This document shows positions 1 through 64,000 of a stretch of 64,000 nt of DNA, piece by piece (position 1 is the stretch's first letter; every line of letters begins with the position of its first letter). The position numbers and the translations under genes are program-made. Below the pieces are notes generated by a model that saw only the letters and a list, made by a program, of their open reading frames with translations, made no database searches and had not been told where the DNA came from. This DNA is from Fusarium oxysporum f. sp. lycopersici 4287 (Eukaryota; Ascomycota; Sordariomycetes; Hypocreales; Nectriaceae). Location: contig NC_030991.1 in the NCBI RefSeq assembly GCF_000149955.1, positions 2,787,571 to 2,851,570 on the forward strand, written 5' to 3'.

Positions 1-236
1 CGTCCCTGCCTGTAGGCACTGTCGGAGGCGGTACAGGATACCCGATGCAGAAAGAGGCTCTCAAGATGCTGCGATGTGACGGAGACGGGCCAGACCAGAA
101 GGAACGGCTGGCCGGGCTCATTGCAGCGTTCAGTCTTGCACTCGACGTCAGCACAAGCTCAGCTGTCGCGAACGACACCTTTACTGCCAGTCATATGAGG
201 CTTGCTCGTGGAGAAACGCCGCAACCGCATTTGTGA
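1..236 (+). CDS. HMG-CoA reductase-like protein, C-terminal fragment
   Basis: The frame is open from base 3 and runs to a TGA, so only the last 77 residues of a gene entering from the left are present. The fragment opens with a VGTVGGGTGYP stretch, the Gly-rich segment typical of the end of the 3-hydroxy-3-methylglutaryl-CoA reductase catalytic domain. It then has a hydrophobic Ala-rich helix (LIAAFSLALDVST) and ends with ASHMRLARGE, which fits the SHxxLGR-type segment that carries the catalytic histidine. The enzyme reduces HMG-CoA to mevalonate with NADPH. Only the tail is visible, so it cannot be said whether this is the housekeeping sterol enzyme or a secondary-metabolism or resistance copy. 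The assignment rests on motif recognition alone. Confidence 0.65.
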   Translation, partial: SLPVGTVGGGTGYPMQKEALKMLRCDGDGPDQKERLAGLIAAFSLALDVSTSSAVANDTFTASHMRLARGETPQPHL

Positions 237-751
237 TTGAACATCGCTATTGTCCTATGTATTTTGAGATTAGGACAGCAATATCGCTTGGTCAGTCCAA
301 TAATATATATATGTAACTAGAGAAAGTGAGTTTTTTGCAGCAGATAAATCGGCAGCTGTGACTGGACTTCCCCTTTCTTAGCCGCCTTCTTCTCCTTCTA
401 TGTCGAGTAACGAGTGCGTGGTATAAGCTTTCTTTCATTCTCTATATTTTAGCCTCTTGACCCTTTCATATCTCGCAACCTGAAGCTAGTTCGCGAGCTA
501 TAAAGGGGGCTACGCATCGACTCATGTTGAGGTCGGCTCTCTGCAGTACCTGGACAAGCTTATGGAGACACTAGCAGTAAATGAAAGAAAAGAGAGGTGG
601 ATCGTTGCGATAATGATTATTCTGCATCACACACTATCATATAAATACATATCGGAAAATACTAGCCCCAGACTGATATAGTAAATAGGCAGAGTATGAG
701 CGACTTGCAGATTGGCTCGCTCGCGCCCAACCTCTTCAACAGTGAAGAATC
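237..751. other. Intergenic, no gene seen
   Basis: AT-rich spacer between two converging genes. A short ORF at 696 is antisense to the downstream gene. No RNA gene or repeat was recognised. Confidence 0.5.
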
Positions 752-2252
752 TCAAGTAACCCAATTGATTCGGAATTGTCCCTTATGCACAGAAGTCAGA
801 AGGGCCACTAGATCCACAGTCTTGTATATATGGCCATCCTTAGGTAGGAATGCTAGGATTCCACTTTCTGACTGTACGAAAAGCAGAGACTCTCCCTGCA
901 CGACTTGTACCTCGACCTTTGAGGTTTCTCTCGGATAAGCTTCGAAGTCAAATGTAAGCAGAATCATCGCAAGATCCGGCAGCTTGATCGTTGCATCGCG
1001 GTGCTGACCCGCCAAAGTGACATTTCCTTCCGCTACCTTGAAAGGGTCTTCGCCACGATTGAAACATAAGATCCATCTTGCAAGACTGAAAAAGCCATTC
1101 TCTTCCAGTTTGTAGAATGAGAAAGAGATTGATTGGGATGTGTGAGTCGGAACAGCAACAAAATTGCGAAAGAGATGCGAACTATCTAGCACATATGCAG
1201 CGGACTCTCTGTCGAGAGCGATGTTGAATTGATTTGTGAAGATATTCTTAGCAAGGTCCAGAGTTCCCTATGGAGATGGGTGGAGAGGTCAGTATGTGTA
1301 CGCCTAGAATCAGGTAATTCGGAGACATACTGCTTGTACAACACAGTCGATCTTGGCTGCTACGCCTGGCTCATCAACAAGACGACGAAGCAGGTTGAAG
1401 GATGCCCCTTCAGTAAGCATGGCGCCTTCTGCGGCCATAATCCGTTCCGCCAAATGACGGAAATCAAGACAGCCTACATCGATGCTGGAGTTCTGCAGCT
1501 TCTCATCGGCTTCTTTGATACGGTTTTTGTACCATTGCCTGATCTCTTCCTGCCTTTAGAGACGAGGCAGGTTCATGAAACCATAGAATTCACTGATCTC
1601 TTCCGGAGTGCGGTTGAACAGCTGTTCTTGGGCGTGACACTTGAGATTCACAGGACTCGTATCAGACAGTGCATCCATATCCACCAGGATGGTTACTTTG
1701 GCCTGGCTTCGAGATGTTCCTGGCAGTTCGTTGAGGCACCTTGCGAGGTCCCTGGCCATGAGTGAAGCATGTAGCTCTGAGTCCAGGCGCCTGGCCATGA
1801 GTGAATCATGTAGCTTTGCGTCCTCTAATGAGCTTTTGGAGGGCTTGACTGCCATACTCAACTAGTTGTAGTTTCCAGCTTTAGCCAACAGAACTAACTC
1901 GAAAGGACGGAAAAATAAAAGCTTCGAAACTTACCAAAGCCCGGTCTTCTTCGCTGAGGTTTGTGACCTGGCTTATAGCCTGCTCTGTCAACAAGCCATT
2001 TAGGCGAATCTTGAGGGGATTTCCGAGTTCAGGGAAGTGACGCTTGAGTAACCTGTCCAATTGTTTTTGGTCATCAGGTTCCAAAATTGCCAGGCTAAAG
2101 TCAACAGGCCGAGGCTCAAATATGATAACCAATTCGACGTCAGGCGCGTTTTTTGCCCATTGTAATAGAAGCATAAATGCTGCTATGTTGTCGGCATCCG
2201 GGGCGTCATTGCGGACTATCACCAGCTTCTTGGTGCCTCGTTGGGCAGTCAT
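752..2252 (-). pseudogene. Nucleoside hydrolase-like gene with one in-frame stop
   Basis: Three exons can be read on the minus strand: 2252-1935, 1861-1331 and 1267-752. The introns are 73 and 63 nt with GTAAGT/TAG and GTATGT/TAG borders, and all exon lengths are multiples of three (318, 531, 516). The 455-codon frame is broken only by a TAA at 1558-1556, after NLPRL and before an equally coding-like stretch (RQEEIRQWYKNRIKEAD). The N-terminus KLVIVRNDAPDADNIAAF resembles the beta-strand plus Asp-rich Ca-binding loop of inosine/uridine-preferring nucleoside hydrolases (usually DTDxxxDD), here degenerate. A later NQFNIALDRESAAYVL stretch resembles the family's FNxxxDPEAA segment. The family cleaves the N-glycosidic bond of nucleosides. 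The altered metal loop makes activity doubtful even without the stop. An unrecognised intron over the stop is possible, but no good splice pair was found. Confidence 0.5.
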
Positions 2253-3663
2253 TTTGGCGTTTGAGTGAGGAGCGAAGGAAGAATGGAATGGCCGAAGCGA
2301 TGGCAGGATAGGTATCTAGTTGAAGGTGAAGAAGGCTATGTACATGAGCCCGAGGAAAGCATTCCTACGCCATATATATAGTAAAAGATCGTGCAGATCC
2401 TCTGATTCAGGCCTCCACATTTTCGATGGCTCAGCTGTGATTCAGATCTGGCTTGTGATATGCCTTAGCGATGGTGTTGACCTCAGCCACTGGTCCGAGA
2501 TTACGGCCCACATGGCCCAGTTTGAAATCAGGGTCCAAATGTATCCGGACGTCCGAGGGTGTGCTCTCTTGAACCTCATTTACTACAATACCTCATCTGC
2601 TCGTCAATTCACCAAATGTTTTCGTAAATAGTTACAGGCCCTGAGATCAATCTGCCTCTACCGCAACCGTCATCGTCATCTTCGCAGCACTGAAGAGGAA
2701 GTCATGGAACAGACCAAGATCATACTTGTCGCGGTTGTCGCCATTCTTTTTTGGGCCGCTCATGCATTTCTCCTAGTCTGCATACTCCTCAAGCGCACCT
2801 TTTGTAGATGGCACGAGCGCATGTCTCTCTCTAGCACTCTGTTAGCTCGTCGCACTGTTGCTACTACGCCTGGCAGCGCTCTTTGCGCCTTCATCATCTC
2901 GTTTACCTAGAAAGAACCAAAGAAGTGGATAAAAACTTCGTCTCAATCTACACATGGGTACTTTGCTCGCTTATGCGGACATAAAGGTTCCAAGGCGGGA
3001 AGTCCTTCAAGAACATGGGATATGGAGGCCCAAATCTGGACCATAGCAGGATCTTTGTCGACCGTCCAGCATAGCAGCAGCCGCGAGGCAGTGGAACCGT
3101 ATGACAACACGAGGATGAGCAATAGGAATCACGTTCACCTAGGAAGTGATATGTACCTCAGCAATAGAACAAGTCAACTGTCGGCACAGCCAAGTGGTAT
3201 ACAACACCATGGACTCGCTTGCTGAGTATCTAGAGGCCGCAGGGAACAGAATTTTCCAGCTTCCAATACCAGGTGCGCCACCGTCTGTCTACAAAGTCTC
3301 ATCTTAACGGAGCAGCGTCCATACTAGGACTCTTCAAGCATCAACCCCATCCTACATGTTGAGCACAGGGCCGACTCAAATGACGTATGGGTTGTACGAG
3401 CTTCATGCCTGATATTTCGTGCCCCACCTTGGAACACCTGAGATGCGCGTAACTCAAGCCGATGAGATAACCGGAATATCCATGCATGATGAGTTATATA
3501 TTGTCGTTTAAGGGTTACTCTCACAGTAAATAGTATCAAGAAACGATATCAAAATATATAACAGAGAAAAATGAGGAAGGGAAAGCAATATATCACATTC
3601 TCTCAAATGGCTATTCTTACTGGTGTCGACTAAGGCTAGCCTTCGTGAAGACACCCGTAATGG
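2253..3663. other. Intergenic, no convincing gene
   Basis: Only short ORFs occur here. One at 2704-2910 (+, 68 aa) starts with a hydrophobic helix (IILVAVVAILFWAAHAF) but has no recognisable family or supporting splice signals. Possibly regulatory DNA for the minus-strand gene to the left. Confidence 0.4.
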
Positions 3664-3951
3664 TGGTGATGCTACAATACAATACAATTTATTACGCCCG
3701 GCGGCTTATTTTGGCCGATAGGGCACTAATCACTAATGCTTACGTACATTGCCTGATTTTCGTCCTCTTCTCCCCGAGCCCATGCTGTGCTACACGTTGC
3801 TCAATCTGTGTCCGCGATTCCTAGAGCCCAAACTGTACCTTGCTTTTCACCATATGAATTGAAATAGGTTTCCTCAAGCCCATAATGCGCCTGTTCCTCG
3901 ATTGTGCTTTTCCTTCTACCCTATTGCTCCCTGCGTCATGGTGATGCTACA
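3664..3951 (-). mobile_element. 5'-truncated LINE copy with 13-bp target duplication
   Basis: The minus strand of 3677-3938 is a close copy of the last ~260 bp of the LINE that ends near 18958, including the shared GCCCTATCGGCCAAAATAAG block and the TTGTA-repeat tail. It is flanked by perfect direct repeats TGGTGATGCTACA at 3664-3676 and 3939-3951. A 3'-end-only copy with a tail and a target duplication is the product expected of target-primed reverse transcription that stopped early. No coding capacity. Confidence 0.88.
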
Positions 3952-4296
3952 GTGGGGTGCGGGTTCAGCGTCAGTAATCTGTCATTGTAAATTTACTGAG
4001 AATAGCCAAAAATGGACTAAACGTGGCGCATGCACAGTGTACCAGCAGCCCCAATACGATCCCTGCCCTCCCTTAGCACTAACAGCACAAAAATGCTTGG
4101 AAACTCGGGCATCAATGGCCCCGTCTAATGACCAACTTCATTCATCCCGGTTTCTATTTCTGACAACCTATTTTTACCTAATGATTATATGTTTATATGC
4201 ACCCCATTCACAAATACAGAAAATACTCGTTGATTACTATGGCAGCTAGTTCGGTATACACTACGGCGGATATAGACCTTCAAGTAGAAATGGAGA
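3952..4296. other. Intergenic spacer
   Basis: Downstream flank of the minus-strand NLR1 gene. No gene recognised. Confidence 0.4.
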
Positions 4297-6501
4297 TCAA
4301 TCAAAGCCCCAACTCTTATGGGATCCCCATTTACGAAAGCGCCCAACCTTCCCGCGCATAACCTCTCGTAACGATCTATCCCGCAGCTTTCCTTCTTCCG
4401 ATTCGTGAACTTGCGTGACCGCCAAAGACTGGGCTGGTTCTATAAGATACGGTAATTGTTGTAGCGCCTCCCGTGTGGAGGCGAGGTATGCCACGCTCTG
4501 CATTGTATCCGGATGGTTTTCTCCAAGCACAAGGCAGCGAAGGTGGAAGGCGGTTTGGTGAAGCTGAAAGGCTTCGTCATATCGGCCCTGCTGATGGTAC
4601 GTCGCCGCGAGGTCCGCCATGCTGCTGATCGTATCTGGATGCTTCCCCCGAAGCACCCCTCGTCGCATTTCTAGTACTTCTTGGCAAATGTTTTCGGCCT
4701 CGGCATAACGGCCCTGCTGATGGTACGTCGTCGCAAGGTCCGCCATGCTCCTGATCGTATTTGGATGCTTCTCTCCAAGCACCTCTCGTCGCATTTCTAG
4801 TACTTCTCGGCAAATGCTTTGAGCCTCATCATATCGGCCCTGCACATGGTATGTCGCTGCAAGGTCCGCCATGCTTCTGATCGTATGTGCATGCTTTTCT
4901 CCAAGCACCTTCCGTCGAAGTTCTAATGCCCTTTTATCAACCGGCTCTTTCTCCCTCCACCGTTCTCGATCGTAAAGAAAATCCGATACTCTCTGGAATA
5001 AAGTTGCTGTCTCGATCTCCGTCCTGCTCACCTCCGCCCACTCCCCTACTCGTACAGCATGCGTCACATACTCCTCGCATTGTGCCCATGAAGTTGGTTG
5101 CGATGGCGGAAAAAGATCATCTACTATCTGTAGAGCTATGCCAGAATAGTATGCTTCGCTGTTCTCCGGTTCATTTACTGCACCTGGCGCCTTGCCCGTG
5201 GTCGTCTCTACCGAGCTGCTTATCCTCAACCCAAATCGTACGGCTTCTTGCACAAGCTTATGCATCTCATAACTTCGCCTGCTATCCTCCTTCCGACGTA
5301 GGCCAAGGAAAGAAAATTCGGTCAGACGGGTGACTGCTTCTAGAACCTCAAGCTCCGTAGCCTCTCCAGTTGACCTCTCGCCGCCAATGTTGTATCGACT
5401 AGCAGCTGCCGCCATCAATTCTTGCGTTATGTCCTGACTATCCAGATACGCAATCACATGGAGAATGCCGTACGACATCTCGCTCTCCGCTCGAATTCGC
5501 TCCGTCGAGATCCTCCAAGTCTCAAGCACGCTGTTCGATACCTCTGGCCGTCGGTGTCGGTCCGTGCCGCTCATTCTTAGCACTTCCCATCGGGTCTTGC
5601 CCTGCCTGAGGAGGTCTAGGTACTTCTCGGCTGACATTGACATACGCCTCATGTATACGCCGCCTTGCGAGATCGCTAAGGGTAAGCATCGTAACTCCTC
5701 CAATAGAGCGTCCACACTTGCCTCCCTCAAAGTCGACGGCTCATCTCTAGCTACTGCGAGAAGCGTCGTCGCCTCATCTATAACCATAGATCGCACCTCG
5801 ATACCGCGACGCGATCCAACGAGCGTGCCGGCGATACGCGCATCTCGACTCGTCCATAACACCGTCCCTTGCGATGTGCAAGGTACATATCTGTATAGAT
5901 TCTGGTTCTCGTTCGATCCTTCTCCCTTGAATTGTCGGCCCACTCCAAACAACCTCAGGTTATCAGCGTTGTCGAGGACCAGCAGCCATTTCGGCCGCCT
6001 TTCGATCTCATTGCGCACTGCATCGAGCAGATCCGTCCCGTCAAGCTGCTCGTCGACCCCGAGCTTCTTGCCGATCGTCTTATAATCGGCTAGAAAAGTC
6101 GTCTCACTGTCGGCATGCACCCAAAATACGCTGCATTCCTCGTCGGCGTCGCATCGTCGATATGCGTAATCTAGCGCGATCTGTGTCTTGCTTGGTTCGT
6201 TCCTCTGTTAGCCCTTTCGCTACACCGTAGTGTGCCGAGTGGAGACCTACCCTGATCCTCCCAAGCCCCAAAGCGCAGCGCTACGGGATCCCGGCGTCGG
6301 TGGCAAAAGCTTATCTAGTCTGTCGATGAAATGCCGACGATGGACCAGATCCTCGTTGCGGGGATACGGAATGACGCGAACGACTTCGGCATGGGCCGCT
6401 GGGTGGGGCAAGTGGTAATGGATATCCCCCTGGTTAATTCTGGCATTGTCGCCAAATCGGCTGCAAGTGACGCCGCGTCGGTGGAACGCTGGCTGATCCA
6501 T
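4297..6501 (-). CDS. NLR1: NB-ARC/TPR STAND receptor with N-terminal amyloid-type motif
   Basis: Two exons (6501-6251 and 6190-4297) joined by a 60-nt GTAGGT...AAG intron give 714 residues. The intron splits the codon of the last Gly of the Walker A loop (GLGGSGKTQ, about residues 79-87). Residues 14-30 read SRFGDNARINQGDIHYH, a motif also found in the neighbouring effector; no death or enzymatic domain precedes it. Then come the NB-ARC domain, Walker B (WLLVLDNADN), a TSRD sensor-like segment and a CLPLAIS (GLPL-type) segment, a winged-helix region, and about 3.5 TPR repeats of 42 residues (from residue ~516) with the HPxTIxSMADLAxTYHxQGRY pattern of kinesin-light-chain-type TPRs. Fungal STAND proteins sense ligands through such repeats and oligomerise through NB-ARC. 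The start was chosen at MDQPAF because it is the first ATG before the motif and parallels the start of NLR2. It is divergent from the effector, with 191 bp between start codons. Confidence 0.85.
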
Positions 6502-6692
6502 TTTGTTGCTAATTATTTTACAGCACCAATCTTCTGGAAGTCGCCAAATTTGTACAGTCTCACGTCCGGAGAGGGGTAGCAATAAGGCTGAGAACGTGAC
6601 GAGACACAGCCTCACTGATTGGTTAAAGACAGAGCGCATTGCCATCAGATGACCATAATCGTACTTTTACCTACCACCAACAGACTACAACA
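6502..6692. promoter_or_regulatory. Shared divergent promoter of NLR1 and effector
   Basis: The 191 bp between the NLR1 start codon (minus) and the effector start codon (plus) must hold both 5' leaders and promoters, which suggests co-regulation. No specific operator was identified. Confidence 0.5.
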
Positions 6693-7653
6693 ATGGTACT
6701 CACCTCTCGGCCTAGCTCTGATATAGGCTTCATTCGCTGATTTTTATCGCGCAGGCAGAGGCAATAGGAGCAGCGGCTAGCATCATCGGCATTATCGGTG
6801 CGGCATTTACTGTCATCCAGGAGATTCGAAGCGCGCGGGGCAGGGTCCAAGGCACATCCGAGACGCTGGATAATATGTCTAAGCATCTGGACGCTATCGA
6901 TGAATCACTTGGTCTTGTTCGCGAGGAAGAAAAGCTGCAAACGGCCAGGGTCGAACTGCAGGTGAAGGCCATCACCAACATTGCCACTGAGCTTAGATCA
7001 TTCCTGGATAACCTTGCTGCCAGGCAACGAGAGAAGGCCGTGTCACAGTTCTTCCACGCCCTTAAGTCGGGCGACAAGGACGACAAAAAGTTGCAAGGCA
7101 TCCTGGACCAGCTTGACCGGGCTCGTAATGAGCTCGGGTTGCGGATCTCGGTGGCTCAAGTCGGCTTGTTGGGAAACCTCCAAGACGGCTTTCGAGTTGC
7201 ATTCGGCGTTCTCGAGCAGACAAACACTAGGGTCAACAAAGTGCTCGGGATCAACTTGGCTCTTCTGGATATTGTGAAGAACCGAGCGCTGCAGCAGACA
7301 GGTCAGACATATATGTTAGTGATCGCACAAAACAGACCTACTGACGAGATTTCATAGCGGATGGATTCATACCAGTTAATGTTGCTGACATACTAGCGAT
7401 GGGAATGTCCGCCCCCGATAATACGACGAGCATGAGCAGCTCCAACGAGGTGAGGGAAACAAATATTTATGGCAATGTGACGCTTGGTCAGGCCCGAATA
7501 ATGACGGGCAATATTGGGGTAGAAGGTTGGCAGAAAATGGCAGGTCGCAAGACGACGATTGCCAACAATCAGTTCGGTCACGACGTCCGAATCATCACTG
7601 GTGACATGGGAGGGGAGGCGGCGAGGGGCTTCAACGATTCCTTCTGGAAGTGA
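6693..7653 (+). CDS. HET-S-like effector: SesA/HeLo-like domain plus two amyloid pseudo-repeats
   Basis: Three exons: 6693-6695 (the ATG alone), 6755-7301 and 7358-7653. Introns are 6696-6754 and 7302-7357 (the latter with a CTGAC branch). The frame closes to 281 residues, close to the 289 of HET-S. Residues 1 to ~190 start MAEAIGAAASIIGIIGAAF, a small-residue-rich hydrophobic N-terminal helix followed by amphipathic helices; this is the look of the SesA/HeLo-like domain at the front of fungal STAND-associated effectors, where the N-terminal helix acts on membranes. Residues ~212-241 and ~247-281 are two pseudo-repeats, NIYGNVTLGQARIMTGNIG and NNQFGHDVRIITGDMGG, each ending near an aromatic (W241; F275/F279/W280). 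This parallels the two HET-s prion-domain repeats and its terminal GFW. Expected role: membrane-damaging cell-death executor switched on by amyloid templating from NLR1. Domain assignment is by eye. Confidence 0.75.
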
Positions 7654-7835
7654 GATTATTAAAGTCTACGTTCGAGCATTGCTATTGAACCCGTTACCAC
7701 TAGTCATTTCCATCCGGAACTACTGTATCAGCATCGATCGCCCTGAACTATTCACAACGATAACTTTCTCCATGAGAAGACCACTGTCTCCGCAAAGCAG
7801 TGATTGCATAAGGTGCCGCAATAAATGCTCATAGA

Positions 7836-8068
7836 GAAAGGGATTCCACAGCGGTGCCCTCGAACTTAAGATAATCCAGGTAAGTCTCGAATTTTGGAAT
7901 ATGTAGCAGTATCGCTGTAAAATCACCTAGAAAGGCGCTGACGAACCAAGTATGCAGGCAGGTCAAAGTCATTCAACCGAGCGTGGCGTTGCGGACAACT
8001 TATTGGGAGATAGAGTTTGGATCAACCAAGGTGATGTGGGAGGAAACATGACATTTGGGCCTACGTGA
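7836..8068 (+). pseudogene. Orphan 3' exon with an amyloid-type motif
   Basis: A good intron (7880-7957: GTAAGT donor, CTGAC branch, TGCAG acceptor) joins a short open stretch to an exon at 7958-8068. The exon ends in TGA and encodes 36 residues containing DNLLGDRVWINQGDVGG, the same pattern as the effector and NLR motifs. No helical domain precedes it, because the upstream frame closes at ~7835. It is either the remnant of a second effector whose 5' end was lost or an alternative 3' exon of the effector gene. A mini-ORF starting at the ATG at 7952 is also possible. Confidence 0.55.
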
Positions 8069-8227
8069 AGCGTCTGATTTGACAGTTCCCTGAGGTCCGT
8101 TGTTGACTGTATATTCCGGTCAAAGTATGGCTTCGTCGAGAAGGTACGCCATTCCCTTCATGCAGTGATTATCTAGGGCTGAGTGTGGCTGAAGTCGGGC
8201 GTGTGGCTGGTTAAAGTGGTTTAGGTT

Positions 8228-8270
8228 CGTCATCCTGTCATCCTGTGATCATGTCATCCTGTCACCCTAG
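8228..8270. repeat. Short tandem GTCATCCT repeat
   Basis: Four to five imperfect octamer copies of GTCATCCT in about 40 bp of non-coding sequence. Confidence 0.7.
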
Positions 8271-8418
8271 CACCTGGCCCCGCCTTTATGAGTAATATTT
8301 AGCCTTGTAACTCAGGCTCACATACTTACACAAGCCAGGGTAGTTTGGGACCGACCACTTCTTTGTGTTTCCACTTTTCCCTCTTTTGTCTCGTTACCAA
8401 CATCCAGGAGCCATAACC

Positions 8419-8676
8419 TGTGACGAGGCTGGCGTGAAGCTGGAGATGACAGCACCGTACACGCCCGACACTAACCCGATTGAAGAGTACTTTGCTGAGA
8501 TGAAGGCTTATGTGAAGCTGCGGTGGGATGAGCACATCAGTCTCATCCAGAGAGATTTTGGATCCTATGTCAGGTCATGCGTGCAAACTGTAGGGGAACA
8601 CAGGCGAGCGCTGAGGGACACTTTCGTAATGCAGGACTGGCGGTTGAGCAACCTCTGTAGAGGCACGAGCCACTAG
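8419..8676 (+). pseudogene. DDE transposase C-terminal remnant
   Basis: The stretch from CDEAGVKLEMTAPYTPD through TNPIEEYFAEMKAYVK matches the end of the Tc1/mariner-type DDE_3 catalytic domain, where the final acidic residue lies in a PDxNPIE motif. It ends with a TAG at 8674-8676. The upstream frame lacks the first two catalytic aspartates, so this is a 3' fragment of an inactive DNA transposon. No terminal inverted repeat was found. Confidence 0.7.
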
Positions 8677-8784
8677 ACCTTAGAGACCACGCTAGACATT
8701 GTTTGTAGTTTAAGCTAGAGGGAAAGGAAATAAGGTGTGAGGCATAAAGCATGGGAGAGAAAACAAAATATGATCATCATTCTG

Positions 8785-10143
8785 CTACCCTAGAGCTTCC
8801 TCAATCCAACGTGGCACATCATTCATGAACGAAAGCGCAACCCCCAATTGAACTCCTCTGTCGGTGTAAAACTCAGCACCTACTTCAGAGTGGACATGCC
8901 TAAGATCGAGGCATGCCTCTCTTGTGATTTCGTAAGCACATCGAATGTTTTGCTGCCAACGAGGGCTATCCACTTGATCCTGTTGCCATTCGTGGTATCT
9001 TTCTAGAGCCTGGTTTCTCCGCATGGGGATGACAAGGTCGATCGGTCGCTGCCGAGTCGCCACCGACCCCTGCACTTCTCCCCGCGCTTCAGCATTGGAC
9101 TCGTTAAAAATCTCACCCTGATGCTGACCAGGATGACCAGGACAGGTGACGTTGATATTAATTGGAGACGAACTGTCAGATCTCTTACGCTTTAGCCTTC
9201 TTCGCTCCGAGCTCTCCTCTTCATTCTTGTAGATCACCTGGCGGATGTTTTCAGGCACGTCATCGTGCGTCCTCAGCAGATTTCCTTCCTCAGCAAAGTC
9301 AACAAGCATGCTCAGGATGTTAGTATCGAGCTTGTAGTGCTTCTTGCTCTCCGGATCACGCCAGCAATAGAACTGCGAGTTCACGCAAGGGACACCGGTG
9401 CAGTGCAGAAGCTCGTAGACTTCTTTCCACACGGGACGAGAGCCCGTCGACTCTTCCTGATCAGCAAGCAGTTGGTCTCTGGCAATGAGCTGTCGGCCTG
9501 TAGCCCCACGGCCGCGACTCCGGATAGTCGCAGCTGCCGGCTGCATGACCTCTTTATAAACAAAAGAGATATAAATTCTTAGCTTATTACCTTCACGGAA
9601 GAGAGGAGCCCAGCCTCTCAGCTTATCTTCTATCGTCCTTTAGTCCACAACGAGGCCATCAAAGCGCTTCCTCATGTTACGTTCACTACGTTTCTCTACG
9701 CTCACAATAACGGTTGTCTCATCAGATTCGTACCTCGGCTCGGGAAGTTTGTCCTTAACGGTCGTCGCTAAGTCGAGGCTTAGAAACTTGTCCCAGTAGG
9801 CACCGGGGGCAAGGGTCAGATTCTCCTCCGTGATCTCGACCAGCTTGGACAGTCTGCCCTTCTTAAGCTGAAGCTTCCATTCGATATCGTAGTGAATGCA
9901 CGTTGGATCGTCTTCGTCGTCTCGGAAGTTGGGGTCCCAATCACTTAGCCCAAGCAATGGCAGGCGTCTGTCTTGGAGAGGGGTGCCATAAGCGCGCGGA
10001 GTTTCGCAGGTCCGAAATGGCGGAGTTCGGCCATCAAGGTCAAACTCGCCATCCAAAGAGAAGGGGCTGTCGTTGGCACGGCGAGGATCGTAATCTGGCG
10101 CATACATGTCAGGCGAGAAGGAACATCGAGGAGGCAAACTCAT
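8785..10143 (-). pseudogene. Fungal protein of unknown function with one in-frame stop
   Basis: Exons 10143-9591 and 9551-8785 (39-nt intron, GTAATA...AAAG) total exactly 440 codons. The single internal TAA is at 9642-9640, between GLVVD and RTIEDKLRGWAPLFRE. The N-terminal part is acidic with SPDMY and DWDPNF segments. The middle has a Cys/Trp-containing segment (VPCVNSQFYCWRD) and a basic RRRLKRKRSDSSS stretch that could be a nuclear signal. The C-terminal ~90 residues (from DLVIPMRRNQAL to NDVPRWIEE) look like a domain met repeatedly in filamentous-fungal proteins of unknown function. I do not assign a role. The stop looks recent, because the reading frame is otherwise clean on both sides. 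Confidence 0.55.
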
Positions 10144-10619
10144 GGCGACGGCTGGCAGCGAGAAGGTGAGGAAGGACACTGGGCGAGACGAGGGGCAACC
10201 AGTAGGTGGGCAGGCCATTGCCAACAAAGAACAAAGGACACATTTCCTTCACGGTTGCCTAGAACACGTGACCATAAGCTCATCAGCAGGATGGAATGTT
10301 CAGACCTTGACTCAGGGCAACGGCGTGTTAAACGTTGGGGAAGAACCAACGGTGCGGCAAAAGTACAGTATCGAAATTGTTTTATTATTAGTACATATGG
10401 GTTCAAGCTGAAGACCCCGACACCTTAGACGAGATATGGTCATGCGCCTTGAAGCCAGGGCGAACAAAATCGAAGATGATGCGATGACGTAGGATCACGT
10501 GAGCGGCTGAAGTAAGGAATGTTGGTCTTTCAGCTTTCTGTGCTTTGTGCAATTGCAAACAATGCCAGAACCCCTCCTGTAAAGGTCCGTGGACCGATTG
10601 CAATTAAATCGACATCAGG
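10144..10619. promoter_or_regulatory. Divergent intergenic region upstream of NLR2
   Basis: 476 bp between the start of the unknown minus-strand gene and the NLR2 start codon. It should hold both promoters. No motif was identified. Confidence 0.35.
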
Positions 10620-13394
10620 ATGCCAGCACATTCACCGCATGAGCAACGCGAGGTCAGCCATAACCAGTTCCGCGACCATACTGTCATCCACCAGGGAAAC
10701 GTTCAAGGGAACGTCTACTACGGCGCGCCCCACCCGGCGGCCCGCGCCGAAGTCGTCCGCGTCATTCCATATCCCCGCAACGAGGATCTGGTCCATCGAC
10801 GGGATCTCATCGACAGACTAGATAAGCTTTTGCCATCGACGCTGGGATTGCGCAGTGCCGCGCTCTGGGGCCTAGGAGGATCGGGGTAGGTGTCCGCTTT
10901 CGGCATGGTACGATTGTCGCGAACGGGCTAACAGAGGAATGAATCAAGCAAGACACAGATCGCGCTAGACTACGCATATCGACGATGTGACGCCGACGAC
11001 GACTGCTACGTATTTTGGGTGCATGCCGACAGCGAAGCGACTTTCCTAGCCGATTATAAGACGATTGGCAAGAAGCTCGGGATCGACGAGCGGCTTGATG
11101 GGACAGACCTGCTCGATGCAGTGCGCAACGGGATTGAAGCTCGATCGAAATGGCTGATGATCCTCGATAACGCCGACAACCTGAGGTTATTTGGAGTGGG
11201 TCAAGTGAAAGGGGAAGGGATGGCCGAGAACCTATATAAATACATTCCTCATGCATTGCAAGGGACGGTGCTGTGGACAAGTCGAGACGCGCACATTGCA
11301 GGCACGCTTGTTGGAGCGCGACGTGGTGTCGAGGTGCAGTCCATGGCTGTAGATGAGGCAACAACACTTCTCGCAAGGGTCCGAGATGAGCCAATAAGTA
11401 CAGAGCAGGCAGTGGAGGAGGCAGGAGTGGATGCTCTTCTGCAGGAACTACAGTGCCTCCCGTTGGCGATCTCACAAGCCGGCGCATACATGCGGCGGAT
11501 GTCGATGACAGCCGAACAGTATCTGGATCTCCTCAGACAAGGCAAGACCCGATGGGAGGTGCTGAAGGTGAGCGATGCCGATCGACATCGACGACCGGAG
11601 GTATCGAACAGTGTGCTTGAGACGTGGAGGATCTCGATAGAGCGGATCCGAGTGGAGAGCGAGACATCATACCGGATATTACACGTGGTTGCGTATGTGG
11701 ACTGTCAAGACATACCTCACGAGCTAGTAGCAGCGACGGCTCGTCGATACGATAAAGAGGATGAAGAGGATGTCATTTCAACCGGACAAGTCTCAGACCT
11801 TGAGGTTTTGGAAGCAGCCACACGCCTGACAGAGTTTTCTTTCCTCAGCCTTCGCCAGACAGAGGATAGTGGGAGAAGGTACGAGATGCACAAGCTTGTG
11901 CAAGAGGCTATACGATATGGGCTGAGGGTGAGAGGCTCTGTAGCAACAACCATTGGCAATGCATTGAGGGCAGACGAGGGGCCAAAAGAGGATGAGGGAT
12001 ACTACTGTGGCAAGGCGCTGCAGGTAGTGGGCGACCTCTTCCCGTCATCAGAACCTACTACATGGGCACGATGCGAGGAGTACCTGACGCATGCCATTCA
12101 AGTAGGGGAGTGGGCGGAGGTAGGCGGGACAGAGACGGAGACAGCAAATTTACTTCAGAGAGTATCATACTTTCTTTATGAACGAGGTCGGTGGAGAGAG
12201 AAAGAGCCGGTAAACAGTCGGGCTTGGGGTCTGCGACGAGAGGTGCTCGGGGAGAAGCATCCTGATACAATCGACAGCATGGCAGACCTCGCGGCGACAT
12301 ACCATGCGCAGGGTCGATATGAGGAGGCCGAAGGCATCTACCAAGAAGTACTAGAACTCCGACGAGATGTGCTCAGGGAGAAGCATCCAGATACGATCAG
12401 CAGCATGGCGGAACTCGCGGCGACATACCATGCGCAGGGTCGATATGAGGAGGCTGAGAAACTGAAAGATAAAGTACTGGAACTCCGACGAGAGGTGCTT
12501 GGGGAGAAGCATCCTGATACGATCAGCAGCATGGCGTCACTCGCGACGATATACCATGCGCAGGGCCGATATGAGGAGGCCGAAGGCATCTACCAAGAAG
12601 TATTAGACCTCCAACGAGATGTGCTCGGGGAGAAGCATCCTGATACGATCAGCAGCATGGCAGACCTCGCGGCGACATACCATGCTCAGGGCCGATATGA
12701 GAAGGCTGAGAAACTGAAAGATAAAGTACTGGAACTCCGACGAGATGTGCTCGGGGAGAAGCATCCAGATACGATCAGCAGCATGGCGTCACTCGCGACG
12801 ATATACCATGCGCAGGGCCGATATGAGGAGGCCGAAGGCATCTACCAAGAAGTATTAGACCTCCAACGAGATGTGCTCGGGGAGAAGCATCCTGATACGA
12901 TCAGCAGCATGGCAGACCTCGCGGCGACATACCATGCTCAGGGCCGATATGAGAAGGCTGAGAAACTGAAAGATAAAGTACTGGAACTCCGACGAGATGT
13001 GCTCGGGGAGAAGCATCCAGATACGATCAGCAGCATGGCGGAACTCGCGGCGACGTACCATAATCAGGGCCGATATGAGGAGGCCGAAGGCATCTACCAA
13101 GAAGTATTAGACCTCCAACGAGAGGTGCTTGGGGCGAAGCATCCAGATACGATCAGCAGCATGGCGTCACTCGCGGCGACATACCATGCGCAGGGCCGAT
13201 ATGAGGAGGCCGAAGGCATCTACCAAGAAGTATTAGACCTCCAACGAGATGTGCTCGGGGAGAAGCATCCAGATACAATACAGAGTATGGAGTATCTTGC
13301 CTCAATCCAGGAGGCTCTACAGCAGCTACCAAGTCTCAGAGTCAGTCCAGTCTCTAACAATCACAAAAGCGGACGAAAAGGAAGCCGAGTCTAA
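10620..13394 (+). CDS. NLR2: NB-ARC/TPR STAND receptor, paralogue of NLR1
   Basis: Exons 10620-10885 and 10949-13394 (63-nt intron, GTAGGT...AAG) give 903 residues. The intron splits the same Walker A Gly codon as in NLR1. Residues 15-34 read NQFRDHTVIHQGNVQGNVYY, an amyloid-type motif placed as in NLR1, again with no domain before it. NB-ARC follows: Walker A GLGGSGKTQ (84-92), Walker B LMILDNADN (158-166), TSRD, and CLPLAISQAG. From residue ~520 there are eight full and one partial 42-residue TPRs with the HPDTISSMAxLAATYHAQGRYEEAE pattern. The two NLRs are similar throughout, so they arose by duplication; NLR2 has more than twice the TPR number of NLR1. No intact effector adjoins NLR2. Predicted role: ligand-gated immune or incompatibility receptor. 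Confidence 0.85.
12240..13300 (+). repeat. Coding 126-bp TPR minisatellite with identical 252-bp units
   Basis: Eight 126-bp (42-codon) units follow one another inside NLR2. Two 252-bp dimers, 12531-12782 and 12783-13034, appear identical by eye, and their neighbours differ by few changes. Such internal identity is the hallmark of recent unequal exchange or conversion in NLR sensor repeats. Confidence 0.85.
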
Positions 13395-13861
13395 GACAGG
13401 GCTCAGACCTCTGTGGAATGATCTACGTAAGACAACTGACAAGTTTTGTAAGTCGAGGTTCTTACGATCGCAGCAGGGGCCTTGACGAGTCTCTCCATTC
13501 CTACCTGATCGTCCTCACTTAGATTCATTTGACTCGGGGTAACAGATGGGAATTGATTAGCATTCTCTGTACAGTATTGTAGTTTTTCTTGGAATGATGC
13601 ATAAGTATTATTGCGGATGACTATGGCTTCAGGTCAAAAGTGGGCGTTGTGATAATTTAGAATGGTAATCTGGAGCAAATTAGCCTCTGGATAAGTTAAA
13701 ATGTCACCTGTAGAGGGTACGTACATGCTGTTATTGCTAGCTGACGACAGGGAGTATATCGGCTTCAGCTGTTTACTGTGCATGCGCCACATCTAAGCCT
13801 CTTTCGGACATTCTTAAGAAAACTTCAATAAAAGATTACTGACGCTGAACCCGCACCCCAC
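13395..13861. other. Intergenic, pre-insertion sequence
   Basis: Downstream flank of NLR2 up to the LINE insertion site. No gene recognised. Confidence 0.4.
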
Positions 13862-13881
13862 TGTATATATTTTAGCTAGAT

Positions 13882-14736
13882 ATGCTGAACAAGACTGAAA
13901 CACCACGGTCGTCGGTTCAATCGTATGCAGACGCAGCCAGGATGACATCCACCAGCATGTCCAGTCAATCTTCGTCTGTAGCCCGATCGGCAACTCCAGA
14001 ACCGGTGTTCTGCACAGTCGACACATCCAGAGTTCCTGAAGACCATCTTGGAGACGCTACACCAACAATGATTCGCAAGACCGTGGAGCAGGAGATGCGA
14101 CAGTCAAGTGACCAACCTCGCTGGCGATGCGTCGCAGTGACCAGAGATGGACGGAAGGCTAATCGCCTTAGGATTATAGGTAGGAACGAAGAAGAAATAC
14201 AGAAGATCAAGACCATCCTCGAAACCAGGAAAGCTCCAGGTGCAAGAGTCCTTCGAGATCAACTATATCCTATCAAAGTTGATAGCATGAATCGTATGGC
14301 CGTCTTTGACCAGGCGTTTAACATCCTCCCCGGAGCAATAGAAACCTTAAACCAGGAGAATGAAGTCCAGATTGCCAAGGTAGCCTGGCTGAGCCGAAAG
14401 GTCAACCCCAAGTCATATGGATCCATGGTGGTGTACCTCACTAAGAGCAGCGACGCCAAGAGACTACTGCAGGAACACTACTTTCTCGTCGCAGGTGAAT
14501 CGGCATACACGAGTGTATTTGAGCAGACCACTGGACCGGAACAATGCTATAACTGCCAAGAGCTCGGTCACAAGGCTTTCTCGTGCAGCAAGACTCGAGT
14601 ATGTGCAAGGTGCGCCACCGTGGGCCACCATCACAGTGAGTGCCAGGCGCAGATACCAAAGTGCGTCCTCTGCAGTGGTCCGCATGAGTCATTCAGTAGA
14701 AATTGCCTGAAACTCCACCCCAGGCGGCATGAGTAA
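13882..14736 (+). CDS. LINE ORF1, nucleic-acid-binding gag-like protein
   Basis: 284 residues from the first ATG to TAA. The end carries three Cys/His clusters starting [14 protein letters not shown], then [14 protein letters not shown] and [15 protein letters not shown], the zinc-knuckle array typical of LINE ORF1 proteins that bind the element RNA. The N-terminus is Ser/Thr-rich and may lack original sequence, since the element border is only 8 bp upstream. It overlaps ORF2 by 8 nt (ATGAGTAA). Confidence 0.8.
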
Positions 14737-17700
14737 GTTGTTCCGGGTGATGCAACTGAATGTGAGAAAGCAGGATACGGTACACGAGAGCCTCATGAAC
14801 GATAAGAATCTTCGAGAATACACAGCGATCGCGATCCAAGAGCCTCAGGCACACCAGAAGGACGGCAAGCTACTGACGATTCCTATGAGACATCCGAGAT
14901 GGGTCAAGATGGTCCCGACTGTTTGGAGGGAGGGAAGATGGCCGATCCGAAGCATGTTATGGGTGAACAAGGATGTGGAGGCGGAGCAGATACCGATACA
15001 GACGGCAGATATGACGGCAGCCATCTTGCGACTTCCTGGACGCCTAGTACTGGTTGTGTCCGTTTACGTACCGGGACGAGACGATGAGGCGTTGCAAGGT
15101 ACCTGCAACCTGCTGCATCAGGTCATTTCAGGCACAAGAAGACAAGCCGGTGGGCTGGTGGATGTGGTAATTGTTGGAGACTTCAACCGACACGACCAAT
15201 TATGGGGAGGAGATGAGATATCCTTGACGAGGCAAGGCGAAGCGGATCAGATCATCAGCCTTATGACTGAGTTTGATCTAACGAGCCTGCTTCCAAGGGG
15301 GACGAAGACGTGGAGTGGCGGAGATTTCGAGACAACAGTCGACCTGGTCCTTGCTTCGGCAGACCTAGCGACCTCGACTGTCAAGTGTATGATACACGGC
15401 ACAGAGCACGGATCCGATCATCGTGCTATCGAGACGGAGTTCGATGTCTCTGTTCCGATGCCGCAAGCCCAGGAGCGACTTTTGCTCAAGAACGCACCAT
15501 GGAAGAAGATCAACGCCCGGATTGCCGAGGCGTTAGAGTCCATTCCGGAACAAGGCACCGTACAGCAGAAGACTGACAGGCTTATGACAGTGGTGCTGGA
15601 GGCAGTCCGCGCGCTAACACCCAGAGCTAAGCCGTCACCATACGCAAAGCGTTGGTGGACCTCAGACCTCACGCAACTTCGGCAGATATACACACACTGG
15701 AGGAACCGTGCCAGAGCATCGAGACGTGCGGGACGAGCATGCGAGGAGCTTGAGGACACGGCGAGAGGAGCAGCAAAGCAGTACCATGATGCCATCAGAC
15801 AGCAGAAAAAGACGCATTGGAACGAGTTTTTAGCCGATAACGACAACATATGGAAGGCAGCAAAGTATCTCAAGTCCGGAGACGATACAGCATTTGGCAA
15901 AGTACCCCAACTCACGAGGGTCGACGGCACACGTACGACCAACAATATCGAACAGGCCGAGGAGATGTTAGTCACGTTCTTCCCTCCATTGCCGCAGCAC
16001 ATCGAGGTGGAAGGGGATCGACCCCAGCGCGGATCTGCTGTCGTCATGCCAAATATCACTATGGAGGAGGTAGAGCGACAGCTTTTCGCGGCGAAATCAT
16101 GGAAAGCACCCGGCGAAGATGGGCTACCAATCGCAGTCTGGAAACAGATCTGGCCTTCTGTCAAGCACCGAGTCTTCTCACTTTTTCGTGCTTCGTTGGA
16201 AGATGGCGTGCTGCCGGATCAATGGAGACATGCCAAGATCATTCCTCTGAAGAAACCAAACAAGGAAAACTATTCGATCGCGAAGGCATGGAGGCCCATC
16301 TCGCTTCTATCTACCCTGGGCAAAATACTAGAGGCGGTCGTCGCAGAAAGGATCTCGCATGCTGTTGAAACACACGGATTACTGCCAACAAATCACTTTG
16401 GAGCTCGTAAACAACGTTCCGCTGAGCAGGCTTTGATGCTGCTGCAAGAGCAGATCTACGCCGCCTGGCGAGGTCGATGGATCCTTAGCCTGGTGAGCTT
16501 TGACGTCAAAGGAGCTTACAACGGGGTGTGCAAAGAGAGACTCATCCAAAGACTGAGAGCAAGGGGCATACCAGAGGATCTACTTCGCTGGATCGAAGCT
16601 TTTTGCTCGGATCGCACAGCGACTATTCAGGTCAACGGACAGACATCCGAGAAGCGAGAGTTGCCACAAGCCGGGTTGCCGCAGGGCTCCCCTCTGTCCC
16701 CGATCCTGTTCCTCTTCTTCAACGCGGACCTTGTCCAGCAACGCATCGATTGTTATGGGGGAGCGATAGCGTTTGTGGATGGAGCTCATCAAGTAACGAC
16801 CACTCCGCTCTAACCTTATTTCGATATTCATCTCAAATCGTTGGTCGTTTCACACTGAATTTCTTGGTGAACAAAGTACCGATCTCTTTGTTGGTCCCCG
16901 AATCATAGTGCCTGGCTCAACACTTCACGCGGAAAGCATACAAGTCCGACGAGGAACCTTTCGCGATCAGGGAACAACTTGTTTGGCCCAGGACCCAGGT
17001 CAAGGTTCTCGGGATGATTATGGATGCTAGCCTCAAATATAAAGAGCACATTGCACGGGCAGCGACCAAAGGTTTAAAGGCTGCAATGGAGCTGCAAAGG
17101 CTCAGGGGTCTTACTCCGAGGACAGCGAGACAGCTATTCACAGCCACGGTGGCCCCGGTCGTGGACTACGCCTCAAACGTATGGATGCATGCATGCAGGT
17201 ATAGAAGAGCCAGCCCTATCAATCGGGTTCAGAGGATCGGAGCAAATGCAATTGTGGGGACGTTCCTCACAGTAGCAACAAGCGTAGCAGAAGCAGAGGC
17301 GCATATCGCCAGCGCACATGAACGGTTCTGGAGACGGGCAATTAAGATGTGGACTGATCTACATACCCTTCCGACAAGCAACCCTCTCCGAAGCTCTACA
17401 TCTCGCATTCGAAAGTTCAGAAGATACAATCGCTCGCCATTCTACGAGGTAGCAGTGGCACTCAATGAGATCCCGATGGAAGAACTAGAAACGATCAACC
17501 CTTTCACGTTGGCACCCTGGGTAGAACGGGTGCAGACTATAGTAGATGATGGGGATAGTTTAGGGACAACACAAGCAGATCTAGGATGGGCGGTACGGGC
17601 AGCAGTGAGCAGTTCGGCGCGGAATGGGGTAGTCGGAGTTGGCGGGGTCATCGAGATCCCCACCTCGGTGCGAGGAGGACCGAAGCTTGAGCGCTTTTCC

Positions 17701-18507
17701 TTCACGCTCGGCATGAGGACGGAGCAGAACCCATTTTCCGGACAACTAGCAGCGATGGCTTACGCTTTGAGACACTTACCCGACCTTGAGTATCGAAGCG
17801 TGGCACTGTTGGCGAGCAACAAAGCCGCCGTGCTCACGGTCCGAAACCCTCGCCAGCAGTCCGGTCAAGAGTATGTTAAATGCATATATGATTCCATCAA
17901 TGTATTGAGGGTCAAAGGAAACGTGGTGGCTGTCATATGGATGCCCACCAGTGCTGAACACAGGCTCCTAAAAATGGCTAAGAAAGAGGCGCGAAGTGCG
18001 AGCCAAGACGGTGCCGTCCCGGCTCAGACGTTTCCCCGAATGCGATCGACGACCCTGAATCTAGCCCGATCGAGCCAGCGTGCAAGCCAACGGCTCCCAG
18101 ATAATGTTGGGAAGTTTTCGAAGAAGGTTGATGCTGCGCTCCCGGGTAAGCACACTCGATTGCTCTACGATGGCTTGTCACGGAGAGAAGCCAGCGTGCT
18201 AGCACAACTTAGGACAGGCATGGCCAGATTAAATGGATACCTCTTCCGGATCAGCATAGCAGCGTCACAGCAATGCGCATGCGGACAAGCGATAGAGACA
18301 GTAGAGCACTTTCTCTTTCGATGCAGGAAATGGACAGCGCACAGGACTGAGATGCTGCAGTGCACTGAGACATTGAGAGGGAACCTCTCGTTCTACCTAG
18401 GAGGAAAGTCACCCTCAGATGACGCAAAGTGGACGCCAAACATGCAGGCAGTCCATGCAACTATACGATTTGCAATAGCCACAGGACGACTCGACACACA
18501 ATACTGA
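14729..18507 (+). pseudogene. LINE ORF2 (endonuclease-reverse transcriptase), broken at the catalytic box
   Basis: The first open part (14729-16813) starts with an exonuclease-endonuclease-phosphatase domain (VMQLNVRKQ, a QEPQ metal site, [14 protein letters not shown]). It continues into RT motifs ([44 protein letters not shown]). The active-site motif reads FVDG instead of FVDD, and the frame then leaves for an unrelated ~130-bp stretch with stops (about 16785-16920). It resumes at HFTRKAYKSDEEP and runs to 18507 through the thumb region, a probable RNase H-like segment and a final CACGQAIETVEHFLFRC zinc-type motif. The element cannot reverse-transcribe as it stands. Confidence 0.8.
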
Positions 18508-18958
18508 AACCAGATTGCAAGAATCTCACCTACTTACTCTTACTAACTTACTTACACTAAACACCCAACACCCAACACCCCGTCTCATACAAGCGGACGT
18601 CGCTTCAGCCGCCGTAGATAGGACGTTGAACACTTGAAGAATAGCCTTCAAGCTAGTTCGCTGGCTATGCTAGTAAATCAGGGGAAAACGCAGGGAGCAA
18701 TAGGGTAGAAGGAAAAAGCACAATCGAGGAACAGGCGCATTATGGGCTTGAGGAGACCTATTTCAATTCATATGGTGAAAAGCAAGGTACAGTCTGGGCT
18801 TTAGGAAATGCGGACACAGATTGAGCAACGTGTAGCACAGCATGGGCTTGGAGAGGCGAGGACGAAAACTAAGCAATGTACGTACGAATTAGTGACTAGT
18901 GCCCTATCGGCCAAAATAAGCCGCCGGGCGTAATAAATTGTATTGTATTGTATTGTAT
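18508..18958 (+). other. LINE 3' UTR and TTGTA tail
   Basis: Non-coding 3' end of the LINE with the tandem TTGTA tail at about 18937-18960. The same region is present in the truncated copy at 3677-3938 and, more divergent, at 62485-62568. Confidence 0.8.
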
Positions 18959-18970
18959 TGTATATATTTT

Positions 18971-19313
18971 GTCTAACGACCCTAACTTCTATAAGACCAT
19001 CGCGTGGTTCAGATTCAGCTTTACTCCGATGGGAAGTGCAATAGTATATTGCTACACCTTGTTATGTGCCCTACAATACCACATCACCTTACAAACCGCC
19101 TTGCACGGATAGTCCTGTTTAATACCTTACATCACTCCAGAGACGAAATCGGACGCCTGCAGCATTCGAATACTACTTAACCAAGGGGCATTTTCCCTTT
19201 CTGCTTGAACCCCAAACGACATGACACTCTTCTCACACCTAAGGAAGACCGATGGCGGTATAGAGTAGAAGATTGTATAGTAACAACCACAAAACACCTG
19301 AGCATCAAAGGCC
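18971..19313. other. Intergenic spacer
   Basis: Between the LINE insertion site and the 2EXR gene. Nothing recognised. Confidence 0.4.
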
Positions 19314-20060
19314 ATGTCGTTCCATCTCTTTCCCCTTCTACCGCTCGAATTGCGAGTGCAGATATGGGGGATCGCTCTGCGGAGTGCGGCCATGTCAGTT
19401 GTCTCCCTTAGCTTGGACACCATCTGCTCCTCGAAAAGCGGATTATCCTGTGCTTCTGAGACAGTTCGGCAACCTGGGTCATATCGTATTGCGCTATCAT
19501 GCAAAGAGGCCTTAGCTGAATGGGAGAGAACCACAAGTCTCTTCTCGGAGTGGGCCTCTGTCAGGTTCTGCGTATCTCGAACCATCTTCTTGCTGCTTGA
19601 CCTAGTGCAGCTGAAGTCTAACTCAGTGAGCGAGACGCTTCTATTCACAGGCAGGATTTCGTGTATCCAGCATGTCGCTTTCTTTGCAGAATCAGGAATC
19701 AACCTGATAGAAGTCCTGACGATCCTCACCAATCTCAATCATCTAGAGACCATCTTCATAATTGTTCCGCAATGCCCTGTCAAAGATATGCCATCTGTAG
19801 ATCGCCACAGGATCCAGTCAACAGCACAGTTTTTGGCCAATCTGACGACTGAGTCACCTCCGACTACAGGTTGTATCGTGACTGAACCAGTCGACCTTTA
19901 TCTAGAAGGCAGCTTTCCCGATCCCAAATTCGAAGCGTTCTATACCGGCGTCAATGCTCCTTCCGTAGAACTTGTAATGTCACGGTGTAGCAAAGACTGT
20001 CAACACGACCGGAAACCTGCCAAATGGTCGGTTGGTTGCTCTCTGCTTGACTGTACATGA
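19314..20060 (+). CDS. 2EXR-domain protein
   Basis: Single 248-codon exon. The N-terminus FHLFPLLPLELRVQIWGIAL matches the fungal 2EXR domain signature (F-x-x-F-x-x-LP-x-ELR-x-x-IW). This domain is abundant in ascomycetes and its function is unknown. The rest shows alternating hydrophobic segments without a known domain. The antisense ORF at 19127-19738 is a shadow. No start alternatives are likely because the domain begins at residue 3. Confidence 0.7.
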   Translation: MSFHLFPLLPLELRVQIWGIALRSAAMSVVSLSLDTICSSKSGLSCASETVRQPGSYRIALSCKEALAEWERTTSLFSEWASVRFCVSRTIFLLLDLVQLKSNSVSETLLFTGRISCIQHVAFFAESGINLIEVLTILTNLNHLETIFIIVPQCPVKDMPSVDRHRIQSTAQFLANLTTESPPTTGCIVTEPVDLYLEGSFPDPKFEAFYTGVNAPSVELVMSRCSKDCQHDRKPAKWSVGCSLLDCT

Positions 20061-20734
20061 TATAGATACCTTGTCTCTGCACAAAGTGGCGTCGTTCGTT
20101 ATTACATCCTTGTATCACCGAGGGTCGGGCGTAAGTGGATGCAAGCTGGGCATAGTCCTATGGTAACAAGCATAGGTTTCATGGGCCACTGTGAATCCTG
20201 CATTTGTCAGGTCAGTGATGCTTTTCAGTTTCGAGGAGCAGAACTTACGACTGGACAGTTTCCATAGACCGAGGTAAAGATATACCCGAATAGATATCCC
20301 TTGGAACTAAGATCCATAAGTCAGCTCAGGAGAAACATTGTGTAGCACAAATATCGGGCATTCTCTTGGCCAAAACCGTGTATAATTTCGCCATTGTATC
20401 CTGGAAGCGTCCACGACGCTTGCTTCTTACAGGCAGAGAGCCATACACCGTATACTGTGCTCCCTCCCTACTTGCCAGCACAGTAGGCCGATTTGAAATA
20501 TTCCCCGTTCTGGAAGATGTCCATTTCAACAGCGTTCAAATTCGAGGGCTGTTTCTCTGCTTTCCAAATGATCCCGTAAACAATCCAACAATGGCTCTGT
20601 CATTTTCTTTAAAGGCAACTAGACAGCTTAGAAGCTCCTCCAATGTCTCGCAATATTGACTGTATATCACTCCCCTACTTACAGAACGTCAAGAGGAATC
20701 ACCGCAAAGCCATCGAGAAGATCATCATATCAGC
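20061..20734. other. Intergenic, short ORFs only
   Basis: No convincing gene. The 97-aa ORF at 20366 has no recognisable features. Confidence 0.4.
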
Positions 20735-22586
20735 ATGTTCCAATCCAAGCCGATCCTTAGCCAGGACATCTGGCGCAGCGACCGTGACATTGTGGCGTCT
20801 ACTTCCAGACGAGATGTAGCCCTGCACTACGAGCGGGCAAGGTCGATATTCCGTCATAGTGGTACGTCCGAAGCCTTTATTGGAGAGCGTCACTAAACAG
20901 TTTGGCAGGTCTGTCACAACAGGATATTGAGAATCTAACCCCGAAATTCTGGGATTTCCAATTCGATTGTAAGTCTGGCAGATCTGAGCGCATACCTGTA
21001 GCATACTGATCAAGGCAATGGAGTGATTGCTGCTCGCGACATGACGGCCTTCATCATCGTAGCGATACAGGTAAACCTATGTATAAGGACACTTTGTTCC
21101 TTCGTCAAAGGGCGACCCGACCTACAAGACTTGGTTGATAAGCTCCTGAACTTTGATATCTGCGGTGGATTTATGCTGACCGAAGCCGATCATGGTTTGG
21201 ACGCTCGTAACTTGGAAACGACGGTCACACTACTGCCTGATGGCTCCTACGATCTACATACCCCCCACGTAGGAGCTTCAAAGGCAATGCCTCTGACAAC
21301 GCCCTACTGTGGCATGCCTCGCATAGCTATAGTATTTGCTCGTCTCTTAGTTGACGGGAAAAGCCATGGCGTGAAGCCCTTCCTCGTTTGTCTCAGCGAC
21401 GCTTGCGGACTGCGGCCTGGAGTTACATCACGTATTCTGCCCACACGGCCGGGTACGAAACCGTTGTACCACTCTCTGACGGCATTTAACCATGTCGATT
21501 TGCCCTTCAGTGCTCTGCTCGGCTCATCCTCAGAACCGGAAAACGATCGTCTTGATTTTCTACGCCAGATTTGGCGGGTGTCAGCTGGAACGCTGTCCCT
21601 CTCTATAATGGGCATCTCCGCCATCAAGGTTGGAACGCGTGTAGCTGCTGTCTACATCGAGCGAAGGACAATCACGGCACCCGATGGGCCTGTACCCGGA
21701 GAGATCATGAGCTTCAGCACCCAGCAGCGTCCAATTGTCGAAGGATGGGTGCAAGGCAAGGTCTTGCATGCATTCGCTCGTTGGACCATAGGGATGCGCC
21801 CTAATCTTAGCGATGCGACGCAGCACGCGCTTGCCGCAATTTTCAAGGCGACAGTAATGAAAGCCTCCCAAATCTTGAGACCCCTCACCGAAAGGTGCGG
21901 GTTGGCAGGGCCTCTGTGCATATAATCAAATAAGCGAGCTAGATTCAACATTACAGGGAATCTCGATTGCCGAAGGAGACACACTACTGTTGTGCATTCG
22001 TATGTGCTGAGCTGATTTTTACCTGCTGACATTATCTTGACAACTGACGATTTATTTCCTAGATTTTATGTCAGAGCTCCTGGGAGAGAAACTGGGGCTC
22101 CCACAAGCGCGCAACAGATTGTCACCCTTGGCGCAACGCGAGGACAAGTTAATGTTAGATATGAAATCACGACTCGAAATGATCGGGGGGTATAAGGAAC
22201 ATCGCGGTCCCGCCTTCGATCGTCACATTCTCCCTCGATGTCGATTACTGGCTGAAGCGATTGGAAATCGCATGGCTTATGAGGCCGCCGAAACCTCGGG
22301 GCTCTCACCAGATGTGCTCACATTGTATGAGGGCATCTGCATGTGCGAGGATCTAAACCATTTGCCGGTGATGGGGCCACAATGTCGAGCAGATGCCCAG
22401 TCTCAATCCTCTGAGCCGTACAATAATGTCTTGGCCCAGATCAGATCGGAATCTGCTTCTCGGTCTGACTTGGATGATTATGTGACGGCACCTATCATGT
22501 CTGAAGAATCGTGGGGGTCTTTCACGAACAGTTTACATGCCTTCAAGCACCCGCACGATGTCGCGATCCCTTGTTCGAAATTATAA
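20735..22586 (+). pseudogene. Acyl-CoA oxidase/dehydrogenase-like gene with a 1-nt frameshift
   Basis: Four exons can be read: 20735-20861, 20909-20968, 21015-21999 and 22063-22586 (introns 47, 46 and 63 nt). The coding sum is 1696 nt, one more than a multiple of three. The frame stops at ATATAA (~21925), but removing one C from the GGGCCTCTG run near 21909 would restore a family-like continuation (NQISELDS, GISIAEGDTLLLCI). FMLTEADHGLDARNLETT and the LPDGSYDLHTP segment are typical of the FAD-binding middle domain of fungal acyl-CoA oxidases, which oxidise acyl-CoA at C2-C3. The protein would end in SKL, a canonical peroxisomal PTS1 signal. Either a recent pseudogene or a base-calling error. 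Confidence 0.72.
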
Positions 22587-23687
22587 ACATCCGCTGGTTT
22601 TTAGTCTACCCTCACTATCGGTAGTCTGTGGCGCTTTATCACGTTTGGTAGCTTGCGACAACAAGTGCCAGGTTTTCCCCCGGAAAATCGATTTATAGAA
22701 GATCCTTATCGCCCGACCAGAAAACAATGATCAGTGCGGATGAGGCTTTGGACAGACGCGCAAATCCAGATGGAATATTATTTCCACCATCTTACACACA
22801 CCTGGATAGCTCTGGTAATGAGCAGCGACCTTACACGTACCAGTTGAGTTCGAATTTAGATCTTATAACAACACTACTGGAGTTGGCTCAACGCTCAGGA
22901 CAGTAGAGAAGTGAACCAGGTGCCGTCATCTATTGGTGTGATGAAGCAGGTCAAGGAGGCAAGGCTCTGTCAGCAGTGTAAGCGGTCGTGAACGTGCCTT
23001 GAGCTATAACTGCGGAAATGTACAGCAGACCCAAGCCGTCTCTTCTCTTCTGATATGCTCAAATGTGAGTGATGAGTATTTACACGTGCGAGAGATAAGA
23101 AAGAGGGGGGGGGGAGATAGCATAGGACAGAGACGATTCATCAACCGTGTTTTTACCTTCAACCGATACAGAAGATGAGATTAGGAGAAAAGAATAATGT
23201 GCAGTAAAATTGTATTTTCCTCTACTCGCCCATGGGAACTGTTTTGATGACCATTAGCCGGACCTATGCACTCGGCGTACAAGAGGCTCAACTAAGGTTC
23301 GATTTCGGTGCTTTTCCTGAAAACGCTCTAGAGTTAGGGATACGTCCAAAATTGGGAGAAAGATATTCCAACTCCATTTTTTCTAGACGGCCAACAATGG
23401 ATTATAGCAAAGAATCATTTTCTTCAGAGGCATGCATGTTGGCGGCCAAAAGCAGACCGAAAAGAAAAAAAGAAGAAGAAAAAGTCCTATTTCCGCCTAG
23501 ACAAACCGATGATGCAAACAAGTAATATTCATAGGATAATTAACCTGCCATCGCCTACTCGGCCTGTACTGTACAACCGTGTATGTCAACACTCAAGCAC
23601 ATGATCCTGGAGCTACCATACAAGCTTTACCACATCAGCACCATTATTCTCATTTGATTCTTCGAAACTTCTGGCCTCCACTTCGAT
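22587..23687. other. Intergenic, about 1.1 kb
   Basis: Contains a short G-run near 23105 and a 97-aa Lys-rich ORF at 23232 of unclear reality. No family recognised. Confidence 0.4.
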
Positions 23688-24830
23688 ATGGCGAGCATAA
23701 GCTGGGCCTCTTCGCTGAGGGCTTCTATCATCTCCTTCTGTCAAGAGCTCGAACATATCAAAGATCCAGATGCCGTGTTCAGAGAACAGCTGGCTGATTT
23801 TGAAGATCGTTCGAGGAGAAGACTGGAAAATTTAGTACGGGATGGAACGTTCGGGTGCGTACCTAGCCTCCAACAAGAGCTACTTGCAGATAATCGGCAA
23901 ATGATAGAACTCGAGCTAGCGCACGTGGCTTCAAGGGCCCAGAGGCTTGAGCAATATGGCGAGACAATGGAAGAACTGGCCAGAAGGATGCTAAGAGCAC
24001 AGCTGAATATCCTGGGCCTAGAGGCGATACAAAAGTTGGTACCAGAGTTATCTGCAGCCATGAATTTGGATGAAGGCGACTCTATCCTTCTACGTCCGAA
24101 CGATGAGCAACCGTCAGCCTCTGAGTATCAACCGAACAATGTAGCGGCTGGGGATGCACATGTGCAGGCTCCCAATCATGAAGAAAAATGGGACGACGAG
24201 TCCTGTCAGACGGTTCGACGAGAGGCCAATACATCCGTGACGTGGTGTACTTTGGTAAGACGACCAAGATACTGCTCCTCAGATTACAATTTTCCATGTA
24301 TTAATCCAATTGTAGCGCAGGGGAGGTCGAGTTGATCCCCACGGCAATAGCAATCGGGAGCAGCCTTATCGCGCGATGACGAGACGAGCACCGCCCAGAC
24401 AGAATTCGCCATCGCCACTCGCTACCGAATTTCACGTGTTACATGAACACGACGATTCTGAAAAGGCCCTGATCCGCAAGAGAGGTAACACCTTATGCAA
24501 CAAGACTATGAACATGGGAGTTGATGGACACACCACCTGCATACTGGTCTTTAAGAATCCAGTTCACGACGAGTGGGTGTCTGCGGGACACATACCGGAA
24601 GGTCAAACGATCCCAAGCCTTGACGCTATAGTAAGTATTGCCGTAGCCACGCTCTTCCTGTCTTTGACTTACAATAGAAACAGGTAGCCGAGCATATGGG
24701 ACGTCGTCAAGAGGCCGGAACAGACTCGCCCTCCATCAAAGTTGAGAACAGTAGCCCAAACACCGCAATGGGAAGAGGACGGGATTACATGAACATGATT
24801 GTACACGAAGGCATAGGTTGTGCAAAGTAA
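23688..24830 (+). CDS. Coiled-coil protein of unknown function, paralogue A
   Basis: Exons 23688-24254, 24316-24630 and 24684-24830 (introns 61 and 53 nt) give 342 residues. The N-terminal ~140 residues are helical and heptad-like and include the segment IKDPDAVFREQL, repeated almost exactly in the gene at 25858 (IKDPDDVFRHER). A shared block LNILGLEAIQKLVPEL corresponds to IDILGLSAEQHLMPAV there. The C-terminal half is polar and then has a compact segment ending DEWVSAGHIPEG. It appears cytosolic or nuclear, with no signal peptide or TM helix. Function unknown. Confidence 0.6.
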
Positions 24831-25857
24831 TGATGGATGGATCATGCTCACCTGGAGAATGGGCGAGCGGCCCACAATTGATTGAAAATTATTGAAATTC
24901 CATATTTCTACATGTCACCATCTTGAAGGAACGTTACCTAGTACTACCTTGTAGGAAATACCATTGCAATTTAAGTTCAGTCATTTCCGCTCTGCTCACT
25001 GGTCCTCGACAAACAGAGACGTCTTGGCCAACTATATTGTATCATCATCGCCGAGTTCAACGAGCTTTGTCCCACGACAGTTCCAAGTGCTAATTACATG
25101 TAAATGTCCCTTAGTCTATATTTTAGTTTGTGAACCAATTTTTTAGTGTTGTTGCACTTCTTAAAGCTATTTCAAAGTTTTTACATGCAAAGGTTAAAAC
25201 CTGGAACCCGGAACTCGGAGCTTGACATTGATTATTGATTATTGATTATTGACAAGGCATATCACGGGTGTACAGTATAAACATCTCACCTACTACAGTA
25301 CACATACCGTCGATCTCTCATGTTCCTATGTTGTCAGATCCCCAGTGCTTATCGACCCGCGTCTTAGAACGGGATAGATGAGTACAGCAGCTCATCTTTC
25401 CGTTGAGATTTGCGCAGTACATGATAATAGAGACCTTCCCGTTCCATACTGTACGTACACCAATTGTCCTTTGCGACCTATTTCGAGACGCAGATTCATC
25501 TGCAATCGCAACTTACCCATAGGTTATGTCCAACTAGTGAAAGAACCATTTTTGGCCGTCTGAACTGGCTTTCGCATACACGCTAATATTGCCTCGCCTA
25601 GGGGGTTTAGGATTTTGGTAGCTTACGTCCTCCTCCAGACGTTGAGTCGAGGCAGAATATGGACTACCTTCCCGTGTGTGATCGAGATAGGTGCATTCGA
25701 ACCAAAATGACTTCAGACGCAGACATGTCTATTAATCATGGAGAGTGCAGTCTGCTATTCATAAAATGTGAGAATTCATCTCTCAGGGTAAAAGCATCAA
25801 ACTCAATCTCATAATCACACTGCTCCATTATCCTAGGCTTTCTACCTCCTGTACGGC
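24831..25857. other. Intergenic, about 1 kb
   Basis: AT-rich. Holds a short ATTGATT-type tandem at about 25227-25252. No gene recognised. Confidence 0.4.
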
Positions 25858-27016
25858 ATGGCTTGCCCCGACGTAAATATAACCACCCGCCTACGCGAAG
25901 CCATCGCCAATTGGAATACGCATCTTCAAGGTATCAAAGATCCGGACGATGTCTTTCGCCACGAGCGAGCCCGTATAAGCGACGCATCGAAGAAACGAAT
26001 CGAAGAGTTTTATCTCAACACCCTGCGGGACAATGGCAACAACAACAATAACGATAATGTTGCCCTTCTTTTGCGAACCCTCCTCTCTGATGGCCAGCAG
26101 CTGAAGGAACTTGAGATGGAGCACGAAGTTACCCGAACCAAGAAGCAAGAGCTACAAGATGAAGTAGCTAAGAGTGTAGGGAGAAGGATTGTCGCAGATG
26201 TAATCGACATCCTAGGCCTCTCTGCAGAGCAGCATCTGATGCCTGCAGTACCTCCCCCATCAGAAGAGGCTACATCGACCACCAAAGACCACGTCGACAG
26301 CGCGAGCCTGCCAGTTCCCGATGATTCGGACGCACCAGCAGCTACAATGGGGCTTACCACGCGAACCCGAAGCTACAACAGACGGAAGAATGGTGGAGCC
26401 CGTCAGAAGGTGGCGCCATCGATAGGCCCATCCGTAAGCGAGGGTGATAGCTCGGTAAGTCATCAAACAGTCAAGGTTGTCATTAACCTAGTTATGTATT
26501 CGTCTGTCTTTTCTTCCTTACTGTTCAGGATTCTCATCTTGTTGTTCCGTACTGGTGCTTCACAGTGGTGTCTTTGCTTTCCTTTTTTTTTCTTTTTCTT
26601 TTTTTCTTCCCCTTTTCGGTCTTTGTTCTATCCCACTGACGGTGCCTTAGCTCAAGAGAAAGCGCCAGCCAGATAAAGACGACGGGCGGAATATAAAGCA
26701 GGAAAAGAAGACACCCCGGGTCTCAACCAGACAAACCCCGTCTTCTCCTGGAAATGCCAACTTTGAGAGCGTAAGATCATTGCCGGCGCCTTGTACTAGA
26801 TCGGGTGATTTACTTCAGCATAGCAATGAGAAAGATGTCATCTCCCGCAGGAAGGCGATAGAGTCACAGTACAAGAACATCAGACTTGATGTCAGCCGCC
26901 CCTCTGCTCGTGTAATGCTCCGGAGACATCCCTCTCGACGCGGTCTGTGGACTTGCTTGATATTCGTTCCGCAAGTCCAGGCGGATATGAGCTTTGATAC
27001 TATGGTCTGTACCTAA
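25858..27016 (+). CDS. Coiled-coil protein of unknown function, paralogue B
   Basis: Exons 25858-26454, 26651-26770 and 26819-27016 (introns of about 196 and 48 nt) give 304 residues. It is paralogous to the gene at 23688 over the N-terminal helical domain (see the IKDPD and ILGL blocks) and has an extra Asn-run (NNNNNDN). The second exon is strongly basic (KRKRQPDKDD), suggesting a nuclear signal. The first intron is long and T-rich, so its acceptor is the least certain border. A proline/serine-rich linker separates the parts. Function unknown. Confidence 0.5.
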
Positions 27017-28316
27017 CCAGGCATGGGAAACCCTTTGGCCAAGGGGCTGGTTTTCTGCCAAAGCTATTGTACTATTCGTAGTCTCTCTGGGAGCCTGAAT
27101 GGATTGTGTGATTCTATGTGTTGAAATGTTCGCCGACCATGTCGAAGTTGCTACCCTGGAGAGGGAGAAGGAGAGATGGAGAAGGAGCAGTTTGAAAGTA
27201 CGGGAGAGCAATAGCTTCGGTGTGCCGTGGAAACGATATAGCGTCTGTAAGCTCAAACGAGGAGTAATATTGAAAAGCGTTTTACGACCCAGTCCATCTA
27301 CTATCACGTGAGAACTAAATGCGAACTGGGAAGGAATATAGATTTATCGGCAGTTACTAGGTCTGCGCTCTGTTCAGCACCAAAGACACTATGACGCGCC
27401 ACGGTCCTGGGCCAGCCGATTACATGGCGCATCAAATCCACCACTGCACGTAACTGCAGTTCCATTAGAAATTTTTGGATTCTGACACTACTGTCACTTA
27501 GCCTATAGTGTTCGTTATTGAGCCATATCAAGTACAGTACACACATTACCTTGTGCTTGTCACCTTTCCAGTCACGAACAGTGGGGTTGGGTAGAGCCAT
27601 ATGTGGCAATTAGACTTGACGTTCAGAGAGTCCAGGAAGGTACACCAGGCGTGACTCGTGCTCGCGCTTTAAATATCAATTCCAAAGAGGAAGGTTTATG
27701 ATATGTACCAGATTACAGCATCAAAGTTACCAATACAGCATAAAATTCATTACCAAAGCTTATCATATCTGATATTTAAATTTTGAACTCTATGCATCAC
27801 AAATTTGCTGGCTAGAAACGAAATAGTTCATGACAGAATTGTTGAAAATTGTGAGCCGCCCACCAACTTGTCCACTAAGCTTTTAAGATAGGAAGACTAG
27901 CGTGCAGAACCTTATCGAACAGGAAGGATCAACATATCATCGGTGCTGCGAACAGCTAATGCTGTATCACTTACAACATGCACCATGCGTGAAATATAAG
28001 GATGACCTTGTGAATCCCGAAGTCAACTAAGAAGAGCAGCCATTCTTGGATGGGAAGTCAGATATTTACGATGGTACCGTACAAACACGCATAATCCATC
28101 CACATCACTCGAAATTGGCAAATAATCCAATAGGCGATTTTGCAACGTTGTTTCATGCTGAATTGTACACCAAGAGCCAATAAGCTGTGGTTTCAAATAA
28201 TATAAAATAGATGACTTCTCTCATAATGGCGTTTGTTTTTGTGTTTAGGCGCGAAAGAGCGTTGATACTTGCTCCTGACCTCAAGTATCTTCCCCCAGGT
28301 CCTGCTTCGACTATCA
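27017..28316. other. Intergenic, about 1.3 kb
   Basis: AT-rich with only short ORFs. No repeat copy or gene recognised. Confidence 0.4.
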
Positions 28317-29654
28317 ATGAAGGAACATGTCAGATACGGGTCTTGTCCCAACTACAACAATGAAGTCGCGCAAATTTCTCGTAGAGTAGATCATCAAGTG
28401 CAGCAGCTTGGGGGTAGAACCAGCGTTTCCCACAGTTCCATCACTTATGTGAATCGAGGTGACGATCAGGTGTCGCTTCGAAGAAGGATCGTAGAACTCA
28501 ACCGAGAGAACGGGAGCCTGCGTCATGAGGATAAGTACTTTGCTACACTGGCTAACGATGTACTAGTATCTCTTAAATCCTCGATCCAGTCTTGTCTATC
28601 CAAAATCCCTGACGCTCTGCTCTATGGTAACACAGCTACCTTGCACGGCAGCGAAATGGGGAGTAGCATCTCGCAAGCGTTCAGGCGCCAACGCCCGCAT
28701 ACTGACCCTCTCTCGAGCCCCAACCAGCGTGAGGCTCAAATTGGCGGTTTCGCTGATGCACAGGACCCTCAGGTAAATTTGGTGTCTTCCTGGGGTCAAG
28801 GTGCAAGAAACCGTCCATTACCGCCGACTCCACACCTAATGTCGAAGTCTATGCTCGAGAAGTTGGAGATTAATCTCATAAGAGAAAATGGGATGATGAG
28901 ACAATCAATCTCATTGAATAGAAAGCTCGTTTATCGGGTGCTGCTGCGTTTAGTTTCTCAGATACGACAATTGGCTTCCGCGCTCCGATCGGTTGTCACG
29001 GAGGCAAACCTCTTGATTGAGCAATTGAATACCGACTGGCGACAGTACATTGAGGATGTTATCAAGGTGGAAACAGATCCAGAAATCTTGGGCTCAGGTA
29101 TCGATTTAGCCTACAGCTTAGATGCCAAATATCACGCCGGCAACATTGACAATAGATCAGAGTCAAGACTACGGGATTCGGATCTAAGTTCGAGATACGA
29201 GCCAGACTCGATGGAGCCAGACTATAGAATAAGTGATCATATACCTCGTTCCGCTACACAGGCAGGTGGCAGAGATTTCAATTCACTGAACAGCCCATCC
29301 ATGAATCGAGGAAGTTTGAACACGGGAAAGAGCAAGGAGGATCAAGGTCAAAGCTGGCCTTATGTAGAACCTCTTCGAATAGCTCATCAGCAATCTCAGC
29401 CTTCCCCTGGTTGTGATACTGCGTCGACGAAGGCTAAATTAAGGCAACGCCTCGCCATGCTTCATTATGAGCGCATGTACTACAGGAGACTGGCCAACGA
29501 GGCAGTCGTCCGATTTGTACGTACAATAAAACACCACGTTCACGAGGTCCGGAATCTTTTGCACGAGTATAGCGCGGAGGAGAATAGACTCAGGGGCTTA
29601 CTCCAGCAGCAGATAAACCTTCGAACCACTCAGCATCCTAATGGTGATGGATAA
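28317..29654 (+). CDS. Helical protein with three internal repeats, unknown function
   Basis: 445 residues in one exon from the ATG at 28317. Three helical blocks of ~45 residues at about 53-97, 178-225 and 375-420 share a spacing: a Leu/Arg heptad start, a central E/R pair and a basic amphipathic helix (IVELNRENGSLRHED; INLIRENGMMRQSIS; LAMLHYERMYYRRLA). Disordered Ser/Pro-rich linkers separate them, including RPLPPTP, an SH3-ligand-like stretch. No membrane segment or signal peptide. Looks like a scaffold built by internal triplication; no family recognised. Confidence 0.55.
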   Translation: MKEHVRYGSCPNYNNEVAQISRRVDHQVQQLGGRTSVSHSSITYVNRGDDQVSLRRRIVELNRENGSLRHEDKYFATLANDVLVSLKSSIQSCLSKIPDALLYGNTATLHGSEMGSSISQAFRRQRPHTDPLSSPNQREAQIGGFADAQDPQVNLVSSWGQGARNRPLPPTPHLMSKSMLEKLEINLIRENGMMRQSISLNRKLVYRVLLRLVSQIRQLASALRSVVTEANLLIEQLNTDWRQYIEDVIKVETDPEILGSGIDLAYSLDAKYHAGNIDNRSESRLRDSDLSSRYEPDSMEPDYRISDHIPRSATQAGGRDFNSLNSPSMNRGSLNTGKSKEDQGQSWPYVEPLRIAHQQSQPSPGCDTASTKAKLRQRLAMLHYERMYYRRLANEAVVRFVRTIKHHVHEVRNLLHEYSAEENRLRGLLQQQINLRTTQHPNGDG

Positions 29655-30443
29655 AGACCAGACTTGTATGCGTCATATCAAGATAGCACTCTATGTCAAT
29701 ACTGTACTGTACTGATAATCGCCTAGATAAGGTCTCGTTTCGAAATCCATCACCTCTCCCTTTCTTTGTTCGTTTTGCTATTTCTTTTTTCTTCCAGAAT
29801 TACGTTCTTTATGGTGCTGCCTCATCAGTAATCAGAGAGCATTCCTATGGAATATAACCTCCGAATGGAACAGTAGTAAGGGGAATACAACGTAGTAGCG
29901 ATGTTAAGCGTATAGATACTCATCAGTAGAACTTCGTTTAGTGCAGGATAGTGGAAAGTACCCTACAGTCCATCATCACAATCAACGTCAATGTTTTCGT
30001 AGAGGTAAGGGCAGGTTTGGAGCTACAATGGAGAGGGAGCCTCAAAAGGCCGTCCAGTTTCGAATTCACACTAAAAAACATATCCGCTGCTATTGTGCTG
30101 CTATTGTCACGCCCTCAAGTTTCGTGGAATGAGTGAGAAAGGACCATTGCTTACATCTCCGAGTCAAGTCAATCTTGCCACTACCCTCGACAGCACCTAA
30201 CTTTTCGGAGAGCCTGGCAATTCGAGTTCGCGCTCAACAGAAGAAAGCAGCCGTTCACATGAGACAGAGAAGTCGAGTACGTAAATGGACTCCTGGGTAG
30301 AAGTCGACTACATATCACATTCATTGCGCGCGGGGATGAATATTTATACCGTCTCTTGACCTTCAACGTCAGTGCCTTGAACCGAACTGACTTTGTTAGT
30401 TTTTTTCCGCTTCTATCTTTCTCGTCCGCCAGCCAGCGATCCA
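29655..30443. other. Intergenic
   Basis: No gene recognised. Pyrimidine-rich stretch near 29755-29800. Confidence 0.4.
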
Positions 30444-30956
30444 ATGGGAAGCAGCTCGCTCCCTAGCGTTCCTTCGCCACCGCGCGTTGCGCCACCGCAC
30501 GCAATGACGGTTGAGCAGCTACTCCATTTCTTACAAGAGAGGAGCCATCTTCTTACGCTGGAAAATGAAAGATTGCGCCCACAGTACGAGTTTCTCCAGG
30601 CCTTAGTCGATCAGAAAGAGGCTACGTTGAAATGGCAACAGTGGCTCATCCGCTTAGGAGAGGAGCATGTGACCTTGCTAGAGAGAGTACTTCAAGGGCA
30701 GTCAACTGAGACGGTGTCCGCGACGGAATCGCCGCCACAGTTCATGGAGCATCAGTTTCGGCAACAGACCTGCAGCTCACCTCTGAACACACCACCGAAC
30801 CTGAGACTTGAATCGAATCAAGACGGCGACAGTACATCGTTTGCGGCCGGCGTGACAGATGATGATGGCAGACGAGGGATCATTCAAGACGATTTGGAAG
30901 TGATGCAGCGATGCGCCGAATCAGAAGCCCTGGCTTATTTAGCATCCTACTGTTAG
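30444..30956 (+). CDS. Small coiled-coil protein, unknown function
   Basis: 170 residues from the ATG at 30444, where the frame becomes a Ser/Pro-rich start (MGSSSLPSVP). Residues ~22-90 form a leucine-rich heptad segment (LLHFLQERSHLLTLENERL, then LIRLGEEHVTLLERVL). The tail is polar and acidic. The first coil resembles the LxxLxxEN pattern of the neighbouring gene at 28317, so the two may be related. Function unknown. Confidence 0.5.
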   Translation: MGSSSLPSVPSPPRVAPPHAMTVEQLLHFLQERSHLLTLENERLRPQYEFLQALVDQKEATLKWQQWLIRLGEEHVTLLERVLQGQSTETVSATESPPQFMEHQFRQQTCSSPLNTPPNLRLESNQDGDSTSFAAGVTDDDGRRGIIQDDLEVMQRCAESEALAYLASYC

Positions 30957-32116
30957 CTACATTTGAATTGAGTGGACAGAGATTGCTTTTTATTGTTTTC
31001 CCGGTACAGTAACCGCCTGCAACGTATAAACGTACATACCGGCGCTTCCTGCCGGCGTGATCATTGAATACAGCCTACGTATCCGTCTCTACCCGCGCGA
31101 CCTATTCAATCTAACTTAGCTTTTGATAAGAAAACTCTTGCTTTTCTCCCCAGCTGGCAAAATGCTCCATTCGCCTAGCATCGATATTGTTTTAGTTTGG
31201 GCCTGCCCTAGGAGGTCGTCATGAGGGGACCGAGGTCTGCATTCCGTCTCTGTCCGGCCCAGCAAAAAGCGGTTGTAACTTTGCTTTGCAGCTTAGAGAT
31301 TCACCATGTTATTATTGCATCACCATCCAATTGTCTTTACGAACTGAAACGTGACTCGGTATAATATTTGTATGTTGAGCCATGTCATTAAACTTATCCC
31401 CCCGTCGTAACATGGTACCATTTCGTCTCTCCATGCATGTATAGATACATATGTATACATAAATATGTGTAGATATCCATTCCCAGTGCGTCCAGCTAGA
31501 CCTGAGAATCGCCTTCGGAACTTTGCCTTTACGAGCCGTTTATTTCGGTTCCTCTGGTATTGCTCATCAGATTGGAAGGGTCCACGGTAGAGTCCAATCC
31601 CATCTGCAAAGGAGCACCTCGGCCTGTGGCTCCCTGTGCATGGAGGTTGGTCTGGCCACTAATCGCGCGTACTATGGTCTCACTTATCCGTTGCGGTAAT
31701 TGATTGTTGCTGTAGATCCTGTTAGCTATACTAGAGGGAAATTAGGAAGAAGAAATGCTACAAAGGGTAAAAGGAACAGAAAAGAGAGAGAAGAAATCCC
31801 TAGTGATCAGGTTAGGACTAAAACGTACTCTGTTCTAATTTGCTTCAAGGCTTCCAAAAACTCTTTTCTCGTTTGCTTCATGCTTTCAGAAGACTCTGTT
31901 CTCATTTGCTTCATGTTTTCAAGAAACTCTGTTCTAATTTTATTAATGCTTTGGAACAAGGATTAGCCAAGGAAGAACGATAGAAAATGAAGAAGAAAGA
32001 AAAGAAAAGAAAAAAAAGGCTCGACAGATACGCCGACTCACAGTGTCAAGGTTGCTTTCGATCTGCGGTAGAGCTAAGGTGTCAGCTTCAAAGTGGTGCA
32101 ATGGTGTAAGGCTGAC
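30957..32116. other. Intergenic, about 1.2 kb
   Basis: No gene recognised. The 88-aa ORF at 31700 repeats a CF(M/K)-S motif by chance over imperfect 36-bp units (CTCTGTTCT...TGCTTC) at about 31828-31955, a small degenerate tandem repeat. Confidence 0.4.
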
Positions 32117-32764
32117 TCACTGCTGGTTTATTAGGGCTTCCAGAACATAACGGTCGTCGTCTTGCGGCTCTTGCGGCTCTTGCGGGTCTCCAAATTCTTC
32201 ATCGTAGCTAGGTCTGTACTTTTTGTCAGTCTAACTTCGTTTGCGTGGTCCGTGTGATTGACGTGGCAAGGCGAGCAAAACGAAGGATTACGTCAAACAG
32301 TGTGGAAGAAGGCAAATATAGATGGGATGAGAACAAGTACAGTGACATTGAAGAGAATAAAGGCGGAACGAATGGAAAAAAAAGAGAGAGAAAGTAAAAA
32401 GGGTCAAAGAGAGAGGGTAAGAGGGAAGGGGGAAGGGATGGGGGGAAGACAGAAATAGGACAAACTCTTCATCATGGTAAACCATCTCGTCATCTTGCTC
32501 GTCCTCGGGAGTAGCGACAAGCTGAGGCTGCCGATCATACATACGATCACGAACTGGCATCATTCGACTTTGCCGAATGTGATCGACCGGCCGCCGATAG
32601 CTCCCCAGTGAACTAGATCGGACATCCTGAAGCGCCTTACGAGCAGCCCGTTTAGGCCTGCACCGGGTGGCCCTCCTAGCAATACGCTGAGCCGGCTGCG
32701 GTGCTAGCACTGGACGGCGCGACTGGATATAGGCTTGCGATGGTCTGGGCTGTGAAGACTCCAT
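32117..32764 (-). CDS. Basic-then-acidic small protein, unknown function
   Basis: Exon 1 (32764-32462) and a possible exon 2 (32230-32117) joined by a 231-nt intron keep frame (303 + 114 nt) and give 138 residues. The N-terminal half is very Arg/Pro-rich (RIARRATRCRPKRAARKAL), suggesting a nuclear or nucleic-acid-associated protein. The C-terminal half is acidic with a PQEPQEPQ repeat. The exon junction (HDEEF then TDKKYRP) is inferred. Without splicing the frame runs into a pyrimidine-rich low-complexity tract. No family recognised. Confidence 0.4.
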
Positions 32765-34888
32765 AGAAAGAAAATTAGATAGAATAGATCAAGGCACTTG
32801 TATAAAAAAGAATGACAGAAGGAGTAGAGATAGATGGGGAAAGCAAGAGCTGGCCGGTAAGGAGACTGATCGAGTGACTGAGGGACTGTGCCAGAGCTTA
32901 CCGTGCAGGTGCAGCGATGAATGTATCAGCGTCCAGTTCTTCCCTTCAACGCAGCTTTATATGTAGGGAATGGCTGTTACCGACAGTCTGGTTCAGCGCA
33001 GGCAGCTGCAGCCCTCCTGTTGGGCGGCCGACGGGTCGAGTAAGTACCCAGCCATCGTGGGAGGAAGATACTGTAACCTTTCACAAATATTGTGTACCTT
33101 CCGAAAGACCTCAGCAACATGCCCCTTTTGGACTTTGATCGTTTTTGTTGAAGCCATCCAGAAATCGACAATATACAGTCGCGATGCACCCGTCCGTTTT
33201 CCACGCTTGCCTACTGTCCTACAAGTTAGCACCGTTTGGCACCGTCCAGACTTTGGCGTCATTTCGCAGGTGCTACCAAAGCGTACTTTCTAGACCTAGG
33301 TACTCGCGCTCTCTCTCTTTTTTTTTTTCTTTTTTTTTTTTTTTTTTCTGAAATCGGACATTTTGTCCGTCCGCCCTGGGACGACAAGCTGATCGCTTGC
33401 TTCGTTAGCGGAAAATCGCAGCTGCGTCTGGTATGGCTGTTGAGGTTGAAGAACAACAATTTCGGGGGACTCGTCCGCTCACTCCTAGCGCATGTGTGGT
33501 AGCGGACTTACTGGCATCCACCTTCTATGGACCTAATCTCTCATCTCAATGTTGGGATGTTGCTGCATGCAGCAAGCAGCATGTTACCGTAGTGGATAAC
33601 ATAGGGCAATGGCGCTTTGACAAATACAATTAACTACCCCATTTCTCAACGGTGGAAGCGGCTCCGAAAATCTTCGGACGCGCACAGGTAATGCTGAAAG
33701 CTTTCGGGGCCATCCTATTCTGCTGACTCGTTTCGTTGCAGATCTTGGGGCCGCAATTCACTTCCGGCCCGCCTGGCTTGACCCCACATGTACAACGTCA
33801 ACCAAAACTGGCGGGGGCGGTTGAAGCCAAGTGCGTTTTCTAAATCCAATTTTGGCTTGGAAACTACTGCACAAGGCAACGCGCACAGTTTAAGCATGTC
33901 ATCCCACGTTGTCAAGCGGCATGGACCCATCCATTACCCAATCACCGCCAAAAGAGACTTGGCTATCAGCATGCTAAAACAGCAGGATGTACTAGAACCC
34001 CCGATCTTTGATAGACTCAACCAACGGCTCACAACGGCCCAGGACCGAGAGGGCAGGTAAGAATAACGATGACAAAATATAAATAGATATAAGTAAATAT
34101 AAGTAAATAAATAAAAAATAAAAAAAAATAAAACCCTCCGGATTCTTTCACGCTGGTGTAGGAGGGCGCGCTACAATGCCGATTGATATGTGTCGCAGGA
34201 TAAGGCATGATCTACGGCCTCAGAAAACAACTGCGTTAGTAATCTAGCTATATGCTTTACGTAACTCTGCGGAATGGAATACGCCGAACGAGAGAAAGCT
34301 TGGCAACAATCAATCAATACATTTGTTTGCTGCTGTACAGGCCATTCTGACACCAGAATAAACGTGTGATACCTTGTCCAGCGTTGACACCATGAATCGA
34401 GAGGTTATGAAGGTTAAAATAAAGCTCAAGGTACTGTAAGGGAAGACAAAACCCAACGCCAAGTGGAGACGAGGAGGCACGCGATGTTTGGTAACCTACG
34501 ACAACGTCTTGACACCTCTCCTACCCCAAGTTAGTTGATTTTCTAGAAGGTATCAGAATTCGAGGTTCTTTGAGACCGTATCATTCTATCACACAATTAA
34601 CGCGAGATAGTCCTTGGTGTATTGTCAAGTCGATGGCTGGTCACTCTTGTCGTTGTTTTACTGTTCTTGTGGTGATGTCCTATCACGGCGAATACGAGCC
34701 TTCCTGCCCTTCTCCAGTGGAGTTCATCATTAACTCCGCAAATCAAGTGTTCCACCAGCGAGCGACAGCTGACAAGCCCGTATAGAGCCAGCAACGGTTT
34801 CGTTATCTCCCCGCCCAGGCCATTCTTAGGTCAGCATCGGGGCCGCTTGATTTTGCTTGTTGACACAGATTCTGACAGCCATGATACC
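32765..34888. other. Gene-poor stretch with low-complexity tracts
   Basis: About 2.1 kb without a convincing gene. Holds a poly-pyrimidine tract (about 33308-33349) and an A-rich tract (about 34072-34133). Several short overlapping ORFs on both strands have no recognisable features. Confidence 0.45.
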
Positions 34889-36450
34889 CCTGTGCTAGTG
34901 CGCGTGCTGTCATTCCGGATAACTTGCCTAGCTTCAGTCTAACCTAGACGATCTACGTGGTCCGGCACCAGTTCTTCAGCGCCTCGCTTCGTTCGACCTC
35001 GGTCGCTAGTCAGTGTCAAATTTTAGCTTCTCTGTATTTCACATGATATCCCGCAATGTGGGGGCGACATGCAGTTCATTCATGATTCACGTGAAGCACA
35101 TCATCGAGCCATGAAAGCATGAAGGTGGATAGATAGACAAGCAGGAAAGCACAGACGCAGACAGGGATATTACGAAACTAAAGAAAGGGAGCGACAATAA
35201 ACATAATAAAAAAATAATAAAAAAATAAAGAAAGAAAGAAACAAAAAGAGGGGAGGGAAAGCCGGAGACCGGGGGAACCGGGGAACCGGAATCACTTTAG
35301 CATGCGGAGTCATTTCGCAAGTTATTTTACGCGATCCAATGAAACGAGGTCCCCGCAAGAGTTTCTTCTGCTCTAAGAGTAAAGCTTCCTTCAACGGTGC
35401 GTGAGTCAGGGCCTTCGCGTCGACACTAAACCAAACGCCACCTGAAAATAGGGCGCTACGCTGTGCCATAAACGCCCTAGATCATCAGTGCAATGGTGCT
35501 TAGTCTCCGAGCGACAACGTCCGCTTCCGCCGCGTCAATTTTCCGCTCCTCTGATCAGTGACAGCTCCAAAAGTAAAGTGGATCAAGAAGCCGTTTTCGC
35601 TACTCAGGTCGGGACTTTACCTGCATCGCGGCGGAGCCGAGCGACATCCTAAAAACAGTCACCCAGCAAGAAAGACGGAAAAGTCGAAATAGAACGAGGT
35701 GTAATGGAATCTCTACCGCACACACAGTTCTCAAAAACAGTCATTGCTGCTGGCAACTACAGTTTGAGCATGCGATTTTTCCTACCTCACAACGGACTTG
35801 CAAACTGCAGTAAGCCCCAATAACCAATCATTATGCTTGGGTTTACGGCTTGTAGAAGGTCACTGTAAGGCTGACTCGCATTGAACGCAACTACATTGGG
35901 ACTAGTGCTTATGCTCGCATATACTTTCTAGGTACATCTCCTTTGCGGCTAGGAGTAGGCTTATCGGCCAATTCTGCCACCTAAAGTGGACGATATATCT
36001 GTCTAAAAGGTAGATATATGTACCTCCAAGACACAACTATCTTAGAAATAAAGAGAATGTTGTCGCAAGGAGGAAAATGCCTATGCACTATACTATACAT
36101 TGAACTGTAGAACATCCAGTAGCGCATCGGACTTGACCATTGGACAGCAACGAAACTACAGGTTACCTACCCTACACTAGCTAGTATCCAACAGCGGCAG
36201 AAATGTGCCGCCGCCAAGAGCTCAAGGGCCCGGCCACTAGATCGGTTAAAAGTCCGTTTTGGCAGTTATTGTGCCACGTGATGTGGGTTCAATGCAGAGC
36301 ACGTCGATCGCAACTGCCGATGTAACCTTGGCGCTGAGCGGGACTGCAATAGGTGGGCGCAAGCAATATACGGAAGAGCGGAAGGCGGAAATAGGACGTT
36401 GAAGAACACGATCGACAACGGCATCGTGAGATTGGATCCACAACCAGGGA
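34889..36450 (-). repeat. Dispersed repeat, copy A (inverted to copy B)
   Basis: The reverse complement of this segment aligns along nearly its whole length with 60750-62472. Shared blocks include GTGACAGCACGCGCAC near one end, GTAAAATAACTTG, TGCCAGCAGCAATGACTG, and GAGCTCTTGGCGGCGGCACA near the other end. Both copies carry a variable low-complexity tract inside (here at about 35200-35260). No transposase or RT is encoded. No LTR or terminal inverted repeat was evident, so the class is open; a non-autonomous DNA element or a degraded retroelement is possible. Confidence 0.8.
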
Positions 36451-36990
36451 TTCGAAAGAGGTGTTGGCTTTAGCAGACACTTGACCCACCTCTTTCATGG
36501 GTTTGCGTCTCATATTCCTCATCCATCTCCCTCGCTTCATCTTTTCGACCTATCTTGACGTTGCTTTCGTCCCGACACTCTGGTACGCGATGGAGAGGTT
36601 GAAATTGGACCCAGATTGAATGAGGATTTTTGCAACGACCATGGAGTAACACCGACATGACCCGTTCCGCTGCACGACGACCGACCAACAGTCCTTGGCA
36701 TGGCAAGTCTGGAAAGTTCGGCAATGGCTCGACGACGAAAGAAGGCCGAAAATGAACTCGAATCAAGACATTGGCCTGGCAAGAAAGCATAGCGGGCGAA
36801 ATGGGTCGTTCTGTGCTGCAAGAGAGTCGCGAGTCCGGTTCGGGACAGGACGATTCATCCACTTAATTCCGCCGTTCGTTCAAAAGATAGTGTACGTTCG
36901 ATATATACACAGCTTCCATATCTTGGAACAACATCGAGACCAAGACGATACTGTTTCGTCTCTGCTTCCTTTCCGGCTGAAGAGGCAGAC
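36451..36990. other. Upstream region of the MADS-like gene
   Basis: Promoter-side DNA of the following gene. Antisense ORFs here are not convincing. Confidence 0.35.
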
Positions 36991-38716
36991 ATGGCGCCTC
37001 GGAAGACTCGTTCCAGGTCCCCCCACCCAGAAGATCGAGGATGGGTGAGCCAGACCATGCGCAAGAGAGGCATGACGGCGATCAAGAAGAACTATCAGTT
37101 TGGCAAAGACTGCGGTACGATCGCCGTGCTTGCGTTCTACAACAAGATCCATGGATTCTGGGACGGCTCAGTGTACACCCCAGACGGGGAATCGCTGCCG
37201 GAAAACACGAACGACGTGGTAGGTTCAGAAGCGCAGAAGCATGGAGCCTGAAGAAGCCGATTGGGCGAGTCGCTGACCGGGATGGTGGTTACAGATTCAC
37301 GATATTTGGCGGAGGCAGGTTGTGTCTAATGGCGAGCTTGTTCTGAGGCCAGCGAGACAACGGAAGCAGGCGGCCAATACGAAGCCGTGCCGGGTCACCA
37401 AACCAGCGCCGAAGCCATCACCCCGTGTGCTCAGTCTTCGCAGCAGAGGTCGTCAGGGCGATGGCTCATCAGGGTCTGGCGCCTCGCCGACCCAGCCGCA
37501 AATCATCGTCGCCGGCGACGGCGAATCCGAAGCCGAAGACGATGGTGAGAGTACCCGGGACGTTCCAGCCAGTCCAGCGCCGAGGGTGACCCGACGCCGG
37601 GGTCGTGACAATGCCGGCCCCGGAGAGACCGAGACAAGAATCCGAAGGGAAGCACGCCTCGACGCTTGCGCGGATCATGCTGTTCGCGGTATTGACAGTA
37701 CCGATGGTCATATCGACGGTCATATCGACGACAACGACAGCGGCAACGGCAACGGCGAAGATGATGACCATAACCACGGTTACGGAGGCGGTGGTCGTCG
37801 TCGTGAGGTTCCCGATCGAAGCGAGCCGGCGGAACTGAACAATGCTGCCTCGAGTCATCTTCATGATGATGTACCAGATGATCAGCACACCGTGATGCCA
37901 TACACTTCTATGGCAGACGAGGATGCGGAAGGCGAGCTGTGGTGTGAGCCGACCGCACCCTTTGCTTCCATGGCTATGAATGGCCAGTCGGATGATGCAG
38001 TCCAGCGTAGTCACGGCGATGAGCCAGGATCTGTCGATCTGACGACGGCGATGGCAGAAGATGACTGGATGCAGTCGGCTATGATGGACTTTGGCCAAGT
38101 GACAGATTTCCCTGGCGCACATCACTGGGGTGACATGCTGGAGTTTGATCTAGACAACATGGGTATGGACATGAACGTGGACTTGGGCATGGAGATGATG
38201 GATCAACTTGACAACGGTCACCTGCCCATCGATATGATGCATCTTCCCTCAACCGACCCACATGTCGTCCGTCAGGCTCCCATCGAAGCCGAGGGAGGTC
38301 TGGGCGACGGTGGACTGGCGAACCGCGACACCGACGCTATTGCTGATGCTGGCAATGGAGCCGCAAAAGTTACACAGTCCACGGCTGCGGCAGCCAGCGA
38401 CAGCCACATGCCCTCCGCCCAGTCGAAGAGTGACATTGAGATGCAAGCGCGGACTCTATCAGACGAGACTCATCCTAGCCCGCGGTCGGCCGCTGCGACA
38501 GGTTGGCCTGACAGTTCGAAACATACCACGACGACGGCAGAGGACGGACCGCAGCCGGGTCAATTTGCTGGAAACCCGCTGTTATCGATCATCACTAGAG
38601 CATTGTCTCAGATGAATTGTTACGAGGATGCTGGACCAGATATGAACAATAATACAAGTTGGCCAATGGGAAGTCAGGGCATGATCGGTATGCCGCCCGC
38701 GATGCCGGCCTGTTGA
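36991..38716 (+). CDS. Divergent MADS-box-like transcription regulator
   Basis: Exons 36991-37218 and 37295-38716 (76-nt GTAGGT...ACAG intron) give 549 residues. Residues ~20-65 (TMRKRGMTAIKKNYQFGKDC, then a hydrophobic strand IAVLAF) follow the SRF/MADS layout: basic residues, KK-x-x-x-E/Q-like helix, then beta strand. The match is weak and the usual KR-x-x-T/F-x-KRR start is absent. The remainder is disordered: a basic patch, an acidic stretch (DGESEAEDDGEST), Asp/Asn/Gly-rich repeats, and a Met/Asp-rich activation-type region (DFGQVTDF, DNMGMDMNVDLGMEMM). Likely a nuclear regulator. Confidence 0.5.
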
Positions 38717-39432
38717 GTATGAACTTCAAGCGTACACCGGTCTTCTTGATCGGCCTTCTCTGATGTGCTCGTAGTTGTACTTTCTTTCTCCTCTCTTTTA
38801 TTTATTCAAGAACGAAAATGAAGAGGGCAGAAAAGGAACAGCACGATAAATTTTGATGGATGTCTTGATGATGTCTCGATGGATGTCTTGAGAGAAAAAG
38901 ATGACGAGATGCGTAGAAGAAGAAAGAAAGGAACGATAGATCAAATAGACTTATTTATTGGCCTAGGTACTGTAAAACTAATGCGCCTGGCGTTGTTCCA
39001 TAATTGCTCCCACTACCTGGGAAGCTTCTTACCGTTTAAGGAAGAGCTTGATTCTGCATCTGGTTTGGTGAGAAGTGCACGTGCACAGACGGTCGTCGTA
39101 GATGTCCCAATACATGTGAGAAATTAGCAAAATCTAATTCATAATGTCGGAAACACCCTTACGTCTTTATGCCAAGTACTCATACTGAGAGCTGACAGAA
39201 CATAGACCATGGATGGCATGAATGGGAGGAAGAAGCCAGAACCAGACGAACATGACTGCAGCATGTACAGGATGAACGGTATCAAGCTCATAGTGTTAGA
39301 AAGTAAGAAAGGTCGTCAGCTCCGTCTCGTTTCATGTGGACAAAACAAAGTCACTCGTTTGCTATTTAAGCCCTGCTCGCCCTGCCGATGTGAAACTTGT
39401 CACCTCCGCATCCTGTCCGCTCTCAACCTGGC
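38717..39432. other. Intergenic
   Basis: Downstream flank of the MADS-like gene. Only short ORFs. Confidence 0.35.
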
Positions 39433-39780
39433 ATGCATATAATTGGTTTGATGCGAAAACAGAACGTAAGGTCACTACCTGCCCTACAGTCACTATTTCC
39501 GCGGAGAGAAAATCCTCAGGCGCTTCGTCAGCAAGAGAAGACCGAGAAATTGGAAGCTAATCAAAGACATGGTACACAAGTGACCGGACAAGCGATGGAC
39601 ACTGGCGCTCAGTTCGAGCCGATGGATATAGACAATGAAGAGGCGTCGAGGGACAACGAAATGTGTATTCCGACGATCGTGTTATGGCCGCCGCCGGATG
39701 ATGATTTTGATATGAAGGAGGACGCAGAGGATGTGGAGATGACTTGTACTGAGAGGAGCACCATTACAAACAACCACTAA
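39433..39780 (+). CDS. Small acidic protein, unknown function
   Basis: About 115 residues from the ATG at 39433. The N-terminal third is basic and the rest acidic with DIDNEEASRDNE and PPPDDDFDMKEDAEDVEM. The frame may have further 5' exons that I could not define. No domain recognised. Coding status rests on composition only. Confidence 0.3.
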   Translation: MHIIGLMRKQNVRSLPALQSLFPRRENPQALRQQEKTEKLEANQRHGTQVTGQAMDTGAQFEPMDIDNEEASRDNEMCIPTIVLWPPPDDDFDMKEDAEDVEMTCTERSTITNNH

Positions 39781-40339
39781 GCGCTACAATACTGTATATG
39801 AATACTTCCGACTCTATTGTCATCATAGGCTTCCTGAATTTCCTGCTCCCCACTGAAACACTGGTATTTTAAAGCGCCATAGCGAATCTGGATCGTCAGT
39901 ATTCGTACGTGACAGATTAAAGTCACCCTTGACTTGGGGGATGCATATTCCGCAGCTCTGTGTCTAAGCCCACTGCCGACTTGTATTGTGACCCCAGCCC
40001 GCCAAAGCATTATCGTCTCGAAGGCTCTACACTGGATAGATTGCTCAGATCAGACGGAAAGCGCAAGATGCTGGACCAGGTTCTGCTATATCTGCCGCAG
40101 AAGCAAAGGAAGAGAGATTTGCGAACAACAGAAATTATCCAGAGGCTAAAATAGGATGAGACCCGGCTCAATCGAAAGAACGAATCTTCAAAGTGTCGCG
40201 TATCAAAAAGGGAAGTACTTACTGTACGACCAGCTAGGCTCAGAAATTGGAAAAAGGCCTCTTGGATCCCCTTGGAATGCTTAAATATGCACTATTGCCA
40301 TGTTCGGCGATGTTCGTATCCATCACTCTCTAGGAATCG

Positions 40340-40786
40340 ATGATTCGTAGTGAATACACTAGAATTGACAAGAAAAGAACGCTGCGACGCCGCATTGTGG
40401 ATGAGACGTATGGCCCTACGAAAGAAGTCAAAGCATGGGAGAGGATCAAGAAGCTAGTGAAGGCACCAGATAAATCGCCAAATCTTTACGTTCAGGTACC
40501 CAGTAGTGAATCCATTCACAGGATCGATGACTCCGTGATTAGCCATACCCTCGACTCGCTATCACATGCCGTTCAGAGCAGGGTCGAGCCGAGAACTACG
40601 AATGATCGTAAAGAGGATAATCACATATCCATATCCATCGAGTTTACCCATAATCATCCATGTCGAGAAGATGGGGAGGATGAGGACCTCCGCTGTCTGT
40701 GGATCCCCTCAAGTGACGATGAGGAAGATGAAGAAGCGGCGCATGCCGACGCGGTGTCCGTGACGACGTGGCCTAGGCGGACTTGA
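40340..40786 (+). CDS. Small charged protein, unknown function
   Basis: 148 residues from an ATG 40 bp downstream of an AT-rich spacer. Basic N-terminus (RIDKKRTLRRRIVDE) and an acidic C-terminus (SSDDEEDEEAAHADA). No signal peptide, TM helix or known domain. Similar in build to the acidic protein at 39433. Confidence 0.4.
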   Translation: MIRSEYTRIDKKRTLRRRIVDETYGPTKEVKAWERIKKLVKAPDKSPNLYVQVPSSESIHRIDDSVISHTLDSLSHAVQSRVEPRTTNDRKEDNHISISIEFTHNHPCREDGEDEDLRCLWIPSSDDEEDEEAAHADAVSVTTWPRRT

Positions 40787-41163
40787 ACTGTATGTACTTG
40801 GTCTAGTTATGATGAGTCTTTTTTTTGTATAAAACTAGATGGTTATATCTATATGTTAGCTTGGTGAAGTTCGTCTTTTTCGGGACTGGTTAGATCGATT
40901 ATCGCTTAGGGAGCATACGTGCTTCAATTTTCCATGCCGGGAGAGAGGGCTGGTAGCCAGAACTGCTGAATATAGAAATCTAGGATTGGCCTTTCCTTTC
41001 TATGGGAGAATTGATCCTAGTTTGTCGCAAAACATCTGTTCCCTTTCATAAGAAATAAACCCTCCCTTCCTTATGTCTTTGGCAGTAGCATCATCTCTTT
41101 CCACTTCTCATTCTCCAAAGCACTACCCGAGAACTCTGGAATCCGAGAAGATAACACGAGAGC
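40787..41163. other. Intergenic
   Basis: AT-rich promoter-like spacer. Nothing recognised. Confidence 0.35.
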
Positions 41164-42133
41164 ATGCCACGGATTTCTCTGGATCTGCCGACACATCTTA
41201 TTGATGTCCCGGCTGGTCGTAGTAGTGAACGCTACTACATTCCCATATATAATGTAAACGATTTCTGAGAGCGATTCCTATACCTATACTCCGCCACAGT
41301 GCCTCAAATCACTTACAAACTATTAGATTACCTTTGGCGGGGCACGAGAGCTCATAAGTTACTGGTTACAAGACTGTGGCGTTATAGATTGGCAATTTCA
41401 CAATGACGCCCGCTCAGGATGGATTTGTTTCGAGTACGAGAGGGACTTTGGAATTGCACTTGGTCCGTCTTCACTTTGCACCTATCACTTTTGTTCGATG
41501 ATGCCTAATTAGGTGATTCTAGAGATTCTACAAGAAGTGAAGCAACTTCACCCAAAGCTGGAATACTCAGCCGTCAACAAGCTGAGGAGCATCAAGCTCG
41601 AGGTTATAGATTGCACGTTGACCCAGCCCAGGTTTGCCAGGATATACTCTAGCCACGTCAAAGGATCACTGCGACGCTGGGACGATCTGATCGACTGGAT
41701 CAGGTTGGACCTGCCCAAAGCTAAGGTCGAGAGGACGCAGAAAATAATGTTGACAGGACTATCGTCCCGTCCAAACATCCATGAACTCAATCACTGGATG
41801 CGTTCGAGACTCGGGTCAGACTGCCTGCTGATTGTTGCATCACGCATCGCCCGCATAGGCATGTGCCGCGCGCTGGTCTTCGTCTGTACCCTCGCTATGG
41901 TAAAGGGCTTGTCCGAGGATAGAATACATAGCCGTCTCGAAGGAGCGATGTTTGGCAATGAGACCTTGAGAATTCTGGTTGAGCGGTCTGATGGTCAGGC
42001 TAGTGCAACGAAGTACCAACAAGAGGCGGCACCTCTGGTCGTGCTGGGATCGTCGAGACTGCCACCTCACTGGCCTAGTATAGTGTCCAAATGGAATCAC
42101 AGCATGGAGAAGATAGACGAGGATACTACTTAG
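41164..42133 (+). CDS. Three-exon protein of unknown function
   Basis: Exons 41164-41253, 41327-41462 and 41523-42133 (introns 73 and 60 nt) close to 279 codons, which supports the model. The protein starts MPRISLDLPTHLIDVPAG and shows mixed alpha/beta composition. A Leu/Val-rich helix lies near the middle (LLIVASRIARIGMCRALVF). The exon 2 to 3 junction uses the TCTAG acceptor at 41522, since the nearer ATTAG would break the frame. No domain, signal peptide or clear TM segment. I do not recognise the family. Confidence 0.5.
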
Positions 42134-42216
42134 GAACACGCGATGAATAGTGTGCCACACCTTGATGTCCGGTGTTAGGGCGAAACCGTTTCAGATCCCC
42201 AAGTACAGTTCTGAAG

Positions 42217-43398
42217 ATGCCGGTACAAGTTGGGAGCAAGAGCAAACCCGACTACCACGATCTCTCGGTCGAGGAAATCTCTCAGAGGGCAGGTAGTCTT
42301 GCTGTAGAATCCTGTTGTTTTCCGAAATCCAAAACTTGCTGTTTGCAGTACGCATCGTCCAGAATGGACCAACCTGTATCTTTCACATGGATAGAGTCCG
42401 CCCCACGTCTAAGACTTCGCTACATGTATCGTCCAAAATATACCTCTACGGTTCTGTGTCCCATAGGTATCGTATTAGAGTCAAATATATACAGCTGCGC
42501 ATATAGATATAATAGGCTATACTGCAAGATAACTTCGCCATTCAATAGCACCACAAAGAAACTGTATCGATTGTCATATTCCTATGCTTGCGTACTGTAT
42601 GCTGCACACACTGCCAACACTTTTTATCACTTGCAAGAAGAAGCTGAAAGACTTTATACAATGGCAGCACCCCATTCTTCCGTACATCCTGGAACTCGCC
42701 AGCCTCACCCTCTGAGCATTCAAAACATGGTTCACTCTGTGGGAGACCAGGGGTTCTCATCTTGTAGCAACACTATGGTGCAGCAGTACGGGTTGATTCC
42801 TGCCGCGAGCATGTATATCAATCCCGCTGTCTTGCAATCCGTGGATGTCCCTTTAGAGAAGCATCTGCATCCAAAACCAGAAATGTGTCAAAGGGTCATG
42901 ACAGGACAAGGGCAGCACAGTCAAGAACACCAAGAGCCAGGACCGTTCATGTCCGCTCCTATCCACGAACCAGAGGTACCAGTGTCGGCTCCAGCCTGGA
43001 CCAGAAACACCAAACATAGGCGGCTGAAGCCAGGATGTGCGCCTGCGATATTCGGCCAACAAAGATCAAGGTCATGCCACGGACAATTACAAATGATGTC
43101 CACATGGCGGTTTCAGGATCATCAGGGAAACCAGCCACAGGGAGGCTTATCAACCCATTCTGTCAAGCATCGGGTTACTCGAGCCTTGGTCTCGCACAGA
43201 AGCGGTGCGCCGAGAAGCCCCGGGGTTCAGAGAATAAATGTCGAAACCTATTGCCATGGAGAATGGCTTCAACGTCCACTGGTACGACGCGTACCTCCAG
43301 CCCTTCAACGTCGACTACCCTCGATTCGATCGCTTATTCCCGAACTCCCCGAAACCTTTGCAAATCAAACAGAGGTGTCGACAGGACATCAAAGTTAG
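42217..43398 (+). CDS. Doubtful ORF, unknown function
   Basis: A ~390-codon open frame with no in-frame stop. Its composition changes along its length: a Ser/Tyr/Cys-rich start, a His/Gln/Pro-rich middle (from an internal ATG at 42661) and an Arg-rich end. Two other frames are also open across 43035-43490, so the true exon structure is unclear. A real gene probably lies at 42661-43430 but could not be resolved. No family recognised. Confidence 0.25.
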   Translation: MPVQVGSKSKPDYHDLSVEEISQRAGSLAVESCCFPKSKTCCLQYASSRMDQPVSFTWIESAPRLRLRYMYRPKYTSTVLCPIGIVLESNIYSCAYRYNRLYCKITSPFNSTTKKLYRLSYSYACVLYAAHTANTFYHLQEEAERLYTMAAPHSSVHPGTRQPHPLSIQNMVHSVGDQGFSSCSNTMVQQYGLIPAASMYINPAVLQSVDVPLEKHLHPKPEMCQRVMTGQGQHSQEHQEPGPFMSAPIHEPEVPVSAPAWTRNTKHRRLKPGCAPAIFGQQRSRSCHGQLQMMSTWRFQDHQGNQPQGGLSTHSVKHRVTRALVSHRSGAPRSPGVQRINVETYCHGEWLQRPLVRRVPPALQRRLPSIRSLIPELPETFANQTEVSTGHQS

Positions 43399-43431
43399 TA
43401 TGGTGCAGCAAAACGGCAAGAGTAGATAAGA

Positions 43432-43984
43432 TGCAGCCGCTAAGCAGGCATTCGGTTACAGAAGCGACCCATCTGCGGTTATCTTGTTGATGCGCCGCCT
43501 GTATCCTCCACGATGGGGCTACCTGTACAATCTACTCTATACTATAGACTCTAGGTCGATATGGAAGTAATTAATTATGCTTCCAGATTCTGAGAAAACT
43601 GAAGAATAACAATTCCCTCGAAACGGTACTGTAGCATTCGTTCTGGCGTTGGGAGACCAGCATCTGGAGGTGGTAAAGTAGGGGTTGATGACAATCTGCG
43701 GTGAAGCCGCATTGCATTTTTTGAACATGCACGTACGTCATCAGAAGGTGAGTATGTAGATACCGTGCCATTAGGTATGAAATACTTAGAAGCAATAAAA
43801 CAAAGTCCAAAACGTCTATACGGTATAAACCAATGACTGTCAAGGGGGGACATTCGATTTTAATCTTTACTGTACAGTATAGCATAACTGGTCACTACCG
43901 ACTCAGCTGACCAAACACGTCTTCTATATACGTGGCTTCCATATACATACCAGCGATATAGAAAGCTATCGACCTAGCCGCCCG
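43432..43984. other. Intergenic between converging genes
   Basis: No gene recognised. Confidence 0.35.
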
Positions 43985-44523
43985 CTAGTACTGCCAGGAA
44001 TGCTTGCTCCCGCCCGGACACCCAGGCGTGCCATACACGCCACCTACCATCCAGAGAACAACGTCGACAAACCACCAAATCCCACCGGCACCGAGAGTTA
44101 ACAGTTTGAACACAGCTAGAGGCCAGTGGTGGGCGTAGAACTGATCGATACCGAACGATCCCAGAAAAAAAGCAAGAAGCATTGCCGTTCGCTCCTGTCG
44201 ATAACACTTGGCGGTCGTTGGACGCTCGTCAAATCCTCCCCAAGACCTCTTTGCCAAGTCGAAAGGCCTCTCGATGGCAACTGTCCATTCCATGATTAGT
44301 CACAAGATGGTCGCGCTTATTGAAGTCAGTCAGATCAAAACAACGTACTGGTTATCCCACATGAGACAATGACACCCAAGACAATCACCGAGTAGACTGT
44401 TGCAAGCAGTTTCCAGTGTCTCTCGACGAGAGATATGCCTTTTCCGATCCAAGGAGCGGTTCCAGAATGTACCGAGGTTCGTCGAGTAGCCCGGAAATGA
44501 TTCATGATCGAACTGAGCGTCAT
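43985..44523 (-). CDS. TM2-domain membrane protein
   Basis: Exons 44523-44349 and 44280-43985 (68-nt GTACGT...ACAG intron) give 156 residues. One TM helix in exon 1 (LLATVYSVIVLGVIVSCGI) is followed in exon 2 by the TM2 pair: AMLLAFFLGSFGIDQFYAHH, then FKLLTLGAGGIWWFVDVVLW. The family signature is LAFFLG-x-FG-x-(D/H)-x-FY plus a G-x-x-x-x-W-x-x-D second helix. TM2 proteins are small integral membrane proteins of largely unknown function, sometimes linked to cell-surface signalling. The short loop between the two helices fits the family. Confidence 0.8.
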
Positions 44524-45501
44524 TTACATGAGGTAGCAGCAGCAGCGACAACAGTAACAACAGAAACAGCAGTGATAGGTTTGAGCAGACGTAGACTTAG
44601 GTGGCAGGAATTCAATCAACTTGTCGCCTTTCAAGCCAACCCAGGCAAGGAATTATAGAGAGGGCTGTCTGGTTAATAGAGGACGCTCTGTGGACTGAAC
44701 CTAAATCATCCTTTGAGATAATCCCGCTTCGGCTGTCCGAAAGAGCTGTTCGCTCCCGGTACACTTGCTGCGATTTCTAGCCTTTTCATTCGAACACCCC
44801 GTCTGTATTCTACCCCGCGATGCGATAGGGTGAGTCCTGGGTCCGATTTCAACCTCTCGGTTTATAATTCTCCTTCCACCGGTCATTCTTGGTCAGGAGC
44901 GACTGGTGCGCATCCGCAACCTTTAGCCTACAAGCCTGGCTTTATCTTGAGATTGGAGCTTATGGCGGAGGAGTGCAAGCCCATTCTCAACTGGTATTGT
45001 AACCAGATTCAAGGCTTGTACTCTGATTACCTTTGTGCTGTAGTACTGTACAGGTCGGGTCGTAGCATCGTTGTTGAACTTGAAGGCTTGTCGCTCAACC
45101 GCATGCTGGGCTTCAGCAAGGGCTACTCCGGTAGAGAAAGATATTTATGTTACAACTTACCATTTCGTTCATATGAGATACGTTTGCAGGATATATTTAT
45201 AATCTATATCATATGCTGTAGGCTCCTGTGTTATTCGGGGATTACTGTAATGTAGCGTTCGTCGCACAGCCATTCACGCACATGTCCTTTGAAAAGAAAT
45301 AGTGAGAAAGATTGCATTGAAGCCGATTGCACCTCTATACTACATATCTCTCGAGGTCAAGTGCCTATTCAAACGTCTAAGATCTGGCCATTTACAACTC
45401 CGTTCGTGCTCTTCGAATCGGAGAATCCGCGATTCACGATCGAACCAGCGAGTTCAGTCTGTTTCTTTCCGGTATGACTAGCATTTGCACTCACTCCTTA
45501 C
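44524..45501. other. Intergenic, about 1 kb
   Basis: A 141-codon ORF at 44830 (+) is open but has no recognisable features and no clear promoter. Left unassigned. Confidence 0.35.
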
Positions 45502-46107
45502 CTAAGGCTGATGAGGGGAGCATGAGCATCCATCTTGGTATGGAGTACGAGGTCCATCGTTCCAGTCCATCTCTTCGGTATCATCAGTGTTCAGGTGGGC
45601 CATGCCGACCAGCGATTTGATCTTTCTCCTAGCCCAAATAGAGGCTATGATCATAGCGATGAGCAAGACCAGTACTTCGAAAGCGAAGAACACGACGACT
45701 TCGCTTGGGAAGTTGTTGGTATGCCAAAGCAACAAGCCCGCCATGGCTTGCAGTATGACGACATCAAGCAAGAACAAAGGCACCCAAGACACTATAAGAT
45801 CCAGTCTCTCGTATTGACCCTTTATCGACCGGAAATTGAATTGAAGCATGGTGGTGATGGCGACTGCCGCGACCGCGGTGATTGCCGTACTGGTCAGTAG
45901 AGCTGCTGCCGTGAACTCGAGGCCACTCAAGCTGTCCGGTTGGGATAGGCCAAAGATTGTCATCCCTAGAGACAAAATCGCTAACCAAGCTACAAAGAGT
46001 AGAAGGCCATTGTAAAAACGCACGACTAGTCGAACAATGAATACCGAGCGAGGGCTGACTACCCCTAACTCTTCATCTATCGTAGGCATTGGTACAACTT
46101 GAATCAT
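45502..46107 (-). CDS. Four-TM membrane protein, unknown function
   Basis: Single exon, 201 residues. Four hydrophobic helices at about residues 25-50, 64-88, 103-128 and 133-158, with short loops and a basic segment (WARRKIKSL) after the fourth, consistent with positive-inside topology and a cytoplasmic C-tail. The tail is acidic, then Cys/Pro-rich (CSCSPHQP). No signal peptide beyond the first helix. Fungal-specific; function not recognised. Confidence 0.55.
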   Translation of the reverse strand: MIQVVPMPTIDEELGVVSPRSVFIVRLVVRFYNGLLLFVAWLAILSLGMTIFGLSQPDSLSGLEFTAAALLTSTAITAVAAVAITTMLQFNFRSIKGQYERLDLIVSWVPLFLLDVVILQAMAGLLLWHTNNFPSEVVVFFAFEVLVLLIAMIIASIWARRKIKSLVGMAHLNTDDTEEMDWNDGPRTPYQDGCSCSPHQP

Positions 46108-46935
46108 TCAGCAAGGGAGTGAGCCAGGTTTCTCTGAAGACTTACATTTATGCATGTGAGTCAGAACGGAAAGGGCTGTAGCTGAGTATGCAAATGGAAA
46201 GACATGTTAGAAGGGGGAATGCATGCATTCAGCGGAGCTTTGTACATATATGATCAGCGAAGCAGCCAAATAAGGAGATAGCATCGGTCTCTTGCTTTTT
46301 TCTTTTTTTCGCCTCCCCACCTCTTCCTGCTTTCTTCTTTCCACCTTCTTCATTTTCTGGCTGTCTGAGTAGGTTCGTCTGTCGGTATATCCCCTACTGC
46401 TGGAGTCTCGGCGGAGTACAGTCTACGGGATAGCATGTCCTCGACGGAATGGCCATAACTAGCCAGTCCAAACCCCGACCTTTTCATCTATGGATATGTG
46501 AGTTTCTTGCTTAGACATTCAGGGAACTCAAGACACGCCTCGCCTTTAACCCAGAACGCTAGGTAAGCAAAACGTCCTCCGAAATTAACGTCGAGGCGGA
46601 CGTTCACGACTTCCAGAAACACTGAGATAACGAATCATCTAACCCCATCAGATCTCACGACAGGGCTTTATCCAAATACAAGTTCTAATTGACCACCAAA
46701 CAGCTCAATAGAGCCACTTAGTCTTGCGACCGTTCATCAAATGCATGGAATGTGGCAAGCCTACATAGGACGCATCAAATAGCATCAAGATCACTTCACC
46801 TGGGCCGCTTCCCCATCGTATAAGAAAGTAGTGTTGTTACTTGTCCAAAAACACTTTCCTCTTCCCATTTTGAAGTCAAGAGTGCGGTCCAAAGGTGCTC
46901 AACAGACAGCATATCATCTCGAGGCTCACATCAAA
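46108..46935. promoter_or_regulatory. Divergent intergenic region, MFS gene upstream
   Basis: 828 bp between the four-TM gene (minus) and the MFS gene (plus). Has a pyrimidine-rich stretch near 46290-46360. No specific site identified. Confidence 0.35.
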
Positions 46936-48670
46936 ATGACGAGAATGCCATGTTCCTCCTATTCACAACCACCCGAGCCTCAAGCTGGAATAGGACTAGG
47001 TACCATTCTTACCATTTACATAACTTGCATCATCAACGGTATGTTACCGAAAGAGTTTAGCCAAGGGAGCTAGCTGATCGGTAATGTTAATCACCGTCAT
47101 GCCAGGGTTCGACGTAAGTAACGTTGCCAACATCCAGCCACAGCTTTATGAGGCATTCGGTCATATCGAGTTTCTTCCTTGGATTGGACTCTCTTACTCC
47201 CTTGCCAACTTTGCTACATTAGCCTTTGCTCGTAACGTCATCGATGCTTTCAATATACGTTACGTGTATATCATCAGCATCGCAATATTTTTTGTTGGAG
47301 CGACCCTGGCGGGCGTGGCGGGCAACATCTCCACGGTCATCGCTGGCCGAGCGATCATGGGGATTGGAGGCTCAATCTGCCAGAACTGGTGAGTGAGAGC
47401 TTAGTCCTCTCTATTTAATTCCGTCGTTGCCAGTCCCACGCGGCGCATACTGAATGCCCATTGCAGTGCCATATCATACTTTGCCATGTATGCGACCGAC
47501 AGTCAAAGTCCTCTCCTTTATGGCATCATGAGTGGGTTGTGGGCCATTGGCCTTGTAGTAGGAGGCCCAGTAGGCAGCGCCTTTGTGCAGAGCTCTGCCA
47601 CGACCTGGCGTTGGACTTTCTTCATCAATCTACCATTCCTGGGCCTTGCCATCATCTGCGCCCTGATTTTTGTGCCAGGCAGACCCGAAGCCAATAATCT
47701 TCCTCTGCGAGATTGTCTTGCTGATATTGACATATTGGGGATCGTCCTTCAAGTAGCTACAACCGTACTCTTCGCCATCGCGGCCACCTTCTCCGGCCCG
47801 GTATGGGAATGGAGCTCGGCGCCCTGTATCGCCATCTGGACTATGTTCGCTGTTGTGCTTGCTGCTTGGGTTGTTCAACAACTTCGCAGTTACCAGAAGC
47901 GACCTCGCCATCAGGTGGTCCCCATCAAAATCATGGCTCGGCGTCATATGATACCTCTATGGGTAGCATCAGGTTGCGCCGGTGCTACCTACGCCATCAT
48001 GCTCTACTATATGCCACTGTTCTATGCCTTCTCAAAGGGGCTGAGTGCGCTACAACAAACCGTGCGTCTCTTACCTTTTGTTCTCCCTTTCATCGTCACC
48101 GTGGTCATCATCGCTGCTTGTCTGCCAAGAGTAAAGCACTACGGTTTAATCTACCTCGCTGGCGGTGCCATCACACTCGGATCGGCAACAGCCCTTGCTA
48201 CTACTCTTGCACCAAATGTTTCCGAAAGTAAGGTTATGGGCCTCACAGCTCTAGTGGGCGTGGGACTTGGCCTACACTTTCAGCACAGCAACGCCATCTC
48301 GAACCGGATTCACAAAGACCTCCGAGATCGAATTGAAGGCGCTGCGCTTCTGAACATGAGCCTGATGGGTGGTATCTCTATGGCATTGATCATTGCAGGT
48401 GCTGTCTATGAAAACCGCGGCATGTCGTTGCTAAAGTCGGCTCTTGGGTCATTCGATTATGATGAAGGAGACCTGCGCGAGGCACTGGCAGGCGTCTCGC
48501 GGGATACGGGGGGAGGAGATGAGGCTAATAGCATGATAGCAAATGGCGCCAACGCAACGTGTAAAGCTATTGCTCTTTTGTTTTATATTGTCGCCTCCAG
48601 CGGCGCTCTCTGCTTAGCATGCGGCGTACTCGCCGTATTTGGTCGTTCTCGAGCGAAGAAGTCGCAATAG
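46936..48670 (+). CDS. MFS transporter, DHA14-like drug/toxin exporter
   Basis: Exons 46936-47038, 47106-47388 and 47467-48670 (introns 67 and 78 nt) close to 529 residues. About 12-14 hydrophobic helices. Recognisable blocks: YVYIISIAIFFVGATLAGVA, AGRAIMGIGGS (equivalent of the GRxxxGxGxG stretch of helix 4), GLWAIGLVVGGPVGSAFV (the antiporter motif C, GxxxGPxxGG-like) and WRWTFFINLPF, which is typical of DHA14-type exporters. Such proteins use the proton gradient to expel toxic or secondary metabolites at the plasma membrane. The usual D-x-T of the first helix is replaced by GFDVSNV, so substrate range cannot be guessed. No biosynthetic cluster adjoins it. Confidence 0.82.
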
Positions 48671-49498
48671 GGGATGTATGTTACATAAGCAAGGATCAGT
48701 GGATCATGGCAGAACGGTAAAAAGGCTGGTAGAAGGGTCATAGTGGTAATAACAAGACAGAAGCTAGTAACTACCCAAAACCTAACGAAGACCTTGTGCC
48801 CTCTAGGTTAATATTCCTCATGTGGCTATTTGATCAGACTTCACAGGGGTTTTGGTCGACACCAAGAGTTACAGTCACACATAGAATATCAATCTCGTAG
48901 TTATAATCGCCATCACGATCCGGTGTACCTTTCAAAGTGACCCCTTCAATGTTCTATTTGCAGAACAAACTTTGTTGTGAACAGGCATTGCTGTTCAGGC
49001 TAACTGCTGATAAAACCACCAAGGGAGTATCGCCTTCTGCTCCTTCTGCCTAATTCGGCCTCGATTCCCGGGCCACACATTAGTGAAGGCTGAGAGCGTC
49101 TGGTGTTGTGAACGGACATTATCACTTACCCTAGACTATTGGAAGCGGGAATGGTTAGTATGATCTTAGAACGTCTAATCCGAGCTCGATGCATCAGAAT
49201 ATAGCGTAGTTCGTTTAAATAATCTATCATAGACGTGGATGTTGTATAACTGAAACTCTGGGCTGACTCTATCTCGCTGACATGGTATATTGCTACGTTG
49301 ATTTGAGGTATATAAGGGACTTGGTTTGAAGAAAAACTTCTGGTTCCCACTTCAGCCCTACTTTCATCCAGAGCCAAGCAACCACTCAATTCATCGCCAA
49401 GCTGGCTTGAAATCCTTAACCAAATACCATCAACTATTCCGATATTTGTCGCCCTTCACAACGTCGTGTCAACTGCCGATTCATCTACCAACGCGATA
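48671..49498. other. Intergenic
   Basis: Downstream flank of the MFS gene and upstream flank of the next gene. Nothing recognised. Confidence 0.35.
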
Positions 49499-50080
49499 AT
49501 GGCGCAGCAACTCGAGAATCATGCTCTCAACTTTCATGAAGAAAACTTTTCATGCAAGAGAATGACAGCGAACTTGCTTCTTTTTCACCGAGATGCAATG
49601 CGGCGTTCTGATACATATCATAGCATGATACAGACAATCCTTGCGTTCGGGCACGTTGATGTTTATATCCGCGAGCACCTCGAACACCATTCGGCGAGAG
49701 TGATTTCGACATTCGATCAGAGGTTCGGCACGCATCTCACGAGGATAGAGATATCTCGCAGCGCTATTGAGGCCCAGGCTTGCATGGTTCCCCAAACTCA
49801 GCGTTCAAAGGTTATCGAAATATTAGCCACCAGTTACCTTATTCACGGCGTTCGCAAAGCCTTACGATCTGCTACACAGGAGAACCCACTTAGGGCTCCA
49901 GGACACCATCAAACAGAAGACGACAGACTCTTTGTAGAGAGAGATGAATTTGTGTTGCGGGAGGAGCGAGACAGCACCATACTCTCACAACCTGATGGAG
50001 AAAATGTATTGGGAAGCTCGTCTGCAGACACGATTGGCCGCATCTGTGGAGAGATTCGAGAGCACCGTATATTCTTATGA
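49499..50080 (+). CDS. Helical protein of unknown function
   Basis: 193 residues from the ATG at 49499. Mostly alpha-helical with regularly spaced Leu/Ile (ILAFGHVDVYIREHLEHH, then VIEILATSYLIHGV) and a charged C-terminal third. No signal peptide or TM segment. Its size and polarity resemble the coiled-coil genes at 23688 and 25858, but no shared block was found. Confidence 0.45.
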   Translation: MAQQLENHALNFHEENFSCKRMTANLLLFHRDAMRRSDTYHSMIQTILAFGHVDVYIREHLEHHSARVISTFDQRFGTHLTRIEISRSAIEAQACMVPQTQRSKVIEILATSYLIHGVRKALRSATQENPLRAPGHHQTEDDRLFVERDEFVLREERDSTILSQPDGENVLGSSSADTIGRICGEIREHRIFL

Positions 50081-50800
50081 TTAGTCGAAGCAATTTGGTA
50101 CCGATGAAGTAGGGTATTCAGAGCCAGCCTTCAGCATCATCAAATCGAATACAACACATTCTGGTTCTAATTGATCGCATTTGGTCCCCTTTCTAAACTG
50201 AACGGACCCTTGTTTCTTTTTCTCTTATTTTTCCTTTCCCTTTCTTATTCTTTTTCTGTCTTTCTTTTATTATGGCATAGTAAAAGCTATCTAGAGTTCT
50301 GATGCCATTGCTGGAGTTGAAGAATACGAAGGCCACTTTTGCTGCTTTCTACTCTCCATGCAGCCTATCTCGGCGTGCCCAATGGTATTGCCGATGACCA
50401 GCACCGCATAAAGTGAGATTTGGCCTTCGTGAATGCTAATGCGCAATAATGATGGATATACCAACGCTCTGTGTGTCATCAATCTATAGTGTCTCGTATC
50501 GACTGCCATATTTTAGTGCCATTCACATGATAATTGCATCGACTTTCCAGGATATCGGAATCTGCTAGCGCTAAACGAGCTTTGGTGTCGATCAGGCTTT
50601 TGATCTCGCTTCCCTGCTCCCTGTCGACCTTCTATTTTGGACGGTGAAGCTTCTTGCCGCAACTGGAAACTAGGCTACCTCAGGTTCTACCGAGCGTCCA
50701 TTAATAGACTTGGCGACGAGAAACAGTAATATAATTCAGGTCCCAGCCCTTTCATCAGTTTGGTCTCATTCCTAGCATGCTGAAGTAGGGTAACCTCACG
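50081..50800. other. Intergenic
   Basis: T-rich stretch near 50205-50275. No gene recognised. Confidence 0.35.
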
Positions 50801-52540
50801 ATGAAGTCAGTCATTGTTCTTTCCTTGGTCGCCCTGGCTCACGCGAGGTGCGATTATCCCAGCGGTATAGGCTTGTGGCATCCAGAGAGAGGCCAGAACT
50901 TTGCGGTAGTCATGTGGGATTTGGGGATCACTGAACCAGAATTCGAGGCGCTCAATCCAACCACAAATATAAATTTAATTTATCCCGAACTAAGCTACAA
51001 TGTCACAATCAGACCATCCCGATCAGGAAAGTGGACCGATGGATGTCCGCCTTCCCTTCGCATTAAGGATATGTCGGACACCTCGATAGTAGATCCAACA
51101 ACTGAGACACAAGAAACTCCCGAATCCACGTCCGTTGTCGATGCTGATGGGTATCGTCATCGATCAACTGGCACCATGTATGAGACCGTAGAGACTAGCA
51201 CTAGATTCAGCACCGTGTTTGCCGATGGCTCTCATCCATCGTCTCCATCGGTCGCGGGAGAAACTCAATCTTCCGACACACCCGACCAGCCGTTTACAGA
51301 AGGCAAAGGGACTGGCACCAGACCTGAAGCCCATACGCCAACACATTCGATAAGTGACGTACCGAGCAGTGCAGTGTTCAAGACTACAGCCACAACATCC
51401 AAAGATGAAGAAGACAACTTCGTTAATACTAGCAAGATTTGGCATTCAGATGCTTCGGCCACGTCCGTGGCCGATCAGTCGGAAGATGTGCATGAGGTAC
51501 CATCCATGAGTCGTGACGATGCGCAGCAGGAGACGGTCCTATCCTATGCCACTACGGACAACGAGATGACAAGGACAACGACACAATCACATATCCAATC
51601 CACTTCCGTCGCAGCTGAAGCCACTAATACAGTGAACGAGAAAGAGCAAAAACCAGAGTCGGCAACCGAAGCGACATCTGCTCCGTCGTCTATCAGTGGT
51701 GCGACCAAATTGGAGACGGCCCCATCATCAACATTGTCAACGACAACGACGCTTACACAGACAGATGACTCTCACGTTATCAAGACGGATAGATCAAGTG
51801 GTACCTCGTTCAAGGAAGAATGCACAGATTCGTCCAAGGATCTTTCGGCTCAGAAGTCTTCAGGAGGAGCGCATACTGGCCCGGCATCAATCTTGACTAC
51901 AGATACAGCTACATCTTCAATATCACAAACCAAGGAAACAACTGGATCGGCAACAATTTCGGGGGGCACTACTGCAACTGAAAAAATCTCAATACAAACA
52001 AAGTCCGCGGATCCGGATACAGTGTCTGACCAGTCCACCTCGACTTTGCATACGGCGTTGACGAAGACGACGGCCGAGGTTGTCACTTCGTCGTATACTG
52101 ATTCGACCGAGCGAACAGGCAAACAAACCACAACTTTGTCGACAGAAACGAAAACTACATTGGCAACTTCACCATCAAAAACAACTTCGGAGCCCACAAC
52201 CACTGCAAATTCATACAATGAAGAAGAAGAGACGCGTCGCGCAATGTGTTTTCATGATCCAGCCTTGCTCAGCCTCGGACAGACGGATGCCGATATTGTA
52301 TTCCAGATGGTAAAGGATTTCTGCGACAGACCAGATATTGATAGAAGCATGAAACACGGTGATGAATGCATCGAATTCTACAGGAGAGACTCGTCCAAGA
52401 TTGACTATACGTTCGAAATCTGCCCGAACGGAAACTGTCCAATCTACGGCCAAAATATGAGAAATCCTTTCGGACAGAATGGCTTTTCTTGTGTAGATAT
52501 ATTCTTTCATACGATTTGGCGTTGGTGTAAGTCTTTCTAA
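50801..52540 (+). CDS. Secreted LysM-like Ser/Thr-rich protein
   Basis: 579 residues in one exon. A signal peptide (SVIVLSLVALAHA) is followed by a single divergent LysM-like domain (~18-70), recognised by the ITEPEFEALNPTTNINLIYP pattern of the domain's second helix and last strand. A ~400-residue linker follows, very rich in Thr/Ser and probably O-glycosylated, then a C-terminal ~100-residue domain with six spaced Cys (MCFHDP, DFCDR, DECIEF, EICPNGNC, FSCVD, WRWCKSF). LysM domains bind chitin or peptidoglycan; fungal LysM proteins can mask wall chitin or accompany chitinases. The start domain lacks the usual Cys pairs of LysM effectors. Confidence 0.6.
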   Translation: MKSVIVLSLVALAHARCDYPSGIGLWHPERGQNFAVVMWDLGITEPEFEALNPTTNINLIYPELSYNVTIRPSRSGKWTDGCPPSLRIKDMSDTSIVDPTTETQETPESTSVVDADGYRHRSTGTMYETVETSTRFSTVFADGSHPSSPSVAGETQSSDTPDQPFTEGKGTGTRPEAHTPTHSISDVPSSAVFKTTATTSKDEEDNFVNTSKIWHSDASATSVADQSEDVHEVPSMSRDDAQQETVLSYATTDNEMTRTTTQSHIQSTSVAAEATNTVNEKEQKPESATEATSAPSSISGATKLETAPSSTLSTTTTLTQTDDSHVIKTDRSSGTSFKEECTDSSKDLSAQKSSGGAHTGPASILTTDTATSSISQTKETTGSATISGGTTATEKISIQTKSADPDTVSDQSTSTLHTALTKTTAEVVTSSYTDSTERTGKQTTTLSTETKTTLATSPSKTTSEPTTTANSYNEEEETRRAMCFHDPALLSLGQTDADIVFQMVKDFCDRPDIDRSMKHGDECIEFYRRDSSKIDYTFEICPNGNCPIYGQNMRNPFGQNGFSCVDIFFHTIWRWCKSF

Positions 52541-53097
52541 AATGGCCCCCTGATCGTGAAATTGACAGTTCGTAGGTAATGATATGAATCAACGAGGAAA
52601 TGGAGGGTTGTGGGATACGACATGTCTGGAATATACTTTACAAATTGGTACTGAGGGTAACAGTTGAGGCAACCATCCAAGTAGTGATGAGGTAGGATTT
52701 TGGACGTAATGCTCGCCGGCTTTCTGCCCCTTTTTCGATCCCACCTTCCTTCTCTCTTCTTAGTCCTTCAGCCAGTCTGCTATGCTACGAGCCCAAGGAA
52801 TTGGACGTAACAGGAAACTCTTGATTTCCACCTGAAGACAGCTCGTATGTACTATAGCACAGTTTGTCGCGCGGTATCTGTTATTGCCGAGGCCTGTATA
52901 TAAGCCTGCTCTCTTGTAGTCCACTTCTGCAATTTTCCCATAGTATCGTCTGCTTCTTCAACTTATTGGTGATCTATAAAATTGATAAACATTGTATTTT
53001 CCTCTTTTCCTTTTTCGCTTCCCTTTATACGTTGTCATATGTTTGACGTCTCCCAAAGTTGCATTCAAATATCACATCGCACCTCGCCGCCTTCACT
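52541..53097. other. Intergenic
   Basis: Promoter-side DNA of the DUF3455 gene. T-rich near 52995-53030. Confidence 0.35.
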
Positions 53098-53899
53098 ATG
53101 CTCGCTAGCTCTCTTCTCATCTTTACTTCAGCTGCTTTGGCTCTAGCCTCACCTGTTGAATATCATGGCCGAAGTTCTAGCTGTGAATATGGAAAGCCTG
53201 TACCTGTGCTTCCTGTTAATGGCGGTCGTAAGTCCTGATCCACCCTTAACCTTATGTAACGTCTTGTACCTCACCAACACGACCAACAGCTTCCGAACTC
53301 CCCGCTCCTCCTCGAGATGTAACTCTGAAGCACATTGCCCTTGGGTTTGGTATTCAGAAAGCTGCGCTGAGGCTGGTGCTACCCCTGCAGCTATCGGTGC
53401 TTTGGCTGTTCTCTACGACGTTACCTGCCTCTATCCAGGTCAAGCTCGTTCGTCTTTAACAGCCAAGAAATGGGCTTCTCTCCCTTCTGATGTTCTTAAT
53501 ACCAGAAAAGTCCCTCTGAATCGCAATTATGACGGTGGTGCCTCGCTCACCAATCCTTTCCCCAGGAAACAACCTCTCAAGGTTGAAGGTCTCCGCAAAA
53601 GCATCGCCTACCTTGGTCGCCACTTCTTTAACGCTGCTGGTGTCCCCACTTTCGACCTCGACAAGGCCAACCAGCTCCTCATTGCTAAGAAGATAGACGG
53701 TATCAAGGCTCCCGCTTCTGCTCCCGCTGGCCCTGAAGGTACCGGCGCTGTTGATTGGCTCTACCTGGGGGATGCTGGTGGCAGCCAGGGCGTCTCCCTA
53801 GTCTACCGCGTCTTGACCGCAGGGGGTGCTTCTCACGGTTGCAAGGCCAAGGGCACCGACAGCACCTCTTACACCGCTCTCTATTGGTTCTACGGTTAA
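53098..53899 (+). pseudogene. Secreted DUF3455 protein gene with a frameshift
   Basis: Exon 1 (53098-53227) starts with a signal peptide (MLASSLLIFTSAALALA) and joins exon 2 (53290-53899) over a 62-nt intron. The coding sum is 740 nt, one short of a multiple of three. In exon 2 the frame reads DVTLKHIALGFGIQ and then goes out of register at about 53358; in the next frame it continues SCAEAGATPAAIGALAVLYD, exactly the DUF3455 pattern (GxGxQNYxC...GAxAxLYD). The rest of the domain is intact to the end (VDWLYL, GGSQG, VYRVLTAGGA). A small deletion where NY would stand explains the break. Function of DUF3455 is unknown; members are secreted and often abundant. Confidence 0.75.
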
Positions 53900-54711
53900 A
53901 TAAAACCAGTCATTGACGATAGAACGGCGGTTTATCGTGAGTTTATGAAAAGTCCAGACTTGCTTGTAAACATGGATACTTGCATGTTTCAAGATAAGAA
54001 GCTCAAACTGCCGATGAGCTCAACCCAGTTATTTGTGATCTCGCCGAGGGCATGCATTTGGGACCATCTCTACTCATTGTTGCGTACCTCGACTGCATAT
54101 TGAGTTTCGACGTAACAGGAATTCATTGCATGACTCGGCTGTCTTGTTCAAGATATGTACATATTTATAACAATGCTAGAGTACGAACTACTCCCATTAA
54201 TGTTCCATTAAATATAAAAATGTCGCAAATTTCTTTTACCAAGTAGAGAATTTTGGGGCCTAGTGTGGCGCGCTGCCAAGTGTTCACATTCAAGAGGAAA
54301 AGGGTTGGCTGCGACTAAACCATGTATTAAACAAGAATAATGAGACCGGCCGTGTAAGCGATGACAATCCCCTTCCGTCATTGTGACGCAAAAAGCTGCA
54401 AGCGTTTCGGGTGGACAGAGTTTGATCAAGAGTGCCTTGGTGGTTTCACGTCCATGGGATACAACAAGGACAACTGCAACCATCACGACGTAGGTTGCGG
54501 AGTACGTCGTACAGATAGAAGGCCTGTGGTCAAGTCTTCACTCATTTACCGAGTAATATACACGGCCGTATCGCCTCACACCCGATATCAAATTCTGCCA
54601 CTTCCTCTTCGTACATTCGTGTTATCTATCGCTATAACTGAACCGGCTGCGGCAGAGCATACAGGCGATGTTGGCTATGTCACCAGACACACTTTCTTGG
54701 ACTGCCTCTTT
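53900..54711. other. Intergenic with a Cys-rich ORF fragment
   Basis: At about 54361-54534 (+) a short frame reads CDAKSCKRFGWTEFDQEC and continues with DNCNHHDVGCG, six or seven Cys in 45 residues. It resembles a small secreted Cys-rich domain but has no start, signal or clear end. Possibly a gene remnant. Confidence 0.3.
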
Positions 54712-56529
54712 TTACCGATCCTCGACGATTACGCCGCTGCCACGAGCTAGATGCTGCATATATTTAACCGCGATAAAACCCTCGGTCATCGCAGGAGCGA
54801 GTGTCGTTCCCGCGCCCTGAGTTCCAAGTAGCGCAACTGATGCGTTACTTCCAGCAAACAAACCCGAGATCACGCTCCCATCTGCCCTCAGTACTCTTGC
54901 GAACTGGTCAGTCTGAGGACCGCCTCTCGTGCCAGCATCACCGGGAAAGATTCTGATGCCATAAAAGGGGCTTTCCTTGACAGGGCCCATGCATGGGTTC
55001 GGTACCACAGTTGGATCACCGATGAACTGCTGGTACTTGTCCTCGCCCCTATGAAAATACCCATCTCGACCTTGATCACACATTTCATTCCACTCGTCCA
55101 CCGTCGTCTGCAGATTGCGGCTCGGCACATGCATCTGCTCAGCTAGGCCGTCAATAGTATCTGAGCGCAAGAGCAAGCCTTGTTCGACAGCCTGGTCAAT
55201 CTGCCAGGTGCTCTTGAGGCTCCCAATGGGATATCTTCTTCTGTATCTCCGATCAAAGACAAGCCAGAAGGTGGCCGCTTCTACGTCCTCATTCGCTCTC
55301 TCATACATGGACCTAACGGCCTCACCGTAGGGCTGGGACTCGGAGAAGAAGCGGCGGCCACAGCCATCGACTACTATAGAGAACGGCTTGGATATGGCAA
55401 ACATGGCCTCCGTCACTTTCCCTGTCCTAGGATCGACCATGGTGGGGATGCCCCAGACTTGGCCGAGCTGTGCGCTACCAGCACCGATCCTTTGGCCGGC
55501 TCGCAGCGCGATACCGGCGTCTCCGTCAGATGCAAGGCTCCATTCCGCCTTGGTCGGCATACCTGAAGTTGCTTCGCGCGTGGCTGTTCCCGTTAGGTAT
55601 GCATCCCTCATCTCCTGGTTCTGAGAGAAACCTCCTGTGGTTAAGATCACACCCAGCGATGCGTGGATGTCGATAAGTTCGTCGCTGCCTCTGCGTTGAA
55701 CCCTTGCTCCTATTACACCACCATCACGTCCAGATAGCAAGAGCTCACTCAGCTCCCATCCAGTCCAGATTTCCACATTGTCGTGTTCCTTGCACACCTT
55801 GAGGAGCTGAGCGATCAGCGATCTACCCATTGACACAGGCCTCGACATTCCCTTTGGAAGAGCCGAAACTTCTGCACGACACTGCCCCGAGGAACGCAGC
55901 CTTGTCAAGACTCGAAAGTCCTCGAATCGGGGGATCACGGGTGCGCCATCTGGTTTTGGAAGGTATTTCTGGTAGTGGCCTAGGCTTGCCGCATCAAAAA
56001 CCGCGGGGTCCAAGGTGCGACCATGGTGGACCGCACCTTCGATGTGCGGGTGATAGTCTGGAAACTGGGATGGTTTGGCCATCCATCGGAAGCCTTGGTC
56101 TCTGAAGTATTTCATCATCTCGGGTCCCTGCGTCAAAAATGCGTCGAGACGCTCATCACGTAGGCGCCCATGGAAGGCTTGTTCCTCAAGACTTGAGCAT
56201 GTAAGTTTCGCCACAGCATTGATGTAGCGGGCGGCTTGTTCTTTGCTATCTTGGATACCAGTTTCCTTCATGAGAAAATTGTCGGGCATTCACATGCAGC
56301 CACCGGACCTGAAAGTCGTGCCGCCAACGTGATCTTCCTTCTCGGCGAGGATGACTCTGAGCCCCGGATCATGCGCCGCGGCGGCCGCTGCTAAGCCGGC
56401 AGCGCCAGCACCTATGATGAGAATGTCGCATTTGATAACTGATGTTCGTTGATGGTTGGGCGCTTGGTGATGACCAAAGTCTTGATAACCTGTGGCGCAC
56501 GTCATCTCTTCTTGGTCAAGCGATGGCAT
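54712..56529 (-). pseudogene. FAD-dependent oxidoreductase (FAD_binding_2) gene with a nonsense codon
   Basis: The frame from the ATG at 56529 to 54712 is 606 codons and is interrupted only by a TGA at 56292-56290. The N-terminal part has the dinucleotide-binding GAGAAGLAAAAAA loop and an acidic strand end (VILAEKEDHVGG); the stop falls after TTFRSGGCM and before MPDNFLM, where the family has a Trp (TGG to TGA). The C-terminal part keeps GVILTTGGF and the second FAD-binding end GLFAGSNASVALLGTQGAGT. This layout is that of fumarate reductase/3-ketosteroid dehydrogenase-type flavoproteins, which oxidise or reduce C=C bonds next to carbonyls. The two halves would not form a working FAD site separately. 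An upstream ATG extension is open but not needed. Confidence 0.8.
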
Positions 56530-57505
56530 GGCTTGGTTCGTTTGTTTGTCGACAGGTGAGATGGACGTGTGGTTCTTGTATAGGCTTATTCTTCCTATAT
56601 TCGAATTTATGCCATTGAGTTGCCTTGACTTCATCTTATACACCTATACGCACAGCTCTCGCGTCACCATTCACGTACGCCGAACCAGATATACGGTGGT
56701 TATTGAAGCTGTTCAAAATTGGATCTCGGTCATCGATATCGAGAGGAACTATTCTCGCATACTTTAGGCCATAAGACCACAGGACTCCCGTAATATCGGA
56801 AGAAAGAGTGTAGACAAAATTGGCCGAAATTTATGTTATTCTTAGAACAGGGTATCTCTGGCAAGCACCCGTAGAAGTTGGTCCCCGTCCATAGATGCGT
56901 CCGAGTTAAGTTGTCTTGGTACGAAGGGATGCGCAGCAGCCCGATCGAGCGGTACATCTCTGTGGTAAGGGCATTGATCCAAACACGCTCTCGATCCTGA
57001 CACAGACAGGAAAGGCTGTTGTCACATCGTATTCATACTCCCTGTCTCTACCGTACGTCTACACATGTAGTATTCATTCGGATCACGATTGCTTGCTTGT
57101 CAATATTCGTTCTTCTACTGTAAAGAAGATGCGAAAATATGTTTTGGTTGACAACGCACCAGCTTATTGGTGTTTGTACACGATGTCGGCCAATTACATG
57201 TGTTGGTGAGATGTGTTATTCGCAGTTGTAGGTACAGTCTAAAAGCTAGACTCAAAGGTGTCCGAACCATCACATAGATCTGCTCGTCGAATCACCCGTC
57301 AAGATTAGTGGTGTTTCCTCCTTCTGCTCTCCCTCCCTCTCTCCCCCTCTCTCTCCCTCCTTCTCTCCCTTCCTCGTTACACCTTGAGAACTAGTCGAGA
57401 TTGGGTCGGTCACCTCCCGATCGCGTCGCGCTTCCCATCTTGCTTCATAGGGCAAGCGACTTTCACACTATTCAGGCTTCGTTAGCAGCTGTGAGGTTTG
57501 GTGTT
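56530..57505. other. Intergenic, about 1 kb
   Basis: No gene recognised. A CT-rich tract (CTCCCTCTCTCC type) lies at about 57315-57370. Confidence 0.35.
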
Positions 57506-58111
57506 TTACTTCAGGTCTATACCCACTGCGCGTTCCCAATCCTGAGAATCCATGAGCCAGCAGGCAGGCGCCCTGATGGTGACAAGCCATTGTTCCTCGA
57601 AAGGGTCGAAACATTTAAACCGACAAGGGACACCATATTCTTCGACGTATTTGGCCAATCTATTATGTAGAGAGCGCAACGATTTTTGGAATCTCGCTCT
57701 CCCATCCTCGAACTTTAGGACATAGTCAGTTATCGGGTAGTGTTGGATAAAGCGGCCACCACCAAGACGTACCTCTCTAATACTGCGGCTTATCACGCCA
57801 GAAGGTCGAGGCTCCACACCAACCCATGACGAGCAGCCCGGGTCCCAAAAGCACAAGTCTAGAGACATGCCGTCGAATCTCGCAAGCCTGGCCGCTTCTC
57901 GAAGCAGGGTGCTTCCGTCAACGAAAGCATCTCTCATGCTGAGGCGTTTGCCGGGACCCCGTCCCCTGGCACCCCGCCTTGCGCGTCGCACGGCAGGACG
58001 AGCAGTCCGTTCCTCCTGCGGTGAGGTAGTATCGAGCCTTGGATGCTCAAGCTGTTGTGTGGCATGTTGCATAGTATTGCAGTGAGTCTGCGCCAGGTCA
58101 TGGATGCTCAT
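57506..58111 (-). CDS. Basic protein of unknown function
   Basis: 201 residues in one exon. The N-terminal half has a strongly Arg-rich segment (RPAVRRARRGARGRGPGKR) that may bind nucleic acid or act as a nuclear signal. The C-terminal half has mixed alpha/beta composition with several Trp/Phe/Cys. No domain recognised. The start codon lies right at the edge of repeat element C, so the promoter would be repeat-derived. Confidence 0.4.
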   Translation of the reverse strand: MSIHDLAQTHCNTMQHATQQLEHPRLDTTSPQEERTARPAVRRARRGARGRGPGKRLSMRDAFVDGSTLLREAARLARFDGMSLDLCFWDPGCSSWVGVEPRPSGVISRSIREVRLGGGRFIQHYPITDYVLKFEDGRARFQKSLRSLHNRLAKYVEEYGVPCRFKCFDPFEEQWLVTIRAPACWLMDSQDWERAVGIDLK

Positions 58112-58849
58112 TGTGTCAAGGCTCGATTGCTCGCAGCTATGAGTTAGATCCCAAGATAAAATTGACTCGAGCGCAAATAGACTCGTTTTGTACGTTTTTG
58201 TACGACAGGCCCCGGTCGCCTGCAGAAAACGCCGTATGACGGCGATTTTTGGACTGTTGGAACTTGGTGTTCACGTGCAGGATGGTTACCTAGTTTGACA
58301 TATAGCAAAAGGAGCCCAATTTGGCCGCTCTTGGTCAGAATCTAGCGTGGGCAGCCATGGCCGTCCTAAAATTGCCAATGTGCCCTGTAGAATCATCGTG
58401 TCTAATGGCCAATCCTCGGGATAGCAAACAATATGTGAGCATTCAGGTCGAAACCGGACGGAGTGCCACGCGTTCAAGAACGTCGCCAAATCGCACATAT
58501 TCGGCTGCTCACAATCTTGTTGTGAAAGCCGAGATTGGCCGCGTCCAGCTTTGGATGCTCACCCACATGTACAGCAGACGCTACAGGCCTTATTGTCACG
58601 GTGGCAATCAGGAGTGGTTTCATCTAACGGCCGAAACTGGACCAAAGCCAAAAGCCGCCGCGGCCAATTTGGCACGGTATGAGCCTGGTTATGATCAAAT
58701 TTGTCCGTCACAGCCGAAGCAAGCATATCACTAGGGGTTTCAACGACGCGAAGCGATCAAGTCTACACGGGGCGCCTACTAGTGCATCTACAATCGACTT
58801 ACGGCACGGCCTGGATTAATTTACGGAGGATACATCTTATGTCTATGAA

Positions 58850-59025
58850 ACAGGAGACAAAAAAAAAGGAGACAAAAAAAAAACGAGACAAAAAAAAAAC
58901 GAGACAAAAAAAAAACGAGACAAAAAAAAAAACGAGACAAAAAGAAATGAGACAAAAAAAAGACAAAACCAAGACAGACATGCAAAAAAAGAAAAACAAA
59001 AAAACAAAGGACAAAAAAAAGGGAG
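58850..59025. repeat. A-rich GAGACAAAAA microsatellite
   Basis: Imperfect tandem GAGACAAAAA-type units inside repeat copy C. Long open frames here are low-complexity artefacts. Confidence 0.85.
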
Positions 59026-59069
59026 AATTTGAATATGCTGCCAGCTTTGTGCATCTGGCCGACTTAGGG

Positions 59070-59877
59070 AGAGTGGGAGATTGACTCTACCGAACCTCTG
59101 AGTGGGAGATTGACTCTACCTAACCTCATTCATTTTGGAGTGGGAGACTGACTCTACCGATCCTCTGAGTGGGAGATTGCTCTACCGAACCTCTCAGTGG
59201 GAGATTGACTCTACCTAACCTCATTCATTTTGGAGTGGGAGACTGACTCTACCGATCCTCTGAGTGGGAGACTGACTCTACCGATCCTCTGAGTGGGAGA
59301 TTGACTCTACCTAACCTCATTCATTTTGGAGTGGGAGATTTACTCTACCTAACCTCATTTATTTTGGAGTGGGAGATTTACTCTACCGATCCTCTGAGTG
59401 GGAGATTTACTCTACCTAACCTCATTCACTTTGGAGTGGGAGATTTACTCTACCGATCCTCTGAGTGGGAGACTGGCTCTACCGAACCTCTGAGTGGGAG
59501 ATTTCCTCTACCGAACCTCAAAGTGGGAGATTGCTCTACCGATCCTCTCAGTGGGAGATCTACTCTACCGATCCTCATTCATTTTGGAGTGGGAGACTGG
59601 CTCTACCGATCCTCTGAGTGGGAGATTGACTCTACCTAACCTCATTCATTTTGGAGTGGGAGACTGACTCTACCGATCCTCTGAGTGGGAGACTGGCTCT
59701 ACCTAACCTCATTTATTTGGAGTGGGAGACTGGCTCTACCGAACCTCTGAGTGGGAGATTTCCTCTACCGAACCTCAAAGTGGGAGATTGCTCTACCGAT
59801 CCTCTCAGTGGGAGATCTACTCTACCGAACCTCATTCATCTGGGAGTGGGAGATTTGCTCTACCGATCCTCACCTGC
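59070..59877. repeat. 25-copy minisatellite, 29- and 38-bp units
   Basis: Twenty-five units each begin AGTGGGAGATTGACTCTACC (or a close variant). The short form (28-29 bp) continues GA(T/A)CCTCTG; the long form (about 38 bp) continues TAACCTCATTCATTTTGG. Long and short units alternate irregularly, and blocks of several units recur (units 13-16 resemble 21-24). Non-coding core of repeat copy C. Confidence 0.9.
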
Positions 59878-60265
59878 GATGAGCTGAAAAACCAGAAACA
59901 AAATAAGATTGCGGGTAAGAAAGTGATTTAAATAAGCAGAAAGAAGTGACGGCGCTAAATCGAATCTAGTTAAGACGATTACGGGATCAGCACAAAAGCC
60001 GTCAAGAATTGGCCGCTTCTACTCGTCTAGCCACTTTAATCATATTGCACTTTTTTGGACTTTTGACTCTTGATGCCATTCAGTATCATGTCACCGATCA
60101 AACACAACAGCCAGTAACCGGGCACTATCTGGCTTGTCGCCCCATCTTGTCCAGCTCAATCAAAAAAGCCGATTTTGGAGTCGATAGCATGCGGGCGACA
60201 GCTCGTCTTTCCCAATTGTCTTGTTTCTTCAGGCCGTAAAGATCAGGCCTGGCGATAACATGTAA

Positions 60266-60749
60266 CGTAACTTAAAGAACTATTCCAAAAAGCCGCACTG
60301 CGACTATCAATGCTGCAAGCTTATCCGGAAAGGCCATTTTCATGTTATGAAGCTGATTATGAACGGGGTATCCACCGCAAGTCATGGGATCGAATAGACT
60401 CGACATGGTCGTAAATCACTTGCTCCTACCCATACTCCACGATAGATCATAACTTAGAAGAGTGCAAGGAGATGTCACAGCCTTGCGTAACAGTGCGATT
60501 GGCTATGGCTGTCTCGTTGCTAAAGCAAAAGTGTTATGCAAGACACCGTTTTTTTTTTCATATACTGACTGTACCAGGAGAATAGCGTATGCCACTCAAA
60601 ACAATCCGATACCTTCCCATCCGTAACTAACTTTGTGAATCCATTTTCCATACCTTTTCGATGATGCGCGTGGTAAAAACCCGCCTGGTTCGGGGATAGG
60701 AAGCTTTCCAATTCAAATTTCGCCCTGTATCGTCCATTACAAAGATTTT
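60266..60749. other. Spacer between repeat copies C and B
   Basis: No gene recognised. Confidence 0.35.
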
Positions 60750-62472
60750 GCTCATCATGCTATGGTTATGGGTTCGATTTTACGATACCGCTGTCAATTT
60801 TGTTCTTCAACTTCCTATTTCGGCCTTCCGTTCTTCCGTATTTTGCTTGCCCCCCACCTTGTGCCGTTAGCTTAGAGCTAAGGTTACATCGGTAGTTGCG
60901 ATCGACAAAGTCTGCTCTGCATTGAACCCACGTCACGTGGCACAACAACTGCCAAAACGGAGTTTTAACTTAATCGCCGATCTAGTGGCTGGGCCCTTGA
61001 GCTCTTGGCGGCGGCACATTTCTGCCTTTGTTTGTTTGTTTGTTTGTTTGTTTGTTTGTTTGTTTGTATATTTTTCGTCTGGGTGGCTGTAACGAAGCCA
61101 GATCTCCTACTGGAGCAAAAGACGTGCTGAGCTAGCTAGGTACAGGGAAACCCCGCTTCCTTCACCATCCAGCATACCAATGGCACAAAAGGTGCTGTAT
61201 TTCTCAAGCCCGTCACCCGTCAGCGGGTTCGGGGGCAATCTACTGTCGAGCTTTTTCCACCGACCAGAATTCTCTCACGCATCACTACATCTGCTGACGC
61301 AGTCCACAATCTCCAGTAACCAAGTTGTAGCTCGTAGTCGACTGTCGTGGCGGCAGGGAAAAACCTTGGGAAGGAATCAGAGGCCGGCGGTGCGGCTTGC
61401 CTTCAAAGGGGAAAAACCCATCGCAATCGGCGTCGTTGATCGGGAGGATGTCGCTACCGATGCCACGGGCACCGTCCTCCGATATCTAAGGCGTTCTGGT
61501 TCTGAGGTGCCGCCATTAGATCCGACAAAGGTGTTGTCAGAGAAGGTGAACTCTCCAAAATTCCTTCTCTGAAAACTGCTGTTAGGGAGCCGATGGCGTC
61601 CCCGCAGTATTGTGTGGCCGAGTAGCCCGTAGAAAATCCCGCTCCTAACAGTGCACTAACAGTGCGTGCCAAGAAAGAATTTTTACAGGGGAGAGTTGGC
61701 ACATTTCTGCCGCTGTTGGATACTAGCTAGTGTAGGGTAGCCTGTAGTTTCGTTGCAGTCAAATGGCCAAGTCGGATGCGCCACTGAATTTTCTACAGTT
61801 CAACGTAGTTGCCAGCAGCAATGACTGTCATGGCAACCATTTTGTGGAGTAGAGATTCCATTTTGCCTCGTTCTATTTCGACTTTCCCGTCTTTCTGGTT
61901 GGGTCACTGTTTTAGGATGTCGCTAGGTTCCGTCGCGATGCGGGTAAAAGTCCCGACCTGAGTAGCGAAAACAGGATCCAGATCCAGTTTTTCTTTTTTT
62001 TGAGCTGCCACTGATCGGAGAAGCGGAAAACAACCGCAGCCGAAGCGGATTTTGTCGCTCGGAGATTAAGCATGGATATCTCGTTTCATAGTGTCGCGTA
62101 AAATAACTTGTGAAATGACTCCACATGCTAAATTTTATTCTGGTTTCCAGCCTCCGCATTTTTCCCTCCGCATTTTTATATTTTCATTATTACTCTTTTT
62201 CTCGCTCTTCGCCTCTGCGTCTGTGCTCTCTGGTTTTATTTATCCACTTTCATGCTTTGACGGACCCATGATGTGCTTCAGTTGAATGAATTGCATGCAT
62301 ACAGCCCGGGATGTCATGTGAACTACGCGAAAGCTAAAATGGGCACTGACTAGCGACCATGATCGAAGCAAGGTGCTGAAGAAGCGATACTCGGACCGCG
62401 CAGATCGTCCAAATCAGACTTAAGCTAGGTAAGTTACCCGGAGTGACAGCACGCGCACCAGTACAGGGGCTC
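60750..62472 (+). repeat. Dispersed repeat, copy B (inverted to copy A), interrupted by an insertion
   Basis: Matches the reverse complement of 34889-36450, except for a 671-bp block at 61027-61697 that is absent from copy A. Near its left end is a tRNA-B-box-like GGTTCGATTTTAC, only partly kept in copy A. The pyrimidine-rich stretch near 62150-62220 is the variable tract. No transposase or RT is encoded. Confidence 0.8.
61013..61711 (-). mobile_element. Retroposon-like insertion with (CAAA)n tail and 14-bp target duplication
   Basis: GGCACATTTCTGCC occurs at 61013-61026 and again at 61698-61711, flanking 671 bp that are missing in copy A, where the site is single and uninterrupted. On the minus strand the insert ends in a (CAAA)n tract of about nine units (TTTG on the plus strand from 61027). 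A simple-repeat tail plus a target duplication points to a SINE or a 5'-truncated LINE mobilised by a LINE. No convincing Pol III A/B boxes were seen at its 5' end, and the ORFs within it have no recognisable product. Confidence 0.75.
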
Positions 62473-62484
62473 GAGGAGCTGAGG

Positions 62485-62568
62485 ACGATAAAGTAGGCAA
62501 CGTATGTAAGCATGCATTAGTGACTAGTGCCCTTTCGGTCAAACCAAGCCGCCAGCGTAATGGCATGG
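62485..62568 (+). mobile_element. Divergent LINE 3'-end fragment
   Basis: About 80 bp with TTAGTGACTAGTGCCCT and AAGCCGCC...GCGTAAT aligns with the last ~80 bp of the LINE at 18865-18940, with several substitutions and without the TTGTA tail. Older than the copies at 3677 and 13874. It lies between repeat copies B and D. Confidence 0.7.
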
Positions 62569-63800
62569 TGTCATGGCACTCACAGTTGTGCGTAGATCCG
62601 AAGACAAAGTCGACTCGAGCGCAAGTGCAATTGGATTGTACGGTTTTGAACGGAAGGCACTAACTGCCTCTAGGATATGCTCCGTCGATGGCGATTTTTG
62701 AACTTTTCAAACTTGGGGTTCATGCATAGTTGGTTGATGCATGGGCCAAGGCGAGCCCAATTTGGCCCGTTCCTTTGTCAGAATTTTACGTGGGCGCCCA
62801 CAGTCCCAAAATCGCCGATCCGTCCTACAGAACGACCGCATATGTGTTGTAGTCTTGGGCCGAAACCGGACGGAGTGTCACCCATTCAGGAACCAGGCGC
62901 ATTTGTCCATACCCACAGTCCTATGAAAGCCGAGATTGGCCGCTTTTTCGTTTTGGATGTTTGCCCACCTATACTACAGACGATACGGGCCTCATCATCA
63001 CTATGGCAATCAAGAGTTTATCTAACGGCAGAGGCTTGGCCAGGAACTAAAGCTGCCGCCGCCGCCAATCTAGGACGGTATGAGCCAACTCACGGTCAAA
63101 TTTGTCCGCCATAGCTAGCACGGCGCCGGTAGTTTTTACGACACGGACTGATCGAGCTTACACAGAATGCTTACTTGTCCAAAGAGTCCTATAACGGACA
63201 AACGACATGACCTACTGGTATAAAAAAAAAAAATAATAAATAAATAAAAAAAGACAAACAAAAAAGAAGACTAAACAAAAAAGAAGACTAAAACATAAAA
63301 ATAAAATAAAAAGTATCTCTGACCGTCCTACAACCGTAGGAGCTTGTGTCCTGACTGTCTTACATTCGCAGGAGCTTGTAGAGAAGAGAGAAACAGAGAA
63401 TGTGGATGAGAGAAAAGGAGAATTTAAATGAGTGGAAGCAAGCGACCACGCTAGATCGAATTTGGTTAAGACCCATTACATGGTGGGCTCGAGAACTGTC
63501 AAAATTTGACCCTTCAATTCGCCCAGCCACTTCGGGCTGTTCGGGTCACCCAGCCCATTGGCTTGTGTTCTTTTTTAGACGCTGAGTATGATGTCACCAC
63601 CTACTTGATGTTACCATCCCGAAAAGCAATTTCAACACCCAAACGCCGGTGACAGGTTCACGTTCGAAGGGGTAATCTTGCATGTCGTCCCACCATTTGC
63701 CATCATGAAGTCGACTATCAAGTCGAGGTCACTCAGCTGACCTCGTCTGTTCATTTCTGTATCATGTAGGCATCAGGACGCGGCACGATGTCAACAAGGC
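62569..63800 (+). repeat. Dispersed repeat, copy D
   Basis: Direct-orientation relative of copy C. Its ends align with those of C, but its middle (63220-63400) is an A-rich tract plus two degenerate units of a different sequence (GTAGGAGCTTGT type) instead of the 25-copy minisatellite. No coding capacity recognised. Confidence 0.72.
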
Positions 63801-64000
63801 TTAATTATCATGAGCTTGGCTCTAGGGTAGTTTACAACCCCAAGGAAACGCCCTGTCTAACAGGCATATATAAAGCTGTTTCACGAGGATGCACTGCTAT
63901 GGCAGTTGCCTCCTTCCTGAACAAAGTATGTTCAGATGCTGTACAATCTGTTCAGGCATTAGATGGATAGAGTATGCCACAGGCCTCACGAGAGCTGCAC
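63801..64000. other. Window end
   Basis: A short frame from 63788 has no recognisable product. Confidence 0.3.

Follow-up and report, generated by a model that had tools for sequence, protein, structure and literature searches.

Does a fungal NLR that lacks a killer domain signal to the protein encoded beside it through a shared amyloid motif? The question is raised by positions 4297-7653 of the 64-kb stretch of Fusarium oxysporum f. sp. lycopersici DNA analysed here (the window), where a first-pass annotation had described an NLR gene head to head with a HET-S-like effector gene. That observation is confirmed, and all of the pieces that it named were found in the sequence. Few functional amyloids have been studied as closely as HET-s. 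From sequence comparison, we consider it likely that the locus is an NWD2/HET-S-type amyloid-signalling pair with a divergent HET-s-related motif, in which the receptor would template a predicted membrane-killing effector. A search of a literature collection found no mention of FOXG_16109 or FOXG_16269.

The receptor NLR1 (714 aa) is encoded on the minus strand at 4297..6501, with exons 6501-6251 and 6190-4297 and an intron at 6250-6191 that the P-loop GGSGKT straddles. Its product is a 100% match to the deposited P0081 (FOXG_16268). The domain matches are TPR, DUF7779 and AAA/NB-ARC, NB-ARC being also among the precomputed domains of P0081, and the P-loop NTPase with C-terminal TPRs identifies an NB-ARC/TPR NLR. 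NLR1 indeed has no death domain: the motif region r0 (RRGVTCSRFGDNARINQGDIH; 6418..6480, minus strand) is the sole element ahead of the nucleotide-binding domain, at the site where a killer domain would be expected. The effector gene diverges from NLR1, head to head with it, on the plus strand (6693..7653; ATG at 6693-6695, exons 6755-7301 and 7358-7653). The donor site of its second intron, GTCAG, is unusual, but it is this splice variant that reproduces the deposited protein; the product is the 281-residue neighbour of the first-pass annotation and differs at no residue from FOXG_16109 of F. oxysporum f. sp. lycopersici. A second NB-ARC/TPR receptor, NLR2 (903 aa; 10620..13394, plus strand, exons 10620-10885 and 10949-13394), is 70% identical to NLR1 across 663 residues, identical to a deposited protein of F. 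oxysporum Fo5176 (P0115) and 91% identical to FOXG_06903 (P0114). It carries a class-2 r0 (QREVSHNQFRDHTVIHQGNVQ; 10644..10706, plus strand). A free-standing ORF of 38 aa (7952..8068, plus strand) consists mostly of an r0-like motif (7979-8041) and may be what is left of the N-terminus of a receptor.

At its C-terminus, as had been claimed, the effector has two repeats of 21 residues each, r1 (ETNIYGNVTLGQARIMTGNIG; residues 216-236, 7456..7518, plus strand) and r2 (KTTIANNQFGHDVRIITGDMG; residues 247-267, 7549..7611, plus strand), both with predicted strands and joined by a loop of 10 residues, 3 of them Gly. The tail after r2 (GGEAARGFNDSFWK; 7612..7650, plus strand) has a conserved F-N-x-x-F-W and is placed like the HET-s tail. 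An hhalign comparison of the C-terminus against itself gave no repeat match, so a gapless shuffle test was adopted, in which the r1 to r2 score exceeded all 20,000 shuffles. Among 16 diverse homologues r1 and r2 turned out to be the best conserved parts of the effector, with mean identities of 71% and 68%; the N-terminal domain reached 54% and the linker 30%. A loose pattern detected both repeats in 39 of 79 effector homologues, one in 6 and neither in 34, many of the latter being short predicted proteins.

The analysis adds to the first-pass description NLR2, a further carrier of the motif within a conserved receptor-effector-receptor order, as well as the ORF of 38 aa and, on a different contig, what appears to be a second system. 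The five copies in the window (NLR1, NLR2, r1, r2 and the 38-aa ORF) scored 29-41, and the runner-up among the 127,876 six-frame windows of the 64 kb reached 10.2; since the scanning profile contains these copies or close homologues, this ranking shows only that no sixth copy stands out.

The match between receptor and effector was assessed on 30 of the 79 effector homologues (picked as full length, with fragments of the N-terminus and models that were fused or altered set aside) and on 55 of 56 receptor N-termini, P0131 being left out for its N-terminal extension. Many of these sequences are close relatives, so the motif copies cannot be counted as independent. The limits and register of the motif were fixed by eye ahead of the shuffle tests. 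Along the effector family the r0 profiles of NLR1 (n=24) and NLR2 (n=31) found r2 as the best window and r1 as the second, in register. The r2 score was reached by 1 of 5000 column shuffles for NLR1 and 2 of 5000 for NLR2 (P 2e-4 and 4e-4), the r1 score taken alone being non-significant with these profiles (0.21 and 0.08). The hhalign comparison of r0 with the effector family gave E-values of 0.0017 and 0.0014 with probabilities of 15 and 18%. A one-to-one BLAST of NLR1 with the effector was non-significant (E 2.3 for the motif), so the support for a shared motif rests on the family comparisons.

Judged by locus tags, the pairing recurs in other Fusarium genomes: of 37 tagged homologues, 10 have an r0-bearing NLR next to them, as the effector has NLR1 and NLR2 here, an adjacent NLR sharing the motif being also a mark of the HRAM systems; in 4 of the 37 a class-1 and a class-2 receptor flank the effector, one per side. 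The tags were taken by eye out of shortened printed names, and consecutive tags were assumed to be neighbours. A word-limited receptor search found no tag-adjacent receptor for the other 27 tagged effectors, including all those outside Fusarium, and no tag-adjacent effector was found for the r0 receptors of Trichoderma, Clonostachys and Conoideocrella. NLR1 and NLR2 probably feed one common effector.

On contig C9 of the same genome, a relative of the effector, 28% identical to it, is paired head to head with the ORFs of a NACHT receptor. Under the exon assignment that we infer, this is an apparent second head-to-head system using the motif. With a combined profile, an r0-like stretch between the two genes came top of 19,678 windows with a score of 20.7 (0 of 2000 shuffled profiles scored as high, the best 20.2), while the r2-like stretch of the effector ranked second and the r1-like stretch fourth. 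An r0-only profile placed r0 first, the r1-like stretch fourth and the r2-like stretch fifth; a profile of r1 and r2 only placed the r2-like stretch first, r0 second and the r1-like stretch outside the top seven. The regions scanned had been picked from protein and DNA matches and are a small part of the genome. The three C9 stretches carry Ile or Leu at motif position 8.

On contig C8, two ORFs joined at the P-loop junction common with NLR1 give a receptor that is 52% identical to NLR1 residues 42-588 and has a HeLo domain (PF14479, E 7e-49) at its N-terminus in place of r0. One genome thus has both the cis version (HeLo on the receptor) and the trans version (motif) of the receptor family, which makes the swap directly studiable. 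This substitution, the position of the motif ahead of a NACHT rather than an NB-ARC receptor at C9 (given the exon assignment there) and the rank of r2 as best window in the shuffle tests all argue against the view that the motif is a conserved linker ahead of fungal NB-ARC domains, its likeness in the effector being due to chance or a relic of gene fission and serving no signalling. That r0 is also present in receptors to which no effector could be matched (e.g. P0101-P0103) would suit such a linker, which we nevertheless regard as very improbable.

How closely does the motif follow HET-s? By the description in PMC4518210, HRAM motifs form two C-terminal pseudo-repeats of ~21 residues in a HeLo-related protein, with a loop of 6-18 residues; G19 is invariant, positions 5, 8, 16 and 18 are hydrophobic (Gln18 in HRAM4), position 10 is hydrophobic or Thr, R/K is favoured at 15, and N, Q or H stands at 3 in HRAM1, 2 and 3. 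The effector has the two-repeat layout, r1, loop and r2. G19 is present in 60 of 60 effector repeats and 53 of 55 receptor motifs, many of these rows being close relatives, and positions 5 and 16 (hydrophobic) and 10 (hydrophobic or Thr) agree in 115 of 115 copies each. R/K15 is found in 29/30 copies of r1, 23/30 of r2, 22/24 of NLR1 r0 and 2/31 of NLR2 r0. Position 8, however, is hydrophobic in none of the 115 copies and Asn or Ser in 114, all but two of the 60 effector repeats (58) have Thr at position 18, and position 3 is never N or Q and H only once in 115. In the receptors, position 18 is hydrophobic in 16/24 and Gln in 8/24 of the NLR1 type and Gln in 27/31 of the NLR2 type, this Gln18 being a likeness to HRAM4. 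With a polar position 8 and Thr18, the amyloid core would differ from the HET-s pattern. As in HRAM2-HRAM5 (PMC4518210) and HELLF/FNT1 (PMC7889193), a divergent HET-s-related motif is paired with an NLR; unlike HRAM2-HRAM5 as described, it departs at position 3 and in the Thr18 of the effector. Judged by the position rules in the published descriptions of HRAM1-5, the motif is outside these five; it might overlap with motif NLR34 of PMC9815663 or with one of the sequences in file S1 of PMC4518210.

This genome has two distinct HET-S homologues, and a motif profile built without HET-s matches the repeats of both in register, as well as the r0 of the receptors that go with them. The joint match was equalled by 0 of 5000 shuffled profiles, with the register for this test set after the single-score results had been seen; against each homologue singly the match was modest (P 0.19 and 0.016). 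Owing to this gapless in-register alignment, we prefer the term divergent HET-s-related motif to a wholly distinct family. This refines the first-pass suggestion of a distinct family.

In design the locus is like NWD2/HET-S of Podospora anserina (HRAM1), as had been proposed: a receptor without a killer domain and with a single N-terminal motif stands beside a HeLo-type protein with two ~21-residue repeats, a short loop, G19 and an aromatic/diglycine (GG...FW) tail, and r0 is nearer to r2 than to r1. It differs in that the effector is SesA-like and not canonical HeLo, the receptor is NB-ARC/TPR and not NACHT/WD, the motif is polar at 8, has Thr, Gln, Leu or Met at 18 and is without Asn3, and the effector is flanked by two receptors. 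Modelling of the C-terminus, also suggested at first pass, gave a weak match to the HET-s fold. AlphaFold2 predicted beta-arches with strands at equal motif positions in r1 and r2 (mean pLDDT 70); a Foldseek search of the r1/r2 model against 350,542 PDB chains had the HET-s amyloid 2rnm as its top match, with an E-value of 4.5 that is non-significant by itself. PF11558 (HET-s prion domain) gave no match to the effector C-terminus at E <= 5 and was absent from the 7 families listed for the effector and from the 25 of 70 listed for its family.

Predicted beta-arches need no fibrils, and polar side chains at 8 and 18 in the core could be compatible with a soluble interface. In that case r0 of the receptor might dock onto r1/r2 in a beta-arch complex of finite size, which would recruit the killer domain or hold it back, with no amyloid. 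Against such soluble docking stand the in-register match with HET-s-type repeats and the two repeats, short Gly-containing loop and F/W tail, which mirror a known amyloid-former (PMC4518210); we judge it rather improbable.

Like this locus, the sigma system (SesA/SesB/HET-eN; PMC3321046) has an effector domain of SesA type and is clustered with STAND genes, but the motif here is unrelated to it by profile. The PP motif (HELLP/SBP/PNT1) and the GDQN pair of F. oxysporum Fo5176 (PMC12261475) are likewise NLR-effector pairs with a common terminal motif, borne in the GDQN case by a SesA protein. PP and GDQN identities were rejected by inspection alone, the patterns printed in PMC12261475, FxGx(x)NxGLQLxGxNxGxL and NxxxGxQYxxxGxGDQNxVSxxxxQxN (PP/GDQN), being unfit for the motif. 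The PNT1 layout of one receptor and two effectors (PMC5485727) is the reverse of that seen here, two receptors and one killer. A sigma identity was rejected as well. That the motif is a sigma or PP variant and not a HET-s-related one seems extremely unlikely: sigma effectors are SesA proteins too and the genome has a sigma-type pair (C9, L026), but PF17106 (NACHT_sigma) has two matches genome-wide, both in that pair and none here, the motif is without GGTQN/GxGxQF and without the PP consensus as printed in PMC3321046, and its profile misses the sigma motifs (P 0.57 and 0.11).

The effector begins with a SesA/HeLo-like helical domain (~residues 1-180; 6693..7291, plus strand, split by the intron 6696-6754) that has a hydrophobic first helix. 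The first-pass assignment of this domain finds support in the family: the effector scores 16.0 bits against SesA (PF17107), under the Pfam gathering cut-off of 26.3, while its homologue P0063 (192 aa, without the C-terminal repeats) scores 30.5, and SesA matches at E <= 1 in 19 of 26 family members. The N-terminus is predicted to be four-helix and MLKL-like, and unrelated helical bundles match equally well as MLKL. Foldseek with the full effector model gave nothing at E <= 0.001, and when PDB sequences were searched with the effector, with its family and with the C-terminus, neither a HET-s nor a HeLo chain came up at E <= 10; the profile of the C-terminus found one acyltransferase (E 2.8, non-significant). 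An NCBIfam search gave no match close to cut-off.

If the amyloid-signalling reading is right, the TPR region of NLR1 would bind a ligand, and the activated receptor would oligomerise and cluster r0 into a seed. This seed could grow onto r2 and r1 of the effector in a HET-s-like amyloid fold, and folding of the repeats would release the predicted killing domain with its hydrophobic first helix, with permeabilisation of the fungus's own membrane as the presumed result. Polar residues at 8 and 18 with a kept register, G19 and tail would show how far a signalling fold can drift, and they would provide new motifs for cross-seeding tests.

Identical copies of the cassette are present on contigs C3 and C6 of the genome, and PMC3599309 describes a transferable segment common to chromosomes 3 and 6. 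Should the cassette lie within that segment, fungal innate immunity would be linked with accessory-chromosome transfer. A bolder version, which we find doubtful, is that the motif forms a sixth, polar-core HET-s-type branch with one killer, two receptors and possibly the 38-aa r0 peptide as third input, carried on a duplicated accessory-chromosome segment whose gain would move a self/non-self death switch between strains. The three identical 4.4-kb copies, the shortened r0 ORF and transposase piece alongside, and the changed C-termini of some effector homologues might instead suggest a decaying, non-working passenger of a duplicated accessory region. There is little to recommend this: the NLR1, effector and NLR2 frames are open and identical to deposited proteins, and the motif is the best conserved part across genera.

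The receptor NLR1 (6501-4297, minus strand, 714 aa) and the effector, a SesA/HeLo-like protein of 281 aa with two C-terminal repeats, r1 and r2 (6693-7653, plus strand), are divergently oriented, with 191 bases between them. The effector sequence is identical to FOXG_16109 at every residue. NLR1 has a P-loop together with AAA/NB-ARC, DUF7779 and TPR matches, and ahead of the P-loop/NB-ARC part stands the r0 motif alone. A second receptor with r0, NLR2 (10620-13394, 903 aa), is 70% identical to NLR1, 91% identical to FOXG_06903, and identical to a protein of Fo5176. The best reading of the locus is an amyloid relay of the NWD2/HET-S type: receptors would cluster and then template the effector, and the templated effector would kill. 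Downstream of the effector, a 38-aa ORF (7952-8068) consists mostly of an r0-like motif, NLLGDRVWINQGDVGGN, and may be the remnant of a receptor N-terminus or else a free-standing seed peptide. It comes shortly ahead of a Tc1-like transposase piece, a fragment with a DDE_3 match below the cut-off.

A six-frame scan of the 64 kb with the motif profile placed the five motif copies as the top five of 127,876 windows, with scores of 29-41 (next 10.2). They align gaplessly when numbered as HET-s-related motifs (HRAM) are in the text of PMC4518210: Ile/Val at position 5, Asn/Ser at 8, Phe or Thr at 10, Arg at 15 (absent from most NLR2-type copies), Ile at 16, Thr/Gln/Leu/Met at 18, Gly at 19, and Asp/Asn at 20. 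Position 8 is polar in all 115 motif copies, and position 18 is Thr in 58 of the 60 effector repeats; both features depart from the general HRAM pattern as that text describes it. Position 3 is never Asn or Gln and only once His. Since positions 3, 8, and 18 break the described rules, the motif would not be filed under HRAM1-5. The stretch of 10 residues between r1 and r2, with 3 Gly, matches the loop of HET-s-like C-termini as described there, and so does the tail with its diglycine and F...FW. Repeat r2 is closer than r1 to both receptor motifs (gapless scores of 28.6 and 17.6 vs. 8.2 and 8.6), as is likewise described for HRAM1 and HRAM4. The same source counts 25 HRAM proteins in F. oxysporum, 22 of HRAM1 and 3 of HRAM2. 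The motif may be one of six HET-s motifs already in the literature. We regard it as a variant outside the subfamilies described in the texts of PMC4518210, PMC9815663, PMC5485727, PMC8086366, and PMC7889193, and do not claim a first report as proven. The pattern of another amyloid-type motif, GDQN, is different.

Homologues of the effector number 79 by protein search and 90 by profile search, and occur in Fusarium, Monosporascus, Chaetomium, Staphylotrichum, Pleurostoma, Purpureocillium, and others. A loose repeat pattern detects r1 and r2 together in 39 of the 79 and a single repeat in another 6; the remaining 34, many of them short predicted proteins, have neither by this pattern. Across 16 diverse full-length effectors, mean identity is 71% in r1, 68% in r2, and 65% in the tail, vs. 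54% in the N-terminal domain, 53% in the loop, and 30% in the linker. These values suggest that selection guards the motif. An r0-bearing receptor has an adjoining locus tag in 10 of 37 tagged homologues, all from Fusarium (P0002, P0004-P0007, P0009, P0012, P0013, P0016, and P0018); judged by N-termini, P0004, P0009, P0012, and P0018 are flanked by an NLR1-type (class-1) receptor and, on the opposite side, an NLR2-type (class-2) one. For the remaining 27, including every non-Fusarium one, the tags revealed no such neighbour; P0001 is counted among these with its neighbour's tag unprinted, its receptor neighbour being visible in the window.

A single BLAST of NLR1 against the effector gave no significant match. 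When either receptor profile was slid along the effector family, the best window was r2 and the second r1. The r2 score was equalled by 1 (NLR1) and 2 (NLR2) of 5000 column shuffles; the r1 score alone was not significant in this test (0.21 and 0.08). By hhalign, the E values were 0.0017 and 0.0014 and the probabilities low, at 15 and 18%. Compared by family, the receptor-effector match is significant.

In the same genome, PF11558 matches two distinct HET-S homologues (loci L027 and L028, the L028 protein being repeated at L029). The receptor next to L027 (L030) is also matched, with a score below cut-off. The window motif profile, built without these homologues or their receptors, has as its top windows exactly the two repeats of both HET-S homologues and the r0 of their receptors, all in register R/K15-G19. 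Shuffled profiles did likewise in 3, 10, 103, and 77 of 5000 cases per protein and in none for all four jointly. Because score tests against the four proteins were modest (P of 0.19, 0.016, 0.017, and 0.054), the proposed relation to HET-s is based on the rank test. The profile misses the sigma pair on contig C9 (P of 0.57 and 0.11).

Another C9 locus (L047, 4575-9819) holds what appears to be a second head-to-head pair: a distant relative of the effector facing a NACHT receptor that carries the motif seen in the window. The relative is 28% identical to the window effector, the sole in-frame stop of the match lying just before the first aligned codons, at the intron place of the window gene. 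On the opposite strand, head to head with it, are receptor-like ORFs at 7504-9819 (NACHT and NPHP3_N matches) and 6099-7478 (without a Pfam match). Just upstream of these lies the ORF 5785-6114, presumably the first exon of the receptor. It contains GINFGNHARLHQGNI, which the combined profile ranked first among 19,678 six-frame windows (score 20.7, reached by 0 of 2000 shuffles, best 20.2); the relative's r2-like stretch ranked second and its r1-like stretch fourth. The three stretches have hydrophobic residues at position 8 and therefore look intermediate between the window motif and the described HRAM pattern. A diverged relative on C1 (L048, 4576-5355, minus strand) has an r1-like motif, with r2 absent from the top motif windows. 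A receptor of the NLR1/NLR2 type with r0 NSQFHDNTDIHQGNVQGNVYY is present in two copies (L021 on C15, L022 on C1); among the matches listed, none to the effector lies on C15 or at the L022 place.

On C8 (L050, 2465-5001, minus strand), an NB-ARC/TPR receptor joined by hand from two ORFs is 52% identical to NLR1 residues 42-588. It starts with a HeLo domain (PF14479, E of 7e-49) where NLR1 has r0, and its GLGGSG/KTQIAL junction between ORFs lies at the P-loop, as in NLR1. On C12, an ORF with TPR-like repeats recognised by eye encodes a receptor of the NB-ARC type, and the ORF directly before it is PigL_N (HeLo-like). The text of PMC3321046 describes domains of this kind in both cis and trans arrangements. 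In this genome, one receptor family has both versions, cis (HeLo on the receptor) and trans (r0).

A 4.4-kb block (window 4000-8400) has three copies with 100% identity, two of them on C3 and one on C6, and among the matches listed, weaker ones pair C6 with C3 across about a megabase. The cassette may plausibly lie in the transferable segment shared by chromosomes 3 and 6 that is described in PMC3599309. Between the effector and NLR2 lie two long minus-strand ORFs (8785-10248; 284 and 202 aa) with no Pfam match at E <= 0.01. An ORF with a zinc knuckle (CCHC) at 13876-14736 perhaps encodes a retroelement gag-like protein.
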